In this document: one piece after another, positions 1 to 64,000 of the stretch
How positions within the stretch are numbered: the stretch's first letter is position 1
How the letters are laid out: every line of letters starts with the position of its first letter
Assembly: GCA_026162565.1 (NCBI GenBank)
Contig: JAOEIQ010000013.1
Location: 1-64,000 of the forward strand
Origin: Flavobacteriaceae bacterium NBU2973
GTDB lineage: Bacteria; Bacteroidota; Bacteroidia; Flavobacteriales; Flavobacteriaceae
Direction of reading: 5' to 3'
DNA length: 64,000 bases
The notes under the pieces: model-generated
Told to the model about the DNA's origin: nothing
What the model saw: only the letters and a program-made list of their open reading frames with translations
Databases searched by the model: none
Program-made: the position numbers and the translations under genes

Positions 1-502
1 CTGGATCTTGCGTACCAGTTACCACCCAAGAACAGGTATTGTTATCAAAGGTTGCCGTTTCCCAACATTCTGTAGCAGGCTCTGGATCTTGCGTACCAGT
101 TACCACCCAAGAACAGGTATTGTTATCAAAGGTTGCCGTTTCCCAACATTCTGTAGCAGGCTCTGGATCTTGTGTACCAGTTACCACCCAAGAACAAGTA
201 TTATTATCAAAGGTCGCCGTTTCCCAACATTCCGTAGCAGGCTCTGGATCTTGCGTACCAGTTACCACCCAAGAACAGGTATTGTTATCAAAGGTCGCCG
301 TTTCCCAACATTCTGTAGCAGGCTCTGGATCTTGTGTACCAGTTACCACCCAAGAACAAGTATTATTATCAAAGGTTGCCGTTTCCCAACATTCCGTAGC
401 AGGCTCTGGATCTTGCGTACCAGTTACCACCCAAGAACAGGTATTAGTATCAAAGGTCGCCGTTTCCCAACATTCTGTAGCAGGCTCTGGATCTTGCGTA
501 CC
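1..502 (-). repeat. 81-bp coding tandem repeat (27-residue Cys/Trp motif)
   Basis: Six full 81-bp units begin at 1, 82, 163, 244, 325 and 406, with a partial seventh to about 502. The array continues past the left edge. On the minus strand each unit encodes 27 residues containing CWETATF, SWVVTGTQ and DPEPATE, with two Cys each. Units differ mostly by synonymous bases. Units 3 and 5 share one variant pattern (tgtgtacc, aacaagtattatt, ttccgt) and units 4 and 6 another, which suggests a 162-bp duplication. It is part of the M14 protein tail and would form a stalk or adhesive region. Confidence 0.9.
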
Positions 503-3500
503 TTGATTCTCCCATTGACATGTAGAATTATTATAAACATAATTATCCCAGCAATTAATAGGAGTAGGAGCATCTTGTTGTGTGATAGTTACAGTTGCGT
601 TGGCAGTATCAGTATTATTATTTGTATCTGTAACTGTTAATGTAACAGTATTATTTCCAAGATTACTACAGTCAAAAGATGTTTGTGATAATGCTAAAGA
701 AGCAATCCCGCAATTATCTGATGATCCATTGTTAACATCTGAAGGTGAAATAGTAGCGTTACCAGAAGCATCTAATTGAACAGTTATATTTTGTGCTACA
801 GCATTAGGATTAGTGTTATCTACTGCAATTGTAATATTAAAAGAAGCTGTTTCAGTATTTCCATAATCATCTGTTACAGAATAACTAATTAATGTTGTTC
901 CGTTAGGAAATAAATCACCACTATTTAATCCAGTTGAATCAGTTCTGTTTACAGTTAATGTGGTATCGCAATTATCTGTTGCTGTAGGATCTGTCCAAGT
1001 AGGATTATTGTTTCCGCAGGAAAGAGATATATCACTAGGAACATTTTGGAATGATGGTTTTACTTGATCTAATACAGTTACAACTGCAGTACAAGTATCT
1101 GTTTGACCTTCGTCATCTTGAACGGTTAAGGTTACATTTACAGGATTACCAATATCATTACAATCAAAAGAACTGATATTAATACTGTAATTAATAATTC
1201 CAACATCATCTGTTGAACCTCCATCGACATCAGTTGCTATTATTGTTGCATTTCCTGAACTATCTAATTGTACATTAATATTTTGACATACAGCAACTGG
1301 TGGAGTAGAACTTGGTGTTGCTTCAGCAGTAATGATAACTTGATCAATGTAAATTTGATCGCCATTACCGCTAGCACTACACTCGAATCTAAAACGAGAA
1401 TTATTAGCAAAATTATATGTAACATTGTCAAGAGTTATGATATCTGAATCAAAAGTTCCATTTGTAAAATCTGTACCAACAACATAAGTACCAATTCTTT
1501 GCCAAGTTGTACCATCAAAAAAATCTAAAAAGAAATCTTCATTTACCTCAAAACTGTTTGGATAATAGTGGAAACTAAATTCTACTGAATCATAACTTGT
1601 TAAATCAAAAGCTTCAGATGTTACTGTAGACGCAGCACCAGAATCATCTCTAATTTGTAATGAGAAATCGTTTTCAAATGAAAATGTGGTACCATTTGCA
1701 GATTCAGAATATCTAAAAGTATCAATACCTCCTAAAGTCCAACCATCTAATCCAGTTTCAAAATAACCTTCATGAAGCGTTACTGTATTAACTGTTGAGA
1801 AATTAACCAATGAACTATAGCTTGAAGAACTACTTGTACAATTCGATCTTACCTGTACTTCATAATTGGTCCCGGCAGTTAAACCAGTAATATTATAACT
1901 ATTTGTTAATAAGTTAGTAACTTGAGTAAATGGTGATGTTCCTACCTCTCTATATTGTAAGTCGTAAGTCGCTGAAGGTATATTATCCCAACTTACTGTA
2001 GCTTGAGTATCTGTAATAGCACTCACTGTAACATTTGTTGGAACACTAACTAAACAAGGAGTATCAGCAGTTAAATTAATTTGATCAATTGCCATATCAC
2101 TAGTGAATCCAGGACCAGTAGTTCCTGAAAAGCGTAATCTAATAATTTGGTTATCATAAAAACTTAAGTCTATGTTTTGTTGTAACCAAGCATCTCCTTG
2201 ATTTGTTTGTTGCGCTCCTGATAATGTATTAAGCGTTGTCCAATTAGCTCCATCATCTATAGTAACGTCTAGACGTAAACTTCCCATATCAGTTCCAAAC
2301 ATATGATAATAGAACGATAAATTTGCATTTTCAAATCCTGTTAAATCGATACAAGGACTCAAAAGATTTACAGTAGCATTAAAACCAACAGCATTTGGAT
2401 CTGTTACAGCATTTGGATCAGATGATTCTAAATAAAAATATTCTTGTCCACCTGTAAAGTCATCAGTTGGTCCAGTTCCACCTGAAGCAGTTCCGTTTGC
2501 ATTTAAAGTCCAATTTCCATCATCTGCTGTATCCTGAGTCCAAAGACCTGCACCATTATCCCATGTTTCAGTATAAGGAAAAGTAGAAATTGATGGTCCA
2601 GAACAAGGAGGAGGAGTAGGAGCTGTTGTGAAATTTGTAGAACTCGTATAACTTGATGTTGCATTAGTACAGCGAGTTCTTACTTGTACTTCGTAATCTG
2701 TTGAAGCTGTAAGTCCAGTAATTGTATAATTATTTGTTGCGATATCATTTACTTGTATAAATGTAGGTGCACCAATTTCTCTATATTGTACATCATAGGT
2801 AGCTGATGGAATATTATCCCAACTTACCAGAGCAGATACATCAGTTACTGAATCTACTGTTAATCCTGTAGGAGGGTTGGTATTATCACAAGGTATTTTT
2901 ACTTCTATAACTTTAAAGTTATCAAAAGAGAACCCTTCAAAATCTGCATTTGCATAGGAGTCTTTTCTATTGGAACTATCTGTATCTAATCTAAATCTTA
3001 AAAAAACTGTTGCTTGATCATGTAAAAAAGAGTTATTAGAGGCATCTATAACTATTTCCTCCATATTCCATTTATCTTGCGTATCGCCATCGTATAAGTA
3101 ATCAATATTGTTTTGATTTTGATCATCTGTACTAGATTTAAAAGTACTATCTCCTGCATCACTAGTTGATGAGTAGGTATTATTAGCAGTTGATGCTCCT
3201 GGCTTTGTAAGTTTTCCACAAAGTTCTGTCCAGTTAGAACCATCTGTTGATCCCTCAATAGTAACATAATCGTAGCTTCGTTCTAAATCCCATTTAGCAT
3301 GATACTGGATTAGAACTGTTTCCATATTAGTTAAATCTATCGAGCCATTTAATTGAAGCGTTTCGTTTACATTAGCATTGTAAATAGCCGTAGAATTAGA
3401 TTTATATGCACTAGTTCCTGAAAAAGCATCCGTTGTTGTTGTCCATGATCCAGAAGATATCCATCCAGTTAAATCTGAAGGATCTGCATTTGCAGATACA

Positions 3501-5338
3501 ATGACATTAGGATTGTATGCTTTTTCGATATTCGCTTCATATAATACATTATCACTAGCATAGTTATTAGTTAGAACTATTTTAAATTCAATTTTATCTT
3601 CAGCTTGAATTCCTGATGCTAGAGTGTAAGGGATGTTAATTGTTCTTTGTTCTAAAACTTGAGCTGCCGAAAAACTTTCGGTAACAGCAGATCCTATAGT
3701 GTTAAATCCAGAAATAGGTGTAACTGTTACCGTGAAATCTGAAGCTTTTTGCCCTAAATTTTCAATAGCAAAAGACAAGTTGCCTGAAGTTGCTGTAATA
3801 TCATTTTGATTTAAATCATGAACTTTTGCATACTTTCCACTAAAATAAGCTGCAAGAAAATTCATGCGCATGGCACGTTTTGAGATTGGTAAAAAATTAG
3901 AAGGTGCTGGCCAGAAACCACCATAAGTTCCTCCAGTACCTTCAGAAGATAATCCATTTTCAGGAGTCCACGCTAATGTTTCTTTACCTGAACCAACTCC
4001 TCCAGATGGTACACCATTAGAAGGATTTGTGCCACTTGGCCCTCCAAGCATCCAGTCGTTCATGTTACCACTATTTAAACTACTAATAGAGGTACTTGGA
4101 CCATGAGCATAACGATTGTACTCTGTCATGTCATGATTATATTTTGAATATTCATCAGGTCTTGGATTAGCAATGTGACCAACTCCAGCATAAGCGTGTA
4201 GCATGGCGTTTTTAAATGAGTGGTGATTCAATGCTAATTCAAAATCATGATCCAAAAAGAAATCACGCATGATTTGTGTTTCATTTTCAGAGAAGGCAGA
4301 AGTTCCTGCATATATAGCACTACAATTATCTGTAGTTGAGGATCCACCATTTCCCCAATAGTATCCTGAATTTCTATTTAAATCGATACCATCATCATAT
4401 GTACCACAACCACCAGACGTATTTCTGTTTTTACGTTGACCACCTCCACCATTTGGCGCAATAGTTTCGTTGTAAACAAAACCATCTGGGTTAAAAACAG
4501 GAACGAAATATAACGCTTGATTGTTTACAAGGTTTTGAATTGCTGTATCTGTGTTATAGTTTTCTAGAATATACCACATAAAATAAAGCATTTGCATTAC
4601 AGTAACTGACTCTCTAGAATGAATTAAAGATTGATATAGAGTTTCTGGTTCTCCAGCTTCATCAGTATCAGGATTATCAGAAATACGAAGGTAGTACACT
4701 GTTCTCCCCTCTACAGTTTGTTGTTTATTAGCTGCTATGTCTGCTTCACCAGAAACTAAAGACGCATCTAGTTTTTCTGAAATAATATTAATACCGTTTG
4801 CTATAGAGTAGGTTCTCATATCATCTAGCTCTTGCAATACCATATCGTAAGTTAAACAACCACCAAAGTCATCGTTACCAGTTCCTAAATTTGGATTTAA
4901 ATTCCAGTTAGCTGGTGTTGCCCAATCAATTTCTAGACATTCATTATATTGGCCAACATTATTAATTAACTCATTTACACTAAACGATCTTTGAGATTTT
5001 AGTTGTTGTGAAAGCGCTCTTTCATATTCTAATTCAGCTATAGCTATAGGAGCATCTTTTTTAGCTCGCTCACTATAAAATTTCTGCATATCATTAATCA
5101 AAACAGAATATGAAATGCCTTCATCATTCAATCTATCTAATTCATGATCAAATAACTCTAAAGTAATTTGATTGTTTTCGAATACTGTTCCACATGTTAA
5201 ATCTACTCCAATGTCTTGTAGTTCATGAATAACAGATTCATTAACATTGTTGATTCTTACTCTTTTATAAACTTCTTGAGAAAAAGATAATTGCACACCG
5301 GCAATTATGAATAGGGTAATAAGGGTAACTTTTTTCAT
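1..5338 (-). CDS. Secreted M14 zinc carboxypeptidase with Fn3, HYR and tandem-repeat tail (3' end outside window)
   Basis: A single frame stays open from an ATG at 5338 to the window edge, at least 1779 residues, so the gene is cut at its 3' end. It begins with a signal peptide (MKKVTLITLF..., ending LSFSQ). The M14 metallopeptidase domain shows HSRE (zinc ligands), NPDGF, RKNRN, DLNRN, an NHHSF zinc His and a TPENG catalytic Glu. Downstream come jelly-roll/MAM-like segments ending SFDNFKVIEV, at least two Fn3-like domains (SATYDVQYREIG), a HYR-like domain (DNCDTTLTV) and then the Cys/Trp-rich tandem repeats of 1-502. It is a paralogue of the gene at 5520-9095 but has a much longer tail. A T9SS sorting domain is expected beyond the edge. 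It probably acts outside the cell on peptides; the substrate is unknown. Confidence 0.85.
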   Translation of the reverse strand, partial: MKKVTLITLFIIAGVQLSFSQEVYKRVRINNVNESVIHELQDIGVDLTCGTVFENNQITLELFDHELDRLNDEGISYSVLINDMQKFYSERAKKDAPIAIAELEYERALSQQLKSQRSFSVNELINNVGQYNECLEIDWATPANWNLNPNLGTGNDDFGGCLTYDMVLQELDDMRTYSIANGINIISEKLDASLVSGEADIAANKQQTVEGRTVYYLRISDNPDTDEAGEPETLYQSLIHSRESVTVMQMLYFMWYILENYNTDTAIQNLVNNQALYFVPVFNPDGFVYNETIAPNGGGGQRKNRNTSGGCGTYDDGIDLNRNSGYYWGNGGSSTTDNCSAIYAGTSAFSENETQIMRDFFLDHDFELALNHHSFKNAMLHAYAGVGHIANPRPDEYSKYNHDMTEYNRYAHGPSTSISSLNSGNMNDWMLGGPSGTNPSNGVPSGGVGSGKETLAWTPENGLSSEGTGGTYGGFWPAPSNFLPISKRAMRMNFLAAYFSGKYAKVHDLNQNDITATSGNLSFAIENLGQKASDFTVTVTPISGFNTIGSAVTESFSAAQVLEQRTINIPYTLASGIQAEDKIEFKIVLTNNYASDNVLYEANIEKAYNPNVIVSANADPSDLTGWISSGSWTTTTDAFSGTSAYKSNSTAIYNANVNETLQLNGSIDLTNMETVLIQYHAKWDLERSYDYVTIEGSTDGSNWTELCGKLTKPGASTANNTYSSTSDAGDSTFKSSTDDQNQNNIDYLYDGDTQDKWNMEEIVIDASNNSFLHDQATVFLRFRLDTDSSNRKDSYANADFEGFSFDNFKVIEVKIPCDNTNPPTGLTVDSVTDVSALVSWDNIPSATYDVQYREIGAPTFIQVNDIATNNYTITGLTASTDYEVQVRTRCTNATSSYTSSTNFTTAPTPPPCSGPSISTFPYTETWDNGAGLWTQDTADDGNWTLNANGTASGGTGPTDDFTGGQEYFYLESSDPNAVTDPNAVGFNATVNLLSPCIDLTGFENANLSFYYHMFGTDMGSLRLDVTIDDGANWTTLNTLSGAQQTNQGDAWLQQNIDLSFYDNQIIRLRFSGTTGPGFTSDMAIDQINLTADTPCLVSVPTNVTVSAITDTQATVSWDNIPSATYDLQYREVGTSPFTQVTNLLTNSYNITGLTAGTNYEVQVRSNCTSSSSSYSSLVNFSTVNTVTLHEGYFETGLDGWTLGGIDTFRYSESANGTTFSFENDFSLQIRDDSGAASTVTSEAFDLTSYDSVEFSFHYYPNSFEVNEDFFLDFFDGTTWQRIGTYVVGTDFTNGTFDSDIITLDNVTYNFANNSRFRFECSASGNGDQIYIDQVIITAEATPSSTPPVAVCQNINVQLDSSGNATIIATDVDGGSTDDVGIINYSINISSFDCNDIGNPVNVTLTVQDDEGQTDTCTAVVTVLDQVKPSFQNVPSDISLSCGNNNPTWTDPTATDNCDTTLTVNRTDSTGLNSGDLFPNGTTLISYSVTDDYGNTETASFNITIAVDNTNPNAVAQNITVQLDASGNATISPSDVNNGSSDNCGIASLALSQTSFDCSNLGNNTVTLTVTDTNNNTDTANATVTITQQDAPTPINCWDNYVYNNSTCQWENQGTQDPEPATECWETATFDTNTCSWVVTGTQDPEPATECWETATFDNNTCSWVVTGTQDPEPATECWETATFDNNTCSWVVTGTQDPEPATECWETATFDNNTCSWVVTGTQDPEPATECWETATFDNNTCSWVVTGTQDPEPATECWETATFDNNTCSWVVTGTQDP

Positions 5339-5463
5339 TTCGATTTGGGATTATATGAAAATAGGAAGCTAATATATTATAAAAAAATGTAAAAACATCC
5401 ATGAAATGCAAAAAATATCGATAAAGTGTAACTAACTTAATTTAAAACATTGATAATCAACAA

Positions 5464-5499
5464 AATAAAAAAGGCGAATAACAACCAGTTATTCGCCTT
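5464..5499 (-). terminator. Rho-independent terminator of the 5520-9095 gene
   Basis: A 12-bp perfect stem (5471-5482 with 5488-5499) and a 5-nt loop are followed on the minus strand by a T-rich run at 5472-5464. It starts about 20 bp after the stop codon of the minus-strand carboxypeptidase. Confidence 0.85.
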
Positions 5500-5519
5500 A
5501 AATAATTTGTTTACATATA

Positions 5520-8500
5520 TTAGTTCTTAATAACTCGTTTTACTAAAACGTTATTTCGTGTTTTATTGGTTAACTTAATAAAGTAAGACCCTGATGCTAA
5601 CGAATCAAAATTGGTTAATTCAATTTGATTGTCTTTTAATGTTAAGTCAGTAATAGTCATTATAACTCTACCACTTATATCGTAGACAGACACATTCAAA
5701 CTATCATTAACCATATTATTTGATAATTGAATAGTCAATTGTTCATTAAAAGGATTTGGATAGATTTTAACATCAGTAGATTCAAAACTTGGATTGTTAA
5801 GAGTACTAACATCAGCAATAATACTAAAGTTATCAATTGATATATCTCCTTGCCAGCCATTAGTGCCATCAGAATCTGTAGTGGCACTAAATCGCAATTT
5901 AATTATTTGTCCATCATATGTGCCACTTAAATCAACTATTTGTGTTTTCCATGGATCAGCATGACTTGTATTTTGTTGTCCAGTTAGCGTATAAGAATTT
6001 AGGGTAGTGTAACTACCTCCAAAATCTGTACTAACGTCTATTGTTAATTCGCCTATATTTGCTCCAAACATATGGTAGTCAAATGAAAACATGGCATTTT
6101 CATAAAGCGATAAATCAAAACACGGACTTGTTAATCTTGCAGTTTTACTAGGGAAATTTGGATCTGAAGCTTCAATATATAAAAAATATTCTCCATCAGA
6201 AGCTAATTCTGGACCTGTATTATTAGAAGGTGTAGAATCATTATCACCTCCAGGTTCTTCTTGTTTTCTAGTCCAATCAAAATCATCTGTATCATCTTGT
6301 TCCCAACCTCCAAAATCTGATTCAAAACTTTCTGAATAAGAAGTAGCAATAGTATCAGTAAACGTATCTATAGTAGTTGTACAAGGGTTTTCTGTAGAAA
6401 AGTAGTAGGAGATTGAGTAACTAGATGCTATAGCTCCACATTTAGTAGCAACTTGAACTTCATAATCTGTGGCTGGATTCAATCCAGTTAAATCATACGT
6501 GTTAATAGTTAAGTCTAAAACGTCAGTCCATGAACCAGCTCCAATTTCACGATATCTTAAATCATAATTTGTATTTAATACGGCATTCCAATCAGCTGTT
6601 GCTGAAGTTGGAGTAATGGCTGTAACACTTAATCCAGTAGGAGGTGTAGAATTATCACAAGATGCTTGTATTTCGATGATTTTAAAATTATCGAATGTAA
6701 AACCTTCAAAATCTGCATTTTCATAGGAGTCTTGTCTGTTAGTATCATCAGTATCTAGTCTGAAACGTAAATGCACAGTGCTTTCATTGAATAAAAATGC
6801 ATTAGTAGAAGCATCAATTACGATTTCTTCCATATTCCATTTGTCTTGTGTGTCTCCATCATACAAGGCAATAACGCCATTTTGTGTGCTTGCCGAATTT
6901 TTTGATGTTGTATCTATACCAGAAGGTGTTCCAGAATAACTATTATTAGCCGTTTGTGCTCCAACTTTTGTTAGTTTTCCACATAATTCTGTCCAAGTTG
7001 AACCATCAGTGGAGCCTTCAATAGTTACAAAATCAAAACTACGTTCTAAATCCCATTTTGCATGGTATTGAATTAAAACCGTTTCCATATTTGTGAAATC
7101 TCTAGTTCCATTTAATTGAAGTGTTTCATCCTCATTTGTTCCATACACAGTTGTGCTATTGGATTTATAGGCATTTGTTCCTTGATAACCGTCAGTAGTA
7201 GTTGTCCAAGAGCCAGAAGATGTCCATCCATTTAAGTTAGTTGGGTCTGCAGTAGCAGTAAATACCACATTAGGATTATAAGGTTTCGTTATATATGTTT
7301 CTAGTAATACATTATCACTAGCATAATCGTTAGTAAATACGACTTGGAATTTAATAATATCATTTGGTTGAATACCTGAATCTAAAGTATAAGGTATGGT
7401 AATAGTTCGTTGTTCTAAAACTTGAGCAGCAGAAAAGCTTTCAGTTACTGCTGGACCAACAGTATTGACTCCTAAAACTGGAGTGACTGTTACTGTAAAG
7501 TCTGACGCTTTTTGCCCTAAATTTTCAATTGCAAACGTTAGGTTACCTGAAGTAGTTGTAATATCACTTTGATTTAGATCGTGCAGTTTTCCATATTTAC
7601 CACTAAAGTATGCTGCAAGGAAGTTCATTCGCATAGCACGTTTTGATATTGGTAAAAAGTTAGATGGTTGAGGCCAAAAACCACCGTAAGTTCCACCTGT
7701 ACCTTCACTAGATAATCCATTTTCAGGAGTCCACGCCATGGTTTCTTTTCCAGATCCTGTTCCTGAAGTTCTAGCTAAACCACTATTAAATCCAGTGTAG
7801 TTATAATTAGCACCACCAAGCATCCAATCGTTCATGTTTCCACTATTTAAGCTACTTATATATGTACTTGGTCCATATGCATAACGATTATATTCTGTCA
7901 TATCATGGTTATACTTGGAATACTCATCTGCGTGAGAATTTGGGAATGGCGTGCTAGTTCCTGGAATTCTATCAACACCTGCATAGGCATGAAGCATCGC
8001 ATTTTTAAATGAATGATGATTTAAAGCCAATTCGAAATCATGATCATCAAAGAAATCACGCATTATTTGAGTTTCAATTTCTGAAAAAGGAGCACTTCCC
8101 ATATATGTACCACTACAAGTAGAATCTGAAGATCCACCATTATCCCAAAAATATCCAGAGTTTCTATTTAAATCAATACCATCAGCATAGATACTACAAC
8201 CACCAGAGGTGTTTCTGTTTTTACGTTGTCCACCACCACCATTTGGTGCTTGTACTTCATTATATACAAAACCATCAGGATTAAATACTGGGATAAAATA
8301 TAAAGCTTGGTTGTTTACTAAATTTCGTATTGCAGCATCGTTTTCATAATTTTCTAATATGTACCACATATAATACAATAATTGCATTACAGAGGCTGCT
8401 TCCCGTGAGTGAATAAGAGATTGGTATAAAGTTTCAGGTTCTCCATCTTCATCCATATCTGGATTATCAGAAATTCTAACGTAATACATTGTTCTTCCCT

Positions 8501-9095
8501 CAATAGTGGTTTCTACATCAGTATCTGAAAATGTGACAGAAGCATCAAGTTTTGCAGATATTAAATTAGGATACAAAGCCCTCATATCGTCTAATTCTTG
8601 TAAAACCATGTCGTAAGTTAAGCAACCACCAAAAGTATTTGAACCAGATGCTAAATTGGGATTTAAATTCCAATTTTGAGGTGTTGCCCAATCAATCTCA
8701 TTACATTCGTTATGTTGACCTACATTATTAATAATTTCATTTACACTGTATGATCGTTGTTGAGATGATAGCATTTTTTCATGCTCTAGTTCTGCAAGAG
8801 CCTTTGGGCCATCTTTTATTGAACGCTCACTATAGAACGTTTGCATATCTTCTATCAAAATATCATAAGTGATTCCTTTATTAGATAATTGTTCTAATTC
8901 ATAATCAAATAGCTCAATGGTTAATGCTTCTTGATTTATAACAACACCACAAGTTAGGTCAATACCTAGTTCTTGTAGGTCGTGAATCACATTATGCGAT
9001 GGATTATTAATTTGAATACGTTTGTAAGTTTCTTGACTAAATGACAATTGAATACATAGAATTGCCATTAAAGCGGTTGTAGTAATTTTTTTCAT
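5520..9095 (-). CDS. Secreted M14 zinc carboxypeptidase with T9SS type A sorting domain
   Basis: The protein has 1191 residues and starts at the ATG at 9095. A signal peptide (about 1-20) precedes a propeptide-like region. The M14 domain (about 155-500) shows H229-S-R-E232, NPDGF at 272-276, RKNRN at 291-295, DLNRN at 308-312, H360/H361 and a TPENG Glu near 458, so all catalytic and zinc residues are present. It continues with CARDB-like and jelly-roll/MAM-like segments (FDNFKIIEI), one Fn3-like domain near 870-950 and another jelly-roll. The last 85 or so residues form a type A T9SS C-terminal domain (VKIYPNPFNEQ...GSYFIKL...VKRVIKN). Export by the type IX system and surface attachment or release are therefore expected. 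It lies in tandem with its paralogue at 1-5338. Confidence 0.92.
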   Translation of the reverse strand: MKKITTTALMAILCIQLSFSQETYKRIQINNPSHNVIHDLQELGIDLTCGVVINQEALTIELFDYELEQLSNKGITYDILIEDMQTFYSERSIKDGPKALAELEHEKMLSSQQRSYSVNEIINNVGQHNECNEIDWATPQNWNLNPNLASGSNTFGGCLTYDMVLQELDDMRALYPNLISAKLDASVTFSDTDVETTIEGRTMYYVRISDNPDMDEDGEPETLYQSLIHSREAASVMQLLYYMWYILENYENDAAIRNLVNNQALYFIPVFNPDGFVYNEVQAPNGGGGQRKNRNTSGGCSIYADGIDLNRNSGYFWDNGGSSDSTCSGTYMGSAPFSEIETQIMRDFFDDHDFELALNHHSFKNAMLHAYAGVDRIPGTSTPFPNSHADEYSKYNHDMTEYNRYAYGPSTYISSLNSGNMNDWMLGGANYNYTGFNSGLARTSGTGSGKETMAWTPENGLSSEGTGGTYGGFWPQPSNFLPISKRAMRMNFLAAYFSGKYGKLHDLNQSDITTTSGNLTFAIENLGQKASDFTVTVTPVLGVNTVGPAVTESFSAAQVLEQRTITIPYTLDSGIQPNDIIKFQVVFTNDYASDNVLLETYITKPYNPNVVFTATADPTNLNGWTSSGSWTTTTDGYQGTNAYKSNSTTVYGTNEDETLQLNGTRDFTNMETVLIQYHAKWDLERSFDFVTIEGSTDGSTWTELCGKLTKVGAQTANNSYSGTPSGIDTTSKNSASTQNGVIALYDGDTQDKWNMEEIVIDASTNAFLFNESTVHLRFRLDTDDTNRQDSYENADFEGFTFDNFKIIEIQASCDNSTPPTGLSVTAITPTSATADWNAVLNTNYDLRYREIGAGSWTDVLDLTINTYDLTGLNPATDYEVQVATKCGAIASSYSISYYFSTENPCTTTIDTFTDTIATSYSESFESDFGGWEQDDTDDFDWTRKQEEPGGDNDSTPSNNTGPELASDGEYFLYIEASDPNFPSKTARLTSPCFDLSLYENAMFSFDYHMFGANIGELTIDVSTDFGGSYTTLNSYTLTGQQNTSHADPWKTQIVDLSGTYDGQIIKLRFSATTDSDGTNGWQGDISIDNFSIIADVSTLNNPSFESTDVKIYPNPFNEQLTIQLSNNMVNDSLNVSVYDISGRVIMTITDLTLKDNQIELTNFDSLASGSYFIKLTNKTRNNVLVKRVIKN

Positions 9096-9186
9096 CAGAT
9101 TTGGGATTACATGAAATTATGCGGCTAATATAGTATAAAATCATTTAAAAAATCTATGAAATGCAAAAAAAATCGATAAAATGTAT
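9096..9186 (-). repeat. Duplicated upstream region of the two carboxypeptidase genes
   Basis: The roughly 90 bp upstream of the 9095 start closely match the roughly 90 bp upstream of the 5338 start (5339-5430). Shared blocks include atttgggatta, gctaatata and atgaaatgcaaaaaa followed by atcgataaa. The tandem duplication therefore took the promoter and leader with the gene. On the minus strand both carry TATA-rich sequence around 30 bp before the ATG, but no clear TAnnTTTG box. Confidence 0.7.
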
Positions 9187-9225
9187 ATTGTTGATAGAAA
9201 CAGAATTCTTTTTAAAAAGAAAAAT

Positions 9226-9244
9226 TGTAGCGAGACCGAGATTT
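9226..9244 (-). repeat. 19-bp copy of the tRNA 3' region (possible att scar)
   Basis: Positions 9226-9244 are identical to 9388-9406. The second copy covers the acceptor 3' strand and part of the T arm of the tRNA gene. Integrases that use tRNA genes leave this kind of direct repeat. The 143 bp between copies hold no gene, only the tRNA terminator and AT-rich sequence. Confidence 0.6.
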
Positions 9245-9347
9245 ATAGAATCTATTTTAAGAAGCTGTACAATAGTAAATCTCTAAACGCTATGCGTTTT
9301 GATTCTCTTCTTTTTAAATTTTACTTTTTAGCAAGCTAAAGTCAATT

Positions 9348-9378
9348 AAAAAAAAAGTCTCATACTAACGTATAAGAC
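9348..9378 (-). terminator. Terminator after the tRNA gene
   Basis: On the minus strand a stem GTCTTATAC with GTATGAGAC (one G-U pair) and a GTTA loop are followed by nine T residues (9356-9348). It sits 12 bp past the tRNA 3' end. Confidence 0.75.
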
Positions 9379-9389
9379 CTTTACTGCTG

Positions 9390-9463
9390 TAGCGAGACCG
9401 AGATTTGAACTCGGGACCTCCGGGTTATGAATCCGACGCTCTAACCAACTGAGCTATCTCGCC
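9390..9463 (-). tRNA. tRNA-Met (anticodon CAU)
   Basis: The minus strand folds into a complete 74-nt cloverleaf. The acceptor GGCGAGA pairs with TCTCGCT (G-U at the first pair) and the discriminator is A. The D arm is GCTC/GAGC, the anticodon loop is TTCATAA and the T arm is CCGAG TTCAAAT CTCGG. CCA is not encoded. The first acceptor pair is not mismatched and the anticodon stem lacks three G-C pairs next to the loop, so it is not the initiator tRNA. A lysidine-modified tRNA-Ile (CAU) cannot be ruled out. Position 31-39 is an A-C mismatch. Confidence 0.93.
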
Positions 9464-9477
9464 GTAAATTGAGGTTG

Positions 9478-9507
9478 CAAATATAAAATAAATACTCAAA
9501 GTCAAAA
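9478..9507 (-). promoter_or_regulatory. Promoter of the tRNA gene
   Basis: On the minus strand TTTTTGAC (-33 TTG at 9505-9503) is followed after 17 bp by TATATTTG (9485-9478). This matches the Bacteroidota TTG/TAnnTTTG pattern. The predicted start is a few bases upstream of the mature tRNA 5' end at 9463. Confidence 0.65.
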
Positions 9508-9637
9508 ACAAAAAAAGACTATAATTTTCTGCATTTTATATTTAGTTTTTTAATGGTTTTAAGGGAATTATTTTTTCAATTTGTTTTAAATCTTACTAAT
9601 TAATGTATATATTGAGCGAATTAAATTTTAAAATTAG

Positions 9638-10021
9638 ATGGACGACAAAATAAAATTTGAAATGGAGTTTCCAATTCAAGCTTCACCTCAATTATTATAT
9701 CAATATATTTCTACACCTTCTGGTTTATCTGAATGGTTTGCCGATAATGTTAATTCGCGTGGCGAAATGTTTACTTTTATTTGGGATGGAAGTGAAGAGG
9801 TTGCTAATCTTGTTAGAAAGAAAAGCTCTGAAAGTATTAAGTTTCGTTGGGAAGATGATGATACTGCGTATTTTTTTGAACTACGAATTCAAGTTGATGA
9901 AATAACTAAAGATGTGTCATTAATTATAACTGATTTTTCTGAAGAAGACGAAATAGATGAAGCAAAAATGTTGTGGGATAATCAAATTTCTAGCCTAAAG
10001 CAAGTTTTAGGATCACGATAA
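9638..10021 (+). CDS. START-like (SRPBCC fold) domain protein
   Basis: The protein has 127 residues. The layout (EMEFPIQASPQLLYQYISTPSGLSEWFAD...) is that of the SRPBCC/START_2 helix-grip fold, a small ligand-binding or stress-associated family common in Bacteroidota. There is no signal peptide, so it is cytoplasmic. It is a single gene ended by the hairpin at 10048-10073, directly before the aminotransferase gene. The ligand is unknown. Confidence 0.8.
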   Translation: MDDKIKFEMEFPIQASPQLLYQYISTPSGLSEWFADNVNSRGEMFTFIWDGSEEVANLVRKKSSESIKFRWEDDDTAYFFELRIQVDEITKDVSLIITDFSEEDEIDEAKMLWDNQISSLKQVLGSR

Positions 10022-10047
10022 TATTACACTGAATTAAAGTATATTTG

Positions 10048-10073
10048 TCCCGATTTTTAATCGGGATTTTTTT
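10048..10073 (+). terminator. Hairpin/T-tract abutting the next start codon
   Basis: The 8-bp stem TCCCGATT/AATCGGGA (10048-10055 with 10059-10066) has a 3-nt loop and is followed by seven T (10067-10073). The ATG of the aminotransferase is the very next base. It looks like the terminator of the START-like gene, but it occupies the whole ribosome-binding region of the next gene. Confidence 0.75.
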
Positions 10074-10916
10074 ATGATCAATTTTAACGGAAGTATAGTA
10101 AAAAACGAATCAATAGATAGCCTAATTACTAATAGAGGCTTTAAATATGGCGATGCTTTATTTGAAACTTTAAAGGTTGTTAATTCAAAAATTTTATTTT
10201 GGGAAGATCATTACTTCAGGTTAATGGCTTCAATGCGAATTTTGCGTATGGAAATACCTATGGATTTCACTATGGAATTTCTAGAAAGTGAGATTTTAAA
10301 ACTTATTACTCAAAGCGATCAAATCAATACAATTTTTAAAGTCCGTTTATATGTGAATAGAGCACAAGGCGGTTTGTACTTACCAGAAACTAATGAGATT
10401 AATTATTTTATCACCAGCGAACCACTAAACAATAAAGAGTATAGTTTTGACGAGAATAATTATGTTGTTGATTTGTATAAAGACCATTATGTAAATCCAG
10501 GACTATTGTCAACATTGAAGACGAATAATAAAGTATTACATGTTATTGCTAACATTTATGCTAAAGAAAATAATCTTGATAATTGTTTATTGCTTAATAC
10601 TAATAAAAATGTTGTAGAACTAACTAATGGTAATATTTTTCTGGTTTCAGGAAATACTGTAAAAACACCTCCAATACTGGATGGTTGTTTAAAAGGTATT
10701 ATTAGAAAGCAGGTAATAGATATAATTATGTTAGATACAGAATTACGGATAATTGAAGATTCTATTTCTCCTTTCGAGCTTCAAAAAGCTGACGAGCTAT
10801 TTATGACAAATGTTATTACAGGAATTCAGCCAATAACAAAATATAGAAAGAAAAACTATAATTATTTGGTATCTAAAAAGCTAATACGTGTTTTAAATGA
10901 AAAACTGATTAGTTAA
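10074..10916 (+). CDS. Aminotransferase class IV (PLP fold type IV)
   Basis: The protein has 280 residues. It shows the family N-terminus (MINFNG...RGFKYGDALFETLKV), the STLKTNN segment with the PLP-binding Lys, and the VVELTNGNIF motif near residue 185. The family holds branched-chain aminotransferase (IlvE), D-amino acid transaminase and aminodeoxychorismate lyase (PabC). The short form and FETLKV motif would suit PabC, which would link to folate synthesis, but this cannot be decided by eye. The start is fixed by the family N-terminus even though a terminator hairpin abuts it. Its last 8 bp overlap the convergent yqgE-like gene. Confidence 0.85.
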   Translation: MINFNGSIVKNESIDSLITNRGFKYGDALFETLKVVNSKILFWEDHYFRLMASMRILRMEIPMDFTMEFLESEILKLITQSDQINTIFKVRLYVNRAQGGLYLPETNEINYFITSEPLNNKEYSFDENNYVVDLYKDHYVNPGLLSTLKTNNKVLHVIANIYAKENNLDNCLLLNTNKNVVELTNGNIFLVSGNTVKTPPILDGCLKGIIRKQVIDIIMLDTELRIIEDSISPFELQKADELFMTNVITGIQPITKYRKKNYNYLVSKKLIRVLNEKLIS

Positions 10917-11469
10917 AGCTAGGGTTTTCAGGTGCATTAGACCATATACTATATTTGCCACCAAGTTCTAACATTTTCTCTTTCCAGAAAGACGAATAAC
11001 TTTTTTCAATGAGTTCTTGTTTGTATATATTTTCAGAAATTACCCAAGAATTGGTTTCAAGTTCGTTTTCTAATTGCTCAACTTCCCAACCAGAATAACC
11101 TAGAAAAAATTTGATATCGTTAGCTTTAAGCACTTTTTTATTTATGAGAGTAACTACGATTTCAAAGTTTCCACCCCAAAAAATACCATTAGAAATCTCA
11201 ACACTATTAGGAATTAAATCGGGTACTTTGTGGATAAAATATAGATTGTCTTGTTCTACAGGACCACCATTAAATACCATAAAATCTTTTTCTATTTCTG
11301 GAACTAAATCATCGAGACTGTAGTCTAACGGTTTATTTAATATAAAACCTACAGAGCCAGATTCATTATGATCTGCAAGTAAAACTACTGACCTATTAAA
11401 AGAAATATCACCTATTATTGACGGTTCAGCAATCAGAAGATTACCTTTTTTGGGTTTAAGGTTAATCAT
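10909..11469 (-). CDS. YqgE/AlgH family protein (UPF0301)
   Basis: The protein has 186 residues. Family hallmarks are the N-terminal KKGNLLIAEP and FNRSVVLLADH, GFILNKPLD, the FNGGPVEQDNLYFIH block and FLGYSGWEVEQLENEL near residue 125. Its biochemical role is not settled; in Pseudomonas AlgH has been linked to alginate regulation. It is cytoplasmic. It converges with the aminotransferase gene and overlaps it by 8 bp, with no room for a terminator between them. Confidence 0.92.
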   Translation of the reverse strand: MINLKPKKGNLLIAEPSIIGDISFNRSVVLLADHNESGSVGFILNKPLDYSLDDLVPEIEKDFMVFNGGPVEQDNLYFIHKVPDLIPNSVEISNGIFWGGNFEIVVTLINKKVLKANDIKFFLGYSGWEVEQLENELETNSWVISENIYKQELIEKSYSSFWKEKMLELGGKYSIWSNAPENPSFN

Positions 11470-11530
11470 AGCGAATGGTTTTATTTACTAAATCTAGTTT
11501 TTTTTTGTTTAATAAGCAACACTCTCGTAC

Positions 11531-11554
11531 AAAAAAAGCCCACATTAAGTGAGC
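11531..11554 (-). terminator. Terminator of the HU gene
   Basis: On the minus strand the stem GCTCAC/GTGGGC (one G-U pair) with loop TTAAT is followed by seven T (11537-11531). It begins 26 bp after the HU stop. Confidence 0.8.
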
Positions 11555-11579
11555 TTTTCGATTTGATTTATGCGATAAA

Positions 11580-11852
11580 TTAGTTTACTGCTCTACCTAA
11601 ATCTGATCCAGCTTTAAACTTAACTACATTTTTAGCTTTAATCTTGATAGTTTTACCAGTTTGTGGGTTTCTACCATCTCTTGCAGCTCTTCTAGTTACA
11701 GCCCAAGATCCAAATCCTACTAAAGAAACTCTTTGTCCTTTTTGTAAAGCTCCTTCAACATTGATTAAAAATGAATCTAATGCTTTTTTTGCAGCTGCTT
11801 TAGTAATTCCAGCGTCTGCTGCCATTCCTTCGATTAAATCTGTTTTGTTCAT
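11580..11852 (-). CDS. hup: HU family DNA-binding protein
   Basis: The protein has 90 residues, the normal HU length. It starts MNKTDLIEGMA, carries the VSLVGFGSW core and the DNA-binding arm RRAARDGRNPQTGKTIKIKA, and ends FKAGSDLGRAVN. HU dimers bend and compact DNA in the nucleoid. It is a single gene with its own promoter (11912-11941) and terminator (11531-11554). Confidence 0.97.
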   Translation of the reverse strand: MNKTDLIEGMAADAGITKAAAKKALDSFLINVEGALQKGQRVSLVGFGSWAVTRRAARDGRNPQTGKTIKIKAKNVVKFKAGSDLGRAVN

Positions 11853-11911
11853 AAAATTTAATTTTTAAATTATTAATAGTAGGTTAACATATTTCTTGTT
11901 AAATCCGCATA

Positions 11912-11941
11912 CAAATTTATACGGAAATTCATACCATGCAA
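11912..11941 (-). promoter_or_regulatory. Promoter of the HU gene
   Basis: The minus strand has TTG (11941-11939), a 19-bp spacer and TAAATTTG (11919-11912), matching the Bacteroidota -33/-7 pattern. The expected leader to the ATG at 11852 is about 50 nt. Confidence 0.65.
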
Positions 11942-12044
11942 GTAATAGCAAGGGAAAAGCACATTTTTGTTGATAACTTAAAGCAAATGTTAATAAAGTA
12001 GATGCATTTTAACGATTTTTTTGCATCTCAATAACCATAAGGGT

Positions 12045-12999
12045 TTAAAGCATTTTAGCATCCTCTGTAAATGAAAATCCATTTAAAAGATCTTTTATAG
12101 ACATTTTTCGCTTTCCCGGAAGTTGCATTTCGTTGATAATGATATAACCATTATTAACTGCAATTTTCATTTCTTTTTTGGTAATAACAACTTTTTCCAT
12201 AATCGTAGTTATGATTAGCTAACTCTTTCTCAACAGCATATATTTTTACTCTAAATGTTTCATCATTATTGTAAAGTTCACTCCAAGCAGATGGATAAGG
12301 ATTCAATCCTCTTACTTTATTAAATATATTATCTATAGTTTCTGTCCAATCTATTTTGCAATTATCATTATTTAATTTGTAGGCTGTTTTTATAGTAACG
12401 TTTTCTGGTTGTGGAGTAGTGGTAACCTTTCCATCTTTTATTAACTCAACAGTTTTAAGAACTAGATCGCTTCCTAAATGCATTAATTTGTCATGTAAAC
12501 TTCCAGCTGTTTCATTTTTATCAATGTCAATTGATTCTTGCAAAATCATTTCACCAGTATCTATTTTTTCATCTATAAAAAAAGTAGAGACACCAGTTTT
12601 TGTTTCGCCATTTATTATTGCCCAATTAATAGGTGCTGCTCCTCTATAATTTGGTAATAATGATGCATGTAAATTAAATGTACCATATTTTGGCATTTGC
12701 CAAACTATTTTAGGTAGCATTCTAAAAGCCACAACAACTTGAAGATTGACGTTTAAAGTTTCTAACTCATTGACAAATGATTCTGCCTTTAAATTTTTGG
12801 GTTGCATAATATGCAAATTTTGGGAAACGGCATATTTTTTTACAGCAGACTCATTTAGCTTTCTTCCACGTCCAGCTGGTTTATCTGGAGCAGTAATAAC
12901 TCCTACTATATTATAGTTGTTGTCTACCAATGTTTTTAAAATGGTAACAGCAAAATCTGGAGTTCCCATAAATACGATGCGTAAGTCTCTATTAATCAT
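12045..12999 (-). CDS. fmt: Methionyl-tRNA formyltransferase, frameshifted near the 3' end
   Basis: Fmt adds a formyl group to Met-tRNA(fMet) using 10-formyl-THF. The frame from 12999 shows FMGTPDFAV, the NLHASLLPNYRGAAPINWAI motif, and the C-terminal OB-like domain up to NHNYDYGK. It then runs into a stop at 12154 after 281 residues. Removing one A from the A5 run (plus-strand T5 at 12192-12196) restores a conserved tail (VVITKKEMKIAVNNGYIII...) to a stop at 12045. That gives 317 residues, the usual Fmt size. This is either a sequencing error or a real truncation of about 35 residues. It overlaps recQ by 8 bp. Confidence 0.9.
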
Positions 13000-14887
13000 T
13001 TTTTATCTTGTAGGTATTAGTTTCTGTTATTATAATTTTATTGTATTCTAAAAGGTGATTTAAAGCTGTTTTTAGCTCATTTATATTAACATTTAGCTCC
13101 TTGGAAATATCTCTTGAAGACATTGCTTTTTTATTTAATAAAGTGATGATTTCTTTATCAATAGTTTTGTTTTGTTTTTCAGATTTATCTTTTGTACATA
13201 CTGAACAAATACCACAATCTTCAGTGTCTATTTCCCCAAAGTAGTTGAGTAATTGCTTGCTTTTACAAACGCTATCATTATTAATATAGTTAATTACTGA
13301 ATTTACTTGATCGCGTTTTAACTTGTATTGTTGCTCAATAGTTTTTGCTATTCTATAAATAGTTTTATCATCTTCTCGAGGTTGCAAAAAAGTAACTTCT
13401 GAATCTGTAGCAGATAATTTTAAAGTTATAAGCTGATCTCGTTCTAATTGTTTAAGAGTATTAATAACATCATTTTCAGTCTTTGAGACTTTAGAAGCTA
13501 TTAGTGATAAGTTTATTTTTATTTCTTGATCAAAGATCCCAGCATAAGTTCTTAAAATAGACTTCACAATAATAGCCATGCTTTTATTTTTGTCTAGGTA
13601 ATTAAATAACAGTTCATTGGAGACTATAAACTGAACTTTTGAACGTTTTTTAAATTCTTGCGAAATACTGATAATGCTTGTTCTATCTAGTAATTGTAGT
13701 GTGTTATATGTTATTAAGCTATTAAAATTGTATGTTTTGTAAAAGTTATAAAAGTTAAACTCAAATGTTTTTGCCACACCTTCGCCATACGATATTTGAA
13801 AGTAGTTACACAGTTTTTTATATATAATTTTAGTTTGCTCTACTGTAGGTAGAACACTAATAAACTGATTTTTAATAAGTGTTTCATCTTGCTCATTTTT
13901 TAATAGTATTGCTTGAGCTGGATTTCCATTTCGTCCTGCACGTCCAGCTTCTTGAAAATAACTTTCAATACTTTCTGGTAAGTTAAAATGAATTACGGTT
14001 TCTACATTGGGTTTATCAATTCCCATACCAAAAGCATTAGTTGCGACCATAATTTGCTTTTGGTTATTTAACCATTCATTTAATTTAATGGTTTTTTCAG
14101 GATTGCTTAACCCTCCATGAAAATAAGTAGATGAAAACCCTTTAGAATTTAAATGATTACTAATTTCTATCGATGCTTTTCTGCTTCTAACGTATATTAT
14201 GGACGATTCTTTAGTAGTATTTAAAATAGATTCGGTTTCATGAAATTTATCTTCAATATCTATTACTTTGTATTGAATATTAGGTCTTAAAAAAGACTGC
14301 TTAAAAACTTTTGGTTGAATATAATCTAATTCTAATAGTATATCATTAACAACTTTGGTAGTGGCTGAAGCTGTAAGAGCAATGACATTTACATGAGGTT
14401 TTAATGTTCTTAAAATAGCAATGTTTTTATAAGCTGGTCTAAAATCATTTCCCCATTGAGAGATACAATGTGCCTCATCAACTGCGATAAGGTTAACATT
14501 CATCTGTTTTATGCGATCTTTTACAATATCCTGCTGAAGCCTTTCGGGTGAGAGATAGAGAAACTTATAGTTTCCGTAAATACAATTATCCAATAAGGTA
14601 TCTAATTCACTAAACTTAATGCCACTAGTTAAAGCTATGGCTTTGATACCTTTATCTTTTAATCCTTCAACTTGATCTCTCATTAAAGCAATTAAAGGAG
14701 AAACCACAATACAGATACCGTCTTTAATCAATGCAGGAATTTGAAAACAAACAGATTTTCCTCCAGCCGTTGGCATTAAAACAAACGTATCCTCTCCTTC
14801 TAAAACAGCAGTTATAATGTCTTCTTGAAGAGGTCTAAATGATGTGTGGTTCCAATAACGCTCTAATATGTTAATTGGATGATGCAT
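12992..14887 (-). CDS. recQ: ATP-dependent DNA helicase RecQ
   Basis: The protein has 631 residues. RecQ unwinds DNA 3' to 5' in recombination and repair. Motifs are the Q-motif region FRPLQ, Walker A TAGGKS (40-45, with A where most RecQ have G), DEAHCISQWG (136-145), SATT, the RSRKASIEISNHL helicase C region, FGMGIDKPNV and QEAGRAGRNG. A C-terminal zinc segment carries Cys in VCKSKQ and DCGICSVC. The tail after it (KAMSSRDISKELNVN) resembles a winged helix rather than a full HRDC. It lies first in a recQ-fmt operon and its start abuts the end of the AAA_28 gene (shared base at 14887). Confidence 0.95.
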   Translation of the reverse strand: MHHPINILERYWNHTSFRPLQEDIITAVLEGEDTFVLMPTAGGKSVCFQIPALIKDGICIVVSPLIALMRDQVEGLKDKGIKAIALTSGIKFSELDTLLDNCIYGNYKFLYLSPERLQQDIVKDRIKQMNVNLIAVDEAHCISQWGNDFRPAYKNIAILRTLKPHVNVIALTASATTKVVNDILLELDYIQPKVFKQSFLRPNIQYKVIDIEDKFHETESILNTTKESSIIYVRSRKASIEISNHLNSKGFSSTYFHGGLSNPEKTIKLNEWLNNQKQIMVATNAFGMGIDKPNVETVIHFNLPESIESYFQEAGRAGRNGNPAQAILLKNEQDETLIKNQFISVLPTVEQTKIIYKKLCNYFQISYGEGVAKTFEFNFYNFYKTYNFNSLITYNTLQLLDRTSIISISQEFKKRSKVQFIVSNELLFNYLDKNKSMAIIVKSILRTYAGIFDQEIKINLSLIASKVSKTENDVINTLKQLERDQLITLKLSATDSEVTFLQPREDDKTIYRIAKTIEQQYKLKRDQVNSVINYINNDSVCKSKQLLNYFGEIDTEDCGICSVCTKDKSEKQNKTIDKEIITLLNKKAMSSRDISKELNVNINELKTALNHLLEYNKIIITETNTYKIKND

Positions 14888-15429
14888 TAAGACTGCTTGA
14901 CAAAATCTAAAATAAAATCGGTTCTTTTTTCAATACTTCCAAATGGCACATCAACTAAATCATAGCCATAAGTTTTATAAGTATTCAATAAGTAATCATG
15001 AATTTCTATAGCTTGCTCAAAATTTTCGTAGCGTTCACTATCACTTTTAAAAATTTCTTGCCAAGGCGCTAGAATAAATACTTGATCGTACATAGTATTT
15101 TTACAAGCATCAATAAATTCTTGAGGGTATGTATCTCCAATATAATCCATATAAGCAAGAATATCTGGAATTCCTCTATCTAAAAAAACTAATTCTTCAT
15201 CACTTGTGCTTGCTTGATTAAACTGTTTAGTTCTGCCTTCTAATAGAAGTTCACTGAATAAAAGTGGTTTAGTTAAGAATAATTGTTCAATACCATTTTT
15301 TCTTGCATCTAGCGTAACTTGTCTAGATATTTCTTCTAGACACATAAAATTTCTTTTAATTAGTTCGTTAATGATAGAAGATTTACCAGTTCCTGGACCT
15401 CCAGTTATTACTATTTTTTTTGAATTCAA
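14887..15429 (-). CDS. AAA_28-type ATPase/kinase
   Basis: This small P-loop protein has Walker A GGPGTGKSS right at the N-terminus, LDRGIPDILAYMDYIG in the middle and a final ILDFVKQ. This is the AAA_28 pattern, related to the kinase-like domain of NadR. The frame is open up to 15519, but only from TTG codons. The TTG at 15429 gives MNSKKIVITGGPG, which matches the family N-terminus, so that start (180 residues) is preferred. The substrate is unknown. It lies upstream of recQ and diverges from the DUF493 gene. Confidence 0.8.
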   Translation of the reverse strand: MNSKKIVITGGPGTGKSSIINELIKRNFMCLEEISRQVTLDARKNGIEQLFLTKPLLFSELLLEGRTKQFNQASTSDEELVFLDRGIPDILAYMDYIGDTYPQEFIDACKNTMYDQVFILAPWQEIFKSDSERYENFEQAIEIHDYLLNTYKTYGYDLVDVPFGSIEKRTDFILDFVKQS

Positions 15430-15493
15430 AATTGGCAAGATTTTAGCTGTAAAATTCGTAATTAAATTACGGAATAAAAAATAAAGTAAGCTG

Positions 15494-15501
15494 TATATTT
15501 G
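15494..15501 (+). promoter_or_regulatory. -7 promoter element for the DUF493 gene
   Basis: TATATTTG matches TAnnTTTG and lies 20 bp before the ATG at 15521. No clear -33 TTG is seen at the right spacing. Confidence 0.45.
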
Positions 15502-15520
15502 CTGTTGAAAAGAAAACAAT

Positions 15521-15814
15521 ATGAGCGATTCGTCTAAATCTGAAGCATTTTATAAAAAATTGAAAAATCAACTTTATGAAACTACAAGTTGGCCTTCAGA
15601 ATATTTATATAAGTTTATTGTAATTTCTTCTGGATCTAAAATTCAGGAAATAGAAGCGCTTTTTAATAATTTAGGTGCAGTTATTAATACCAAAGAGTCT
15701 AAAAATGGCAAATATACTAGTGTTTCTATTCATGTTGAAATGCAAAACCCTGAAGCTGTAATTGAAAAATATAAAGAAGTTACAACAAAAGTAGACGGTG
15801 TAATATCTCTCTAA
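15521..15814 (+). CDS. DUF493 family protein (YbeD-like)
   Basis: The protein has 97 residues. It matches the small DUF493/YbeD family by its layout: an N-terminal helix followed by YKFIVISSGSKIQEIEALF and a YTSVSIHVEMQNPEAVIEKYK strand-helix end. The fold is an ACT-like ferredoxin fold and the function is unknown. It is cytoplasmic. It is divergent from the AAA_28 gene and has its own promoter element. Confidence 0.88.
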   Translation: MSDSSKSEAFYKKLKNQLYETTSWPSEYLYKFIVISSGSKIQEIEALFNNLGAVINTKESKNGKYTSVSIHVEMQNPEAVIEKYKEVTTKVDGVISL

Positions 15815-15853
15815 TTTTTTAGTTTTATAAGATAGTAAAGTATTATTTTTTTG

Positions 15854-15860
15854 TACTTTG
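15854..15860 (+). promoter_or_regulatory. Probable -7 element for the DUF4290-murA operon
   Basis: TACTTTG in the context TTTTTTGTACTTTGCG resembles the Bacteroidota TAnnTTTG box with one base missing. It lies about 58 bp before the DUF4290 start. Confidence 0.35.
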
Positions 15861-15917
15861 CGCTAGTTATATAACTTCATAAAGTAAAATAACTCCACAC
15901 AATAATCTTTTAATATT

Positions 15918-16550
15918 TTGATAGGCGATATAGAATACAATACAGAGCGTGAGCATTTAATCATTCCGGAATATGGTAGACATATACAGAAAATGATTAA
16001 TTATGCTAAATCCCGAGAAACAAAAGAAGAGCGTAACAAATTAGCCAAAGCTATTATAGCTGTCATGGGTAATTTGCAACCTCATTTACGTGATGTACCT
16101 GACTTTCAACATAAACTTTGGGATCAATTATTTATCATGTCTGATTTTGATTTAGATGCAGATTCACCATTTCCAAAGCCTTCTAAAGAGGTACTAGCAG
16201 AAAAACCAGAACCTTTAAATTACCCTCAAAATTTTCCAAAATATAGATTTTATGGTAACAATATTAAAACTATGATTGATGTTGCTTGTACTTGGGATAA
16301 AGGTGAAATGAGAGAAGCATTGGAGTATACAATTGCTAATCATATGAAAAAGTGTTTTTTAAATTGGAATAAAGACACTGTTGAAGATGCGGTAATTTTT
16401 GATCATTTGTTTGAGCTCTCTAATGGAGCAATCAATTTGAAAAACAGTGAGGAAACTTTAAGCGAATCTACAGACTTAATGCGATCAAAAAAGAACCATT
16501 CTAGTAAGAAGAATAATAAGAACAAAAGTCGTAGTAGAAAACGATACTAA
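15918..16550 (+). CDS. DUF4290 domain protein
   Basis: The protein has 210 residues and starts from TTG (no ATG fits the conserved N-terminus IEYNTEREHLIIPEYGRH). The middle holds a conserved block NFPKYRFYGNNIKTMIDVAC, and the last 25 residues are a basic Lys/Arg/Ser/Asn tail. The family is conserved in Bacteroidota, commonly next to murA as here (22-bp gap), so the two are probably co-transcribed. The function is unknown; the basic tail suggests nucleic acid or ribosome contact. Confidence 0.88.
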   Translation: MIGDIEYNTEREHLIIPEYGRHIQKMINYAKSRETKEERNKLAKAIIAVMGNLQPHLRDVPDFQHKLWDQLFIMSDFDLDADSPFPKPSKEVLAEKPEPLNYPQNFPKYRFYGNNIKTMIDVACTWDKGEMREALEYTIANHMKKCFLNWNKDTVEDAVIFDHLFELSNGAINLKNSEETLSESTDLMRSKKNHSSKKNNKNKSRSRKRY

Positions 16551-16572
16551 AACAAACCATCTAAAATAATAT

Positions 16573-17886
16573 ATGGAAACTTTTAAAATTGAAGGAGGTC
16601 ATCAATTAAAAGGTGCTATCCAGCCTCAAGGAGCAAAAAATGAAGCGTTACAAATTTTATGCGCTGTGTTACTCACTCCAGAAAAAGTTACCATTACTAA
16701 TATTCCAGATATAGTTGATGTTAATAAATTAATAAGACTACTCGAAGATCTTGGTGTTACAATACAAAAATTAGATTCCAATTCTTACAGTTTTCAAGCA
16801 GACCAAATTAATCTTGAGTATTTAGAAACTGAACAATTTAAAATTGACGGAAGTGGTTTAAGAGGTTCTATCATGATTGTTGGACCTATGCTAGCGCGTT
16901 TTGGTAAAGGTTACATACCTAAACCAGGAGGTGATAAAATTGGCCGTAGACGTTTAGATACTCATTTTGAAGGGTTTATAAAGCTTGGAGCAAAATTTCG
17001 TTATAATCGTGAGGATTATTTTTATGGAGTTGAAGCCGATAAGCTAAAAGGAACGTATATGCTTTTAGACGAAGCTTCAGTTACTGGTACTGCTAATATT
17101 GTTATGGCTGCAGTTCTAGCTCAGGGAACAACTACTATATATAATGCTGCTTGTGAACCTTATTTACAACAGCTATGTAAAATGCTCAATAGAATGGGAG
17201 CCAAAATATCGGGAATTGGTTCTAATATGTTAATTATTGAAGGTGTTGATAGTTTAGGAGGCACTGAACATAGAATGCTTCCTGATATGATAGAAATTGG
17301 TAGTTGGATTGGTTTAGCTGCTATGACTAAAAGTGAACTTACAATAAAAAATGTAAGTTGGGATGATTTAGGGCAAATACCTAATGTTTTTAGAAAACTT
17401 GGAATTACAGTTGAAAAGCAAGGTGATGATATTTATATTCCAGCGCATAAAGATGGTTACGAAATTCAAAACTATATTGACGGTTCGATATTGACTATTG
17501 CAGATGCACCTTGGCCTGGATTTACTCCAGATTTATTAAGTATTGTTTTAGTGATTGCTACTCAAGCGAGAGGCGAAGTCGTTATTCATCAGAAAATGTT
17601 TGAAAGTCGATTGTTTTTTGTAGATAAGCTTATAGATATGGGAGCGAAGATTATTCTTTGTGATCCTCATAGAGCAACAGTAATTGGTCATGATTTTAAA
17701 TCACAATTAAAAGCCACAACAATGGTTTCTCCAGATATTCGTGCAGGAATATCACTTCTAATTGCTGCATTGTCTGCTAAAGGAACATCTATAATACATA
17801 ACATCAATCAAATTGATAGAGGTTATGAAAACATCGATACTCGTTTAAGAGCTATAGGTGCTAAAATTGAAAGGATAAACGATTAA
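16573..17886 (+). CDS. murA: UDP-N-acetylglucosamine 1-carboxyvinyltransferase, Asp-type active site
   Basis: MurA transfers enolpyruvate from PEP to UDP-GlcNAc, the first committed step of peptidoglycan synthesis. The protein has 437 residues. The N-terminus has GAKNEAL (Lys22/Asn23) and the loop reads KPGGDKIGRRRLD. The usual catalytic Cys (Cys115 in E. coli) is Asp here (residue 121). The C-terminal half carries PDMIEIGSWI and SPDIRAGISLLIAA. The natural Cys-to-Asp change is known to give fosfomycin insensitivity in Mycobacterium and Chlamydia. The gene follows DUF4290 and overlaps the convergent amidohydrolase gene by 4 bp. Confidence 0.97.
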   Translation: METFKIEGGHQLKGAIQPQGAKNEALQILCAVLLTPEKVTITNIPDIVDVNKLIRLLEDLGVTIQKLDSNSYSFQADQINLEYLETEQFKIDGSGLRGSIMIVGPMLARFGKGYIPKPGGDKIGRRRLDTHFEGFIKLGAKFRYNREDYFYGVEADKLKGTYMLLDEASVTGTANIVMAAVLAQGTTTIYNAACEPYLQQLCKMLNRMGAKISGIGSNMLIIEGVDSLGGTEHRMLPDMIEIGSWIGLAAMTKSELTIKNVSWDDLGQIPNVFRKLGITVEKQGDDIYIPAHKDGYEIQNYIDGSILTIADAPWPGFTPDLLSIVLVIATQARGEVVIHQKMFESRLFFVDKLIDMGAKIILCDPHRATVIGHDFKSQLKATTMVSPDIRAGISLLIAALSAKGTSIIHNINQIDRGYENIDTRLRAIGAKIERIND

Positions 17887-19310
17887 TTTCCATTAATTGG
17901 AGGAGGCCCTTCAGGAATAATTGCCTTATAGACTTCATCTCCTTTTCGTTGTTTATATTCAGCTTTTACTTTATCTACTAATTCTGGGTTTTCAAAAAGG
18001 TCTGTCATTGTCATTGCCATAGCTTTTGATGCATATAGCATACCTTTATGACCAATACTCATGCCTCCACAAGCAACTACAGCCCAAGAATGCCATGGTG
18101 TATCTTTAGGAGCTGTAGTAACTCCAAGGTTTATATTGGCAACATTCCAACTCACATCACCAACATCAGTCGATCCTCCACCTGGATGTTCTCGTGTGTC
18201 CTCGAGAGGTTTAATGGAACTATCCATGCCTACTTGTTCTTTACCAGTTACTTCTTGAATTTTTTTACCAAATGCTATTTCTCCGTCTGAATATTCTATT
18301 GGTCCCAATAGTTCTAAATTAGACTGCATAATTTTTCCGCCTTCACGATTAACCAATACTTCGTAAATTCCAGATATTAAAGAGATTTTATAATCAACAT
18401 TAGCCATAATTGCAGCACCTTCCGCCATTTTCATAACTCGTTCATAAACTGGCATCATTCCAGAACGTTTAGTGTCTCTTACCCGAACCCAAAGACGAGA
18501 ATAGTCTGGAACTACATTAACGACTTGACCACCATCTTGTATATGATAATGCATTCTTACAGTAGGCTTAACATGCTCTCTATAATAATTAATTCCATTT
18601 GTATAAAGTTCTAAAGCATCAGATGCACTTCTTCCATTCCATGGATCGCCAGACGCATGAGCTGCTTGTCCAAAAAATTCTACTTTAAAATCTACTAAAG
18701 CTAATGAGCTTTGAACATCTGCCTTTATTGAAGCTGATGGATGCCAACTTATATTTACATCTACATCGTCCCACAGGCCAGCTCTTACCATCCAAATTTT
18801 CCCAAAATATTTTTCTTCACTTGGTGTTCCAAAAAACTTAATGGTTCCTTTTATTTTACCAGTTTCAATTAGTTCTTTTATAGCTATAGCTGCACCTAAA
18901 CTTCCAGCTCCAAATAAATTATGACCACAACCATGACCTGCTGCTCCTTCGTTTAAGGCTTCTTTTGTAGGCTGTGCTTTTTGAGATATTCCAGGTAAGG
19001 CATCAAACTCACCTAACACACTTATAACTGGTTTTCCAGTGCCATAAGTTGCAACAAAAGCTGTTGGCATTCCTGCAACACCTCTTTCTACTGTAAAGCC
19101 TTGTTTTTCAGCATAATCTGATAATAATTTTGAGGACTTACTCTCTTGAAATGCTTCTTCTGCCAATGCCCAAATATCATCACTTATTTGTATAAGGTTA
19201 TTTTTATGTTTTTCTACTGAAGTTATTATGTCTTGTTTATTTGATGTTAATTGTGCAGAAACTAATTGAACTAATAATAAACAAGAGGCTAAAAGACTAA
19301 AGCGTTTCAT
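17883..19310 (-). CDS. Exported M20-family amidohydrolase (AbgB-like)
   Basis: The protein has 475 residues with a signal peptide (MKRFSLLASCLLLVQLVSAQ). It carries GEFDALPG and GHGCGHNLFGAGSLGAA, the metal-binding core of the M20D aminoacylase group, then PSEEKYFGK, the dimerization domain near AHASGDPWNGRSA, and a late HSWA segment with a metal ligand. The closest known family is p-aminobenzoyl-glutamate hydrolase subunit B and similar amidohydrolases. It is likely periplasmic or lipid-exposed and cleaves an N-acyl amino acid or similar amide. It is a single gene with 4 bp overlap to murA at its 3' end. Confidence 0.88.
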   Translation of the reverse strand: MKRFSLLASCLLLVQLVSAQLTSNKQDIITSVEKHKNNLIQISDDIWALAEEAFQESKSSKLLSDYAEKQGFTVERGVAGMPTAFVATYGTGKPVISVLGEFDALPGISQKAQPTKEALNEGAAGHGCGHNLFGAGSLGAAIAIKELIETGKIKGTIKFFGTPSEEKYFGKIWMVRAGLWDDVDVNISWHPSASIKADVQSSLALVDFKVEFFGQAAHASGDPWNGRSASDALELYTNGINYYREHVKPTVRMHYHIQDGGQVVNVVPDYSRLWVRVRDTKRSGMMPVYERVMKMAEGAAIMANVDYKISLISGIYEVLVNREGGKIMQSNLELLGPIEYSDGEIAFGKKIQEVTGKEQVGMDSSIKPLEDTREHPGGGSTDVGDVSWNVANINLGVTTAPKDTPWHSWAVVACGGMSIGHKGMLYASKAMAMTMTDLFENPELVDKVKAEYKQRKGDEVYKAIIPEGPPPINGN

Positions 19311-19360
19311 TTTTTAAGCTTTTAATGGTTAGTAGTTTTAAAGATAAGGTTTTTAAAAAC

Positions 19361-19385
19361 AAAAAAGACATCAATTTATGATGCC
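19361..19385 (-). terminator. Terminator of the SnoaL-like gene
   Basis: On the minus strand GGCATCA/TGATGTC (one G-U pair) with loop TAAAT is followed by TTTTTT. It starts 25 bp after the stop at 19410 and may also end readthrough from the photolyase operon. Confidence 0.75.
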
Positions 19386-19409
19386 TTATACTGTTATTGA
19401 TTTCAACTG

Positions 19410-19787
19410 TTATTGTGTTGGCATTTCGTAGAAAAATTGTTCACTAGCAATTTTTCCATCTTTTACTTCAAAAACACATAGCTCTTCCATTTGCTGCCTT
19501 CCACCTTCTTTAAAAGTACAATCAAAGTCCATTTTAACTGTAAAATGATTTCCAGCAACTACAGGATCACTTATATCTCCGGAATGAAAATCTTCTACAT
19601 TGTCTAGCCACTGCTTATTTTTGTTCCAAACATTTTGCTTACCAGATACGACTTCCCATTCTGGATTAGGACCTCCTGGCATTTCACGACTCACTACATT
19701 TTCTGCATATAATTCGTTAACGCAATCTAAATTTTTGCCTTCACGACACATATCTGCCCATTTTTGAGCAACTTCATTTGTATTCAT
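19410..19787 (-). CDS. SnoaL-like/NTF2-fold protein
   Basis: The protein has 125 residues. It shows an NTF2-like cone fold layout: N-terminal helices (NTNEVAQKWADMCREGKNLDCVNELYAENVVS), NHFTVKMDFDCTFKEGG strands and a final FEVKDGKIASEQFFYEMP. Members are small cyclases, isomerases or ligand binders; no catalytic residue can be named here. It lies 71 bp downstream of the CPD photolyase gene on the same strand and may be the last member of that operon or a separate unit. Confidence 0.8.
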   Translation of the reverse strand: MNTNEVAQKWADMCREGKNLDCVNELYAENVVSREMPGGPNPEWEVVSGKQNVWNKNKQWLDNVEDFHSGDISDPVVAGNHFTVKMDFDCTFKEGGRQQMEELCVFEVKDGKIASEQFFYEMPTQ

Positions 19788-19858
19788 GATTTTCTGTTTT
19801 ATTGATTTGACTAAAATTACAAAATTTTAATCCAGAATATATTAAGAGAATGTTAGAA

Positions 19859-21160
19859 TTAATTTAAAGCTTCTTTGTAGGTTTTTAAACAACGCTCTCT
19901 TGCCATTTTATGATCTACTATTTGCCTAGGATAGGTGAGCTCTTGAAAATCTGGAACCCATTTTTTAATATACTTTAATTCTTTATCAAATTTTTGAATT
20001 TGTGTAGTAGGATTGAAAATTCTAAAATAAGGCGCTGCGTCTACACCACAACCAGCAACCCATTGCCAATTACCAATATTACTCGACATCTCGTAGTCGT
20101 GTAATTTTTCAGCAAAATAGGCTTCGCCCCAACGCCAATCTATGAGTAAGTGTTTACATAAAAAGCTACCAACAAGCATACGTACACGATTATGCATAAA
20201 TCCCGTAGCGTTTAACTCTCGCATTCCAGCATCTACCAATGGATAACCAGTTTTACCTTGACACCAAAGTTTAAATTCGTTTTCATTATTTCGCCATACA
20301 ATTCTGTCGTATTGTGGTTTAAAACTCTCTGTTACAGTATGCGGGAAATGCCATAGAATTTGCATGAAGAATTCACGCCATATTAGTTCTTTTAAAAAAG
20401 TATTATTCTCATGCTTTGCTGCTTTAGCTACCATTTTTCTAATACTCACTGTGCCGAAACGTAGGTGAGGTCCAAGTTTTGAGGTGTTGTCTAATGCTGG
20501 AAAATTTCTAGTTTCTTCGTATTCATCAATTAATTTTGGAGTAACTGTAAACGACTCAACTAGAATTGTTGACTGTTTGAAACCAATATCATGTAATGAT
20601 AAAAGATGGGGTTCTACTAATTCTGTGAAATTATCTATTAAATCTTCAGATTTGTAAATAGTAGTGGTTTGTTCTTTAAAAGTTGCTAACCATTTTCTTG
20701 AGTAGGGTGTGTATACTTTGTAAGGCGTTTTGTCATCTTTTATAATTTCATCTCTTTCAAAAATTACTTGGTCTTTGTAGGAGTGAAATGTTACTCCTTT
20801 AGAATTTAAAAACTCTTTTATGTCTTGATCACGTTTAATAGCATAAGGTTCGTAATCATGATTAGTATAAACAGCTTTTAAGGTGTGTTTTGAGCATATT
20901 TGTTTATAAATATCAAGTGGTTTCCCATGATATATAGCAAGACTTTTATTAGATTTTTGGAGTTGAGATTGTATGCTAGTTAATTGATTATATATGAAAT
21001 GTACTCGAGAATCTTTTTCAGGGAGTTTATTTAAAATATCACTATCAAAAATAAAAATAGGCATGACGTTTTTACTAGCCTGCAAAGCATGATATAAACC
21101 GACATTATCATCAAGTCTTAAATCTCGACGAAACCAGAAAATAGTTAGTGACTCTTTCAT
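19859..21160 (-). CDS. phrB: Class I CPD photolyase
   Basis: It repairs cyclobutane pyrimidine dimers with FADH- and light. The protein has 433 residues. It has the photolyase domain (FWFRRDLRLDDN, residues 8-19), then FAD-binding TPYSRKW, the WREFFMQILW helix, GYPLVDAGMREL and NRVRMLV. The signature NIGNWQWVAGCGVDAAPYFRIFNP-type block is at 361-384. N361, W365 and W367 correspond to the FAD-proximal Asn and to Trp residues of the classical photolyases. It is the last gene of the proximal light operon and directly abuts the SRPBCC gene upstream. Confidence 0.95.
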   Translation of the reverse strand: MKESLTIFWFRRDLRLDDNVGLYHALQASKNVMPIFIFDSDILNKLPEKDSRVHFIYNQLTSIQSQLQKSNKSLAIYHGKPLDIYKQICSKHTLKAVYTNHDYEPYAIKRDQDIKEFLNSKGVTFHSYKDQVIFERDEIIKDDKTPYKVYTPYSRKWLATFKEQTTTIYKSEDLIDNFTELVEPHLLSLHDIGFKQSTILVESFTVTPKLIDEYEETRNFPALDNTSKLGPHLRFGTVSIRKMVAKAAKHENNTFLKELIWREFFMQILWHFPHTVTESFKPQYDRIVWRNNENEFKLWCQGKTGYPLVDAGMRELNATGFMHNRVRMLVGSFLCKHLLIDWRWGEAYFAEKLHDYEMSSNIGNWQWVAGCGVDAAPYFRIFNPTTQIQKFDKELKYIKKWVPDFQELTYPRQIVDHKMARERCLKTYKEALN

Positions 21161-21625
21161 CTATTTATACTCACCGAATAATTCAATTAATTTTTTTTGT
21201 CTGTAGTTAAAAATTTCTTCTAATTTAGGTTTTACTAAAATAGGCTGCACCATTTGTCCCAGCAAGCCTAAAGGTACTTTATAATCAATGATGTCTTCCA
21301 TTTCAACACCATTTTCAATTTCTTTTATAAAATGCTTGTGATGCCATAAAGCATAAGGTCCAAATCGTTGTTCGTCTACAAAGTATTCCTTATCCATAAC
21401 ATGTGTAATCTCGGTAACCCATTTAGTTTTAATTCCTAAAATTGGAGTCACTATATATTGAATAATTTGCCCAGGATACATTGGCCTATCAGCACCAGAA
21501 AGTATATCGAAACTCATATAATCTGGCGTAATAGTTTTAAGATTTTTAGGACTTGATAAGAATTCCCAAGCCTGATCTACAGATATTGGCAAACTCTGTT
21601 TTTTATGAAGGGTATATATTTTCAT
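21161..21625 (-). CDS. SRPBCC family protein
   Basis: The protein has 154 residues with the helix-grip pattern LPISVDQAWEFLSSPKNLKTITPDYMSF and FVDEQRFGPYALWHHKHFI. Such SRPBCC proteins often sit next to photolyase or carotenoid genes in light-induced clusters, but no catalytic role is established. It is cytoplasmic. It directly abuts the photolyase gene and follows tspO by 6 bp, so translation is probably coupled. Confidence 0.88.
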   Translation of the reverse strand: MKIYTLHKKQSLPISVDQAWEFLSSPKNLKTITPDYMSFDILSGADRPMYPGQIIQYIVTPILGIKTKWVTEITHVMDKEYFVDEQRFGPYALWHHKHFIKEIENGVEMEDIIDYKVPLGLLGQMVQPILVKPKLEEIFNYRQKKLIELFGEYK

Positions 21626-21631
21626 TTATTT

Positions 21632-22090
21632 TTAATTATGAATAACAACATATAGATTTAATGATATCGCAATGCTTAACCAGATGATGTATGGTAAGAG
21701 TAGATATTTTAGAAGATTGGGTTTGGGTTTAATATTTACAAAAAAGTAGAGAACTACAATTAATAAAAAGGTAATAATAAACAGTGCAACTATTGTTAAA
21801 TGTTGATTAAAGAAAACATAATTCCAAGTAACATTAAGTAATACTTGAACACAATAGATAATTATTAGATTGGTAGAGGACTTTAAACTAAAAACATTAG
21901 CTAAACAAATTGAAAAGCAAATCATTATTAATGTCCATGCTGCACCAAAAACCCATCCTGGAGGCGTCCAAGGTGCTTTATTAAGGTTGAGATACCAATC
22001 TGACATTGGACCATTGTTCATAAGTAAATTGCCTATGTAAAGGCCTCCAAAGTTTATTACCAGAAAAATAATGAGTAGTTTAAATTTCAT
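21632..22090 (-). CDS. tspO: TspO/MBR family membrane protein
   Basis: The protein has 152 residues with five hydrophobic helices. The family signature KAPWTPPGWVFGAAWTLIM follows the first helix, with the later block LNVTWNYVFF. TspO proteins bind and can photo-degrade porphyrins, and in bacteria regulate pigment or stress genes. Placement among photolyases and glutathione peroxidase fits a porphyrin photosensitizer or redox role. Its ATG overlaps the stop of the small upstream gene (TAATG). Confidence 0.95.
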   Translation of the reverse strand: MKFKLLIIFLVINFGGLYIGNLLMNNGPMSDWYLNLNKAPWTPPGWVFGAAWTLIMICFSICLANVFSLKSSTNLIIIYCVQVLLNVTWNYVFFNQHLTIVALFIITFLLIVVLYFFVNIKPKPNLLKYLLLPYIIWLSIAISLNLYVVIHN

Positions 22091-22263
22091 TATTTAGATT
22101 TTTGAAGTATTTCTATTTGATCCAAAACTCTCTGTGCTTCTGCATATTTTTCATCACTTTTAGACCTATCAATAGACGATAACTTATGCCATTCTTTCAT
22201 AAGTTTCTCATATTTAGATTGTAATATATCTAGTTTAGATTTCGATTTAAATAATTTAAACAT
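22090..22263 (-). CDS. Small Lacal_2735-like protein
   Basis: This 57-residue protein starts MFKLFKSKSKLDILQSKYEK and ends DQIEILQKSK. It is highly charged and helical, with a KLMKEWHKLSS...RSKSDEKYAEA pattern. It resembles the small family found in flavobacteria under the name Lacal_2735. The function is unknown. It sits between glutathione peroxidase (2-bp gap) and tspO (1-bp TAATG overlap), so it is part of the operon. Confidence 0.75.
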   Translation of the reverse strand: MFKLFKSKSKLDILQSKYEKLMKEWHKLSSIDRSKSDEKYAEAQRVLDQIEILQKSK

Positions 22264-22265
22264 GG

Positions 22266-22805
22266 TTAAAGCTTTTTAATAATTTTAGAACTCATTGGGC
22301 TAGTTGTAGAGTAGAAGTAATCTATTAAGTTACCATTTGGGTCTACTAAATATTTTTGAAAGTTCCATTTCACGCTCGAGCTTTTTTTGCCATTCAGTTT
22401 TTTTTGAGTTAGCCATTTATATAGCTGATGCTGATTATTACCTTTGACATCTACTTTTTCTGTAATTAAAAAGCTAACACCATAATTTACTTCACAAAAT
22501 TCTTGAATTTCGAAAGCATCTCCAGGTTCTTGTTTACCAAATTGATTACATGGTACTCCAATTATTGCTAATTTATCGTTGTATCTATCATGTAACTTTT
22601 GTAGGTCTTTATATTGAGGTGTAAAACCACATTTAGATGCTACATTAACAATGAGAATATGTTTGCCTTTAAATTTAGAAAAGCTAATCGGATTACCTTG
22701 TAGGCTATTTATTTTAATATCATACAAGGTTTTTATGTCATCTGTCGATTCATTATTTTCTTTCGAATCAAATAGTAAATTTGTGATAGACTTTAGCGTA
22801 CTCAT
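22266..22805 (-). CDS. Glutathione peroxidase family (thiol peroxidase)
   Basis: It reduces hydroperoxides. The protein has 179 residues and a short N-terminal extension of about 25 residues before the domain. The family blocks are NVASKCGFTPQY (peroxidatic Cys59), PCNQFG (Gln88) and VKWNFQKYLVD (Trp147, Asn148), which complete the catalytic tetrad. It has Cys rather than selenocysteine. Such bacterial enzymes often use thioredoxin. The operon position supports defence against light-generated peroxides. Confidence 0.95.
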   Translation of the reverse strand: MSTLKSITNLLFDSKENNESTDDIKTLYDIKINSLQGNPISFSKFKGKHILIVNVASKCGFTPQYKDLQKLHDRYNDKLAIIGVPCNQFGKQEPGDAFEIQEFCEVNYGVSFLITEKVDVKGNNQHQLYKWLTQKKLNGKKSSSVKWNFQKYLVDPNGNLIDYFYSTTSPMSSKIIKKL

Positions 22806-22810
22806 AATTA

Positions 22811-23494
22811 CTATATTTTAAAACTTACAATACCACAATCCATTTCAAATATTTGTCCAGAAATAGCCGTAGTTTTTTCTGATAACAGAAAACTAGCCAT
22901 TTCAGCCACTTCTTTTGGATTTAAATATTTTTTTAAGGGATGGCGATTAATCATATTTTCAACCATTTTATCGTTGCGAAGTAATTTAGAAGCTAATTCT
23001 GTATCTGTTACTGTGGGAGCAATAGCATTTATTCTAATTGTTGGTGCTAATTCAGCACCAAGAGATTTTACTAAACCTTCAATACCAGACTTTGATGTAG
23101 CAATACTTGCATGAAATGGCATACCTAATTTAGAAGCAACAGTACTAAACAATACAATGGAAGGGTTGGTTCCGTTCTTTAAAATACTTAAATACTTTTG
23201 TATAGATTTTACTGCACCAAGTACATTAATTTCAAAATCATCTTTAAAATCAGCAATACTTAATCTATTAATAGGTTTTAAATTTATACTTCCTGGACAA
23301 TAGACTAAACCATCAGCACTTTCAACGTCTGGTAATTCGTCAGTTAAAATATTGCAAGAAACATGCTCCAGATTTACATGAGAAAAATCTGGAGCAGTTC
23401 TACTAACATTAACCACTTTATTATCACTAACTAATAACCTGACTAATTCCTTACCAATACCTTTACTTCCACCTATTACTATATATGTTTTCAT
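22811..23494 (-). CDS. SDR-family oxidoreductase lacking the catalytic Tyr
   Basis: The protein has 227 residues. The cofactor site GGSKGIGKEL (8-17) is intact, and the NAG-like region, LFSTVAS and the PTVTDTEL loop are present. In the active site the usual YxxxK reads I131-A-T-S-K135, so the catalytic Tyr is replaced by Ile while the Lys stays. Classical SDR chemistry is therefore doubtful; it may bind NAD(P) or use a different mechanism. It is in the operon 5 bp after glutathione peroxidase is reached (transcription order SDR then peroxidase). Confidence 0.88.
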   Translation of the reverse strand: MKTYIVIGGSKGIGKELVRLLVSDNKVVNVSRTAPDFSHVNLEHVSCNILTDELPDVESADGLVYCPGSINLKPINRLSIADFKDDFEINVLGAVKSIQKYLSILKNGTNPSIVLFSTVASKLGMPFHASIATSKSGIEGLVKSLGAELAPTIRINAIAPTVTDTELASKLLRNDKMVENMINRHPLKKYLNPKEVAEMASFLLSEKTTAISGQIFEMDCGIVSFKI

Positions 23495-23725
23495 TTAGTA
23501 TGCTTCAAGTAAATGTCTTCCTTTTAAACGTTTTTCAATTTTTTGTTTTATAACTGTTAGACGCTTCATGATGTCCATTAATTTTGCATCCTTTTTTACC
23601 TTATAAATCTCATTGATTCCTAATATGAGTGCTTTTGCCTCTCTAGATAGTTTTACTCTATCACTAGTAGTTAAACCTTTCTTTTTTCTAGTCTCAAATT
23701 CTAAAGCTTTCTGTATTAAATCCAT
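23495..23725 (-). CDS. Small conserved protein, paralogue of 33829-34056
   Basis: The protein has 76 residues and is helical and basic, with DRVKLSREAKALILGINEIY and MDIMKRLTVIKQKIEKRLKG. The same frame appears in the 75-residue protein at 33829-34056 (DRVRITREAKEIILGLNEIY, MDIMKRLTIIKQKVEKRLKG). The function is unknown. No Cys, signal peptide or membrane segment is present. The two copies stand inside and at the upstream end of the light gene island. Confidence 0.8.
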   Translation of the reverse strand: MDLIQKALEFETRKKKGLTTSDRVKLSREAKALILGINEIYKVKKDAKLMDIMKRLTVIKQKIEKRLKGRHLLEAY

Positions 23726-23730
23726 AGTAT

Positions 23731-24429
23731 TTAATTATTTATATAGTTGTGTAATTCTGAAATTTTACTGGCGTTATTAAACTTGCCTCCATAATAGGAT
23801 GTTACAGTAGCAGAAGTATCATCTTTTATACCTCTTGAGGATACACACAAGTGCTTTGCATCAATTATTACTGCTACATCTTCTGTATCTAAAATAGTTT
23901 TAAGTTCGTTTGCTATTTGATTTGTTAAACGTTCTTGTACTTGAGGTCTTTTCGCAAAATATTGTACAATTCTGTTAAGTTTTGATAAACCAATTACTTT
24001 TCCAGAGGATATATATGCTACATGAGCTTTACCAATGATTGGAACGAAATGATGTTCGCAATTAGAATAAAATGTTATATCCTTTTCCACTAGCATTTGA
24101 TTGTATTGATATTTGTTATCAAACAATGCTACCTTTGGTTTGTTTTTTGGGTCTAGTCCAGAGAATATTTCATCAATATACATTTTAGCAACACGCTTAG
24201 GTGTTCCTTTTAGAGAGTCGTCAGTTAAGTCCAAGCCCATGGTATCCATTATCTCTTCGAATAGAATTGCGATTTTCTCCTTTTTCTCTTCATTAGATAG
24301 TTTAAAAGCATTTGCTTTCATGGGAGTTTCCAGTCCAGTGTACATATGGTCATCACCAATATCATCTAATGTAAAACCATTTAGCTTGTGATGACTTTTT
24401 TTACTTTCAGTTAATTGACTTGTATTCAT
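23731..24429 (-). CDS. folE: GTP cyclohydrolase I
   Basis: FolE makes dihydroneopterin triphosphate from GTP, the first step of folate and pterin synthesis. The protein has 232 residues. It carries the zinc site NCEHHFVPIIGKAHVAYI, SGKVIGLSKLNRIVQYFAKRPQVQERLT and the DAKHLCVSSRGIKDD loop with the second Cys. The N-terminal 35 residues are an extension. Photolyases and cry-DASH use methenyl-THF as antenna, and the gene lies within the cluster of four such proteins. A dedicated pterin supply for light harvesting is the simplest reading. Confidence 0.96.
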   Translation of the reverse strand: MNTSQLTESKKSHHKLNGFTLDDIGDDHMYTGLETPMKANAFKLSNEEKKEKIAILFEEIMDTMGLDLTDDSLKGTPKRVAKMYIDEIFSGLDPKNKPKVALFDNKYQYNQMLVEKDITFYSNCEHHFVPIIGKAHVAYISSGKVIGLSKLNRIVQYFAKRPQVQERLTNQIANELKTILDTEDVAVIIDAKHLCVSSRGIKDDTSATVTSYYGGKFNNASKISELHNYINN

Positions 24430-24483
24430 AATAATCTTTTTAGTGTGCTGTCAATGAGGACTCTAATCTCATTGCAAAGCACG

Positions 24484-24756
24484 TTAACGTTTTGATATAG
24501 AGTTGTGTGTAATATGTTTTTGACGTGAGCATTTAAAACGCCCTTTGTCGAATACTCTTAATTTTAAATGTTTTGTTTTTCGTCCTTGAACCCTTGCCCT
24601 CCACATTCTGAAACTACTCGGCTTCATTTCTCGTCTCATGAGATTTATAACCTCTTGCTCTTTTAGACCAAATTGAGTTTTAATCGCTTCAAAAGTGGTT
24701 CTATCTTCCCAAGCCATTTCTATAATTCTATCTATTTCTAAATCAGTGAAACTCAT
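24484..24756 (-). CDS. TIGR03643 family protein
   Basis: The protein has 90 residues with the pattern LEIDRIIEMAWEDRTTFEAIKTQFGLKEQEVINLMRREMK followed by a basic RVQGRKTKHLKLR tail. The N-terminal half looks like a helix-turn-helix, so DNA binding is possible but unproven. The family is small and found near photolyases. Its ATG overlaps the stop of the preceding gene by one base. Confidence 0.85.
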   Translation of the reverse strand: MSFTDLEIDRIIEMAWEDRTTFEAIKTQFGLKEQEVINLMRREMKPSSFRMWRARVQGRKTKHLKLRVFDKGRFKCSRQKHITHNSISKR

Positions 24757-25184
24757 TAAACTGTATAAAAGTTATATTTAGTATCATATTCAATTTTTTG
24801 ATCTAATAGTTTATCAAAAAATGATTTATTCTCTTTAAAGGTTTTATTATTTTTAAAATGAATGAACTTACCTTGCGCATGAATACTCGAACCATTAGTT
24901 TTATATATAACTAACTGATAAAAAGGTATAATCCATGAAAATGTTTGCAGACCTTTATTTATGTGAACTAATATTCCTTTTGGTCTTAATTCTATGTTAG
25001 CATAATTTATGTCTGCTACTTTATTCATGTAACAATACATGTTCGGGCTTACATCCTCAATAATCATTCTTTTAGATCCTATACCTTTGAGTTTAATTGA
25101 TTTGATTAACGAAAATGCTTTACCTAGTTTATCGTTTATAAGTCTTTTGTTTTCTTCGCTGGTATATGTTGTATCTAAAATCAC
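24756..25184 (-). CDS. Conserved hypothetical protein, first gene of the proximal light operon
   Basis: The protein has 142 residues and uses a GTG start at 25184. It is mixed alpha/beta with a strand-rich middle (YANIELRPKGILVHINKGLQTFSWIIPFYQLVIYKTNGSS). No catalytic motif, signal peptide or known family is recognised. It leads the operon behind the GTTTAAC-N14-GTTAAAC element. The predicted transcription start is so close to the GTG that a leaderless message, or a start further in, is possible. Confidence 0.65.
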   Translation of the reverse strand: MILDTTYTSEENKRLINDKLGKAFSLIKSIKLKGIGSKRMIIEDVSPNMYCYMNKVADINYANIELRPKGILVHINKGLQTFSWIIPFYQLVIYKTNGSSIHAQGKFIHFKNNKTFKENKSFFDKLLDQKIEYDTKYNFYTV

Positions 25185-25188
25185 TATC

Positions 25189-25230
25189 CAAATATAAATA
25201 ATGTTTAACTATTTGTATTATTTGTTAAAC
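25189..25230 (-). promoter_or_regulatory. Promoter and inverted-repeat operator of the proximal light operon
   Basis: GTTTAAC (25203-25209) and GTTAAAC (25224-25230) form an inverted repeat with a 14-bp gap. On the minus strand it ends 6 bp before a perfect -7 box TATATTTG (25196-25189). An identical layout lies in front of the 33708 gene. A third half-site ATTTAAC is at 25233-25239. The spacing is reminiscent of MerR-type sites, but the regulator is not visible in this window. Confidence 0.6.
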
Positions 25231-25285
25231 AAAATTTAACATATTGAATTTTTATATGATACTATAAGCTTATCTTATAATTTAA

Positions 25286-26776
25286 TCAACTGTTTTTAAG
25301 CATTTTAGACCTATCAGAAAGCGTGTGCTTATTCAGAATTCTTTTACTCTCTTTCTTTACCAAAGGATTTTTTTTCATGTTCCATAGTATATCACTCGCT
25401 TTTTTTCTAGTTTCTTTTATATCTACTATTGGGTAAGGGTAGTCAACTCCTAATTTAAAATTATAAAACTGCTGTTCTAATTCTGTCATTAGATAGGGTT
25501 CATGAGCAAAATGCGTTTCTAAATTTGCTAATTCTGGAACCCATTTTTTTATGAAGATTGCTTCTGGGTCGTGTTCAATACCATTTTTTATTGGATTATA
25601 AATTCGGAGGTTATTTATACCAGTTTCTCCAGCTTGCATTTGTAGTTGTGGGAAATGAATACCTGGTTCGAAATCTAAAAACATTTGAGAGAGGTGTTTT
25701 GTTGCTTCTTGCCATGGTTGCCATAAAATGTGAGTAAAAAATGAAACAAGCATTGCACGCATTCTAAAGTTTAAATAACCAGTAGTATTTAAACAACGCA
25801 TACTAGCATCTACTAATGGAAAACCTGTATTACCAGTTTCCCATGCTATTTTGTAGTGTTTAGAGATACTTTTTTTTAGTTTATGATAGCCTTTATTAAC
25901 ACTGGAGTTTTCCATGATATGCTCCATTTCAAATTTTTGAATGAAATGAGCTTGCCAACGTAAACGTGATAAAAATGCACCAATGTGACGTTTATTGTTA
26001 TAATTGGTTTCTATAGATTTACCTTTTTGATAAATTTGCCTAACTGACACATTTCCCCATGAAATATAAGGTGACAATCTACTACAGCTGCTTCTAGATA
26101 ATTCAGGTTTAGAAATGTTAAACATATAATCTTTATGCCTTGTTTCAAAAAATGTATCAGCATATTTCCAAGCTGTAGTTGTGCCTCCTTTTTGAAAAGA
26201 TTTGGAATCTTCAGTTGTTAAGTCTTTTTTGGTAAATAGGTTTTCAATTACTTCGATTTCCTCAATAGAGAATAATTGATTAGCACTCGGATTACATTCA
26301 AATTGAGATTGACTCATGTAAGAGTTCCAGTTATCAAACCAGTGCTCTCTGTTTTTTATTCCTCTTTGTACTCCATTATTATCATTTTCAATCCAATCAA
26401 TTAAGTTGTTCTTGCAATATCTTGCAAAGGTTTTATCACGATCAAAAGTTACTTGTAATCCAGTTTCTTTATGTGAAAAAACAGATTTTACTTGGTAGAA
26501 GTTCTGTAATTGATTGAATACTCCAACTACTTCAGATTGTACTGTTAATACTCTAGAGTTATGTGACTCTAGTTTTTTGTTTATATCTACTAACGATTGT
26601 TTTATAAAATCCCAATGCCTTTTGCTGTAATGATTATCATTCAATAATAGAGGCTCAAAGGCATACATAATTAGCACACGATTATTAGATTTTAAGGCAT
26701 TAAAAATGGCTTCGTTGTCCTCGAGTCTTAAATCGCGTTTTAGCCAAACAACAGAAATGGGGATTTTTTGTATCAT
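25286..26776 (-). CDS. Divergent cryptochrome/photolyase family protein
   Basis: The protein has 496 residues. The N-terminus VVWLKRDLRLEDN and the FAD domain (SPYISWGNVSV, GNTGFPLVDASMR, NFRMRAMLVSF, LRIYNPIKNG) are clear. Where other members read N-x-G-x-W-x-W this one reads H374-FPQ-L378-Q-M380, so the FAD-proximal Asn is His and two Trp are Leu and Met. Classical Trp-triad electron transfer and CPD repair are therefore doubtful. It could be a light sensor or an alternative repair enzyme. It overlaps the upstream photolyase by 4 bp and ends the distal operon. Confidence 0.88.
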   Translation of the reverse strand: MIQKIPISVVWLKRDLRLEDNEAIFNALKSNNRVLIMYAFEPLLLNDNHYSKRHWDFIKQSLVDINKKLESHNSRVLTVQSEVVGVFNQLQNFYQVKSVFSHKETGLQVTFDRDKTFARYCKNNLIDWIENDNNGVQRGIKNREHWFDNWNSYMSQSQFECNPSANQLFSIEEIEVIENLFTKKDLTTEDSKSFQKGGTTTAWKYADTFFETRHKDYMFNISKPELSRSSCSRLSPYISWGNVSVRQIYQKGKSIETNYNNKRHIGAFLSRLRWQAHFIQKFEMEHIMENSSVNKGYHKLKKSISKHYKIAWETGNTGFPLVDASMRCLNTTGYLNFRMRAMLVSFFTHILWQPWQEATKHLSQMFLDFEPGIHFPQLQMQAGETGINNLRIYNPIKNGIEHDPEAIFIKKWVPELANLETHFAHEPYLMTELEQQFYNFKLGVDYPYPIVDIKETRKKASDILWNMKKNPLVKKESKRILNKHTLSDRSKMLKNS

Positions 26777-28248
26777 GAGTCTAATAATTTTAAAAACTTT
26801 GAAGCATTTTTAAAGTGAGCTTCTTGCTTGTTTTTATCCATTTTATCGAAGTTTCTAATTAACATTCCTAATCTAGGGTTACTCAAAAAGAAATCGCGAT
26901 GTTTATCCATAAATGTCCAAAAAAGGCCATCCCAAGTATCTTGCCAATCACCTTTTTTATAATCACTCATTTTCATAATGTAATTACTACTGCTTATATA
27001 AGGTTTGGTAGACATCATACCTCCATCTGCAAAAAGACTCATGCCATAAACATTAGGTACCATAACCCAATCGTAAGCATCAATAAAAAACTCCATAAAC
27101 CATTGGTATACGTCGTCTGGATCAAATTCGCATAGAACCATGAAATTGCCGAGAACCATTAAACGTTCTATGTGATGTAAATAACCTGTTTTTAGTACTT
27201 TTTTTATGGAGTCGTCAACAGGATCTATTCCAGTAGTACCATCATAAAAGGATTTTGGTATTTTACGCGAAAAGTTCCAAAAGTTTTTTGTTCGTTCTTC
27301 TGTACCTTTCACTTCGTACACACCTCTAATAAACTCTCTCCATCCTAATATTTGTCTTACAAACCCTTCAGTTGAGTTAATAGGTATGTTATTTTGTTGA
27401 GCAAATTCAATGGACTTATTAATAACATCCTCTGGATTTATAAGTCCAACGTTTATTAAAGGCGATAATAAACTATGATTTAAAATAGATTCGCTTTTTA
27501 CAATGGCATCTTCATACACTCCAAACTCATGAAATCTAAATTCTAAAAATTGATTAAACCAGTTTTCTGCTGTTTCATGATCTATCGGGTAATGTGAGTA
27601 GGAGGTAAGTTCTCCATAATTAGTATCAAAGTTTGTGTTTACATAGGTTTCAGCTTCTTGATGATAATTGGTAGTATCCGGAAACTGAATATTTGGAGGA
27701 GTTTTATGTTTAGGGTATTTTTTTCTGTTTTCAGAATCAAAAGTCCATTTACCACCTTGTGGTTCACCATTAAACATTAAAATTCCTCTCTGCTTTCTTT
27801 GTTGCTTATAAAAACTAGTTTGAAAAAATTTCTTTTTTGTTGATTTAAAAAATGTACTTAAATCGTCTCTGGAGTTAATAAATAAAGGGCTTTCAATCCA
27901 ATTTATTTTAATACTGGTTGAAACTGATTTTATATGTTTTTCGAGCCAGTTATCTGTAGGATCTATTATATGAATTGTACTAAATGATTCTGAAATTAAT
28001 TTTGGAATTAATTGTCTAATATCACTTAATGGGTTAATAGCTTCAATGTATACAACTGATTTTCCTAAACTAATTAAATACGCTTCATAACGTTTCATAG
28101 TAGCACGATGAAAAGCAATTTTTTGTTTGTGAAATTTATATTGATTGAAGAATAAATATTCTTCAACCATATAGATAGTTTTAACTCGAGTTAACGAAGT
28201 ATGTTTTTTAAACAGCTGATGCGGAAATAAGAGTAGTGCTTCTTTCAT
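26773..28248 (-). CDS. (6-4)-photolyase-like FeS-BCP family protein without Fe-S cysteines
   Basis: The protein has 491 residues. It matches the FeS-BCP/PhrB class by FPHQLF at the N-terminus, NTGYLHHIERLM (the essential His pair at 358-359), ILGWREFIRGVYE, DWVMVPNVYGM and the late block MSTKPYISSSNYI-MKMSDY. In the class the block after MSDY holds Cys residues of the 4Fe-4S cluster. Here it is KKGDWQDTWDGLFW. Only one Cys (C373) exists in the whole protein, so a four-Cys cluster cannot form. Repair of (6-4) photoproducts is possible but unproven. It is in the light operon, directly after cry-DASH. Confidence 0.9.
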   Translation of the reverse strand: MKEALLLFPHQLFKKHTSLTRVKTIYMVEEYLFFNQYKFHKQKIAFHRATMKRYEAYLISLGKSVVYIEAINPLSDIRQLIPKLISESFSTIHIIDPTDNWLEKHIKSVSTSIKINWIESPLFINSRDDLSTFFKSTKKKFFQTSFYKQQRKQRGILMFNGEPQGGKWTFDSENRKKYPKHKTPPNIQFPDTTNYHQEAETYVNTNFDTNYGELTSYSHYPIDHETAENWFNQFLEFRFHEFGVYEDAIVKSESILNHSLLSPLINVGLINPEDVINKSIEFAQQNNIPINSTEGFVRQILGWREFIRGVYEVKGTEERTKNFWNFSRKIPKSFYDGTTGIDPVDDSIKKVLKTGYLHHIERLMVLGNFMVLCEFDPDDVYQWFMEFFIDAYDWVMVPNVYGMSLFADGGMMSTKPYISSSNYIMKMSDYKKGDWQDTWDGLFWTFMDKHRDFFLSNPRLGMLIRNFDKMDKNKQEAHFKNASKFLKLLDS

Positions 28249-29556
28249 TTAAAATAGTGTAGGTTGTAACCAAGTATTTTGAAATTTACCATTTGCATCA
28301 TAGCGTTCAGCTTGAAGTTTTACATTAAATTTTCTATCTCTAGGATCGTTACCAACTCCAGCAACATACATCCAATTGCCATAATTGCTATGTACATCAT
28401 AGTCAATGAGTAAGCTCTCAAAGTAGGCAGCTCCTATTCGCCAGTCTAACTCCAATTCTTTAGCAAAATATGATGCCACGTTTTGTCGCCCGCGATTACT
28501 CATCCAGCCAGTATGTTTTAGTTCTAGCATATTGGCATTTACAAACGGTTCTGATGTCTCTCCATCTATCCATTTTTGAATAGCTTTAGGATTGCTACTC
28601 CAAGAATAGTTTTTGTCTAAAATGCCTCCAATTTTAAACAGTTTACTTCCATATTTGAGAGAAATATATTTAAAATAATCTCTCCAAATAAGCTCGAAAA
28701 TGAGCCAATAAGTAGACTCATTTTTATAATTGTGTTTTTCAAACTCTTTAACTTTCCAATAGATAGTTCTTGCAGAAATACTACCATTTGCAAGCCATGA
28801 GGAAAATTTAGAACTATAATCTGTACCAATTAATCCATTTCTAGTTTTTTTGTAAAACCCTAGTTTTTTTGTTTCAAAAAAATAATTGTTTAAACGTTTT
28901 AAGGCTTCTGTTTCGCCTCCTTTAAATGGAAAAGCTGAATTTGAATGTACAGTAAAGTCTTTAAAACCTAAATCTGAAAGCGTTGGTATTACAGTTGAAT
29001 TATTTACAAGGTTATTTTTTGGTTTGGGAATTATTTTATTGACTTCTCTAATAGTGGCATACTTTTCAAGCTTTTTTCTGAAAGCTGTAAATACTTGAGG
29101 TATTGAGTTTATCTGAATAGGAATATCTTCTGGATGGTATAAAAACTGGTCGTAACTTTCATTAATTTTTACTTCAGGACTAATTTTATCTTTTACCGAA
29201 TTAATGACGATTAATTCCTCTTGAGTCCATTCTTTTTGACAGTATAGATTACTGATTTTATAAGTCTCAATGAGGTCAGTAATTTTTACTTCAGGAGTAG
29301 TTTGATAAACAAGTAAAGAGATATTTAGTTGTTGTAATGTGTGTTTTAAATCAGATAGCGTTTCTAGTAGAAATTTAGTCCGAAACTTACCAGTTTTTAT
29401 AAAACCATAGTCATCTTTTTTGGATTGCCTAGGATCTAGAAAATATACAGCAATTACCTTTTCATGATTTTTACAAGCATTAGATAAACTCATATTATCG
29501 TTTACTCTTAAATCATTTTTGAACCAAACTAAACCTGTTGTTTTTTTGTTCTGCAT
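28249..29556 (-). CDS. cryD: Cryptochrome DASH
   Basis: The protein has 435 residues. The N-terminus has the typical LVWFKNDLRVNDN, and the C-terminus carries the DASH signature GNWMYVAGVGNDPRDRKFN followed by KLQAERYD. SNYGNWMY keeps the FAD-proximal Asn and first Trp. DASH proteins repair CPDs in single-stranded DNA and RNA and bind methenyl-THF as antenna. It overlaps the DUF2256 gene by 28 bp and abuts the (6-4)-like gene. Confidence 0.95.
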   Translation of the reverse strand: MQNKKTTGLVWFKNDLRVNDNMSLSNACKNHEKVIAVYFLDPRQSKKDDYGFIKTGKFRTKFLLETLSDLKHTLQQLNISLLVYQTTPEVKITDLIETYKISNLYCQKEWTQEELIVINSVKDKISPEVKINESYDQFLYHPEDIPIQINSIPQVFTAFRKKLEKYATIREVNKIIPKPKNNLVNNSTVIPTLSDLGFKDFTVHSNSAFPFKGGETEALKRLNNYFFETKKLGFYKKTRNGLIGTDYSSKFSSWLANGSISARTIYWKVKEFEKHNYKNESTYWLIFELIWRDYFKYISLKYGSKLFKIGGILDKNYSWSSNPKAIQKWIDGETSEPFVNANMLELKHTGWMSNRGRQNVASYFAKELELDWRIGAAYFESLLIDYDVHSNYGNWMYVAGVGNDPRDRKFNVKLQAERYDANGKFQNTWLQPTLF

Positions 29557-29675
29557 TTTTTACTGCAATAAATTACTGTATTCCAATTTTTTTCCCACTT
29601 TTTTCGCCAACTAAAAGGTCTATTACAAACAGGACATATCTTTGATGGTAAATGTTCCTTTTTTATTCTTTTCAT
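29529..29675 (-). CDS. DUF2256 small zinc-ribbon protein
   Basis: The protein has 48 residues: MKRIKKEHLPSKICPVC, then NRPFSWRKKWEKNW, YCSKKCRTKK and a stop. The CPVC and C-x3-C pairs form a four-Cys zinc site. DUF2256 genes commonly sit beside photolyase or cryptochrome genes and their role is unknown. It starts one base after the end of the SDR-DUF2867 gene and overlaps the start of cry-DASH by 28 bp in another frame, so it is a nested member of the operon. Confidence 0.88.
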   Translation of the reverse strand: MKRIKKEHLPSKICPVCNRPFSWRKKWEKNWNTVIYCSKKCRTKKQQV

Positions 29676-31103
29676 TTAAGTAGCAGGTTTCTCAACTAAC
29701 GCTTTAATCATGCCTTTAAAAATAAAACCGTGAAACGGTAGTACACTATACCAATACAGTCGTCCCCAAACTCCTTTGGGTCTAAAAACGGCTCTTTGAT
29801 ATAATTTATCTTTAGCAATTTTAAATTCTAACCATGCTTCACCTGGAAGTTTCATTTCTGCGAATAAGAGTAAGCGTTTTTCTTTTTTATCAGCATATAA
29901 AACTCTCCAAAAATCTAATGGATCTCCTGCTTCTAAATAGTCATCGTGAGTTCTTCCTCGACGTAACCCAACTCCACCAACTAATTTATCTAAATAACCT
30001 CGTAACTTCCACAGCCAATTAAAACGATACCAACCGGTTTTACCACCAATTTTCCATATTCTGTCTAACGTATAATTTTCATCAGTCAATGGCATAGATT
30101 GCACATCTTTAAAACAACCATAGTGAGGTAATTCAATATGCTTTGATAGTTGATCTTGGAATACACCACTACTCATGGCATCTTTCCAACTACTGATTAC
30201 AGAATTTAGTTGAATTTTTTGAAACGCAAGCGATACAGCTTCGTTATAAGACAAAGGCTTTAATTTTACAATCTCATTAATGTTACTAGGTTTACCAATA
30301 ACTTCAACCTTCATACTATCTACCAGTGATTGAGCTAGATTAAACGAAGTAGATGTCACAAAATATAGCCAATAACTCGATAATTTAGGAGTCAGCACAG
30401 GAAGCGTATATATATAGCGTTTTAATCCTCGAACTTCTGCAAACTGCAGTAACATTTGTTTGTAAGTGAGCACTTCAGGACCAAAAATATCATATGAATT
30501 ATTGTAAGTTTCCCTATTGTTCAAAACACCTATTAAGTAGGTTAAGACATCTCTTATGGCTATAGGTTGAGATTTAGTGTTAAGCCAACGTGGAGTAATC
30601 ATTATTGGTAACTTCTCAACAATATCTCTTATAATTTCAAAAGATGCACTGCCACTACCAACTATTATTCCAGCTCTTAAAGTTGTTAGATGGTAATTGT
30701 TAGATTGTAGCATTTTTTCTACCTCTAATCTAGATTGTAAATGTTTTGACAATGAGCTACTGTTTACAATACCACTTAAATAGATTACTTGTTTACAATT
30801 TGTTTTATTAATTAGTAGTCTGAAATTTTGCGCACAGGTGATTTCCATAGTTTTAAAATCTTGTGCATTTTGAGACATCGAGTGTATTAAGTAATAACTG
30901 GCATCTATATCTTTAGTAAATGTAATATCATCAGGTTCTAAAAAGTCTACTTTTATAAACGATACGTTAGGATGGTTTTCTATTTCGTCTGGAATTCGTT
31001 TTAAGTCTCTAACACAACAAACAAGATGATGTCCTTCTTGTAGAAGTCCTAGTGCTAAACGTTTAGCTATATATCCTGTTGTACCAGTTAGTAATATTTT
31101 CAC
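29676..31103 (-). CDS. SDR-family NAD-epimerase-like protein with C-terminal DUF2867
   Basis: The protein has 475 residues and starts with GTG (MKILLTGTTGYIAKRL). The first 300 residues are an atypical extended SDR with the Rossmann GTTGYIAKR, YLIHSMS and LRAGIIVGSGSAS. The last 150 form DUF2867 (DDYLEAGDPLDFWRVLYAD, LLLFAEMKLPGEAWLEF, WGRLYWYSVLPFHGFIF), a START-like domain. The family is common next to photolyases in light-stress clusters; substrate unknown. It abuts the DUF2256 gene. Confidence 0.9.
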   Translation of the reverse strand: MKILLTGTTGYIAKRLALGLLQEGHHLVCCVRDLKRIPDEIENHPNVSFIKVDFLEPDDITFTKDIDASYYLIHSMSQNAQDFKTMEITCAQNFRLLINKTNCKQVIYLSGIVNSSSLSKHLQSRLEVEKMLQSNNYHLTTLRAGIIVGSGSASFEIIRDIVEKLPIMITPRWLNTKSQPIAIRDVLTYLIGVLNNRETYNNSYDIFGPEVLTYKQMLLQFAEVRGLKRYIYTLPVLTPKLSSYWLYFVTSTSFNLAQSLVDSMKVEVIGKPSNINEIVKLKPLSYNEAVSLAFQKIQLNSVISSWKDAMSSGVFQDQLSKHIELPHYGCFKDVQSMPLTDENYTLDRIWKIGGKTGWYRFNWLWKLRGYLDKLVGGVGLRRGRTHDDYLEAGDPLDFWRVLYADKKEKRLLLFAEMKLPGEAWLEFKIAKDKLYQRAVFRPKGVWGRLYWYSVLPFHGFIFKGMIKALVEKPAT

Positions 31104-31109
31104 GATACT

Positions 31110-31742
31110 TTATTGAGTGAGATGAATTTCTTTAGGTCTCTGATAATCTAATCTTTTGTATAATTTAGGTGTTGTATAGGCATCTAATCCGTTTATTGCG
31201 GTCACTTTCCCTTTTGATAAGTTTATAAAGCCATCATCAGATAATATGTGTTCATCCACATGTAATGTTTCTATTTTGCCTATAATCAGAATTGTGTCAT
31301 TAGCTTTAATCTTGATTTCTTCTAAAAATTCCATTCCAATTTGTACTGGAGCGTTTTTTACGTAAGGTGCAAAAAAGTTGTTTTTATAAGTTTCTTCCAA
31401 GTTTGTGACATCGAATTCTGAAATTGTTTTATCATATTTAGCAGATGTATGATGAGCATCTTCAACACTATTTTCTGTAATGTGATTTATAGTATATTTC
31501 CCTGTGTCTTTAATGTTCTCGTAGGTGTTTCTAGGAACAGTAGTTGGACGCAATACAAAGCCTAAAAGTGGAGGATTAGAGCCTAAATGCGTAACAGAAC
31601 TAAAAACAGCAACGTTTGTAATTCCTTTATCAGATTTTGTAGCAATTAGATTGGCAGATTTAAATCCAGAACAACTATTTATTAAATTGATTCTGTAGAG
31701 GTAATCCATATCTTTTATTTCTGAATTGCTAAATATTTTCAT
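31110..31742 (-). CDS. Flavin reductase-like FMN-binding protein
   Basis: The protein has 210 residues with the flavin-reductase-like split barrel: GFKSANLIATKSDKGITNVAVFSSVTHLGSNPPLLGFVLR, then NTYENIKDTGKYTINHI and the AKYDK segment. The family binds FMN. In this operon it could supply reduced flavin or act on a flavin-linked pigment. It lies 5 bp after the AarF gene and 6 bp before the SDR gene. Confidence 0.9.
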   Translation of the reverse strand: MKIFSNSEIKDMDYLYRINLINSCSGFKSANLIATKSDKGITNVAVFSSVTHLGSNPPLLGFVLRPTTVPRNTYENIKDTGKYTINHITENSVEDAHHTSAKYDKTISEFDVTNLEETYKNNFFAPYVKNAPVQIGMEFLEEIKIKANDTILIIGKIETLHVDEHILSDDGFINLSKGKVTAINGLDAYTTPKLYKRLDYQRPKEIHLTQ

Positions 31743-31747
31743 GTTAC

Positions 31748-33058
31748 TTAAAGTGTCTTAAAATTATTGATTTTTACATTTTTGGCTTTTAAATCGAACA
31801 TTAGGTTATACAGACCAAAGAAGGTTCTATTAATGTAAATAAAATGTTTAGAGCCTCTGTTACCATTCATTTTACGGAGTTCTGAACTCTTACTGTATTT
31901 CTCACCTAGTTCAGAAATTTTATTGAAAAACTTTTGATCGGAAAAATTAAACGTATCTGAATGAAATGGTTGGGTAAATAAGCTTAACATTTCGTGAAAA
32001 AGATTGGTAAAAAACTCAAGTTCTTCTTGTGAATCATCTTTACGAAGAATCTCTAATTCATACATTTTTTCTAGAAATAAATCTTGATTATCAATAGTTT
32101 CTTTTTTTGAAAGCTCAAAATAAGGCACATAAAAATCGTCAGGTATGGTCTTAATACATCCAAAATCTAATGCAATAAGCTGACCGTTTTCTGAAACTAA
32201 AAAATTTCCAGGATGTGGGTCTGCATGTACTTTACGTAATTGATGTATTTGGAACATATAAAAATCCCACAATGCTTGACCAAGTTTATTTGATAGTTCT
32301 TGATTGTTATTGTAGGCTACAAATTCTGAAAGATGATCACCTTCCATCCAATCCATAGTGATGATTCGTTCAGAAGATAACTCTTCATAATAGCTCGGAA
32401 ATTGCATATTGGGTATAATCTTGCATGCTTCAACAATTTCTTTACTTTGTTTAATTTCTAATAGGTAATTTGTTTCTTCAATAAGCTTATCCTCAACCTC
32501 TTTAAAGTACTTATCTGAATCCTTTCCTTTTATATTGAACATTTTTATGGCTATAGGTTTTACCATAGCTAAATCTGAAGCAATACTATCTGCAACACCT
32601 GGATATTGAATTTTTACAGCTAAATTTTTTCCATTTTTTGTCGCTTTATGAACTTGCCCAATACTTGCAGCATTTACCGAAACCGGATTAAAACTATCAT
32701 ATAATTCGTTAGGTTGCTTACCAAAATATTTTTTAAATGTTTTAATAACCAGAGGAGGTGACAAAGGTGGTACAGAAAATTGAGCTAGTGAAAACTTTTC
32801 AACATAGGCTTTAGGTAAAATACTTTTTTCCATACTCAACATTTGAGCAACTTTAAGAGCACTCCCTTTAAGTTGTTTTAAGCTATCATAAATATCATCA
32901 GCATTGTTTTTATCAAGTCGGTTTTTCGCTTCCTCTTCTGAGTTTACAAGTTTATCGCCATAATATTTTAAATAATTCACACCAACTTTTGCTCCAGTAC
33001 CAATTAATTTGGAGGCTCGTTGTATTTTAGAAGTAGGTATTTTATCTATAGATTTCAT
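31748..33058 (-). CDS. AarF/UbiB family atypical kinase
   Basis: The protein has 436 residues. UbiB/ADCK signatures are the KxGQ-like segment KGSALKVAQMLSMEKSILP, SIGQVHKA, LAVKIQYPGV (ATP Lys), HADPHPGNFLV and ALDFGCIK. These are atypical kinases or ATPases involved in isoprenoid quinone metabolism or lipid handling. It shares a 4-bp overlap with the TetR-like gene and is in the light operon. Confidence 0.95.
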   Translation of the reverse strand: MKSIDKIPTSKIQRASKLIGTGAKVGVNYLKYYGDKLVNSEEEAKNRLDKNNADDIYDSLKQLKGSALKVAQMLSMEKSILPKAYVEKFSLAQFSVPPLSPPLVIKTFKKYFGKQPNELYDSFNPVSVNAASIGQVHKATKNGKNLAVKIQYPGVADSIASDLAMVKPIAIKMFNIKGKDSDKYFKEVEDKLIEETNYLLEIKQSKEIVEACKIIPNMQFPSYYEELSSERIITMDWMEGDHLSEFVAYNNNQELSNKLGQALWDFYMFQIHQLRKVHADPHPGNFLVSENGQLIALDFGCIKTIPDDFYVPYFELSKKETIDNQDLFLEKMYELEILRKDDSQEELEFFTNLFHEMLSLFTQPFHSDTFNFSDQKFFNKISELGEKYSKSSELRKMNGNRGSKHFIYINRTFFGLYNLMFDLKAKNVKINNFKTL

Positions 33059-33708
33059 GATTTGTTATTTAGTTTTTCTTTGAAAAGGAATTTACCAAGA
33101 TCGATAACACTTTTTAGGGCTTTTACATCTATCAAATCAAAACTTGCGTTGACAGATTTTTCGATTAATATGTCAGTTTTTTCAAAATCATTAGAGTCAT
33201 CATCTAACCAAAATTTCATGGTTAATAACAGTTGAAACCAAGAGGACTCCTCTAAAATTTTAGTTTGAGCGTTTTCTAGTGAATCTTGTTTTAAATCAAA
33301 CGATATAATATCTAAACTAGAGATGTAATTTGTAAAACTAGTTTTAAGTAATGATAGAGTTTTTAATCGTTTAAAATCATTGCTTTTAAGGCTCATGGAT
33401 ATCTTTACATAGTCTCTGTTGGCATTTAAATTTTCAAAAAAGGTATAGTAAAAACTCAATAGTTTATCCTTATTACTGAAGCTTTGATATTCAGGGCTAT
33501 TTATTAATGCTTTTAATGTGTTTTCAAAAAATAAATTGAAGATATATTGTTCAAGATCATTAAAATCCTCAAAATCTGTGTAGAAATCTCTTTTATTTAT
33601 TTTAAACTCATTAATAAAACTAGCGACAGAATCAGGTTTCTTATTATTTTTAATGAGAAATTCCATGAAATGGGTAATAATCTCTAATGTGTTTTTTTGT
33701 GTCTTCAT
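33055..33708 (-). CDS. TetR-like protein, first gene of the distal light operon
   Basis: The protein has 217 residues and is all-helical. The N-terminal 60 residues (KKPDSVASFINEFKINKRDFYTDFEDFNDLEQYIFNLFFE) resemble a diverged TetR helix-turn-helix, with the FYTDF wing. The C-terminal 150 residues look like a TetR ligand domain. The DNA-binding half is weak, so a regulatory role is only probable. It overlaps aarF by 4 bp. Its promoter carries the inverted repeat of 33730-33757; it is the only regulator-like gene in the island. Confidence 0.75.
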   Translation of the reverse strand: MKTQKNTLEIITHFMEFLIKNNKKPDSVASFINEFKINKRDFYTDFEDFNDLEQYIFNLFFENTLKALINSPEYQSFSNKDKLLSFYYTFFENLNANRDYVKISMSLKSNDFKRLKTLSLLKTSFTNYISSLDIISFDLKQDSLENAQTKILEESSWFQLLLTMKFWLDDDSNDFEKTDILIEKSVNASFDLIDVKALKSVIDLGKFLFKEKLNNKS

Positions 33709-33716
33709 CTGTATTG

Positions 33717-33757
33717 TAAAAATAGCATTGTTTAACTTTTTTTAAAAATATTTAAAC
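33717..33757 (-). promoter_or_regulatory. Promoter and inverted-repeat operator of the distal light operon
   Basis: GTTTAAC (33730-33736) and TTTAAAC (33751-33757) are separated by 14 bp, exactly as at 25203-25230. The minus-strand -7 like box TATTTTTA (33724-33717) follows 5 bp later. The element begins 22 bp before the start codon, against 19 bp at the other operon. Confidence 0.6.
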
Positions 33758-33773
33758 ATAAAAAATTGTTAAC

Positions 33774-33799
33774 TAAAAAAGAGCCATTATAGGCTCTTT
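33774..33799 (-). terminator. Terminator of the 33829-34056 gene
   Basis: On the minus strand the stem AAAGAGCC/GGCTCTTT with loop TATAAT is followed by a T run. It separates the upstream small gene from the light operon, so the two are distinct transcripts. Confidence 0.8.
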
Positions 33800-33828
33800 A
33801 AAGTTTTATTATTTGATTTTCTAACATG

Positions 33829-34056
33829 TTACTGTTCTACTAGAGGTCTACCTTTAAGGCGTTTTTCAACTTTTTGCTTAATGATAGTTAAGCGTTTCAT
33901 AATATCCATAATTTCAGGATCCTTATTTTGTTTATAGATTTCGTTAAGGCCAAGAATAATCTCTTTGGCTTCTCTTGTGATTCTTACACGATCGCTTGTA
34001 GATAAAGATCTTCTTTCAGTATTTTCAAAATCTAAAGCTCTTTGTATCATATCCAT
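33829..34056 (-). CDS. Small conserved protein, paralogue of 23495-23725
   Basis: The protein has 75 residues, helical and basic. It shares DRVRITREAKEIILGLNEIY and MDIMKRLTIIKQKVEKRLKG with the 76-residue protein at 23495-23725. The function is unknown. It has its own promoter far upstream (34228-34256) and its own terminator (33774-33799). Confidence 0.8.
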   Translation of the reverse strand: MDMIQRALDFENTERRSLSTSDRVRITREAKEIILGLNEIYKQNKDPEIMDIMKRLTIIKQKVEKRLKGRPLVEQ

Positions 34057-34307
34057 AATTTGATAATTGTTTAATAAATTTTTATAATTTAAATCTAAAG
34101 GGTATAGGCCTTTAACAAACTTATTGTTTGTACTTATTTGTAAATAAAATTATTTAAATACTTGAGGTACAGAACACTAAATGTTAATGCAAAAGCTCTA
34201 TGTTTATTTTAGACGAGAAATAAGAGCCAAATATATAACATGAATTGTAAATACAATAAGGAGTTAAATATTATTTAACACACATGAAATTAACAAATTA
34301 GTTTTAA
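34057..34307 (-). promoter_or_regulatory. Intergenic region with a promoter and long leader for the 34056 gene
   Basis: About 250 bp without a gene. On the minus strand TTG (34256-34254), 18 bp and TATATTTG (34235-34228) make a good promoter, with a predicted leader of about 165 nt. A second -7-like box TAAGTTTG lies at 34123-34116. A close inverted repeat GTTAAAT-ATT-ATTTAAC is at 34263-34279, just upstream of the -33 box. No RNA family is recognised in the leader. Confidence 0.5.
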
Positions 34308-34976
34308 TTAGCAAATTTCATCACAACAATTTTCATCTTTTACAAGCTTACAACTCAAAACTGCTAGTAAAGCTCCAATAAATGGTGCAGTTACATACAA
34401 CCATAAATCTTGTAAATTTCCAGATATAATTGCAGGAGCTAATGAGCGAATTGGGTTCATAGATGCTTTGGTCATTGGGCCTGCAAACATGGCTTCTAAA
34501 AGAATAACTCCTCCAACCGCAATTGCTGCCATAGTGCCTATTTCTTTACTTCCTGTAGAGACATTAATAATAACTAGCATGAGGAAAAACGTTAAAATTA
34601 ATTCTAATAGAAAAGCTTTATAAGGCTCAAAACCTTCTGCAGGATATGTTGCTCCTAAACTATAACTTTCTGGAAATAAAAACCATAAAATCCCAATAGC
34701 TAAAAAGGCACCAATGGCTTGAGCTAAAACATAATTTGGAACTTTTCTCCAAGGAAATTTTTTAGCATAAGCAAAACTAACAGTCACAGCTGGATTAAAA
34801 TGTGCGCCTGAAATTTCACCAAAAGCATAAATCATTGCCATAACAATTAAACCCCAAGTAATAGCGATACCAACATGTGTAACATCGCCATTAGTAATCT
34901 CATTTATGGTCATGGCACCACAACCACAAAATACCATTGTAAAAGTTCCGATAGTCTCTGCTATATATTGTTTCAT
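34308..34976 (-). CDS. Aquaporin, NIP/AqpN-like
   Basis: This six-helix channel has 222 residues from the ATG at 34976; an upstream frame to 35081 lacks family similarity. Motifs are GEISGAHFNPAVT (first NPA) and AGPMTKASMNPIRSLAPAI (second NPA reads NPI). The AqpZ selectivity His aligns with Ala, and FAGP-GASMNP wording resembles nodulin-26-like and bacterial AqpN channels, which pass glycerol and metalloids. It is thus more likely a solute channel than a pure water channel. The C-terminus is Cys-rich (ENCCDEIC). It is divergent from DUF2911. Confidence 0.9.
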   Translation of the reverse strand: MKQYIAETIGTFTMVFCGCGAMTINEITNGDVTHVGIAITWGLIVMAMIYAFGEISGAHFNPAVTVSFAYAKKFPWRKVPNYVLAQAIGAFLAIGILWFLFPESYSLGATYPAEGFEPYKAFLLELILTFFLMLVIINVSTGSKEIGTMAAIAVGGVILLEAMFAGPMTKASMNPIRSLAPAIISGNLQDLWLYVTAPFIGALLAVLSCKLVKDENCCDEIC

Positions 34977-35099
34977 TAAAGCGTATAATTTGTACAAATA
35001 TACAACGCCTTGTTTTAAGCTTTTGTTAACAATTTGCAGAACCAAGAATATGTAATTTAGCAGGACATTAATAATCATCATTTTAAACTATACAAAACA

Positions 35100-35951
35100 A
35101 TGAAAAAACTTTTATTATCATTCATGGTGTTTGCATTGGCATTTTCAGTTAGTGCTCAAGTTGAAACACCACAACCAAGTCCTTTTAGTAAAATAGAACA
35201 AAAGGTTGGATTAACAGATATTACTATTGAGTATTCAAGACCAAGTGTTAAAGGAAGAAAAATATTTGGTGGACTAGAGCCTTATGATGGAAATGTTTGG
35301 CGTACAGGAGCTAATAAAAATACGACTATAGAATTTAGTGACGATGTTGTGATAGCAGGAACAAAAGTAAAAGCAGGTAAATATGCTATTTTTACTAAAC
35401 TAAATTCAGCTACTCAATGGGATGTTATGTTCTATACGGACACAGAAAATTGGGGAACGCCAAGAAACTGGGACGACTCTAAAGTTGCTGCAACTGCTAA
35501 AGTGGACGTTATGGAAATACCATTTAACGTAGAGACTATGGCTATTGATATAAATAGTATTACTAATGGAGGTGCACATTTAGAAATTATTTGGGAAAAA
35601 TCGTATGCTGCAGTTCCTTTTACTGTTCCAACAGATGCAAAAGTTCAAGCATCAATTGATAAAGCTTTAAATGGACCTGCAATGGGCGACTATTACAATG
35701 CTGCTGTATATTATGTGTCAGAAGGTAAAGATCCTAAACAAGCTAAAATGTGGATTGATAAAGCTATGTCTATGACAGATACACCTCGTTTCTGGCATTT
35801 AAGACAAAAATCTTTAATATACGCTGCTGCTGGAGACAAAGCTGGAGCGATAGAAGCTGCAAAGGCTTCATTAGCTGATGCTGAAAAATCAGGAAATGCT
35901 GGTTATGTTAAAATGAATAAAGATTCTTTAAAAGAATGGGGAGCAATGTAA
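35100..35951 (+). CDS. DUF2911 exported protein with TPR-like tail
   Basis: The protein has 283 residues with a signal peptide (MKKLLLSFMVFALAFSVSAQ). The DUF2911 core reads ITIEYSRPSVKGRKIFGGLEPY, VWRTGANKNTTIEFS and KAGKYAIFTKLN, ending near residue 165. The rest (DYYNAAVYYVSEGKDPKQAKMWIDKAMSM...) forms helical repeats like TPRs. The family is widespread in Bacteroidota envelopes; function unknown. It is a single gene ended by the palindromic terminator. Confidence 0.92.
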   Translation: MKKLLLSFMVFALAFSVSAQVETPQPSPFSKIEQKVGLTDITIEYSRPSVKGRKIFGGLEPYDGNVWRTGANKNTTIEFSDDVVIAGTKVKAGKYAIFTKLNSATQWDVMFYTDTENWGTPRNWDDSKVAATAKVDVMEIPFNVETMAIDINSITNGGAHLEIIWEKSYAAVPFTVPTDAKVQASIDKALNGPAMGDYYNAAVYYVSEGKDPKQAKMWIDKAMSMTDTPRFWHLRQKSLIYAAAGDKAGAIEAAKASLADAEKSGNAGYVKMNKDSLKEWGAM

Positions 35952-35968
35952 GTATTCCTTAAACTCAT

Positions 35969-36001
35969 AAAAAAAAGCAACTCAATTGAGTTGCTTTTTT
36001 T
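35969..36001. terminator. Bidirectional terminator between DUF2911 and the symporter gene
   Basis: A perfect 30-bp palindrome (35971-36000) with A6 on one side and T6 on the other forms the stem GCAACTCAATTGAGTTGC. It serves both the plus-strand DUF2911 gene and the minus-strand symporter gene. Confidence 0.88.
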
Positions 36002-36016
36002 ATGCAATCTATTTTT

Positions 36017-37717
36017 TTAGTCTGCTTTAGAATTTCTATTCATACTTTGAATAATCAATGCAATCACTATAACTATAACACAGCCTACAAAGTTTAACCA
36101 TAAATATGGTAAACTAATTATTTCATATTCATTCATGAAATACAATCCAATAATAATTACCTGTGTAATAATAGCAGCTATAAAAGTTGCATTAGCTTTT
36201 ACATGTTTAAAGAAAAAGGCTAATAAGAAAATACCTAAAACATTTCCGTAGAAAATTGAACCAATAATATTTACTAGTTCTATTAAATTTTCGGCCAGAT
36301 TTGCCACACAAGCAACAGCTATAGCTAGAATTCCCCATCCAAAAGTAAACCATTTTGTTGTTGTCACCATTTGAGTTTCACTTAACTCATTACTTTTATT
36401 TCTCTTGTATAAGTCTATTGCAGTAGTAGAAGCTAAAGCATTTAATTCACTTGCAGTAGAAGACATGGCTGCACTTAAAATAACAGCTAGTAAAAGCCCA
36501 ATAAGTCCTTTAGGTAGATTATTTAGAATAAAATGAATGAATACATAATCCTTATCATTAGATTCTATTTTGATGTCTTTTTCTTCTGCAACTTTTGCAA
36601 TTATTAGTTTTGCTTCGTCTCTAATTTCTCTATCAGCATCATTGGCTATAGCAATATAATTAGCATATTTAGCATCATTAGTTTTTAAATAATTGTTAAT
36701 GATAAGCTCTTTATCCTTTTGTATTTTATTTTGTTCATCTTGAAGCTTTTTATAGTCTTCTGAATAGGTTGATGTTAAAGCTTCTTCTGCAGCTTGTGGA
36801 TTAAAGTTTACAGGCGAAGCATTAAACTGGTAAAAAACAAATACCATAATACCAACAAGCAGAATAAAAAACTGCATAGGTACTTTTAGTAAACCGTTGA
36901 AAATTAATCCTAATTGCATTTCTTTTAGAGACTTACCCGAAAGATAACGCTGCACTTGACTTTGATCTGTACCAAAATAGGAGAGAGCCAAGAAACTTCC
37001 TCCGATAATACCACTCCAAAACGTATAACGATTATCAAGGTTAAACGAAAAGTCTAACACTTTCATTTTACCACTTGCTCCAGCAATATCTAATGCTTTT
37101 GAGAATGTAATTCCGTCAGGTAAATAACTGATTATTAAAAAGAATGCTATAAACATACCTGTAAAAATGACTGCCATTTGTTGCTTTTGAGTAATGCTTA
37201 CAGCTTTTGTTCCTCCAGATACTGTATAGATTATAACGAGTACTCCAATAATGATATTTAACAATGTTAAATTCCAACCTAATACTGCTGATAATATAAT
37301 TGCAGGAGCAAAAATCGTAATTCCTGCTGCAAGACCTCTTTGTATTAAAAACAGGATGGCTGTAAGCGTTCGTGTTTTTAAATCGAAACGTGTTTCTAAA
37401 TATTCATAAGCAGTATACACATTTAAACGATGATACAATGGAATAAATACCATGCAAATAATTACCATTGCAATAGGAACACCAAAATAAAACTGCACAA
37501 AGCCCATTCCACTATGAAATGCTTGACCAGGAGTTGATAAAAATGTAATAGCGCTTGCTTGTGTTGCCATTACTGATAAACCAATGGTCCACCATTTAGA
37601 TTCGTTTCCTCCACGAATATAATCTTGCGCACTTTTTCTACCTCTTGTTTTCCATGTTCCATACAAAACAATGGATAACAGAGTTACTGATAATACAATC
37701 CAATCTATTGTTTGCAT
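36017..37717 (-). CDS. Sodium:solute symporter (SSS family)
   Basis: The protein has 566 residues with about 13 transmembrane helices. The SSS pattern appears as GGNESKWWTIGLSVMATQASAITFLSTPGQAF in the second helix and the later SGGTKAVSITQKQQM and STASELNALAS. It has a large loop near residues 300-370. The substrate is not evident. It follows a 36-residue membrane protein and the PIG-L deacetylase in an operon, so it may import a product such as an amino sugar or related compound. Confidence 0.93.
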   Translation of the reverse strand: MQTIDWIVLSVTLLSIVLYGTWKTRGRKSAQDYIRGGNESKWWTIGLSVMATQASAITFLSTPGQAFHSGMGFVQFYFGVPIAMVIICMVFIPLYHRLNVYTAYEYLETRFDLKTRTLTAILFLIQRGLAAGITIFAPAIILSAVLGWNLTLLNIIIGVLVIIYTVSGGTKAVSITQKQQMAVIFTGMFIAFFLIISYLPDGITFSKALDIAGASGKMKVLDFSFNLDNRYTFWSGIIGGSFLALSYFGTDQSQVQRYLSGKSLKEMQLGLIFNGLLKVPMQFFILLVGIMVFVFYQFNASPVNFNPQAAEEALTSTYSEDYKKLQDEQNKIQKDKELIINNYLKTNDAKYANYIAIANDADREIRDEAKLIIAKVAEEKDIKIESNDKDYVFIHFILNNLPKGLIGLLLAVILSAAMSSTASELNALASTTAIDLYKRNKSNELSETQMVTTTKWFTFGWGILAIAVACVANLAENLIELVNIIGSIFYGNVLGIFLLAFFFKHVKANATFIAAIITQVIIIGLYFMNEYEIISLPYLWLNFVGCVIVIVIALIIQSMNRNSKAD

Positions 37718-37718
37718 A

Positions 37719-37829
37719 CTATGAGAATGAGCTGGTTATAAAATAGAAGACAATAACATAGATAGCATTAGCTACTAGAACTAACGTGTACATATTAGTC
37801 CATTTGTATTTGGTTGGTTTATCGTCCAT
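37719..37829 (-). CDS. Small single-helix membrane protein
   Basis: The protein has 36 residues: MDDKPTKYKWTNMYTLVLVA then NAIYVIVFYFITSSFS. One transmembrane helix. It is placed between the PIG-L gene (TAATG overlap) and the symporter (1-bp gap), so translation is probably coupled. It may be an accessory subunit of the symporter; small partners are known for some SSS carriers. Confidence 0.7.
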   Translation of the reverse strand: MDDKPTKYKWTNMYTLVLVANAIYVIVFYFITSSFS

Positions 37830-40351
37830 TAATCGTCTAGTTTTTTGTTGAGGTTGATATCGTCTTTTCCAATAGAAAGCATATTTGCAAATAATCTGTA
37901 AGCTCCAGAAACTCCAGCAGGAAACTCTCTAAAAAAGCTTAATCCTGTGTATATATAATGCCCTTTTCCGTATTTAGCAACTAATAAACTACCATCTTTA
38001 GGTGTTTCTCCCTTATCGTTTAAAGAAAGGATAGGAGTAAATTCGTTAGACCACTCATTTGGGAAATACAGACCACGTTCTTGTGTCCAGCCTTTAAAAT
38101 CGTCTTGAGTTATTTTATTTGGTGCGTTTAATAATTCATGTTGAGGATTTAATAATCGAACTTCTGCATGTTCATCTGTAACGCGATCTCTAGATAATTT
38201 TAAATCATATGGAGCAATTTGATCAACTACAACACCTCTGTTTGTATTGTATTGTACAATCATATTACCACCTTGCTCCACAAAATCAAAAAGAAATTTT
38301 TGCTTAAATTTTAAGTCCTCCACTGTATTATAAGCTCTAATTCCAACGACTACAGCATCAAATCTTGAGAGATTTTCTGGAGTGATGTCATTTGGCTCAA
38401 TAATAACCACATTGTAACCTATTTGACCTAAACTTTCTGGCACCACATCTCCAGCACCTTGTATATAACCAATATTATCACCTTTTTTCTTGATGTCTAG
38501 TCGTACAATTTTACTTTCGCTAGGTAATAAAACTGTTTGAAAAGGAATATGTGTATAATCAATCTCAATTAACTCTTTAGTAAACATTTTACCAGAAACA
38601 GTAACTTTTGGAGACAGATAACCTTCGCTCTGATTATTTGGAGGTATAACTGTAAAAATTAATTTTTGCTCTTCACCTTTATTCTCAATTTGTACTTTTT
38701 GGGTAGTAGGGAAAACACTCCAATCTTTTGGATGCTCTAAACTAATAGATCCTTCTAAATTGTTTTTTCCAGCTTTAACAATAACCTCTATGTCTTTTTG
38801 TTTATCAGTTTCAAAAATTATCACCTTTTCAGAAATTTTTGCTGATGCTTCAGGAATAATCTCAAAAGGTTTATATAATTCACCTTTGTCTGGTTTTGAG
38901 TAACGATGCACCACAGGCTTTGTAATTGTAATAGGCTTGCCATTTATGGTTAAATTAAAATCTAAATTTATGGCTCTTGGTGTTTCGGGTTTACCAATTA
39001 AATTTTTATTATCAACCTGATACATCCCCAGTGTTCCTTTTTTATCTAACCAATAAGGCGTTGTATAATTTGATCTATTAGAAATTGTTATGGTTTCTTT
39101 ACTATTTTCACTTTCATTAGACTTTAGCTGTATATCTTTTTGATTGAGTGTATTGTTGATTTTATAAGACACAATTTTGATATCGGCAGTAGAACGATTC
39201 AAAGCTTCAATGTTTACCTCTACAGATTCTCCCGGAGTTGCATTGGCTGTTGTTGCAGATGCTTCTAGGTATAATCCTGCACATGCTTGGATAATAGTTT
39301 TAAGTTCTTCAGATTTAATGGTTTTCCAATGTATGTCTTCAACTTTTTGAAGCATGTTGTAAGCAGTCATTAAGTCTGAAAGGTGAGAGGCTGGATTTCT
39401 AAAATCAAAATTAGTTTCTATAGCGTATAAAATATCTCCTATGGCTTTTCCACCTTTAATTCTATTCCAACTCGTATCAATTCCTTCAAATACATTGGTT
39501 TGATCTTGTGGCATGTCACCTTTAAGTAACTCAATATATTCAGATTGTGATCCACGACTCGTCATACGACCAAAACCTTGACACAAATGCTGACTACTAG
39601 CTATTGACGCTAATTCATTATTTGATAAGCCTTTAAGAGGATAATACACTCCAACATCAAAGTTTAGCATATTACTTTTATCTACTTCAGCAAATTTTTC
39701 TCTACTACCATAGCGCCACCAAGATGTATTATAAAACAAACGTTTTGGTTGCCATGTGCTTGTTTGATTGAGTTGATCTGGATAGGCATTAGAATCGTTA
39801 GTTAAATCAAAAGCTTCCATACTTAACATAGCAGATGCTGTATGATGACCATGGGTTCTTCCAGCTCGTCTATGGTCAAATCGATTGATTATGACATCTG
39901 GTTTAAAATTTCTAATCGTCCAAACAACATCGCTTAATACAGCATCTTTATTCCATATTTCTAATGTTTCGTCAGGATGTTTAGAATAGCCAAAATCATT
40001 AGCTCTAGTAAAAAACTGTTGTCCACCATCTACATCGCGAGCTGCAAGAAGTTCCTGTGTTCTAATAACTCCTAAAAGCTCTCTAATTTCTGGACCAATT
40101 AAATTTTGTCCTCCATCTCCACGTGTTAATGATAAGTAGGCTGTTCTGGCTTTAACATGATTAGCCATATACGCAATTAAGCGTGTGTTTTCGTCATCTG
40201 GATGCGCTGCTACATATAAAACAGATCCTAAAAAATTGAGTTTCTGAACAGACTCATAGATTTCTGAAGCGTTTGGTTTATTGGGTTTTTGAGCTTGTAG
40301 ACTGAAGGAAAATAGCATTGAAACTATTAAAGCAAGGTAGTGTTGTCGCAT
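37829..40351 (-). CDS. Exported PIG-L family deacetylase
   Basis: The protein has 840 residues from the ATG at 40351; the frame opens 3 codons earlier at a TTG. The N-terminal signal peptide ends near LQAQ. The PIG-L zinc site is complete: AHPDDE (49-54) and GRTHGHH (His167-His170). The C-terminal two thirds contain beta domains (NPQ/CARDB-like) and a glutamine-amidotransferase-like end (YNVVIIEPNDITPENLSRFDAVVVGIRAY). It probably removes N-acetyl groups from a sugar outside the inner membrane. The operon partner is the symporter. Confidence 0.92.
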   Translation of the reverse strand: MRQHYLALIVSMLFSFSLQAQKPNKPNASEIYESVQKLNFLGSVLYVAAHPDDENTRLIAYMANHVKARTAYLSLTRGDGGQNLIGPEIRELLGVIRTQELLAARDVDGGQQFFTRANDFGYSKHPDETLEIWNKDAVLSDVVWTIRNFKPDVIINRFDHRRAGRTHGHHTASAMLSMEAFDLTNDSNAYPDQLNQTSTWQPKRLFYNTSWWRYGSREKFAEVDKSNMLNFDVGVYYPLKGLSNNELASIASSQHLCQGFGRMTSRGSQSEYIELLKGDMPQDQTNVFEGIDTSWNRIKGGKAIGDILYAIETNFDFRNPASHLSDLMTAYNMLQKVEDIHWKTIKSEELKTIIQACAGLYLEASATTANATPGESVEVNIEALNRSTADIKIVSYKINNTLNQKDIQLKSNESENSKETITISNRSNYTTPYWLDKKGTLGMYQVDNKNLIGKPETPRAINLDFNLTINGKPITITKPVVHRYSKPDKGELYKPFEIIPEASAKISEKVIIFETDKQKDIEVIVKAGKNNLEGSISLEHPKDWSVFPTTQKVQIENKGEEQKLIFTVIPPNNQSEGYLSPKVTVSGKMFTKELIEIDYTHIPFQTVLLPSESKIVRLDIKKKGDNIGYIQGAGDVVPESLGQIGYNVVIIEPNDITPENLSRFDAVVVGIRAYNTVEDLKFKQKFLFDFVEQGGNMIVQYNTNRGVVVDQIAPYDLKLSRDRVTDEHAEVRLLNPQHELLNAPNKITQDDFKGWTQERGLYFPNEWSNEFTPILSLNDKGETPKDGSLLVAKYGKGHYIYTGLSFFREFPAGVSGAYRLFANMLSIGKDDINLNKKLDD

Positions 40352-40372
40352 AATTGGCAATAATTTTCAAAC

Positions 40373-40380
40373 CAAATATA
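40373..40380 (-). promoter_or_regulatory. -7 box of the PIG-L operon
   Basis: TATATTTG on the minus strand matches TAnnTTTG, 22 bp before the ATG at 40351. No -33 TTG is seen at proper spacing. Confidence 0.45.
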
Positions 40381-40437
40381 GACATATTAGTTACTGATAG
40401 TAGTGTCTTTAATGTTTCTTTAACGTCTTGTTAGGGA

Positions 40438-41724
40438 TTAGTCGATGACTTTGATATACTCACAACTTTCATCAAAAACATAACCTTTACCTTTTTTAAT
40501 AAAGCACTTGTTAAAAGGTTCTTTTTGATACCAATCTTTAGAGAGAATGTTTTTACGTTTATTTTTCTTTTTCTCTACTTGTTTAAAAGTTGGTAAAATA
40601 CCAAGTTCTAAACGATCTATAACAGATTGATGAATCTTTATTTTGCCTTTGTTAAAATCGATAGTTCGTTCTCTGTATTTGTTTAAATAACGGTTGCGTC
40701 TTAAAAAAGCGATACCATAATCTATTTGCGCATCATGAGCTAATCCAAATACATGAGTAGAATCTATAACTGTTCGATTTTTAAATAAATTATAATCCTC
40801 TAATTGTTCTTGCATCCATTTTAGAGGCACATACGATAACTTATCATCTGGCTTATTTTCTTTTTTATAACCACCACCAACATCTGAATGCGCTCCAGAA
40901 AACCAAACCTCTTCTACTTTTTCTTGAGAGTTTGAGGCTATACAAGGGCAAGTCGCTAAAATTGGAGTAAATATTCGCGCACGATTATCATCTAGAGATA
41001 CTGCATGATTTACTTTTTTAACATTAGTAAATTGATCTAAATGATTTGTATTAGGACAGCAAGGATTATAACGACCATCAGGAGCACCAAGTGCTTCAAC
41101 AGTGTCAAATAGATTGAGGGTTTCAATATTGATGTTTTCTCGACGTTTTATTGCCATTTTATACTTGTCTTCCCACTTTTTTATAACCAGATTAATATCC
41201 TTTTTTCGTTCGTTCATGGTTTTCTTTCCTAAATAGGCTTTATAAAGTTTTCGAATGAGTTTGCGTTGTGATTTTTCATCTTGAATATTTGTAAAATCTA
41301 TCACACCAATGAGATGAACCATATTCGATATGATTTTACAAGTGTAAGCACCACGACTAAAACCAAATAGGTGAATGCGATCATTATTTGTTTTGCTATA
41401 ATTCTGACATAAAAAGCGATACGCATTTTGTACATCTACAGAAACACCAACACCTAAAAACTGACCAGCTCGTTTTGCATCAGGTCCTGCGCCAACTCCA
41501 ACAGTATAAAAAGAGAGTAGGTCTTTACGTTGTTTTAAGTTAGTTCGTAACTTGTAGATATTACTATTATCTTCAGGTTTAAAAGCTGTTCCATCAATAA
41601 AAACAGTGATGTCTTTTGCAGCAGTATATGGATCTGGAATAAGAACTTCTGGTGGAATAGCTTTACAGCCAAAACAAAGAATTAAAACATTAAAAAGAAT
41701 CAAAAGCTTTACAATGGCTTTCAT
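40438..41724 (-). CDS. DUF2235 (Tle1-like) alpha/beta hydrolase lipoprotein
   Basis: The protein has 428 residues with a lipoprotein signal (lipobox ending FGC, Cys20). The DUF2235/T6SS phospholipase Tle1 fold is shown by TVFIDGTAF near the N-terminus, GFSRGAY (Ser123), LFDTVEALG (Asp207) and GAHSDVGGGY (His279, Asp281), a full Ser-Asp-His triad. The family includes lipases that attack membranes. Here it is membrane-anchored and stands alone, with no T6SS gene near, so a housekeeping lipid hydrolase or esterase role is more likely than effector use. Confidence 0.85.
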   Translation of the reverse strand: MKAIVKLLILFNVLILCFGCKAIPPEVLIPDPYTAAKDITVFIDGTAFKPEDNSNIYKLRTNLKQRKDLLSFYTVGVGAGPDAKRAGQFLGVGVSVDVQNAYRFLCQNYSKTNNDRIHLFGFSRGAYTCKIISNMVHLIGVIDFTNIQDEKSQRKLIRKLYKAYLGKKTMNERKKDINLVIKKWEDKYKMAIKRRENINIETLNLFDTVEALGAPDGRYNPCCPNTNHLDQFTNVKKVNHAVSLDDNRARIFTPILATCPCIASNSQEKVEEVWFSGAHSDVGGGYKKENKPDDKLSYVPLKWMQEQLEDYNLFKNRTVIDSTHVFGLAHDAQIDYGIAFLRRNRYLNKYRERTIDFNKGKIKIHQSVIDRLELGILPTFKQVEKKKNKRKNILSKDWYQKEPFNKCFIKKGKGYVFDESCEYIKVID

Positions 41725-41761
41725 TTTAAATTTCGATTGGTTTATACGAAAATAAGAAATG

Positions 41762-42718
41762 TTAGTTCACCGCAAATAGTTTATCAAGTTTTAATGCTTT
41801 TGTTTCTATGAAATAAATATTTGGGATTCCATCGTATTGTTTAAGATCTTCTTTATAATCTCTGGTAAAGAAGAAATATTTACCATCTGAAGACATTGAC
41901 GCTGGACATTCATTCATTTCTGTGTTTATTAAGTTACCCAAATTTACAGAATATTGCCAGTTGCCATTAACATCTTTTTTGCTTACAAAAATGTCATCAC
42001 CTCCAAAACCATCGTCTCTATTATAGATTTGTGTAAATAAATAATTTCCGTCAGGAGAAACAACAGGTGCATATTCCCACTTATCTTCTTTATTAATACG
42101 ATTCGATAGTTTTTCTAGGTTCGAGTAGTTTTTTCCATCATAAATTGTTTTGTAAATGTCGATACCTTTTTCACCTCTCTCTAATGTTCCCGTATAAAAT
42201 GTTTTTTCATCTGCAGTAACAAAATGGCTTAAATTACTAGAAGGCCATTCTTCGCCTTCAATTTGTACAGCATTTATATTTTCTGGTAGCACTTCTGGTT
42301 CTGACCATTTGCCATTTATTCGTGTTGTCTTCCATACATTCATATCAAAACTACCTTTATTCGGTCTGTTAGGAATTGGTCTTTCACTTCCAAAATAAAC
42401 AGTTTTTCCATCTGGTGAAAAATGAGGTGATTCATCTCTATCTGTTGAGAATGTTGCAATTACAGGTTGAGTCCAATTTCCGTTTATGTAATTTGTTTCG
42501 TAGATTTTCTGTTTAGCCTCACCAATACGTCTGGTAAATAAAACAGTTTTTGCATCTGGAGAAATCGTCATCCCAAAATCTAAATGAGCAGTATCTGTAA
42601 CAATGCCTTCGAGAAATAGTTTTGGAGTCGTTACAGATTTATCAGACAAATGCGATGTAATATCTTTTTGACAAGATATTATTGTAAAGAAGATTAAAAT
42701 GTATTGATAAGTTTTCAT
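41762..42718 (-). CDS. Lipoprotein with PD40/WD40-like beta-propeller
   Basis: The protein has 318 residues from the ATG at 42718. The lipobox-like start is MKTYQYILIFFTIISC. PD40 blades are visible as ISPDAKTVLFTRR, FSPDGKTVYFGSERP, VSPDGNYLFTQIYN and MSSDGKYFFFTRD. Its ATG overlaps the stop of the GntR gene (ATGA), so it is coupled to the regulator. It may bind a ligand or envelope partner; function unknown. The longer reading from 42748 is less likely. Confidence 0.85.
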   Translation of the reverse strand: MKTYQYILIFFTIISCQKDITSHLSDKSVTTPKLFLEGIVTDTAHLDFGMTISPDAKTVLFTRRIGEAKQKIYETNYINGNWTQPVIATFSTDRDESPHFSPDGKTVYFGSERPIPNRPNKGSFDMNVWKTTRINGKWSEPEVLPENINAVQIEGEEWPSSNLSHFVTADEKTFYTGTLERGEKGIDIYKTIYDGKNYSNLEKLSNRINKEDKWEYAPVVSPDGNYLFTQIYNRDDGFGGDDIFVSKKDVNGNWQYSVNLGNLINTEMNECPASMSSDGKYFFFTRDYKEDLKQYDGIPNIYFIETKALKLDKLFAVN

Positions 42719-43332
42719 GACGTCATGTAGTTTAAAATTTGCAACCAATTACTCTTTACTAGAGTAGTGGCTTTAGTAACTTGTTTGTTTTCTAAATGAT
42801 GAATAATTTGATTGTGATGATTTTCAGAGTTTTTATGATAGTCAGTATCTTCCATGAATTTTACCTCATAAAAAAATATTCTAACCTTTAAATCGAATAA
42901 AATTTGTTGAGCTGTTTCATTTTTATAATTAGATGTCAATAAAGAATGAAACTCCATATCAGCATAAATTCTATCGATAGGATTTTTACAGGATTCAAAT
43001 TTTAATTGTTGTTTTTTGAGTTTTTTTATTGTTTCCTCATTAAAATTTGATTCTTTAATTGCGAGTGATTCTAATGTTGCTACCAATTGGTATAGGTTTT
43101 TTGCTTCTTCGTTATTAAGCTCTGGTATTATGAATCCTCTATTTGGAACAGATTCTATTATTCTTGAATGTTCTAACTGTGTTAGTGCTTCTCTAATTGG
43201 TGTTACGCTTACATCCAATTCTCTTGATATAGAAGCTAATGAAAGGGAGTTTCCTGGTTTTATATCTCCTGACCGCAATTTGTCTAATAGTAGTTCACGT
43301 ACTTGATCTCTGTAAGTTATTTTTGTAATCAT
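42715..43332 (-). CDS. GntR-family regulator with FCD domain
   Basis: The protein has 205 residues. The winged helix is at residues 5-70 (YRDQVRELLLDKLRSGDIKPG, LDVSVTPIREAL, NRGFIIPEL) and the FCD ligand domain follows (DRIYADMEFHSLL, HHNQIIHHL). The FCD histidines that bind a metal and acidic ligands are present. It is the first gene of a two-gene operon with the PD40 lipoprotein and probably regulates itself through the palindrome at 43349-43360. Confidence 0.94.
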   Translation of the reverse strand: MITKITYRDQVRELLLDKLRSGDIKPGNSLSLASISRELDVSVTPIREALTQLEHSRIIESVPNRGFIIPELNNEEAKNLYQLVATLESLAIKESNFNEETIKKLKKQQLKFESCKNPIDRIYADMEFHSLLTSNYKNETAQQILFDLKVRIFFYEVKFMEDTDYHKNSENHHNQIIHHLENKQVTKATTLVKSNWLQILNYMTS

Positions 43333-43348
43333 AAATCAAATATAATAT

Positions 43349-43360
43349 ATCGTATACGAT
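43349..43360. promoter_or_regulatory. GntR/FCD operator palindrome
   Basis: The sequence ATCGTATACGAT is a perfect 12-bp palindrome 17 bp upstream of the GntR start. Its GTATAC core fits sites known for FadR/FCD-type GntR proteins. Autoregulation is inferred. Confidence 0.7.
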
Positions 43361-43439
43361 TATAAAAATAAATTAACAATTAATTAGTAGTTAATTTTAT
43401 GATATATTATAATGAATAATCCAACTTAAAAATAGGAAG

Positions 43440-44507
43440 TTACAACCATTTTTTCCTTTTAAAATAGAATAGCATACCTGTAAACAAAACAATCATCACT
43501 CCCCAAAGAATAAAGTAAGCATTTTCATATTTTAACTCTGGGATGTTTTCAAAGTTCATTCCATAGATTCCTGCAATAAATGTAAGTGGTATAAAGATAG
43601 ATGCCATAATGGTTAATACTTTCATGACTTCATTCATTTTGTTACTAATAGTTGTCATATACATATCCATTAAACTCCATATCATTTCGCGATAGATATC
43701 AATATTTTCTGTTACATGAATAATATGATCATAGATATCTCGATAATAGGTTTTAGTTTTTTTGAGTATCAGGTTACTCTCATGTTTTTCTATACGGCTT
43801 ATAACTTCTCTTAAAGGAAATATGGCACGACGTACTTTTAAGATTTCACGTTTTAAACCTTGTATATCTTGTGTTATTGTTTCGTTAGGATTACCTTCAA
43901 AAAGTAAGGTTTCTAAATCTTCAACTTTAGTGCCTAAAGTTTCAATAATATTAAAATAATGGTCTACAACAGCATCTATTAAAGTGTATAGAAGATAATC
44001 TGCATTGAGACCTCTTATTCTTCCTTTAGCTGTTCGTAAACGGTCTCTTATAGAATCAAACACATCTCCTTCAGCTTCTTGAAATGATAATACACAGTGT
44101 TTTCCTAAAATAAAACTGACTTGTTCCGAGATAATATTTTTAGAGTCGTCATAGTAGAGCATTTTTAATACAATAAAAATGTAATCTTCGTACTCGTCAA
44201 TTTTTGGACGTTGAGAGACGTTTACAATATCTTCTAGAACGAGTGGATGTAAGTTATAGTATTTTCCAATTTTTTCAATTTCAACAACATTATTTAAGCC
44301 GTTAATATTGAGCCAAGTAACGGTTTCGGTAGTTTTGAAAGGAAAACTATCTTCTATCGATGCCAGTTCAAGTTCTATACATGAGTCTTTGTTATAGTCA
44401 AAAGTTTCAATAATAAGATTATTGTTCTTTTTACCAGTGTAAATAACTGAACCAGGAATGGTTCCTATCTTTTTATTTTTATAGAGATCTTTCTGATTTT
44501 TACTCAT
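43440..44507 (-). CDS. corA: CorA magnesium/cobalt transporter
   Basis: The protein has 355 residues. The large N-terminal cytoplasmic domain precedes two C-terminal helices, and the pore signature YGMNF (IAGIYGMNFENIPEL) marks the first. A basic cluster (YFKRKKWL) closes the chain. CorA channels pass Mg2+ and other divalent ions. It is 5 bp downstream of the MscS gene in transcription order, so the two are co-transcribed. Confidence 0.96.
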   Translation of the reverse strand: MSKNQKDLYKNKKIGTIPGSVIYTGKKNNNLIIETFDYNKDSCIELELASIEDSFPFKTTETVTWLNINGLNNVVEIEKIGKYYNLHPLVLEDIVNVSQRPKIDEYEDYIFIVLKMLYYDDSKNIISEQVSFILGKHCVLSFQEAEGDVFDSIRDRLRTAKGRIRGLNADYLLYTLIDAVVDHYFNIIETLGTKVEDLETLLFEGNPNETITQDIQGLKREILKVRRAIFPLREVISRIEKHESNLILKKTKTYYRDIYDHIIHVTENIDIYREMIWSLMDMYMTTISNKMNEVMKVLTIMASIFIPLTFIAGIYGMNFENIPELKYENAYFILWGVMIVLFTGMLFYFKRKKWL

Positions 44508-44512
44508 GGTGC

Positions 44513-45034
44513 TTATCTATCAAGAACATTTTTCTCTATTAAAGTTACAGCTTTTTGTAGGATGAGGTTGTTAGGATAGGTCATTAAATCTCCATTTTCA
44601 AGACGCACGTGTATTTGAAAGGACCTAATATCTTCTATAATACCAATAACTTCGGCATCTTTATCATGCACATGAATTTTATCTCCAATTTTATATGGAA
44701 AGGAGAAGAACATGACTATTCCGGATGTTACATTACTTAATATAGACCAAACTGCAAATAAACCTACACCAATAACAGCAAATACAGATGAAAACACAAC
44801 GACTATATCTGACATGTCTACTCCAAAAATAATAGCCTCTAATAGTATGGCGATTAATAATAAAACAACACTAATATAGCGACCAACTAGTTTTACACGA
44901 GCATAGACCATATTGCTTTTTTTGGCAATTCGTCTTATAATTTTACTCAAAATCAAATGGATTATTGCAAGCACTACTAATACGACTAAAGAAATATATA
45001 CTTGATTTGGATGTGTTTTAAAGAATTCTAGCAT
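44513..45034 (-). CDS. Small MscS-type mechanosensitive channel
   Basis: The protein has 173 residues, shorter than E. coli MscS (286). It has three helices, then the MscS beta domain (SFPYKIGDKIHVHDKDAEVIGIIEDI, then RLENGDLMTYPNNLILQKAV). The C-terminal alpha/beta cage of MscS is missing. It may release ions on osmotic downshift. It precedes corA by 5 bp. Confidence 0.9.
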   Translation of the reverse strand: MLEFFKTHPNQVYISLVVLVVLAIIHLILSKIIRRIAKKSNMVYARVKLVGRYISVVLLLIAILLEAIIFGVDMSDIVVVFSSVFAVIGVGLFAVWSILSNVTSGIVMFFSFPYKIGDKIHVHDKDAEVIGIIEDIRSFQIHVRLENGDLMTYPNNLILQKAVTLIEKNVLDR

Positions 45035-45085
45035 GTCTTGAATTGTAGATTGTAACGCAAAGATAAACTACTTATAAAAACTAAA

Positions 45086-46021
45086 CTAGTTAAGTTTTAG
45101 GGTTTTTCGTAATGCTTCATCTGCGTTAGAGTTTTTACTCCAATAGGCTGATTTTATAGACTCTAATTTTGTTGCTTTGGTAGTTAAGGTTTTTGCATTA
45201 GATCCAAAACCACTTTTAAAGGATTCTTCCCAACTCAATATATCATAAGGAAACGATTCATTAAAATTAATGTTTAAAGTCCTATTTAACTCTGGATAGT
45301 TAAGGGTATAAGTGCCATTTTCGAGTTCTGCGGAAACTTTATAAGCTTTTAGTGGGATATGTTTTAATCTGATAAATTCTAACGAAGGTATTACTTCTAA
45401 ATTTCCTGTAGGAAGACTTTTTGGGTCTAAACGAAGTTTAGTCCATAATTCGTTTTCTAAAATCGCTTTATCAAGTTTTAAATTCTGATCTGCTTCACCT
45501 TCAAAATAGGAGTGCGACATAATTTCAAACTGCTCTCTGTTATTAAGTTGCGAATAAACATGACCACACCATTCTTGCATAGAACTAGAAACCTTAATTG
45601 CGTGTTGTTCGTTATTTACTGGAAAAAATGTACTCTGCATAATAGAGTACGGATACATACCAGTATTAAAGTTTTTGGTCGCATTGAGTTTTAAAACAGG
45701 AATGTTATCAGCATTTTGCCTGTCAGCTTTTACTTGAATATCTGGAAGAAAATCTTCGGTTACATAGATTAAAACGGCTTCACCATCTCGTATTTCTCCA
45801 TAGCGAGCTTGCTCTAGTTTGTAGGATGTTATTTCTGCTTGCCCTTGATACCAATAATTTTTAAATTGTTGAGACGGTTCTTTGTATATTTTAGTGTCTT
45901 CAATTTTTTCAGTAACCACAGCATTATTTTCAGCTAAATCAGTATTTACGTTTTGCTGCTTACATGAAAAGATTAATGTAATTAAGAAGAAGCTAAAAAT
46001 AGAAGAGAATAAACGTTTCAT
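45086..46021 (-). CDS. Conserved lipoprotein next to maf, function unknown
   Basis: The protein has 311 residues from the ATG at 46021 (the frame opens at a TTG two codons earlier). The lipobox reads LIFSCKQQ. The rest contains conserved blocks EITSYKLEQARYGEIRDGEAVLIYVTEDF and EWCGHVYSQL, but no known enzyme motif. The gene lies next to maf in flavobacteria and has sometimes been named after it in databases; nothing here resembles Maf. Confidence 0.75.
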   Translation of the reverse strand: MKRLFSSIFSFFLITLIFSCKQQNVNTDLAENNAVVTEKIEDTKIYKEPSQQFKNYWYQGQAEITSYKLEQARYGEIRDGEAVLIYVTEDFLPDIQVKADRQNADNIPVLKLNATKNFNTGMYPYSIMQSTFFPVNNEQHAIKVSSSMQEWCGHVYSQLNNREQFEIMSHSYFEGEADQNLKLDKAILENELWTKLRLDPKSLPTGNLEVIPSLEFIRLKHIPLKAYKVSAELENGTYTLNYPELNRTLNINFNESFPYDILSWEESFKSGFGSNAKTLTTKATKLESIKSAYWSKNSNADEALRKTLKLN

Positions 46022-46055
46022 AATCAATGGTTTTTTCGATTATAAAATTACAACA

Positions 46056-46649
46056 CTATTCTTGGTTTACCGCAGTATTTAACGTTTCGTAAAGAAGATG
46101 AGTAGGCAAACCCATAACATTAAAATAGGAGCCTTCTAATTTGGTTACAGCAATAAAACCAAACCATTCTTGTATACCATATCCTCCAGCTTTATCATAA
46201 GGACTGTAGTTATCTATATAATGCCATATCTCCTCGTCTGATAAGTCTTTAAAAGTTACTTTAGTAACATCATGAACTGTTTTTTGAAACTCTTTATGCT
46301 TCACACAAATCGAAGAAATAACCTCATGTGTATTACCACTTAAAGAACGTATCATTTGAAATGCCTCATCTTCAGAACGTGGTTTTTCTAAAGCTCGTTC
46401 ATTAAACCAAACAATAGTATCGCTTGTTACTAGAATATCTTTATCGGTTAAATCGTTTTCAAATTGTAAGGACTTTAATTGTGCCAAATAATTCGTGATT
46501 TCAAAGTGACGTAAAGAATCTGGATACTCTTCTTTTACAGGTTTTAAACGAATTTCAAACTCAAAACCCAAGTCTTTAAAAAAATGTTGGCGTCTAGGAG
46601 AGCCAGAGGCAAGAATGAGATTATAATTTTTAAGTTTGTCTTTAAGCAT
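46056..46649 (-). CDS. maf: Maf-like nucleotide pyrophosphatase
   Basis: The protein has 197 residues. The Maf signature LILASGSPRRQHFF opens the chain, followed by VTSDTIVWF, EKPRSEDEAFQMIRSLSG, and DKAGGYGIQEW. Maf proteins hydrolyse non-canonical or pyrimidine nucleoside triphosphates, avoiding mis-incorporation. It is co-directional with the 121-residue membrane gene 5 bp away and with the UbiA and KdsC genes further upstream. Confidence 0.93.
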   Translation of the reverse strand: MLKDKLKNYNLILASGSPRRQHFFKDLGFEFEIRLKPVKEEYPDSLRHFEITNYLAQLKSLQFENDLTDKDILVTSDTIVWFNERALEKPRSEDEAFQMIRSLSGNTHEVISSICVKHKEFQKTVHDVTKVTFKDLSDEEIWHYIDNYSPYDKAGGYGIQEWFGFIAVTKLEGSYFNVMGLPTHLLYETLNTAVNQE

Positions 46650-46654
46650 ATGCT

Positions 46655-47020
46655 TTAGTTGTTCTGTAAACCTACTTGCTTTATTTCAGTTTTGCCATAC
46701 TTAACAAGGAGCATTACAGAAAAGATAAGGTTTAAACCTAAAAATAACGATCCAACTCCTAATAATTGTAAGGCATCAGAATTAAATTCTGGAAATTCTG
46801 ATACTTCAGAAATCAAAGCTAAAACCATAAATAGATTTACTAAAATCCAAAGCGAAGCAATGCTAACTCCCAGGATCTTATTTTTTGTAATTAAAAGAGT
46901 AACCAATAATAAAATTAATACAACAGCAAACCAATTAACAATCACAGCTGCTGATATGTAATAAAATAATGTTGCAGCTATTAAATAGGTTTCAGGGAGG
47001 TTAGATTTTAAATGTTTCAT
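46655..47020 (-). CDS. Four-helix membrane protein, unknown
   Basis: The protein has 121 residues and four predicted transmembrane helices (LIAATLFYYISAAVI, FAVVLILLLVTLLI, SIASLWILVNLFMVL, GVGSLFLGLNLIFSVMLL). No family is recognised. It sits between the UbiA gene (5 bp) and maf (5 bp) in a likely operon. Confidence 0.7.
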   Translation of the reverse strand: MKHLKSNLPETYLIAATLFYYISAAVIVNWFAVVLILLLVTLLITKNKILGVSIASLWILVNLFMVLALISEVSEFPEFNSDALQLLGVGSLFLGLNLIFSVMLLVKYGKTEIKQVGLQNN

Positions 47021-47025
47021 GTTGG

Positions 47026-47940
47026 TTATTTTAGAATAAAAGGATATAGCAATAACGATAAAACTCCTGTTAATAGTATAAATTTAAGCATATTACTAAT
47101 ATAATGGTATTCTTTTTTAGAATCAGCACTAAAAGATTTAATACTAACATAAACCAATGGAGCTATAATAGCTACTAAAAAATAGCCTACAGCAATTTCT
47201 TGTTTATATAAATACGTAACTGTGTAATAAATGGTTGCTGCAATTGGAATCAAGCTTAAGGCAAAAATAACTTTAGATGTACGCTCTCTGCCTATGGCTA
47301 TTGGTAATGTATTAAGTCCTGCTTTATAATCACCATCTATATCTTCCATATCTTTTGTAAGTTCACGTAAAAAGTTAATAGCAAAAGCGAATAGCGAATA
47401 ATCAAGCAAAATTTTAAACATAGTTAATTGGGTTTCTTGATTATTTTCTGTGATTACAGGTAATAAATCAAAAAGTCCAACAATAATAATACTTAATGCT
47501 ACCAGAGCAGAAATCACCAAATTACCAATAATTAAAATACCTTTTAAATAGGTTGCATAAACATAGAGAAGCGCAGACACAATTACAAAGACAGAAAACA
47601 AACCATTTCTGCCGACTAGATTTGCTAAATAAAAGCCGAGTCCAACACCAATAACATTAAACATTATAAATAGGTTAGAGGCCGTTTTTTCAGATATATG
47701 CTTGCCAACAATAACCTTATTTGGTTTATTTACCAAATCGATTTCAACATCATGAATATCGTTGATGATATTTCCTGCAGCTGCTATGCATACAGTAGCT
47801 ATGATTAATAAAGAAAAACCAAAACCATTTAAAGTAATATCGATACCAAAAGGCTCGAAAAGCGCATATTTGATTAATAATTGCGTTAACACAATTAGTA
47901 ACAGATTTTTCCAGCGGATGAGTTTTAAAATGCTTTGCAT
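47026..47940 (-). CDS. UbiA-family prenyltransferase
   Basis: The protein has 304 residues and about eight or nine helices. Both Asp-rich motifs are present: NIINDIHDVEIDLVNKP and LTKDMEDIDGDYKAG. The sequence resembles the group annotated as geranylgeranylglycerol-phosphate geranylgeranyltransferase in Bacteroidota. The true acceptor in these bacteria is uncertain and could be a quinone or glycerol lipid. Two 7-bp microsatellites lie right upstream of the start. Confidence 0.88.
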   Translation of the reverse strand: MQSILKLIRWKNLLLIVLTQLLIKYALFEPFGIDITLNGFGFSLLIIATVCIAAAGNIINDIHDVEIDLVNKPNKVIVGKHISEKTASNLFIMFNVIGVGLGFYLANLVGRNGLFSVFVIVSALLYVYATYLKGILIIGNLVISALVALSIIIVGLFDLLPVITENNQETQLTMFKILLDYSLFAFAINFLRELTKDMEDIDGDYKAGLNTLPIAIGRERTSKVIFALSLIPIAATIYYTVTYLYKQEIAVGYFLVAIIAPLVYVSIKSFSADSKKEYHYISNMLKFILLTGVLSLLLYPFILK

Positions 47941-47946
47941 TTTTTT

Positions 47947-47974
47947 GTTAAAAGTTAAAAGTTAAAAGTTAAAA
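47947..47974. repeat. Four tandem copies of GTTAAAA
   Basis: Four head-to-tail copies of the 7-mer GTTAAAA lie right upstream of the UbiA gene start at 47940 (minus strand). Confidence 0.9.
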
Positions 47975-47983
47975 GTATAATTT

Positions 47984-48053
47984 TGACTACTGACTACTGA
48001 CTACTGACTACTGACTACTGACTACTGACTACTGACTACTGACTACTGACTAC
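47984..48053. repeat. Ten tandem copies of TGACTAC
   Basis: Ten perfect copies of the 7-mer TGACTAC end on the stop codon of the KdsC-like gene. Such perfect arrays are prone to slippage. The array lies between kdsC and the UbiA gene, where it would sit in the leader or promoter of UbiA. Confidence 0.95.
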
Positions 48054-48583
48054 TAATCATACTTGGCATCAAAATTTCCGTCCCATTTTCCTTGTACTTT
48101 CATGACTTGTTCGATAATATCTCTGACACAGCCTTTACCGCCTTTTTTATGAGATATATATTTGCTAATGGCTTTAATTTCAATAGCTGCATCTTGCGGG
48201 CAACAAGGTAAGCCAACCAAACTCATAACAGGATGATCAGGAATATCGTCACCAACATAAATAATTTCGTCTGCTTTTAAGTTGTAGTTGTTTACGTATT
48301 CTTCATACTGAATAACTTTATTATGAGCTCCTAAATAGATATCTTTAATACCCAAACCTTGCAATCGCTTTCTAACACCTTCGTTACTACCACCAGAAAT
48401 AATACAAACATTGTAACCAGCATCAACAGCAGTTTTCATGGCATAGCCATCTTTAATATTCATTCGACGTAGCTGCTCTCCTGTAGTAGTTATGGTTATG
48501 GTTCCATCAGTTAACACACCATCAACATCAAAAATAAAGGTGGTTATATGGTTGAGGTATTCTTTATAGCTTTTATCAGTCAT
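48053..48583 (-). CDS. kdsC: HAD-IIIA phosphatase, KdsC-like
   Basis: The protein has 176 residues with no cap domain. HAD motifs are FDVDGVLTDG (Asp19, Asp21), SGGSNEGVRKRL, KVIQYEEYV and YVGDDIPDHPVM. KdsC releases phosphate from KDO-8-phosphate in lipopolysaccharide synthesis. The length and motifs fit this family. It ends in the TGACTAC repeat, and the DUF2520 gene is 11 bp away, upstream in transcription order. Confidence 0.92.
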   Translation of the reverse strand: MTDKSYKEYLNHITTFIFDVDGVLTDGTITITTTGEQLRRMNIKDGYAMKTAVDAGYNVCIISGGSNEGVRKRLQGLGIKDIYLGAHNKVIQYEEYVNNYNLKADEIIYVGDDIPDHPVMSLVGLPCCPQDAAIEIKAISKYISHKKGGKGCVRDIIEQVMKVQGKWDGNFDAKYD

Positions 48584-48594
48584 AATTTAGTTAA

Positions 48595-49377
48595 TCATTT
48601 TTTGGTTGTTGAGGTTCTCGAAACACCATGTGTTTTTTGTATCGATTTTGTTAACAGCTCGTATATAGTTCTGTGATGCTCGTTTTCAAGTAATTTTAAA
48701 TGACGTTTAATTGTTTTTTTATCATTGCGTTTTGCTGGTCCAGTTTGTGCCATATAAGGCGATAATTCTTGAACTTTATTAGCAGTTTCTTGAATTAGTG
48801 GCTTTAAGATGTCAAAATTAATACTCTTAGCATCACTTATTTCATGAGCTATTCGGTAGAGTTGATTGGTAAAGTTATTAATAAAAACAGCTGCTAAATG
48901 AAGTGTTTGACGTTGTTCTGTATTAATTTTATAGTGAGGACTGCCAATAGCTTCAGCTAGTGATTTTAAAATTGGTAAATCTTTTTTATCTAAAGTCTCT
49001 ATACAAAAAGGGACTTGACTAAAATCAACATCTGTGTTTTTTGAAAACGTTTGTAAAGGATAAAAAACACCACGATTATTTTTTCTATCTAAATCATGAA
49101 TACCTACACTGCCAGATGTATGAACAACTAAACGATTTGAGAACGGTAGCTCTGAAGAAACAGTTGAAACAGCATCATCACTAATAGCTAAAATATAAAT
49201 ATCTGATGTTTTTAAGCTTGATAAATTATCAGTAATAGAAGTAATAGATTTATAGTCTTTAATTGAATTTAAATTTCTACTAAACCATTGATTTACAGTT
49301 ATTTTATTTGCTTTATTAAAAGCTTTAAACAAATGCGTAGCCACATTACCAGAACCAATAATTGTTACTGAAATCAT
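48595..49377 (-). CDS. Rossmann-like and DUF2520 domain protein
   Basis: The protein has 260 residues. The N-terminal Rossmann motif is GSGNVATHLFKAF, then ILAISDDAVSTVSSELPF and HTSGSVG. The C-terminal DUF2520 is helical (HLAAVFINNFTNQLYRIA). It resembles ProC- and ketopantoate-reductase-like oxidoreductases, but the substrate is unknown. It precedes kdsC in a probable operon. Confidence 0.9.
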   Translation of the reverse strand: MISVTIIGSGNVATHLFKAFNKANKITVNQWFSRNLNSIKDYKSITSITDNLSSLKTSDIYILAISDDAVSTVSSELPFSNRLVVHTSGSVGIHDLDRKNNRGVFYPLQTFSKNTDVDFSQVPFCIETLDKKDLPILKSLAEAIGSPHYKINTEQRQTLHLAAVFINNFTNQLYRIAHEISDAKSINFDILKPLIQETANKVQELSPYMAQTGPAKRNDKKTIKRHLKLLENEHHRTIYELLTKSIQKTHGVSRTSTTKK

Positions 49378-49423
49378 ATTGCTAAAATAAGTAAGTATAC
49401 TATGATAAAAAAGCCCTGACCAT

Positions 49424-49431
49424 TATCTTTG
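49424..49431 (+). promoter_or_regulatory. -7 box of the truncated hemoglobin gene
   Basis: TATCTTTG matches TAnnTTTG and ends only 6 bp before the ATG at 49438. The transcript would be nearly leaderless. No -33 TTG is at the right spacing. Confidence 0.5.
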
Positions 49432-49437
49432 TAAACA

Positions 49438-49824
49438 ATGGAAAAAACAGATTTAGCAAATAGAGACGATATATATCTTTTAGTGTCATCATTCTACAAA
49501 AAAGTAAGAGCAGATAAAACACTAGGTCCTTTCTTTAATGATGTGATTAACGATTGGGATGTGCATTTAGATAGATTGACAACATTTTGGGAGTCCAGCT
49601 TATTTTTAAAAACTAAATATTATGGTAATCCATTAGATGCTCATGTAAAAGTCGATAAGGCTCATAATAACTCCATTACAGAATTGCACTTTGGTATATG
49701 GCTTAATTTGTGGTATCAAACTATCGAGGAATTATTTGAAGGCGATTATGCAGAAAATGCTAAACGACGTGCACGTAAAATGGGCACCTTTTTGTACTTA
49801 AAGATTTTTGAGGCCAGACAGTAA
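49438..49824 (+). CDS. Group III truncated hemoglobin
   Basis: The protein has 128 residues. The globin fold shows YLLVSSFYKKVRADKTLGPFF at the N-terminus, FWESSLF, HVKVD and the proximal His84 in LHFGIWLNLW. Group III (trHbP) proteins bind O2 and NO and may protect against nitrosative stress or serve oxygen transfer. It stands directly upstream of the cytochrome c maturation gene, so a shared role in respiratory or redox control is plausible. Confidence 0.93.
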   Translation: MEKTDLANRDDIYLLVSSFYKKVRADKTLGPFFNDVINDWDVHLDRLTTFWESSLFLKTKYYGNPLDAHVKVDKAHNNSITELHFGIWLNLWYQTIEELFEGDYAENAKRRARKMGTFLYLKIFEARQ

Positions 49825-49888
49825 TTTTTAACTCAAAAAATATAGTTAAAATATCTTCAGCTTGTCTTAAAATCAACTCAAAAAGCCT

Positions 49889-49896
49889 TAAATTTG
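49889..49896 (+). promoter_or_regulatory. -7 box of the ccsBA gene
   Basis: TAAATTTG matches TAnnTTTG, 25 bp before the ATG at 49922. A TTG at 49862-49864 would be a weak -33 (24-bp spacer). Confidence 0.5.
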
Positions 49897-49921
49897 CACG
49901 ACCTTAAAAATAAGCAATGCT

Positions 49922-52900
49922 ATGCTAGAGAAATTGTCTAAAGTTCTATTTTCTACACGACTTACAGCCATTTTATTTATTGTTTTTGCAGTTGCAATGG
50001 CAACAGGTACCTTCCTTGATGCGGGACAAGAGACTTCACCAACACCATATTCTAGAAATTTAATTTATAATACCTGGTGGTTTGAGGCAATTATGGTGTT
50101 TTTCGTCATAAATTTTACAGGTAATATTTTTAGATATCGTTTACATAGAAAAGAAAAATGGGCAACACTCACGTTACACTTATCATTCATTTTTATCCTT
50201 CTTGGAGCTTTTGTGACACGTTATATTGGTTACGAAGGTATGATGGCTATTCGTGAGGGCGCTACAGAAAATAAATTTTTATCTACAGACACATACCTTA
50301 CAGCTTATATAGATGGTGATTACACAATTAATGGCGTAGCCCAACGCTTGCCTATAGAACGAAAGGTAGACTTTTCTCCTCGTCTCAATAATAAGTTTGT
50401 TATAGAAACTAAATATGATCAGCAACCAGTAACTTTTGAGTTAGAGAAGTTTATAGCAGGTGCTGAAGAAGATATTGTACCAGATGAAAATGGAGAAGAG
50501 TATCTAAAAATTGTGGAAGCAGGAGGAGGGAAACCTCATAATCACTTTTTAAAAGTAGGTGAAGTGCAGAGTTTGCATAACATGCTTATTGCTTTAAATA
50601 AACCTACTCAAGGTGCTGTAAATATTACTCTTGATGATGGTCAATTACAGATTCAATCGCCATTTGGAGGCGAATACTTGCAAATGGCTACAGGTAATCA
50701 AGGTACCTTAGTAAAAGATAGTATTCAACCTTTAATGTTGCGGTCTCGCTACATCATAGGAAATTTACAGATGGTATTACCAAAGCCAGTTATAAAGGGT
50801 GTGTTTGATGTGGTTAAAAAACCACAAATATTAAAAGGAGATGAAGATGGTTTAATTATGAAAGTTACTAGTAATGGTGATAGTAAAACCGTTGGATTGC
50901 TAGGAGGAAAGGGAACGAATTCACCATTTAAACAAATACAAGTAGGCGGATTAGATATTGCCTTAAAATATGGATCAAAAGTTTTAGAATTACCTTTTGA
51001 AGTAAAGCTTAACGATTTTATTGCTGAAAAATATCCAGGAACAGAAAACAGCTATTCATCTTATGAAAGTAAAGTTACGGTTTTAGATAAAGAATCTGGT
51101 GATTTTGATTATCACATTTATATGAACAATATCCTAGATCACAAAGGGTATCGTTTTTTTCAAGCAAGTTTCGATCCAGATGAAAAGGGAACTATTTTAT
51201 CTGTAAACCACGATAAATGGGGAACATGGCTTACCTATTTAGGTTACCTATTGTTGTATTTTGGCTTAATGGCTATTCTATTCGATAAGCATACACGTTT
51301 TGGAGACTTGAAGCGTCATTTAGAGCGCGTTAAGAAAAAGAAAGCCGAGCTGTTAACAGTATTCCTGCTATGCTTTACATTATCTGGTTTTGCGCAACAA
51401 CATTCAGCTAATGATGGTCACGACCATTCAGAATCTGGAAAACCAACCAAAGCGCAAATAGATTCTATTTTAAAAGTAAATATTACTCCAGTTGAACATG
51501 CCGATAAATTTGGTAGAATGGTTGTTCAGGATATTGGCGGCAGAATGATGCCAATGAATACCTATGCATCAGAGTTTTTGCGAAAGTTGAGTAAAAAAGA
51601 TCATTACGAAGAGTTTGATGCCAATCAAGTCATGTTATCAATACAAGAAAGTCCTTTTTTATGGTATAATGTGCCAATTATTTATTTAAGGCCAATGGAA
51701 ACTGATTCTCTTCGATCTATTATTGGTGTAGAAAAAACAGGTAAGTACTTTCCGCTTTCAGCCTTTTTTAATGCTAATGGCTCCTATAAATTAGGACCAT
51801 ACAGAGAACAAGCCTACAAAAACCCTATTCCAACTGGTCATGAAAAAAAGTTTAGGGAAGCTGACCAAAAAGTAAATATCTTATATGCAGCTATTGAAGG
51901 GGAAGCTATCAAAATATTTCCTATACCAGAAGAAGATAATAATAAATGGATTTCGCCTGTAGAATATAGACAGGGTTATAAAGAACAGATAAGTGATTCG
52001 TTATATGGTAACTTTATAAACTCTGGTTTTAGTGCCTATCTATTCACTTTAAACAAAGCAAAGCAATCAGGTGATTATACTGAAGCAGAAAAACTTCTTG
52101 AATCTTTTAAGAAAACACAAGAGAAGTATGGAAGCGAGGTTATGCTTTCTGATGAGAAGGTGAATGCCGAAGTTACTTACAATAAATACGACCCATTTAA
52201 AAAGTTATTTAGTTGGTATATGTACGCAGGAACCTTGTTGTTTATAGTACTTATATTTCAAATATTTAAGGAGAGTAATAATATAGTAAATTGGTTAATA
52301 AAAGCCTTAATTGGTATTATAATTTTACTCTTTGTGTATCATACAGCTAGTTTAATATGGCGTTGGTATATTTCTGGTCATGCGCCTTGGAGTGATGCTT
52401 ACGAGTCTATGATTTATGTAGCTTGGGCAACCATGTTTTTTGGTTTGGCTTTTGGTAGAAAAAGTAATTTAACCATAGCATCTACCACATTTGTAGTGTC
52501 TATGATTTTAATGATTGCGCACTGGAATTGGATGGATCCAGCCATTGCGAATCTCCAGCCTGTTTTAGATAGCTATTGGCTTATGATTCATGTAGCTGTT
52601 ATAGTTGGTAGTTATGGACCTTTCGCTTTAGGTATGATTCTCGGACTGGTAGCCTTATTACTTATGATTTTTGCTAATAAAAACAACCAAGCGCGATTAG
52701 ATCTCAATATAAAAGAGCTCACAATTATCAATGAAATGTCATTAACCGTTGGTCTTGTCATGCTTACTATTGGAAACTTTTTAGGAGGTATGTGGGCCAA
52801 TGAGAGTTGGGGACGTTATTGGGGCTGGGATCCAAAAGAAACTTGGGCACTTATTAGTATTATGGTCTATGCTTTTGTAATACACATGCGATTAATTCCA

Positions 52901-53119
52901 GGACTTCGTGGCCGTTGGTTGTATAACCTAATGTCTATTTTGGCCTTTGCTAGTATTATGATGACCTATTTTGGTGTTAATTTCTATTTAGCAGGATTGC
53001 ATAGTTATGCTAGTGGAGACCAAATAGTGAGTGTAAAATTTATTGTTGCAGCATTAGCTATTATAGCAGTCATTGCCTTTTTTGCTTACAGGAAGTATCG
53101 TGTATATTATAAAAAGTAA
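49922..53119 (+). CDS. ccsBA: Fused cytochrome c biogenesis protein CcsBA
   Basis: The protein has 1065 residues and combines two system II subunits. The ResB/CcsB part is at residues 1-470, with helices near 12-60, 80-100 and 440-455. A mid-protein signal-like helix (LLTVFLLCFTLSGFAQQ, near 476-492) is followed by a large soluble domain. From about 760 the CcsA part has several helices and the WWD signature WGRYWGWDPKETWAL near 965-972. It transports and attaches heme to apocytochromes c at the periplasmic side. Family members are often such fusions. Confidence 0.96.
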   Translation: MLEKLSKVLFSTRLTAILFIVFAVAMATGTFLDAGQETSPTPYSRNLIYNTWWFEAIMVFFVINFTGNIFRYRLHRKEKWATLTLHLSFIFILLGAFVTRYIGYEGMMAIREGATENKFLSTDTYLTAYIDGDYTINGVAQRLPIERKVDFSPRLNNKFVIETKYDQQPVTFELEKFIAGAEEDIVPDENGEEYLKIVEAGGGKPHNHFLKVGEVQSLHNMLIALNKPTQGAVNITLDDGQLQIQSPFGGEYLQMATGNQGTLVKDSIQPLMLRSRYIIGNLQMVLPKPVIKGVFDVVKKPQILKGDEDGLIMKVTSNGDSKTVGLLGGKGTNSPFKQIQVGGLDIALKYGSKVLELPFEVKLNDFIAEKYPGTENSYSSYESKVTVLDKESGDFDYHIYMNNILDHKGYRFFQASFDPDEKGTILSVNHDKWGTWLTYLGYLLLYFGLMAILFDKHTRFGDLKRHLERVKKKKAELLTVFLLCFTLSGFAQQHSANDGHDHSESGKPTKAQIDSILKVNITPVEHADKFGRMVVQDIGGRMMPMNTYASEFLRKLSKKDHYEEFDANQVMLSIQESPFLWYNVPIIYLRPMETDSLRSIIGVEKTGKYFPLSAFFNANGSYKLGPYREQAYKNPIPTGHEKKFREADQKVNILYAAIEGEAIKIFPIPEEDNNKWISPVEYRQGYKEQISDSLYGNFINSGFSAYLFTLNKAKQSGDYTEAEKLLESFKKTQEKYGSEVMLSDEKVNAEVTYNKYDPFKKLFSWYMYAGTLLFIVLIFQIFKESNNIVNWLIKALIGIIILLFVYHTASLIWRWYISGHAPWSDAYESMIYVAWATMFFGLAFGRKSNLTIASTTFVVSMILMIAHWNWMDPAIANLQPVLDSYWLMIHVAVIVGSYGPFALGMILGLVALLLMIFANKNNQARLDLNIKELTIINEMSLTVGLVMLTIGNFLGGMWANESWGRYWGWDPKETWALISIMVYAFVIHMRLIPGLRGRWLYNLMSILAFASIMMTYFGVNFYLAGLHSYASGDQIVSVKFIVAALAIIAVIAFFAYRKYRVYYKK

Positions 53120-53123
53120 AAGG

Positions 53124-53702
53124 CTATTCCTCTACAGTATTAACACCAGAGTGTAGCACACTAGCTTGTCTCATATCTGTAACGGTATAGTTTTTAAGCC
53201 TCTGTGGATTTAAAGATTTGTGATTTACATACGTATTACCATTCCATCTATATATTGGTAGACCTCTGGCAGTATTTCTAACATACACATCTGGATACAC
53301 TAATTTATTAAGGTTTAAAAAATAAAAATTCCCAGAGGCATTGATGTTTAGGCTATAATCAGCTGCTTTATCTTTTACAAACAGCATGGAGGTTACCTCG
53401 TTTCTATTTTTACTGTTTTCAAGGCTATAACTAATACCTACTTCTTCTATACCATCATCAGTTAGATCAAAAATAAAGGTCTTGACAGATACAATATTAC
53501 CATCTTTATCAGACCATTGCTTGTTATCAGTATCTAAAACCAGATTACTTAAGGTAGTAACGGTATTTTTTTCTGATTGAGAAAGCTTACTATTGGTGTT
53601 TTTAAATAACTGCTGTGCTTGTTCTGTTAAACCAGCATTTTGTGCAGATAGAGAAAAACTGATACAGAAAATAAAAAACGAGTAGAAAGTAGACTTGTTC
53701 AT
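53124..53702 (-). CDS. Exported hypothetical protein
   Basis: The protein has 192 residues with a signal peptide (MNKSTFYSFFIFCISFSLSAQ). The rest shows repeated beta segments (FIFDLTDDGIEEVGISYSLEN, SLNINASGNFYFLNLNKLVYPDVYVRNTARGLPIYRW). No family is recognised. It converges with ccsBA (4 bp between stops) and precedes the restriction operon. Confidence 0.7.
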   Translation of the reverse strand: MNKSTFYSFFIFCISFSLSAQNAGLTEQAQQLFKNTNSKLSQSEKNTVTTLSNLVLDTDNKQWSDKDGNIVSVKTFIFDLTDDGIEEVGISYSLENSKNRNEVTSMLFVKDKAADYSLNINASGNFYFLNLNKLVYPDVYVRNTARGLPIYRWNGNTYVNHKSLNPQRLKNYTVTDMRQASVLHSGVNTVEE

Positions 53703-53837
53703 GAGAGTTTTAGGGATTAATTATAGCTAAAACTAGGTAATTTTTTTAAAACTGCATTAAAATAGACCTAAACGGTAAAAATTATCTATAAAAGTATCTA
53801 ATTAAGCACTTTTTCTAATTTACCTACAAATTACTTT

Positions 53838-55472
53838 TTAAATTGTTTTCAGTCCTAATTGCTTCAAATATTCGTTGTGTTCATTCAATGACTTAGTTGC
53901 TTTCTTTTCTATTTCAGACAGCTTTTCATTCACATCATCCAAATCAATTATCGGTTCCGGTTTTGCTGTACTTACATAACGAGAAATATTCAAGTTAAAA
54001 TCGTTTTTCCCGATTTCTTCCATTGAAACTCTACGTGCATATCGCTCTATCTTTTCTGGGCGATTTTGGTAGGTGTCAACTATTTCTTGAATGTCATTTG
54101 GTTCTCCGTTTTCACCAGTTCTTAAATAGTTCTGACGCTTCTCTTTTTTATAATGTTCACTTGCATTGATAAACAACACATCATCTTCTTTTTTGCATTT
54201 TTTTAATACTAAAATACAAACTGGAATTCCAGTAGAAAAGAATAGGTTAGAAGGTAAGCCAATAACAGTATCAATATTATTGTCCTTTAATAGCTTAGTT
54301 CTAATACGTTGCTCGGCACCACCTCTAAACAACACTCCGTGTGGTAAAATGATAGCCATTGTTCCTTCATCACTTAAAAAGTGAAAACCGTGCAACAAAA
54401 AGGCAAAATCTGCTGCCGATTTTGGTGCTAATCCGTAGTTTTTAAATCGGAAGTCTTCTGCCATAGCTTCTGATGCATCCCAACGTAAACTAAAAGGTGG
54501 ATTGGCTACAATTGCATCAAATTCTATTTTTTTGGCTGGATTCATTTCGTTTAAAATATCCCAATCATTTTTCAACGTATCCCCGTGAAAGATTTTAAAT
54601 TCTGAATCCTTAACACCACGTAGAAGCATATTCATTCGAGCCAAGTTGTATGTAGTTACATTTTTTTCTTGACCATAAATACGGCTAATGGTTCCGCCTT
54701 CATCTTCTATTTTATTCTTCACATTAAGAAGTAATGAACCTGAGCCACAAGTGAAATCTAGTACATTATTCAGTTTTTTCTTCTTCCCAGATTTTGGGTT
54801 TTGGCTATCTAAGGTTACAATTTCAGAAAGAATTGTAGATAGTTGTTGTGGTGTATAAAATTCGCCTGCTTTTTTACCTGAACCTGCTGCAAACTGACCA
54901 ATTAAATATTCATAAGCATTACCTAAGTCGTCAGCACCTGTGTCAAATTCTTCAATGCCTTCTGCTATCTTTTGAATGATAGTACACAGCTTTTTATTTC
55001 TCGCTTCGTAATTCTTGCCTAGTTTTTCAGAATCTAGATTGATTTCTGAGAATAAGCCTTTAAATGAGTTTTCAAACGACTCGTTTTCGATGTATTTAAA
55101 CCCTTTTTGAAGTGTTTTTAATAAATCTCCGTTTTGTGTTCTTGCTAATTCGGAAATACTGCGCCATAGATAATGTGGTTCGATAACGTAGTGGACTTTT
55201 CTGCGCATTTGTTTTTCGAACTCTTCTATATCATTTGGATTTGCTTTATACCAAATTGAAAGCGGTGTGCGTTTATCGTCTTCTTCTAATTTTGGATAGT
55301 CTGAGCCTAATTCTTTTTTTACAGATTGCTCATAGTTATCTGACAAATAGCGTAAAAAGAGAAATGACAACATATAATCACGGAAGTCATCCGCATTCAT
55401 TGCCCCTCTTAAATTATTAGCTATATCCCAAAGGGTTTTTCCTAGTTCTTCTTGTCTTTGTTGTGCTGTCAT
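53838..55472 (-). CDS. hsdM: Type I restriction-modification DNA methyltransferase subunit
   Basis: The protein has 544 residues. It has the N-terminal HsdM helical domain (LGKTLWDIANNLRGAMNADDFRDYML), the SAM site DFTCGSGS (239-246), and the catalytic NPPF (324-327). It adds N6-methyladenine at the site read by HsdS. It is the last gene of the hsdR-hsdS-prrC-hsdM operon and overlaps prrC by 4 bp, so a drop in translation of prrC would affect it. Confidence 0.97.
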   Translation of the reverse strand: MTAQQRQEELGKTLWDIANNLRGAMNADDFRDYMLSFLFLRYLSDNYEQSVKKELGSDYPKLEEDDKRTPLSIWYKANPNDIEEFEKQMRRKVHYVIEPHYLWRSISELARTQNGDLLKTLQKGFKYIENESFENSFKGLFSEINLDSEKLGKNYEARNKKLCTIIQKIAEGIEEFDTGADDLGNAYEYLIGQFAAGSGKKAGEFYTPQQLSTILSEIVTLDSQNPKSGKKKKLNNVLDFTCGSGSLLLNVKNKIEDEGGTISRIYGQEKNVTTYNLARMNMLLRGVKDSEFKIFHGDTLKNDWDILNEMNPAKKIEFDAIVANPPFSLRWDASEAMAEDFRFKNYGLAPKSAADFAFLLHGFHFLSDEGTMAIILPHGVLFRGGAEQRIRTKLLKDNNIDTVIGLPSNLFFSTGIPVCILVLKKCKKEDDVLFINASEHYKKEKRQNYLRTGENGEPNDIQEIVDTYQNRPEKIERYARRVSMEEIGKNDFNLNISRYVSTAKPEPIIDLDDVNEKLSEIEKKATKSLNEHNEYLKQLGLKTI

Positions 55473-56836
55473 TCTTGTACAGTTTCAGTTTCTATTTCAG
55501 GCACGATTTCAGGATTGAATTTGTAGTTTTTTAAAAACTGCCTAAGTATTCTTTTAAAATGTTGTTTGTTTTCAGGAAGCATTTCAATGGGTTCATACAA
55601 TGAATAATTCCCGTGACTTAAAATATTAATCATCCTAGTATATATCACGCCATTTTCGTCATCTTCCTCTGGTTTTATGCAATCTGAAAAATTAGCAAAA
55701 CCGTGAAATGATGCCGTTTTCTCTAAGATGCTTCTAAGAATATTAAAATGATAAGAGTATAAATTTCCATTTTCAACTGCGTTGTGTAAATCTTTAATAA
55801 GTGATACGTGATGAAAAAATGGTGTGTCTGTAGTATCAGTTAATTTATATTTAATATCCTCTAGTTTACTTAGAAAGTATTTCTGTCCACGTTTTAATTC
55901 ATTACACATAACATTGAAAAATAAAGTATGGTGGGAAGAAATTATAACTTTTACATTGTTGTCATTTGCTTTCAACATTCTTGCTAAGTGACTAGCCACA
56001 GCAATTGTATTGTTATCATCTAGTGAAGAAATAGGGTCATCTATGTAAATGTATTTTACCCAATCATAGTTTTGGTCGCCATCAATTGCGAGTTGAGCAA
56101 TTGCTAGGAAAAAGCACCAAATAAAAATGTTTTCTTCACCTCTTGAAACTTTAATAAATTCCTTATTTTGAGCTGTACCACCAACTAATTCTTCACGAAT
56201 AAAGTTAACTGCCCAATGTTCGGTTTCATCACCAGTATCTTCGGCTTTAGGTTTCTTGTATTTAAAATCAATCTCAAAATTGAAATCTGCGTATCTTTTT
56301 AAAAGTGGTCGTATTCTGTTGGCAATATCTAATGACTCAATCAAGCTTTTATCATCTTCAGCACCTGTGCTTCCAAAGAACTTTGAATCTCTGTTTAATA
56401 ATAGTACACGATGTGTGTCATCATCTAAATCATTATCCCAAGTGAACAAGTCTTCTGTAAAAGCATTAAAATAAAGTGTTTCCTTATTCTCGCCAGTTTT
56501 ACTCAACTCTCTAAATTTCATAGAAAGTCTTGTTTTACCTGTACCATTGTAAGCAAATAATAAAGTGTACTTTTTGTCTATTGACTTGATGTGATTTACA
56601 ACTTCATCTAAAGAATCAAATGGAATGAATCCAACAGTTTTTAAGATGCTAATAATCTTATTTGTCGTATTCTCATCTAAACCTTCTTTTAAAAGGTATG
56701 CATCCTGTACACCGTTCAGAGTGTAATTGTCTTCTATCGTTTTTTTGAAATCGGTATTCTTAAACTCAGGTTTATTGAGTTTTTTTAAAATCTCTTTTTT
56801 GAATACAATTTCTGGTATGTTAGTTATTTCGCTCAT
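55469..56836 (-). CDS. prrC: PrrC-type anticodon nuclease (RM-guarded)
   Basis: The protein has 455 residues. The N-domain is an ABC-like ATPase: Walker A FAYNGTGKTRLS (K101), NAFTEDLFTWDNDL (124-137), an SRGEE signature (231-235), Walker B IDDPISSLDDN and SSHHTLFFNV. Each block matches E. coli PrrC, as I recall it, nearly word for word. The C-domain nuclease triad is R368, E372 (NILRSILEKTASF) and H408 (NILSHG), matching R320/E324/H356 of PrrC. The K-box differs (KLTDTTDTPF in place of KYGDSNKSF). PrrC cuts the tRNA(Lys) anticodon when phage disables the restriction enzyme. The first 90 residues are extra. It sits between hsdS (2-bp gap) and hsdM (4-bp overlap). Confidence 0.95.
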   Translation of the reverse strand: MSEITNIPEIVFKKEILKKLNKPEFKNTDFKKTIEDNYTLNGVQDAYLLKEGLDENTTNKIISILKTVGFIPFDSLDEVVNHIKSIDKKYTLLFAYNGTGKTRLSMKFRELSKTGENKETLYFNAFTEDLFTWDNDLDDDTHRVLLLNRDSKFFGSTGAEDDKSLIESLDIANRIRPLLKRYADFNFEIDFKYKKPKAEDTGDETEHWAVNFIREELVGGTAQNKEFIKVSRGEENIFIWCFFLAIAQLAIDGDQNYDWVKYIYIDDPISSLDDNNTIAVASHLARMLKANDNNVKVIISSHHTLFFNVMCNELKRGQKYFLSKLEDIKYKLTDTTDTPFFHHVSLIKDLHNAVENGNLYSYHFNILRSILEKTASFHGFANFSDCIKPEEDDENGVIYTRMINILSHGNYSLYEPIEMLPENKQHFKRILRQFLKNYKFNPEIVPEIETETVQE

Positions 56837-56838
56837 AT

Positions 56839-58089
56839 CTATAAATCATTTATATTAGGAAATAACTGTTGCAACAAACCTTTTTTATGTTCTTGTAAAA
56901 ACACAATTTTATTGGCTTGTTCCTGGATTAAATCATCTGCTAAAGTCAAACAGTTGGCTATCTTTTCTTGTTCCTTTGGGTCTTTTGGTTTTAGAAATGG
57001 AAATGACAAAACGGTATCTTTTCTCAGGTTCGTTTGTTTTACACCATCATCAAAAGCTAGGAAGTATTTGTTTCTGTTTTGAACGTAAAACAGAAATTTA
57101 TTGTCAATGTCTGTTGGTGTTATTTTACAAATACGTTGGTTAACGGTATAGGTATCTTCTTTATCCACATAGAAGCATTTGGCAATGGCTTTTCCATTTG
57201 GAATATCACTCAAAACCATTAAGATATCACCAACAATAGCTTTTAAATTAGCTGAATCGGTAAACTTTACAACTTCTCCATTGGTTGAAATGAATTTCGA
57301 GTTTACAACTTTGTATTTTCCTCTTTCAGATATTTCTTTTTCGTGAGCTTTTCCATTTTCATAGTCAGCTACATCATCAAGGATAGTATCTTGCCAATCT
57401 CCATCATCCATAAACTCAGGAAAACGAAATTTAGGTTGCGTTTCACCTTCTGCTGGGAAAAGTTGTTGTAATAATCCTTTTTTGTGATCTTTTAAATAAT
57501 CTAGTTTTTCGGTTTCTGCTGTGATGACTTCATCTAGAGAGGATAGGCAGTCAGCTATTTTTTGTTGTTCTTTTGGGTTTAATGGAAAAAATAACTCTAC
57601 AGATTTAATGATATCGCCTGATAAATTACCTTGTCCGCCCTGCAAATATTTGTTCGTAATCCAATTCTTTTTATGAGATAGATATTGATGCAAAAAGGAA
57701 TTATTATGTTTTGAACGTAAGCATAGAATTGCTTGATTAATAACACCATCAATTTTCGAAATAGCAACATCGCCACTATTAGCACCATACATAGCTACTA
57801 GAACATCACCCTTTTTCACATATTTTGCTGATGAATTTTTGTAACCATCTTCAGTCAAGAACAATTCAGTTTTCTCCTTATCAATTTCTGCCGACCTTAT
57901 AAAAGGTATATTTCCACCATAAAAATCCACATTGGTCGATTTTGGGGTGCCACCACTAAATGGCTTTTCACAAACTTCTTCAATCTTATTTTTCGTCCAA
58001 TCTCCATCTCTTTCAAACTCAGGAAAGCGCAACTGTGGTACTATCCCTTCGGCTCCGCTCATGGCAAGTTTTTTTTCTTCCTTATTCAT
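56839..58089 (-). CDS. hsdS: Type I restriction-modification specificity subunit
   Basis: The protein has 416 residues with two target-recognition domains. Each is followed by the coiled-coil segment HKKGLLQQLFP, near 207-217 and 400-410. TRD1 begins PQLRFPEFERDGDWTKNKIEEV and TRD2 begins PKFRFPEFMDDGDWQD, a clear internal repeat. The recognition site cannot be predicted by eye. It overlaps hsdR by 8 bp and is 2 bp from prrC, so stoichiometry is likely fixed by coupling. Confidence 0.95.
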   Translation of the reverse strand: MNKEEKKLAMSGAEGIVPQLRFPEFERDGDWTKNKIEEVCEKPFSGGTPKSTNVDFYGGNIPFIRSAEIDKEKTELFLTEDGYKNSSAKYVKKGDVLVAMYGANSGDVAISKIDGVINQAILCLRSKHNNSFLHQYLSHKKNWITNKYLQGGQGNLSGDIIKSVELFFPLNPKEQQKIADCLSSLDEVITAETEKLDYLKDHKKGLLQQLFPAEGETQPKFRFPEFMDDGDWQDTILDDVADYENGKAHEKEISERGKYKVVNSKFISTNGEVVKFTDSANLKAIVGDILMVLSDIPNGKAIAKCFYVDKEDTYTVNQRICKITPTDIDNKFLFYVQNRNKYFLAFDDGVKQTNLRKDTVLSFPFLKPKDPKEQEKIANCLTLADDLIQEQANKIVFLQEHKKGLLQQLFPNINDL

Positions 58090-61048
58090 AAGCGTTTAAT
58101 CCTGCAATTTCTCGCCCTTGGGCTAGTTTGTTTAATAATGGCACTAAGTCTTCCATTAGTGCTAATTCTGATACTCTACGGTCTTTCCAGCCTAATTCTA
58201 ATGGTGCTAATAAATCAGTTAGCTTTTCGCCATCAAATAGCATTCGGTATAGTATTTCATCTATAAACATTTTGAGATTTTCACTTGCGATATTGTGTTT
58301 TTCTGCAATGTTTAATACTTCTTGTGCAGACTTTTCATCTTTAAACTTTTGATAGCCTTCTCGTATCTCTTTTTCGGTCATTCCATTACCAACCTCTAAA
58401 GTGTTGATGTAGGCAATAATATCTTCACGCTCGTCCATTAAGTTGGCACTAGAGCTCAATAGATTAATCAATTGCAGACGTGTCATCTTATGTTTAGATG
58501 GTTTGTCTTGGGTGTATTTGACAATAAGCCCAATAATATAATCATAATCTATAATGGCAGAAGAAAAGAGTACAAACTCAAAATCTAATTGCTCTACTAC
58601 TTCTGGTAAGTCTTTACCACCTTTGTCTTGTTGTGCTTTTAAACGCTTTGCCGTGTCTAAATAATTGCTCTTAAACGAACGGAAATCGTCTGTGGGCAAT
58701 ACGGCTTCAATGGTTTCGCTTTGCGTGTCTTCCAAATCGGTATATTGGTCGAGTTGCGTTTTTAAACGCTGTACTTCTTTAAAAGAATTAATAAACTCAG
58801 CACGAGCTTCGTCACCTTTTAAATTAGCTACCTCCGAAGGTGTACATTCCAATCCTTTAGATTCCATAAAGGTTTTGAGGTTGGCAACGGCTTCTTTGTA
58901 TTTTACAATCACCTTTGGTGCTGCATCTACTACCCAAATTTCTTTCGGATTGTCAACATTAGCTCCAGAGAACAATACCATTGCTTTGTCAACGGCTTGT
59001 TCTTGCTGTCTAAAGTCTAAAATATTACCATACGGTTTGGTATCGTTAATCACGCGATTGGTACGTGAAAAGGCTTGTATGAGTCCGTGATATTTTAGGT
59101 TTTTGTCTACGTATAAGGTGTTTAGGTATTTAGAATCAAAACCAGTTAAGAGCATATCTACCACAATCATCACATCAATTTTGTTTTTATGTGGATAATC
59201 TTTGTTTGAGAACTTCTGATACTTTATGCGTTGTTGTACATCTTGGTAATACCCATCAAATTCGTTTATTCTATGGTTAGTGCCATATTGAGCATTGTAG
59301 TCTTTTATGATTTGGGTTAAGGCTTCCTTCTTTTTGTTAGGTTCAATAGCATTGTCCGCTTTTTCCTGTGGTAAATCTTCCTGTATTTGCTGAATATCTT
59401 TATTGCCTTCGGCTGGTGGCGAAAACACACAAGCAATATTTAGCGGTCTGTAGTCTTCATTGATTTCTGCAAACTCTCTTTGGTTTTGCTTGAACAAGTG
59501 GTAATACTCAATAGCATCAGCGATAGAAGAAGTTGCCAAAATAGCATTGAACCTTCTATGATGTGTAGCTTTATCGTGCTTTTTTAGAATGGCATCTATA
59601 ACAGCCATTTTATGGCTCAAACTAGTTGTGTCTAGTTTTGTATTGCTATTGAAATAGTCGATATGAAAACGCAATACATTTTTATCTTCTATGGCATTGG
59701 TAATGGTGTAGGAATGTAATTCCTTTTGAAAAACGTCTGTTGTTGTTTTGTATGATGCAGTTTGTCCTTCAATGGTTTTATAGGTCGCATTTTCTTCAAA
59801 AATGGGTGTTCCTGTAAAACCAAATAATTGTGCATTTTCAAAAAACGTTTTAATGGCATTATGATTTTCTCCAAATTGTGAACGATGGCACTCATCAAAA
59901 ATAAAAACGACACGTTTGTTTCTTAGAGGTTCTAAACGCTCTTTGTAGTTGCGATTATTCTTTGGGTCTAATGCTAAACCTAATTTTTGAATGGTAGTTA
60001 CAATTACTTTGTCCGCATAATCCGTTGAAAGCATTCTCTTTACCAAAGTTTCAGTATTTGTGTTTTCTTCAACACTACCTTCCTGAAACTTGTTAAATTC
60101 CTGACGTGTTTGTCGGTCAAGGTCTTTTCTATCAACGACAAATAAGCATTTTTCAATATTTGGGTTTTCTTTTAAAAGGGTAGAAGCTTTAAAAGAAGTT
60201 AATGTTTTTCCACTTCCTGTGGTGTGCCAGATGTAACCGTTTCCCCTGTTTTGGTCTATACAATCTATAATGGCTTTTACTGCATAGATTTGATACGGAC
60301 GCATCACCAGTATTTTTTGTTCGCTAGCCACCAAAACCATATAGCGACTTATCATTTGACCCAATGTGCACTTGGTTAAGAACTTGTCGGTAAAGTCGTC
60401 TAAATGATTAATTTTTTTGTTGTCCTCACTTGCTAAAGTATAAACTGGTAAAAATTGCTCATCAGCATTAAAAGCGAAGTGTTCATTATTGTTATTGGCA
60501 AAATAGAATGTTTTTGATTTATTACTTACTATAAACAATTGCATAAAACACATTAGCGAATTGGTATATCCGTTTCCTGCATCATTTTTATAGTCCACAA
60601 TTTGTTGCATTGCCTTGTTAGGACTTACTTCCAACGTTTTTAGTTCTATTTGAACAACAGGAACGCCATTAATAAGGATAATGACATCATATCTGTGATT
60701 GCTGTTTTTTGTGTTTATGCGAAGTTGGTTAATAACTTCAAAGTCATTTCTGCACCAATCTTTTATATTTACAAGAGTATAGTGTAATGGAGTTCCATCT
60801 TCACGAGTGAACGTATTTGTTTTTCGTAGATAGTTGGCCGAAGTAAAGACATCAGGATTTACAATTTCTTCTCGTAATTTTTCAAATTCAGAATCCGTTA
60901 GATTTACTCTATTGAGTTTCTCAAATTTTTCCCTAAAATTTTGTTCAAGAGCATTTAAGTCACGAATATCAGATCGATAGGTATATTTTAAATCTTGTAA
61001 TCTACCTACAAGTCCATATTCTATATCTGCTTCTTTAACTAAGTTCAT
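58082..61048 (-). CDS. hsdR: Type I restriction enzyme motor and nuclease subunit
   Basis: The protein has 988 residues. The N-terminal nuclease has the PD-ExK pattern (D121, E135-L-K137 in VVQIELKT). The helicase part shows the Q-like segment RPYQIYAVKAI, Walker A TTGSGKT (276-282), DECHRSQ (385-391), LFGFTGTP and DMLLTGFDSKYLNTLYVDK. ATP-driven translocation ends in random cleavage of unmethylated DNA. It is the first gene of the operon and probably ties the fates of HsdR and PrrC together. Confidence 0.97.
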   Translation of the reverse strand: MNLVKEADIEYGLVGRLQDLKYTYRSDIRDLNALEQNFREKFEKLNRVNLTDSEFEKLREEIVNPDVFTSANYLRKTNTFTREDGTPLHYTLVNIKDWCRNDFEVINQLRINTKNSNHRYDVIILINGVPVVQIELKTLEVSPNKAMQQIVDYKNDAGNGYTNSLMCFMQLFIVSNKSKTFYFANNNNEHFAFNADEQFLPVYTLASEDNKKINHLDDFTDKFLTKCTLGQMISRYMVLVASEQKILVMRPYQIYAVKAIIDCIDQNRGNGYIWHTTGSGKTLTSFKASTLLKENPNIEKCLFVVDRKDLDRQTRQEFNKFQEGSVEENTNTETLVKRMLSTDYADKVIVTTIQKLGLALDPKNNRNYKERLEPLRNKRVVFIFDECHRSQFGENHNAIKTFFENAQLFGFTGTPIFEENATYKTIEGQTASYKTTTDVFQKELHSYTITNAIEDKNVLRFHIDYFNSNTKLDTTSLSHKMAVIDAILKKHDKATHHRRFNAILATSSIADAIEYYHLFKQNQREFAEINEDYRPLNIACVFSPPAEGNKDIQQIQEDLPQEKADNAIEPNKKKEALTQIIKDYNAQYGTNHRINEFDGYYQDVQQRIKYQKFSNKDYPHKNKIDVMIVVDMLLTGFDSKYLNTLYVDKNLKYHGLIQAFSRTNRVINDTKPYGNILDFRQQEQAVDKAMVLFSGANVDNPKEIWVVDAAPKVIVKYKEAVANLKTFMESKGLECTPSEVANLKGDEARAEFINSFKEVQRLKTQLDQYTDLEDTQSETIEAVLPTDDFRSFKSNYLDTAKRLKAQQDKGGKDLPEVVEQLDFEFVLFSSAIIDYDYIIGLIVKYTQDKPSKHKMTRLQLINLLSSSANLMDEREDIIAYINTLEVGNGMTEKEIREGYQKFKDEKSAQEVLNIAEKHNIASENLKMFIDEILYRMLFDGEKLTDLLAPLELGWKDRRVSELALMEDLVPLLNKLAQGREIAGLNAYE

Positions 61049-61159
61049 TCAATCTTCCTTTGGTTTGTTCTATTATACTTATTTATTTTGGGTTACTTTT
61101 TAAGTTAGTAACAGATTTTAAAGATAAAAAAAGCCAAATCGATTACAAGATAATTTTAA

Positions 61160-61447
61160 CTAATCTTCTCTATAACTAATCCTATCGCGAATCCCACCAC
61201 TTTCTCGATGGATAATGACATCGGCATGTTTACGTTTAGCTAAAACTTTGGCTTTATTGATGGCTGTACTCTGTTTGCGGTGTTTGCTAGTAATACGCTT
61301 ATTACCTTCGCGGCGCACAGCCCAACCATCTTCGTAAGGTACGACATGTTGGTGCCAAGTACGTTTTTTATTAGCATTGCGTGAAGCATCAAATAATGCT
61401 TCTAATATTTCTATTAAGGTTTTAAACCAGGATTTTTTGGTAGCCAT
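61160..61447 (-). CDS. DUF2188 domain protein
   Basis: The protein has 95 residues. A short N-terminal helix precedes the DUF2188 motif: HVVPYEDGWAVRREGNKRIT, STAINKAKVLAKRKHADVIIHRESGGIRDRISY. The family is small and has unknown function. It lies 112 bp upstream of hsdR on the same strand. Confidence 0.88.
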   Translation of the reverse strand: MATKKSWFKTLIEILEALFDASRNANKKRTWHQHVVPYEDGWAVRREGNKRITSKHRKQSTAINKAKVLAKRKHADVIIHRESGGIRDRISYRED

Positions 61448-61629
61448 TTATTTATAAATCTGCTCGAAGATACTATTTTCTTTATAAGGTTGGTAGGCAT
61501 CTCGATAGTTCTATTGAGTTTATCGAAATACAATTCTTCATCCTTCAGAATCACTCGATGTGACGTTAGATTTAAGGTTTTAGTCAGTTCGAGTGTTTTG
61601 CGAATTAAAAAGTACCGAGAACTATTCAA

Positions 61630-62165
61630 TTCTAAAGACTAATTTTTAGACAGTGTGTGTCCGAAGAAATAGGGAGCGAAAAAGCGAAACTGCAAAGCAA
61701 GGCTTTAAGCATGTAGCTTTGAAAGCGAACGATATGAAATAATTTCCTTGGACAAACTTGATTTTTTTAGGAGCCTGTCCTGAGCATAGTCGAAGGATTA
61801 AATCAAGCAAAAAATGAATAGATACAATGTTGTATTATACTGCACGTCAGTTTAAGTGAGAATTGTTAGCAGCTTTGTATAGAGAACTTTTGTATTATTA
61901 TCACTTGATGTTAAAAGGTCATATAATTTATTCTTTTTTTCATTGCCAAAAAAAGAATCCAAAAAGGCTAGACTTACTAACCTTTGTCTAAATTCTTTTT
62001 TCGAATGCTAAATCTTCCGACCTTTTCAGCTCACGCTGAATTCGAACAAGCGGAAGCTTTTAAACGCATTCTTCAATTTGAATTTAACGTCAAATGTTAG
62101 TAGGTCGGTTTCAAAAGGTAAAAAATGAATAGATACAAAACGTCATAAATTGAAGCGTCTGTAAA
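61630..62165. other. Non-coding gap with a 19-bp direct repeat
   Basis: About 530 bp without a credible gene. The 19-mer AAAAAATGAATAGATACAA occurs at 61810-61828 and 62120-62138, 310 bp apart. Fragments such as cctgtcctgagcatagtcgaag look like dispersed flavobacterial intergenic repeats. I see no transposase remnant. Confidence 0.5.
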
Positions 62166-62822
62166 CTATAAAACAGAGTGTATGTTACTGTAATAAATCT
62201 CTTTAAAATCACTAATTACTAAATCAGCTTTGCTATAATCTTGATTTCGAGAGTGAAAACTATCAAAACCAACGCAATAGATTCCTGCCGCTTTTGCTGC
62301 ATTAATACCATTTGTAGAATCTTCTATAACCATGCATTCAGACTTTTCATGTCCTGATGCTTCGGCTGCTTTTATAAAAATCTCTGGATGTGGTTTACTT
62401 TTTGGTAAATCGGCACCAGAGAGTTTGGCAACAAAATACTGGTCTAAATCAAAACGCTTGAAAATTCGGTTAATATTTGGCATAGAAGCTGAAGACGCTA
62501 GGACGAGTGTTAAACCATTTTTATGGTAGTCTTGTATTAATTCTAAAACACCACTAATAAGTGTTAAACCATCATCTGTATCAAACAACACTTTAAAGTG
62601 CTTACGCTTTATGGCTACTAATGTTTCTGGAGCTGTTTTTAAATGAAACTGCTCGCAAAGCTGTCTGCAAATTTCTATGGTAGATTGTCCTGTAAAGGTT
62701 TCAAAAAGTGCTTCAGTAACTGGTATGTCAACCTCATGAAACATTTGAAAATAGGCTTTTTTATGTAGTGGTTCGGTATCAACAATCACACCATCCATAT
62801 CAAATAATACAGCTTTTAGCAT
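62166..62822 (-). CDS. HAD-family phosphatase (beta-phosphoglucomutase-like)
   Basis: The protein has 218 residues. Motifs are DMDGVIVDTEPLH at the N-terminus, LASSASMPNINR, KSKPHPEIF and VIEDSTNGINAAKAAG, a typical HAD subfamily IA enzyme with a helical cap (about 16-80). Family members act on phosphosugars or other small phosphates. The exact substrate is unknown. It is a single gene. Confidence 0.9.
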   Translation of the reverse strand: MLKAVLFDMDGVIVDTEPLHKKAYFQMFHEVDIPVTEALFETFTGQSTIEICRQLCEQFHLKTAPETLVAIKRKHFKVLFDTDDGLTLISGVLELIQDYHKNGLTLVLASSASMPNINRIFKRFDLDQYFVAKLSGADLPKSKPHPEIFIKAAEASGHEKSECMVIEDSTNGINAAKAAGIYCVGFDSFHSRNQDYSKADLVISDFKEIYYSNIHSVL

Positions 62823-62886
62823 AGTTTGGTTTTGCTGCGAAGATAATTTTTTGTTTTATGAGTTAAAAGAATATTTTTACAATATC

Positions 62887-63036
62887 ATGGCAAAACAAGG
62901 ACGCGAAAAAAACACCAAAAATAAAGCAAAGCATGCAAAACTAATGGCACGCAAGAAAAATAAGTTAAAGTCTGAAAAAGAAGCGCGTCAAGCTAAACTT
63001 AAAGCAATAATTAAAAAGGCTAATCAGAAATTATAA
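62887..63036 (+). CDS. Small basic Lys-rich protein
   Basis: The protein has 49 residues from the ATG at 62887: MAKQGREKNTKNKAKHAKLM then ARKKNKLKSEKEARQAKLKA. It is very basic, with no hydrophobic segment and likely helical. The longer reading from 62851 has an unrelated hydrophobic start, so this start is preferred. The composition suggests nucleic acid or ribosome association. The family is unknown to me. Confidence 0.6.
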   Translation: MAKQGREKNTKNKAKHAKLMARKKNKLKSEKEARQAKLKAIIKKANQKL

Positions 63037-63038
63037 GC

Positions 63039-63134
63039 TTATTTATCGTAAGATCTAATAAGGAGAACTGCCCAAATAATAACACAAACAGAAACAAAAA
63101 TCGATAAGTATAGTACAATCTCGTTAGGACTCAT
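63039..63134 (-). CDS. Very small single-helix membrane protein
   Basis: The protein has 31 residues: MSPNEIVLYLSIFVSVCVII then WAVLLIRSYDK. It is one transmembrane helix flanked by charged ends. It overlaps the 3' end of the 63124-63309 gene by 11 bp on the same strand, which suggests coupling. Its reality rests on this pattern alone. Confidence 0.45.
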   Translation of the reverse strand: MSPNEIVLYLSIFVSVCVIIWAVLLIRSYDK

Positions 63135-63309
63135 TCTTTGCTTGTTTTAAAACAATTACTAATCCGAGAATCGTTGGAACCCATAAACCAATAAATATTC
63201 CATGTAATTCGGCTCCAGTTAAAAATAAATATTCTGCAACGACGATAATAATAACACAAATAGCTATTATAAACACGTTTGAGCCACCTAACTTTTTAAA
63301 TGTATTCAT
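63124..63309 (-). CDS. Two-helix membrane protein, unknown
   Basis: The protein has 61 residues: a charged start (MNTFKKLGGSN), two helices (VFIIAICVIIIVVAEYLFL and LHGIFIGLWVPTILGLVIVL) and a short cytoplasmic end. No family recognised. Confidence 0.65.
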   Translation of the reverse strand: MNTFKKLGGSNVFIIAICVIIIVVAEYLFLTGAELHGIFIGLWVPTILGLVIVLKQAKNES

Positions 63310-63388
63310 ATAAATACGACTATTTTAGAACTACAATTTAGTATTTTTTTAATTAATACACACATTTCTTTTACTATTGTATAAGTGG

Positions 63389-63396
63389 TATCTTTG
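63389..63396 (+). promoter_or_regulatory. -7 box of the DUF2452 gene
   Basis: TATCTTTG matches TAnnTTTG, 14 bp before the ATG at 63411. No proper -33 box is seen. Confidence 0.45.
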
Positions 63397-63410
63397 AATA
63401 AAAAGATTGC

Positions 63411-63818
63411 ATGTCTAAAACAAAGAAACCTGATCAAGTAGTTTTTAACAAAGAGACGCAGCAATATGATGCCTCTTTAAAACCGTATGCTACCAATGTT
63501 GGTGCTCCAGCTATTGAAGTGACTGAAAATATTACTTGGAAAAACAGAAACATACATAAGGCAAACAAACAAATTAAGGCAAAATATCTTGAGTTAAAAG
63601 CTGCTTATGATAAAATGATGGAGGAGCTAGAATATAACAATCTAGTGTATAATGCACGTTTTAATTTTGAGCCTATTACTGGTGAAATTTATCATTTATA
63701 TAGAGATAAAAACGAACAACCTTTTTTATCTATTATAAAACCTGAAGAATGTAATTTTGATTTTGTGGGTAGTTTTTATTTAAATTCCGAGCAACTCTGG
63801 AAACGTATTGAAGACTAA
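63411..63818 (+). CDS. DUF2452 family protein
   Basis: The protein has 135 residues. It is helix-rich with conserved NVGAPAIEVTENITWKN, NYLVYNARFNFEPITGEIYHLY-type segment (here NNLVYNARFNFEPITGEI) and the end GSFYLNSEQLWKRI. The family is conserved in Bacteroidota and has unknown function. It converges with the pseudouridine synthase gene (6 bp between stops). Confidence 0.88.
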   Translation: MSKTKKPDQVVFNKETQQYDASLKPYATNVGAPAIEVTENITWKNRNIHKANKQIKAKYLELKAAYDKMMEELEYNNLVYNARFNFEPITGEIYHLYRDKNEQPFLSIIKPEECNFDFVGSFYLNSEQLWKRIED

Positions 63819-63823
63819 ATGCA

Positions 63824-64000
63824 TTACAAATTTCCGATTAATCTAGTTTCAATGACCTTACCAACAGGTAAGTTTAATTTTCTGTTACCAATTCTAACAC
63901 GAACTAATCGTAAGGTTGGGAATCCAACAGCAGCAGTCATTTTTCGAACTTGACGAAATTTACCTTCGGTAATAGTAATGGAGATCCATGAAGTTGGACC
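63824..64000 (-). CDS. RluE-like pseudouridine synthase, 5' end outside window
   Basis: The visible 58 residues on the minus strand carry the C-terminal RsuA/RluE block: [20 protein letters not shown] then [16 protein letters not shown]. They end in ETRLIGNL. These enzymes convert uridine to pseudouridine in rRNA. The catalytic Asp lies outside the window, so the exact target cannot be told. Confidence 0.85.

Follow-up and report, generated by a model that had tools for sequence, protein, structure and literature searches.

A probable two-tier antiphage operon with an intact PrrC-type anticodon nuclease gene and the order hsdR-hsdS-prrC-hsdM in Flavobacteriaceae bacterium NBU2973

An operon with the gene order hsdR-hsdS-prrC-hsdM was identified on the minus strand of contig JAOEIQ010000013.1 of Flavobacteriaceae bacterium NBU2973. 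With a probability of roughly 0.85, it belongs to the R-S-prrC-M lineage as an intact two-tier antiphage system of the PrrC type. The whole stretch of 64,000 nucleotides that was analysed (positions 1 to 64,000 of the contig) is referred to as the window. Gene content, intact frames, motifs, lineage, the predicted ATPase fold and the likely target tRNA with its loop were established directly. Restriction-linked tRNA cutters form two old lineages, one represented by the textbook case of E. coli; the other, less studied and with the order R-S-prrC-M, is common and crosses phyla. For specialists, the part that may merit following is the exchange of prrC as a cassette. The following features were assigned.

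58082-61048, minus strand: hsdR, type I restriction subunit, 988 aa, first gene of the operon, from family matches
56839-58089, minus strand: hsdS, type I specificity subunit, 416 aa, with two target-recognition domains
55469-56836, minus strand: prrC, anticodon-nuclease gene, 455 aa, from family, motif and model evidence
53838-55472, minus strand: hsdM, type I methyltransferase subunit, 544 aa, last gene of the operon
56612-56836, minus strand: clade-specific N-terminal domain, PrrC residues 1-75, from sequence comparison
56531-56548, minus strand: Walker A NGTGKT, PrrC residues 97-102, from the 107-row alignment
56015-56041, minus strand: Walker B / D-loop DDPISSLDD, PrrC residues 266-274, from the 107-row alignment
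55721-55735, minus strand: R368 and E372 of the nuclease triad, PrrC residues 368-372, from alignments
55613-55636, minus strand: R-x6-H (R401, H408), PrrC residues 401-408, third triad residue and HEPN-type Rx4-6H spacing

Each of the four open reading frames was intact and started with ATG. An overlap of 8 bp (58082-58089) was found between hsdR and hsdS, a gap of 2 bp (56837-56838) between hsdS and prrC, and an overlap of 4 bp (55469-55472) between prrC and hsdM, the ATG of hsdM overlapping the stop codon of prrC (ATGA). HsdR and HsdM matched TIGR00348 (388.9 bits) and TIGR00497 (383.4 bits), respectively, both above the cut-off. Pfam matches were HSDR_N and EcoR124_C (227.7 bits) in HsdR, N6_Mtase and HsdM_N in HsdM, and two Methylase_S stretches in HsdS. 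All three features of a type I restriction-modification (R-M) system with an EcoR124-like HsdR, an HsdM and a two-domain HsdS were present. Chance or misread frames were ruled out by four strong family matches in intact frames. Compared with the shuffled mean, promoter-like sites were fewer and terminator-like sites more frequent; the scan used an E. coli-type consensus and was given no weight.

Judged by its sequence, the 455-aa protein is a PrrC. It matched the PADLOC PrrC model PDLC02360 over residues 73-445 (436.7 bits, E 1.7e-131) and Pfam AAA_13 with 52.3 bits (cut-off 36); no NCBIfam match was obtained. In the host genome it was the only match to the PrrC model at E 0.001. For comparison, 107 PrrC rows were assembled: that of the window, those of relatives on genome contigs (the best 80 of 134), and others from plasmid records and from an even sample of the family. 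They comprised 105 different sequences, as two pairs had identical PrrC; the best 80 were picked by similarity to the window PrrC, so that the set leans to the window's lineage. R368, E372 and H408 aligned with R320, E324 and H356 of a 396-aa PrrC from an E. coli plasmid (L148), in which these residues and D287 stand at the published positions (PMC2610378, PMC3014915), the published E. coli triad being Arg320-Glu324-His356 (PMC2610378). R was present in all 107 rows, E and H in 106 each, and R401 in 103; the R-x6-H spacing from R401 to H408 fits the HEPN motif (PMC3710099). The blocks NGTGKT, SRGEE, DDPISSLDD and SSHH (Walker A, signature, Walker B/D-loop and switch histidine) were largely conserved.

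An AlphaFold model of the protein had a mean pLDDT of 83.9. Its best fold matches in the PDB were SMC/Rad50 ATPase heads, and ATPases of retrons and PtuA ranked below them; the HEPN half gave no separate match in this search. The structure alignment covered 64 of the 80 loci from the set of PrrC relatives. A sequence search for a solved PrrC homologue yielded none, the five matches with E up to 1 being weak and unrelated (RFC2, a helicase), and no PrrC match was found in phage records at E 1e-5.

The preliminary description, made from the DNA letters, had placed a PrrC inside a type I R-M operon in the order hsdR-hsdS-prrC-hsdM, its three junctions being given as an overlap of 8 bp, a gap of 2 bp and an overlap of 4 bp. 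The coordinates agreed exactly, and so did the family matches of all four genes. Its statements that the ABC blocks are kept and that R368/E372/H408 lie on the PrrC triad were borne out by the alignments with E. coli PrrC and over the 107 rows; a failure of the triad to align, named there as evidence against the assignment, was looked for, and the residues aligned. The flavobacterial origin proposed for the DNA was supported by kinship to Flavobacteriaceae (Paucihalobacter, Aquimarina).

In EcoprrI-PrrC of E. coli (hsdM-hsdS-prrC-hsdR), a PrrC with an ABC-ATPase and an R-E-H nuclease is encoded directly after hsdS in a type I operon, as in the window, but hsdR and hsdM swap places. This is the order of the classic prr locus (PMC3014915), and the preliminary description had given it correctly. 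Compared with the E. coli plasmid representative L148, the window proteins were 39% (PrrC), 41% (HsdM) and 39% (HsdR) identical; E. coli PrrC is without the N-terminal extension, and its recognition loop is three residues longer. The plasmid that carries the classic locus of L148 (5229-13076) has genes of phage type (terminase, late promoter-activating protein), and the locus adjoins a gene annotated "3'-phosphatase".

The four genes of the PrrC170 system of Klebsiella quasipneumoniae are listed as HsdR, HsdS, PrrC and HsdM (PMC11555353), the list being taken here as the gene order; the order is that of the window, in a different phylum. According to the same source, the system, cloned together with the 300 nt that precede the HsdR start, blocks T1 and T7; the PrrC170 protein is toxic and arrests growth, is 35% identical to EcoPrrC and targets tRNA-Lys, as determined by tRNA sequencing. 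A K. quasipneumoniae plasmid PrrC (L305), which may or may not be PrrC170 itself, was used as a stand-in. With 371 aa it is shorter than the window protein by about the N-terminal domain. L305 and the window were 60% (PrrC), 72% (HsdM) and 69% (HsdR) identical, and L305 PrrC was 38% identical to E. coli PrrC; in the L305 locus (R-S-prrC-M) two further genes stand between hsdR and hsdS. Because PrrC170 is active and listed in the same order, and the L305 proteins are 60-72% identical, the window system is a member of a known, active kind. The hsd-prrC locus of Paucihalobacter ruber (L002/L139) shares the gene order and the N-terminal extension with the window, at identities of 91% (PrrC), 88% (HsdR), 89% (HsdM) and 70% (HsdS), but occupies a different chromosomal place.

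By analogy with E. coli PrrC and Klebsiella PrrC170, which serve as models for latency, trigger, cleavage and the tRNA-Lys target, the operon probably acts in two tiers. As a first line, HsdR2M2S would methylate host sites and cut unmodified incoming DNA. PrrC synthesis is probably translation-coupled to hsdS and hsdM, and the Hsd complex would keep PrrC latent through its SMC/Rad50-type ABC-ATPase head. If a phage blocked or overwhelmed restriction, the ATPase would release the C-terminal HEPN-like RNase, and the released PrrC would cleave tRNA-Lys and cause translational arrest. Stp is a T4-type peptide. The basis for these steps in E. coli PrrC is given in PMC3014915. The earlier suggestion that PrrC would be a suicidal tRNA-cleaving backup for restriction is sound on this analogy.

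The likely target was inspected in the host genome. One tRNA-Lys(UUU) gene was present among the 30 tRNA matches examined of 32, and its loop CTTTTAA was the same as that of E. coli lysT. The window protein differs from E. coli PrrC around D287, the residue that contacts tRNA-Lys: this stretch has lost three residues relative to E. coli and diverges in sequence, with TPFFHH for SFSYH, a replacement typical of the R-S-prrC-M lineage, and specificity could therefore differ from that of E. coli PrrC. A PrrC of the same architecture, its nuclease shifted by the remodelled recognition loop to a tRNA other than tRNA-Lys, would fit these differences but is unlikely. The identity of the host tRNA-Lys loop with that of E. 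coli, home of EcoprrI-PrrC, argues against such a shift, as does the presence of the same DTPFFHH loop in the K. quasipneumoniae plasmid PrrC of the same lineage. Depending on the alignment, D334 or D337 could stand for D287, and position 337 was acidic in most rows of the R-S-prrC-M lineage (D 74, E 13, n=92). The tRNA-Lys target of PrrC170, listed in the same order (PMC11555353), suggests that the lineage can still read this tRNA.

The gene order had been called unusual in the preliminary description, and this did not hold: R-S-prrC-M was the usual order of a large lineage, present in 76 of the 107 rows. Further rows of this type were S-prrC-M (10), prrC-M (3) and R-S-prrC (1), and R-prrC-M with an hsdS array was found in two; the classic type comprised M-S-prrC-R (14, eight of them plasmid records selected from match lists) and S-prrC-R (1). 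Thirteen of the 14 incomplete rows of the R-S-prrC-M type ended at the edge of the fetched stretch. The exception was L072 (8105-11717, Paraburkholderia), with a short hsdS, prrC and hsdM and no hsdR in 8 kb upstream; prrC was perhaps kept there without its restriction subunit. The survey of neighbours in Flavobacteriaceae that had been proposed was carried out on an even sample of 299 family genomes, and PrrC was found in 16, with R-S-prrC-M in nine, M-S-prrC-R in six and S-prrC-R at a contig start in one. As PrrC170 is listed in this order and 76 of the 107 rows are alike, gene order was not counted as defining PrrC. The nearest prrC ATG lay no more than 20 bp from the hsdS stop in 61 of 76 R-S-prrC-M loci and in 14 of 15 M-S-prrC-R or S-prrC-R loci, a measure that takes the ATG nearest to the hsdS stop and hence favours short distances. 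In both orders prrC stands mostly directly after hsdS; the difference is whether hsdR or hsdM comes first.

In the PrrC tree, the 15 M-S-prrC-R and S-prrC-R rows formed one clade with a support of 100 and the order changed once, in a tree where long branches meet, among them those of four divergent R-S-prrC-M rows. Trees of HsdM and HsdR from a thinned set, which included 39 of the 92 R-S-prrC-M-type rows, separated the same two lineages among the rows listed. Members without prrC fell inside the M-S-prrC-R clade, and the prrC-less L146 fell inside or beside the other. All 11 complete prrC-less loci of the window's HsdR/HsdM lineage (L146, L226-L235) had the order R-S-M. Two deep prrC lineages can be distinguished, one of which has R-S-prrC-M as its order and is found in many phyla by record title; the gene order belongs to the hsd lineage, with or without prrC. 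An origin of the window operon by rearrangement of a classic locus was rejected on two grounds: its HsdR and HsdM stand in a different clade from those of the M-S-prrC-R loci, and the 11 complete prrC-less relatives are R-S-M too. PMC2610378 cites Blanga-Kanfi 2006 for two dozen PrrC orthologues; that work may already list gene orders, and the order survey is not claimed as the first.

Three further loci showed additional features. In L047 (10044-17585, Epilithonimonas) and L032 (10101-16272, Dysgonomonas), complete as well as partial hsdS genes come after hsdR-prrC-hsdM in both orientations, together with an ORF that reads, by eye, like a tyrosine recombinase. L047 has inverted arms of 149 nt at 75%, and none of that length were found in L032; prrC looks here like part of an apparent phase-variable type I system. 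Two prrC-like ORFs (325 and 566 bits) were seen in one hsd operon of a Halomonas MAG (L010, 6178-10086).

Evidence for exchange of prrC between operon backbones came from the comparison of G192 (L141) with G028 (L144), where HsdR was 96%, HsdM 95% and PrrC only 35% identical. In steps of 100 alignment columns, DNA identity of the two loci was 83-100% in hsdR, dropped in the first hsdS recognition domain, was 86-96% from there to the hsdS end, 42-70% across prrC and 91% at the hsdM start, which places the breakpoints at the hsdS end and the hsdM start. In these otherwise near-identical loci, the first target-recognition domain of hsdS was exchanged as well. The HsdRs and the HsdMs of G192 and G028 were sisters with a support of 100, whereas forcing their PrrCs together was rejected (p-AU 2e-58, for groups picked after the identities had been seen). 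A second set (L140 with L142 and L143) behaved alike, less firmly for HsdM (support 89/80). These alignments and trees indicate that prrC moves as a cassette, its alleles being exchanged independently of hsdR and hsdM. A literature search with partial coverage returned no paper that describes the exchange of prrC in place or the order lineages. Natural allele swaps between near-identical backbones offer a means to ask which part of PrrC the Hsd complex recognises.

The window PrrC grouped with those of Paucihalobacter, Aquimarina and G192. The HsdRs and HsdMs of this group formed no clade, and forcing them together was rejected (p-AU 5e-6 for HsdR and 6e-38 for HsdM, again for groups picked after the identities had been seen). 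The window HsdM was closest to that of Flagellimonas L061 (90%), with Paucihalobacter at 89%; the L061 backbone, about as close as any, carries a different PrrC allele (57% identical to that of the window). Such a history would also suit a PrrC that was swapped in as an allele, is no longer silenced or triggered by this HsdRSM, and persists by linkage as a selfish or decaying passenger. We regard this as very improbable, given that the frame, triad and NTPase motifs are intact, the tight coupling to hsdS and hsdM is kept and the PrrC of Paucihalobacter is 91% identical.

The PrrCs of this group carry an N-terminal domain of about 70 aa, which was seen only in Paucihalobacter, two Aquimarina and G192 besides the window. 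Among the best 80 of 134 relatives, only L002, L003 and L004 aligned to the window PrrC from residue 1, with identities in the domain of 77%, 42% and 42%, respectively, and the remaining matches started at window residue 55 or later; G192 PrrC has the domain as well. It was present in three of 249 family genomes, the window's included, on PrrC each time, and no copy outside PrrC was found in these genomes. The window domain had no Pfam match up to E 5, sub-threshold matches being obtained for two relatives only, and no plasmid match was found. A model of the isolated domain (pLDDT 81) had three short strands and three helices, and the fold search in the PDB gave nothing convincing (best E 0.5). 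One may guess that the domain takes part in silencing or triggering.

The place taken by prrC between hsdS and hsdM, interpreted as a cargo position, was surveyed in an even sample of 395 phylum genomes. HsdM of the window's lineage was found in 32, of which 13 had prrC beside HsdM and two more had PrrC on another contig; the 19 prrC-less genomes of the 32 gave 10 complete and nine partial loci, one of the latter (L246) with hsdR upstream of hsdM and no recognised hsdS. The gap contained an ORF of at least 90 aa in 10 of the 11 complete prrC-less loci and was empty in L235. Pfam named at least one gap ORF in eight of those 10, and none in L226 and L227. The following gap genes were assigned by Pfam.

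L146, L228: RhuM
L228:6962-10934, L236:5155-8033: SIR2 and HerA
L232:5116-9046: GajA and GajB (Gabija)
L229: YhcG/DUF1016
L230, L231, L234: Zeta_toxin
L230, L234, L250: PDDEXK_2
L233, L250: DUF559
L234: PIN

Gap ORFs of L226, L227, L230 (143 aa), L233 (90 aa), L249 and L250 (157 aa) gave no Pfam match. Toxins and defence genes inside R-M operons are already known (PMC3506569, PMC3710099), DarTG2 has been described between hsdS and hsdR (PMC12255303), and VapC and HicA adjoin R-M genes (PMC9296519). It is conceivable, though doubtful, that the hsdS-hsdM gap is a true exchange site for last-resort effectors, in which a common backbone would serve as sensor and silencer and PrrC alleles (in relatives SIR2-HerA, Gabija, RhuM, YhcG and zeta-type toxins) would be swapped like the target-recognition domains of HsdS. 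The N-terminal domain would then be an added trigger or silencing module for a new backbone or a new phage product.

That the window protein is instead an anticodon nuclease of the RloC type, in an R-M operon by accident, is scarcely credible: ABC motifs and triad are common to RloC and PrrC, and RloC is sometimes, only rarely, R-M linked (PMC2610378), but the window protein, at 455 aa and with no CxxC, is without the coiled-coil/zinc-hook insert and thus refuted as RloC in its architecture, the PADLOC PrrC model matches nearly the full length against only 43.3 bits for the best other model (PDC-S06), and hsdM or hsdR lies beside prrC in 107 of 107 rows, most of them drawn by similarity to the window protein.

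The window PrrC operon is flanked by ccs and a HAD gene. In L292, L293 and L295, these two genes are separated by 0.7-2.6 kb, and the stretch gave no hsd match; in five other relatives' stretches, neither the HAD gene nor an hsd match was found, and none of the window's flank genes was found in the Paucihalobacter stretches examined. Because the ccs/HAD stretches of relatives are without hsd and Paucihalobacter is without the window's flank genes, the hsd-prrC locus looks like an acquisition at this place. A DUF2188 gene (61160-61447, PADLOC candidate PDC-S16) lies just upstream of hsdR. Its membership of the operon was not supported, no DUF2188 ORF being found in 81 loci (E 1e-5); in a relative that lacks the hsd locus, a DUF2188 also adjoins ccs, though on the opposite strand. 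Elsewhere in the window, the gene at 40438-41724 encodes a protein whose catalytic domain is Tle1-like, of the T6SS phospholipase kind (184 bits), and two photolyase/cryptochrome-type genes (25286-26776 and 28249-29556) lie near each other.
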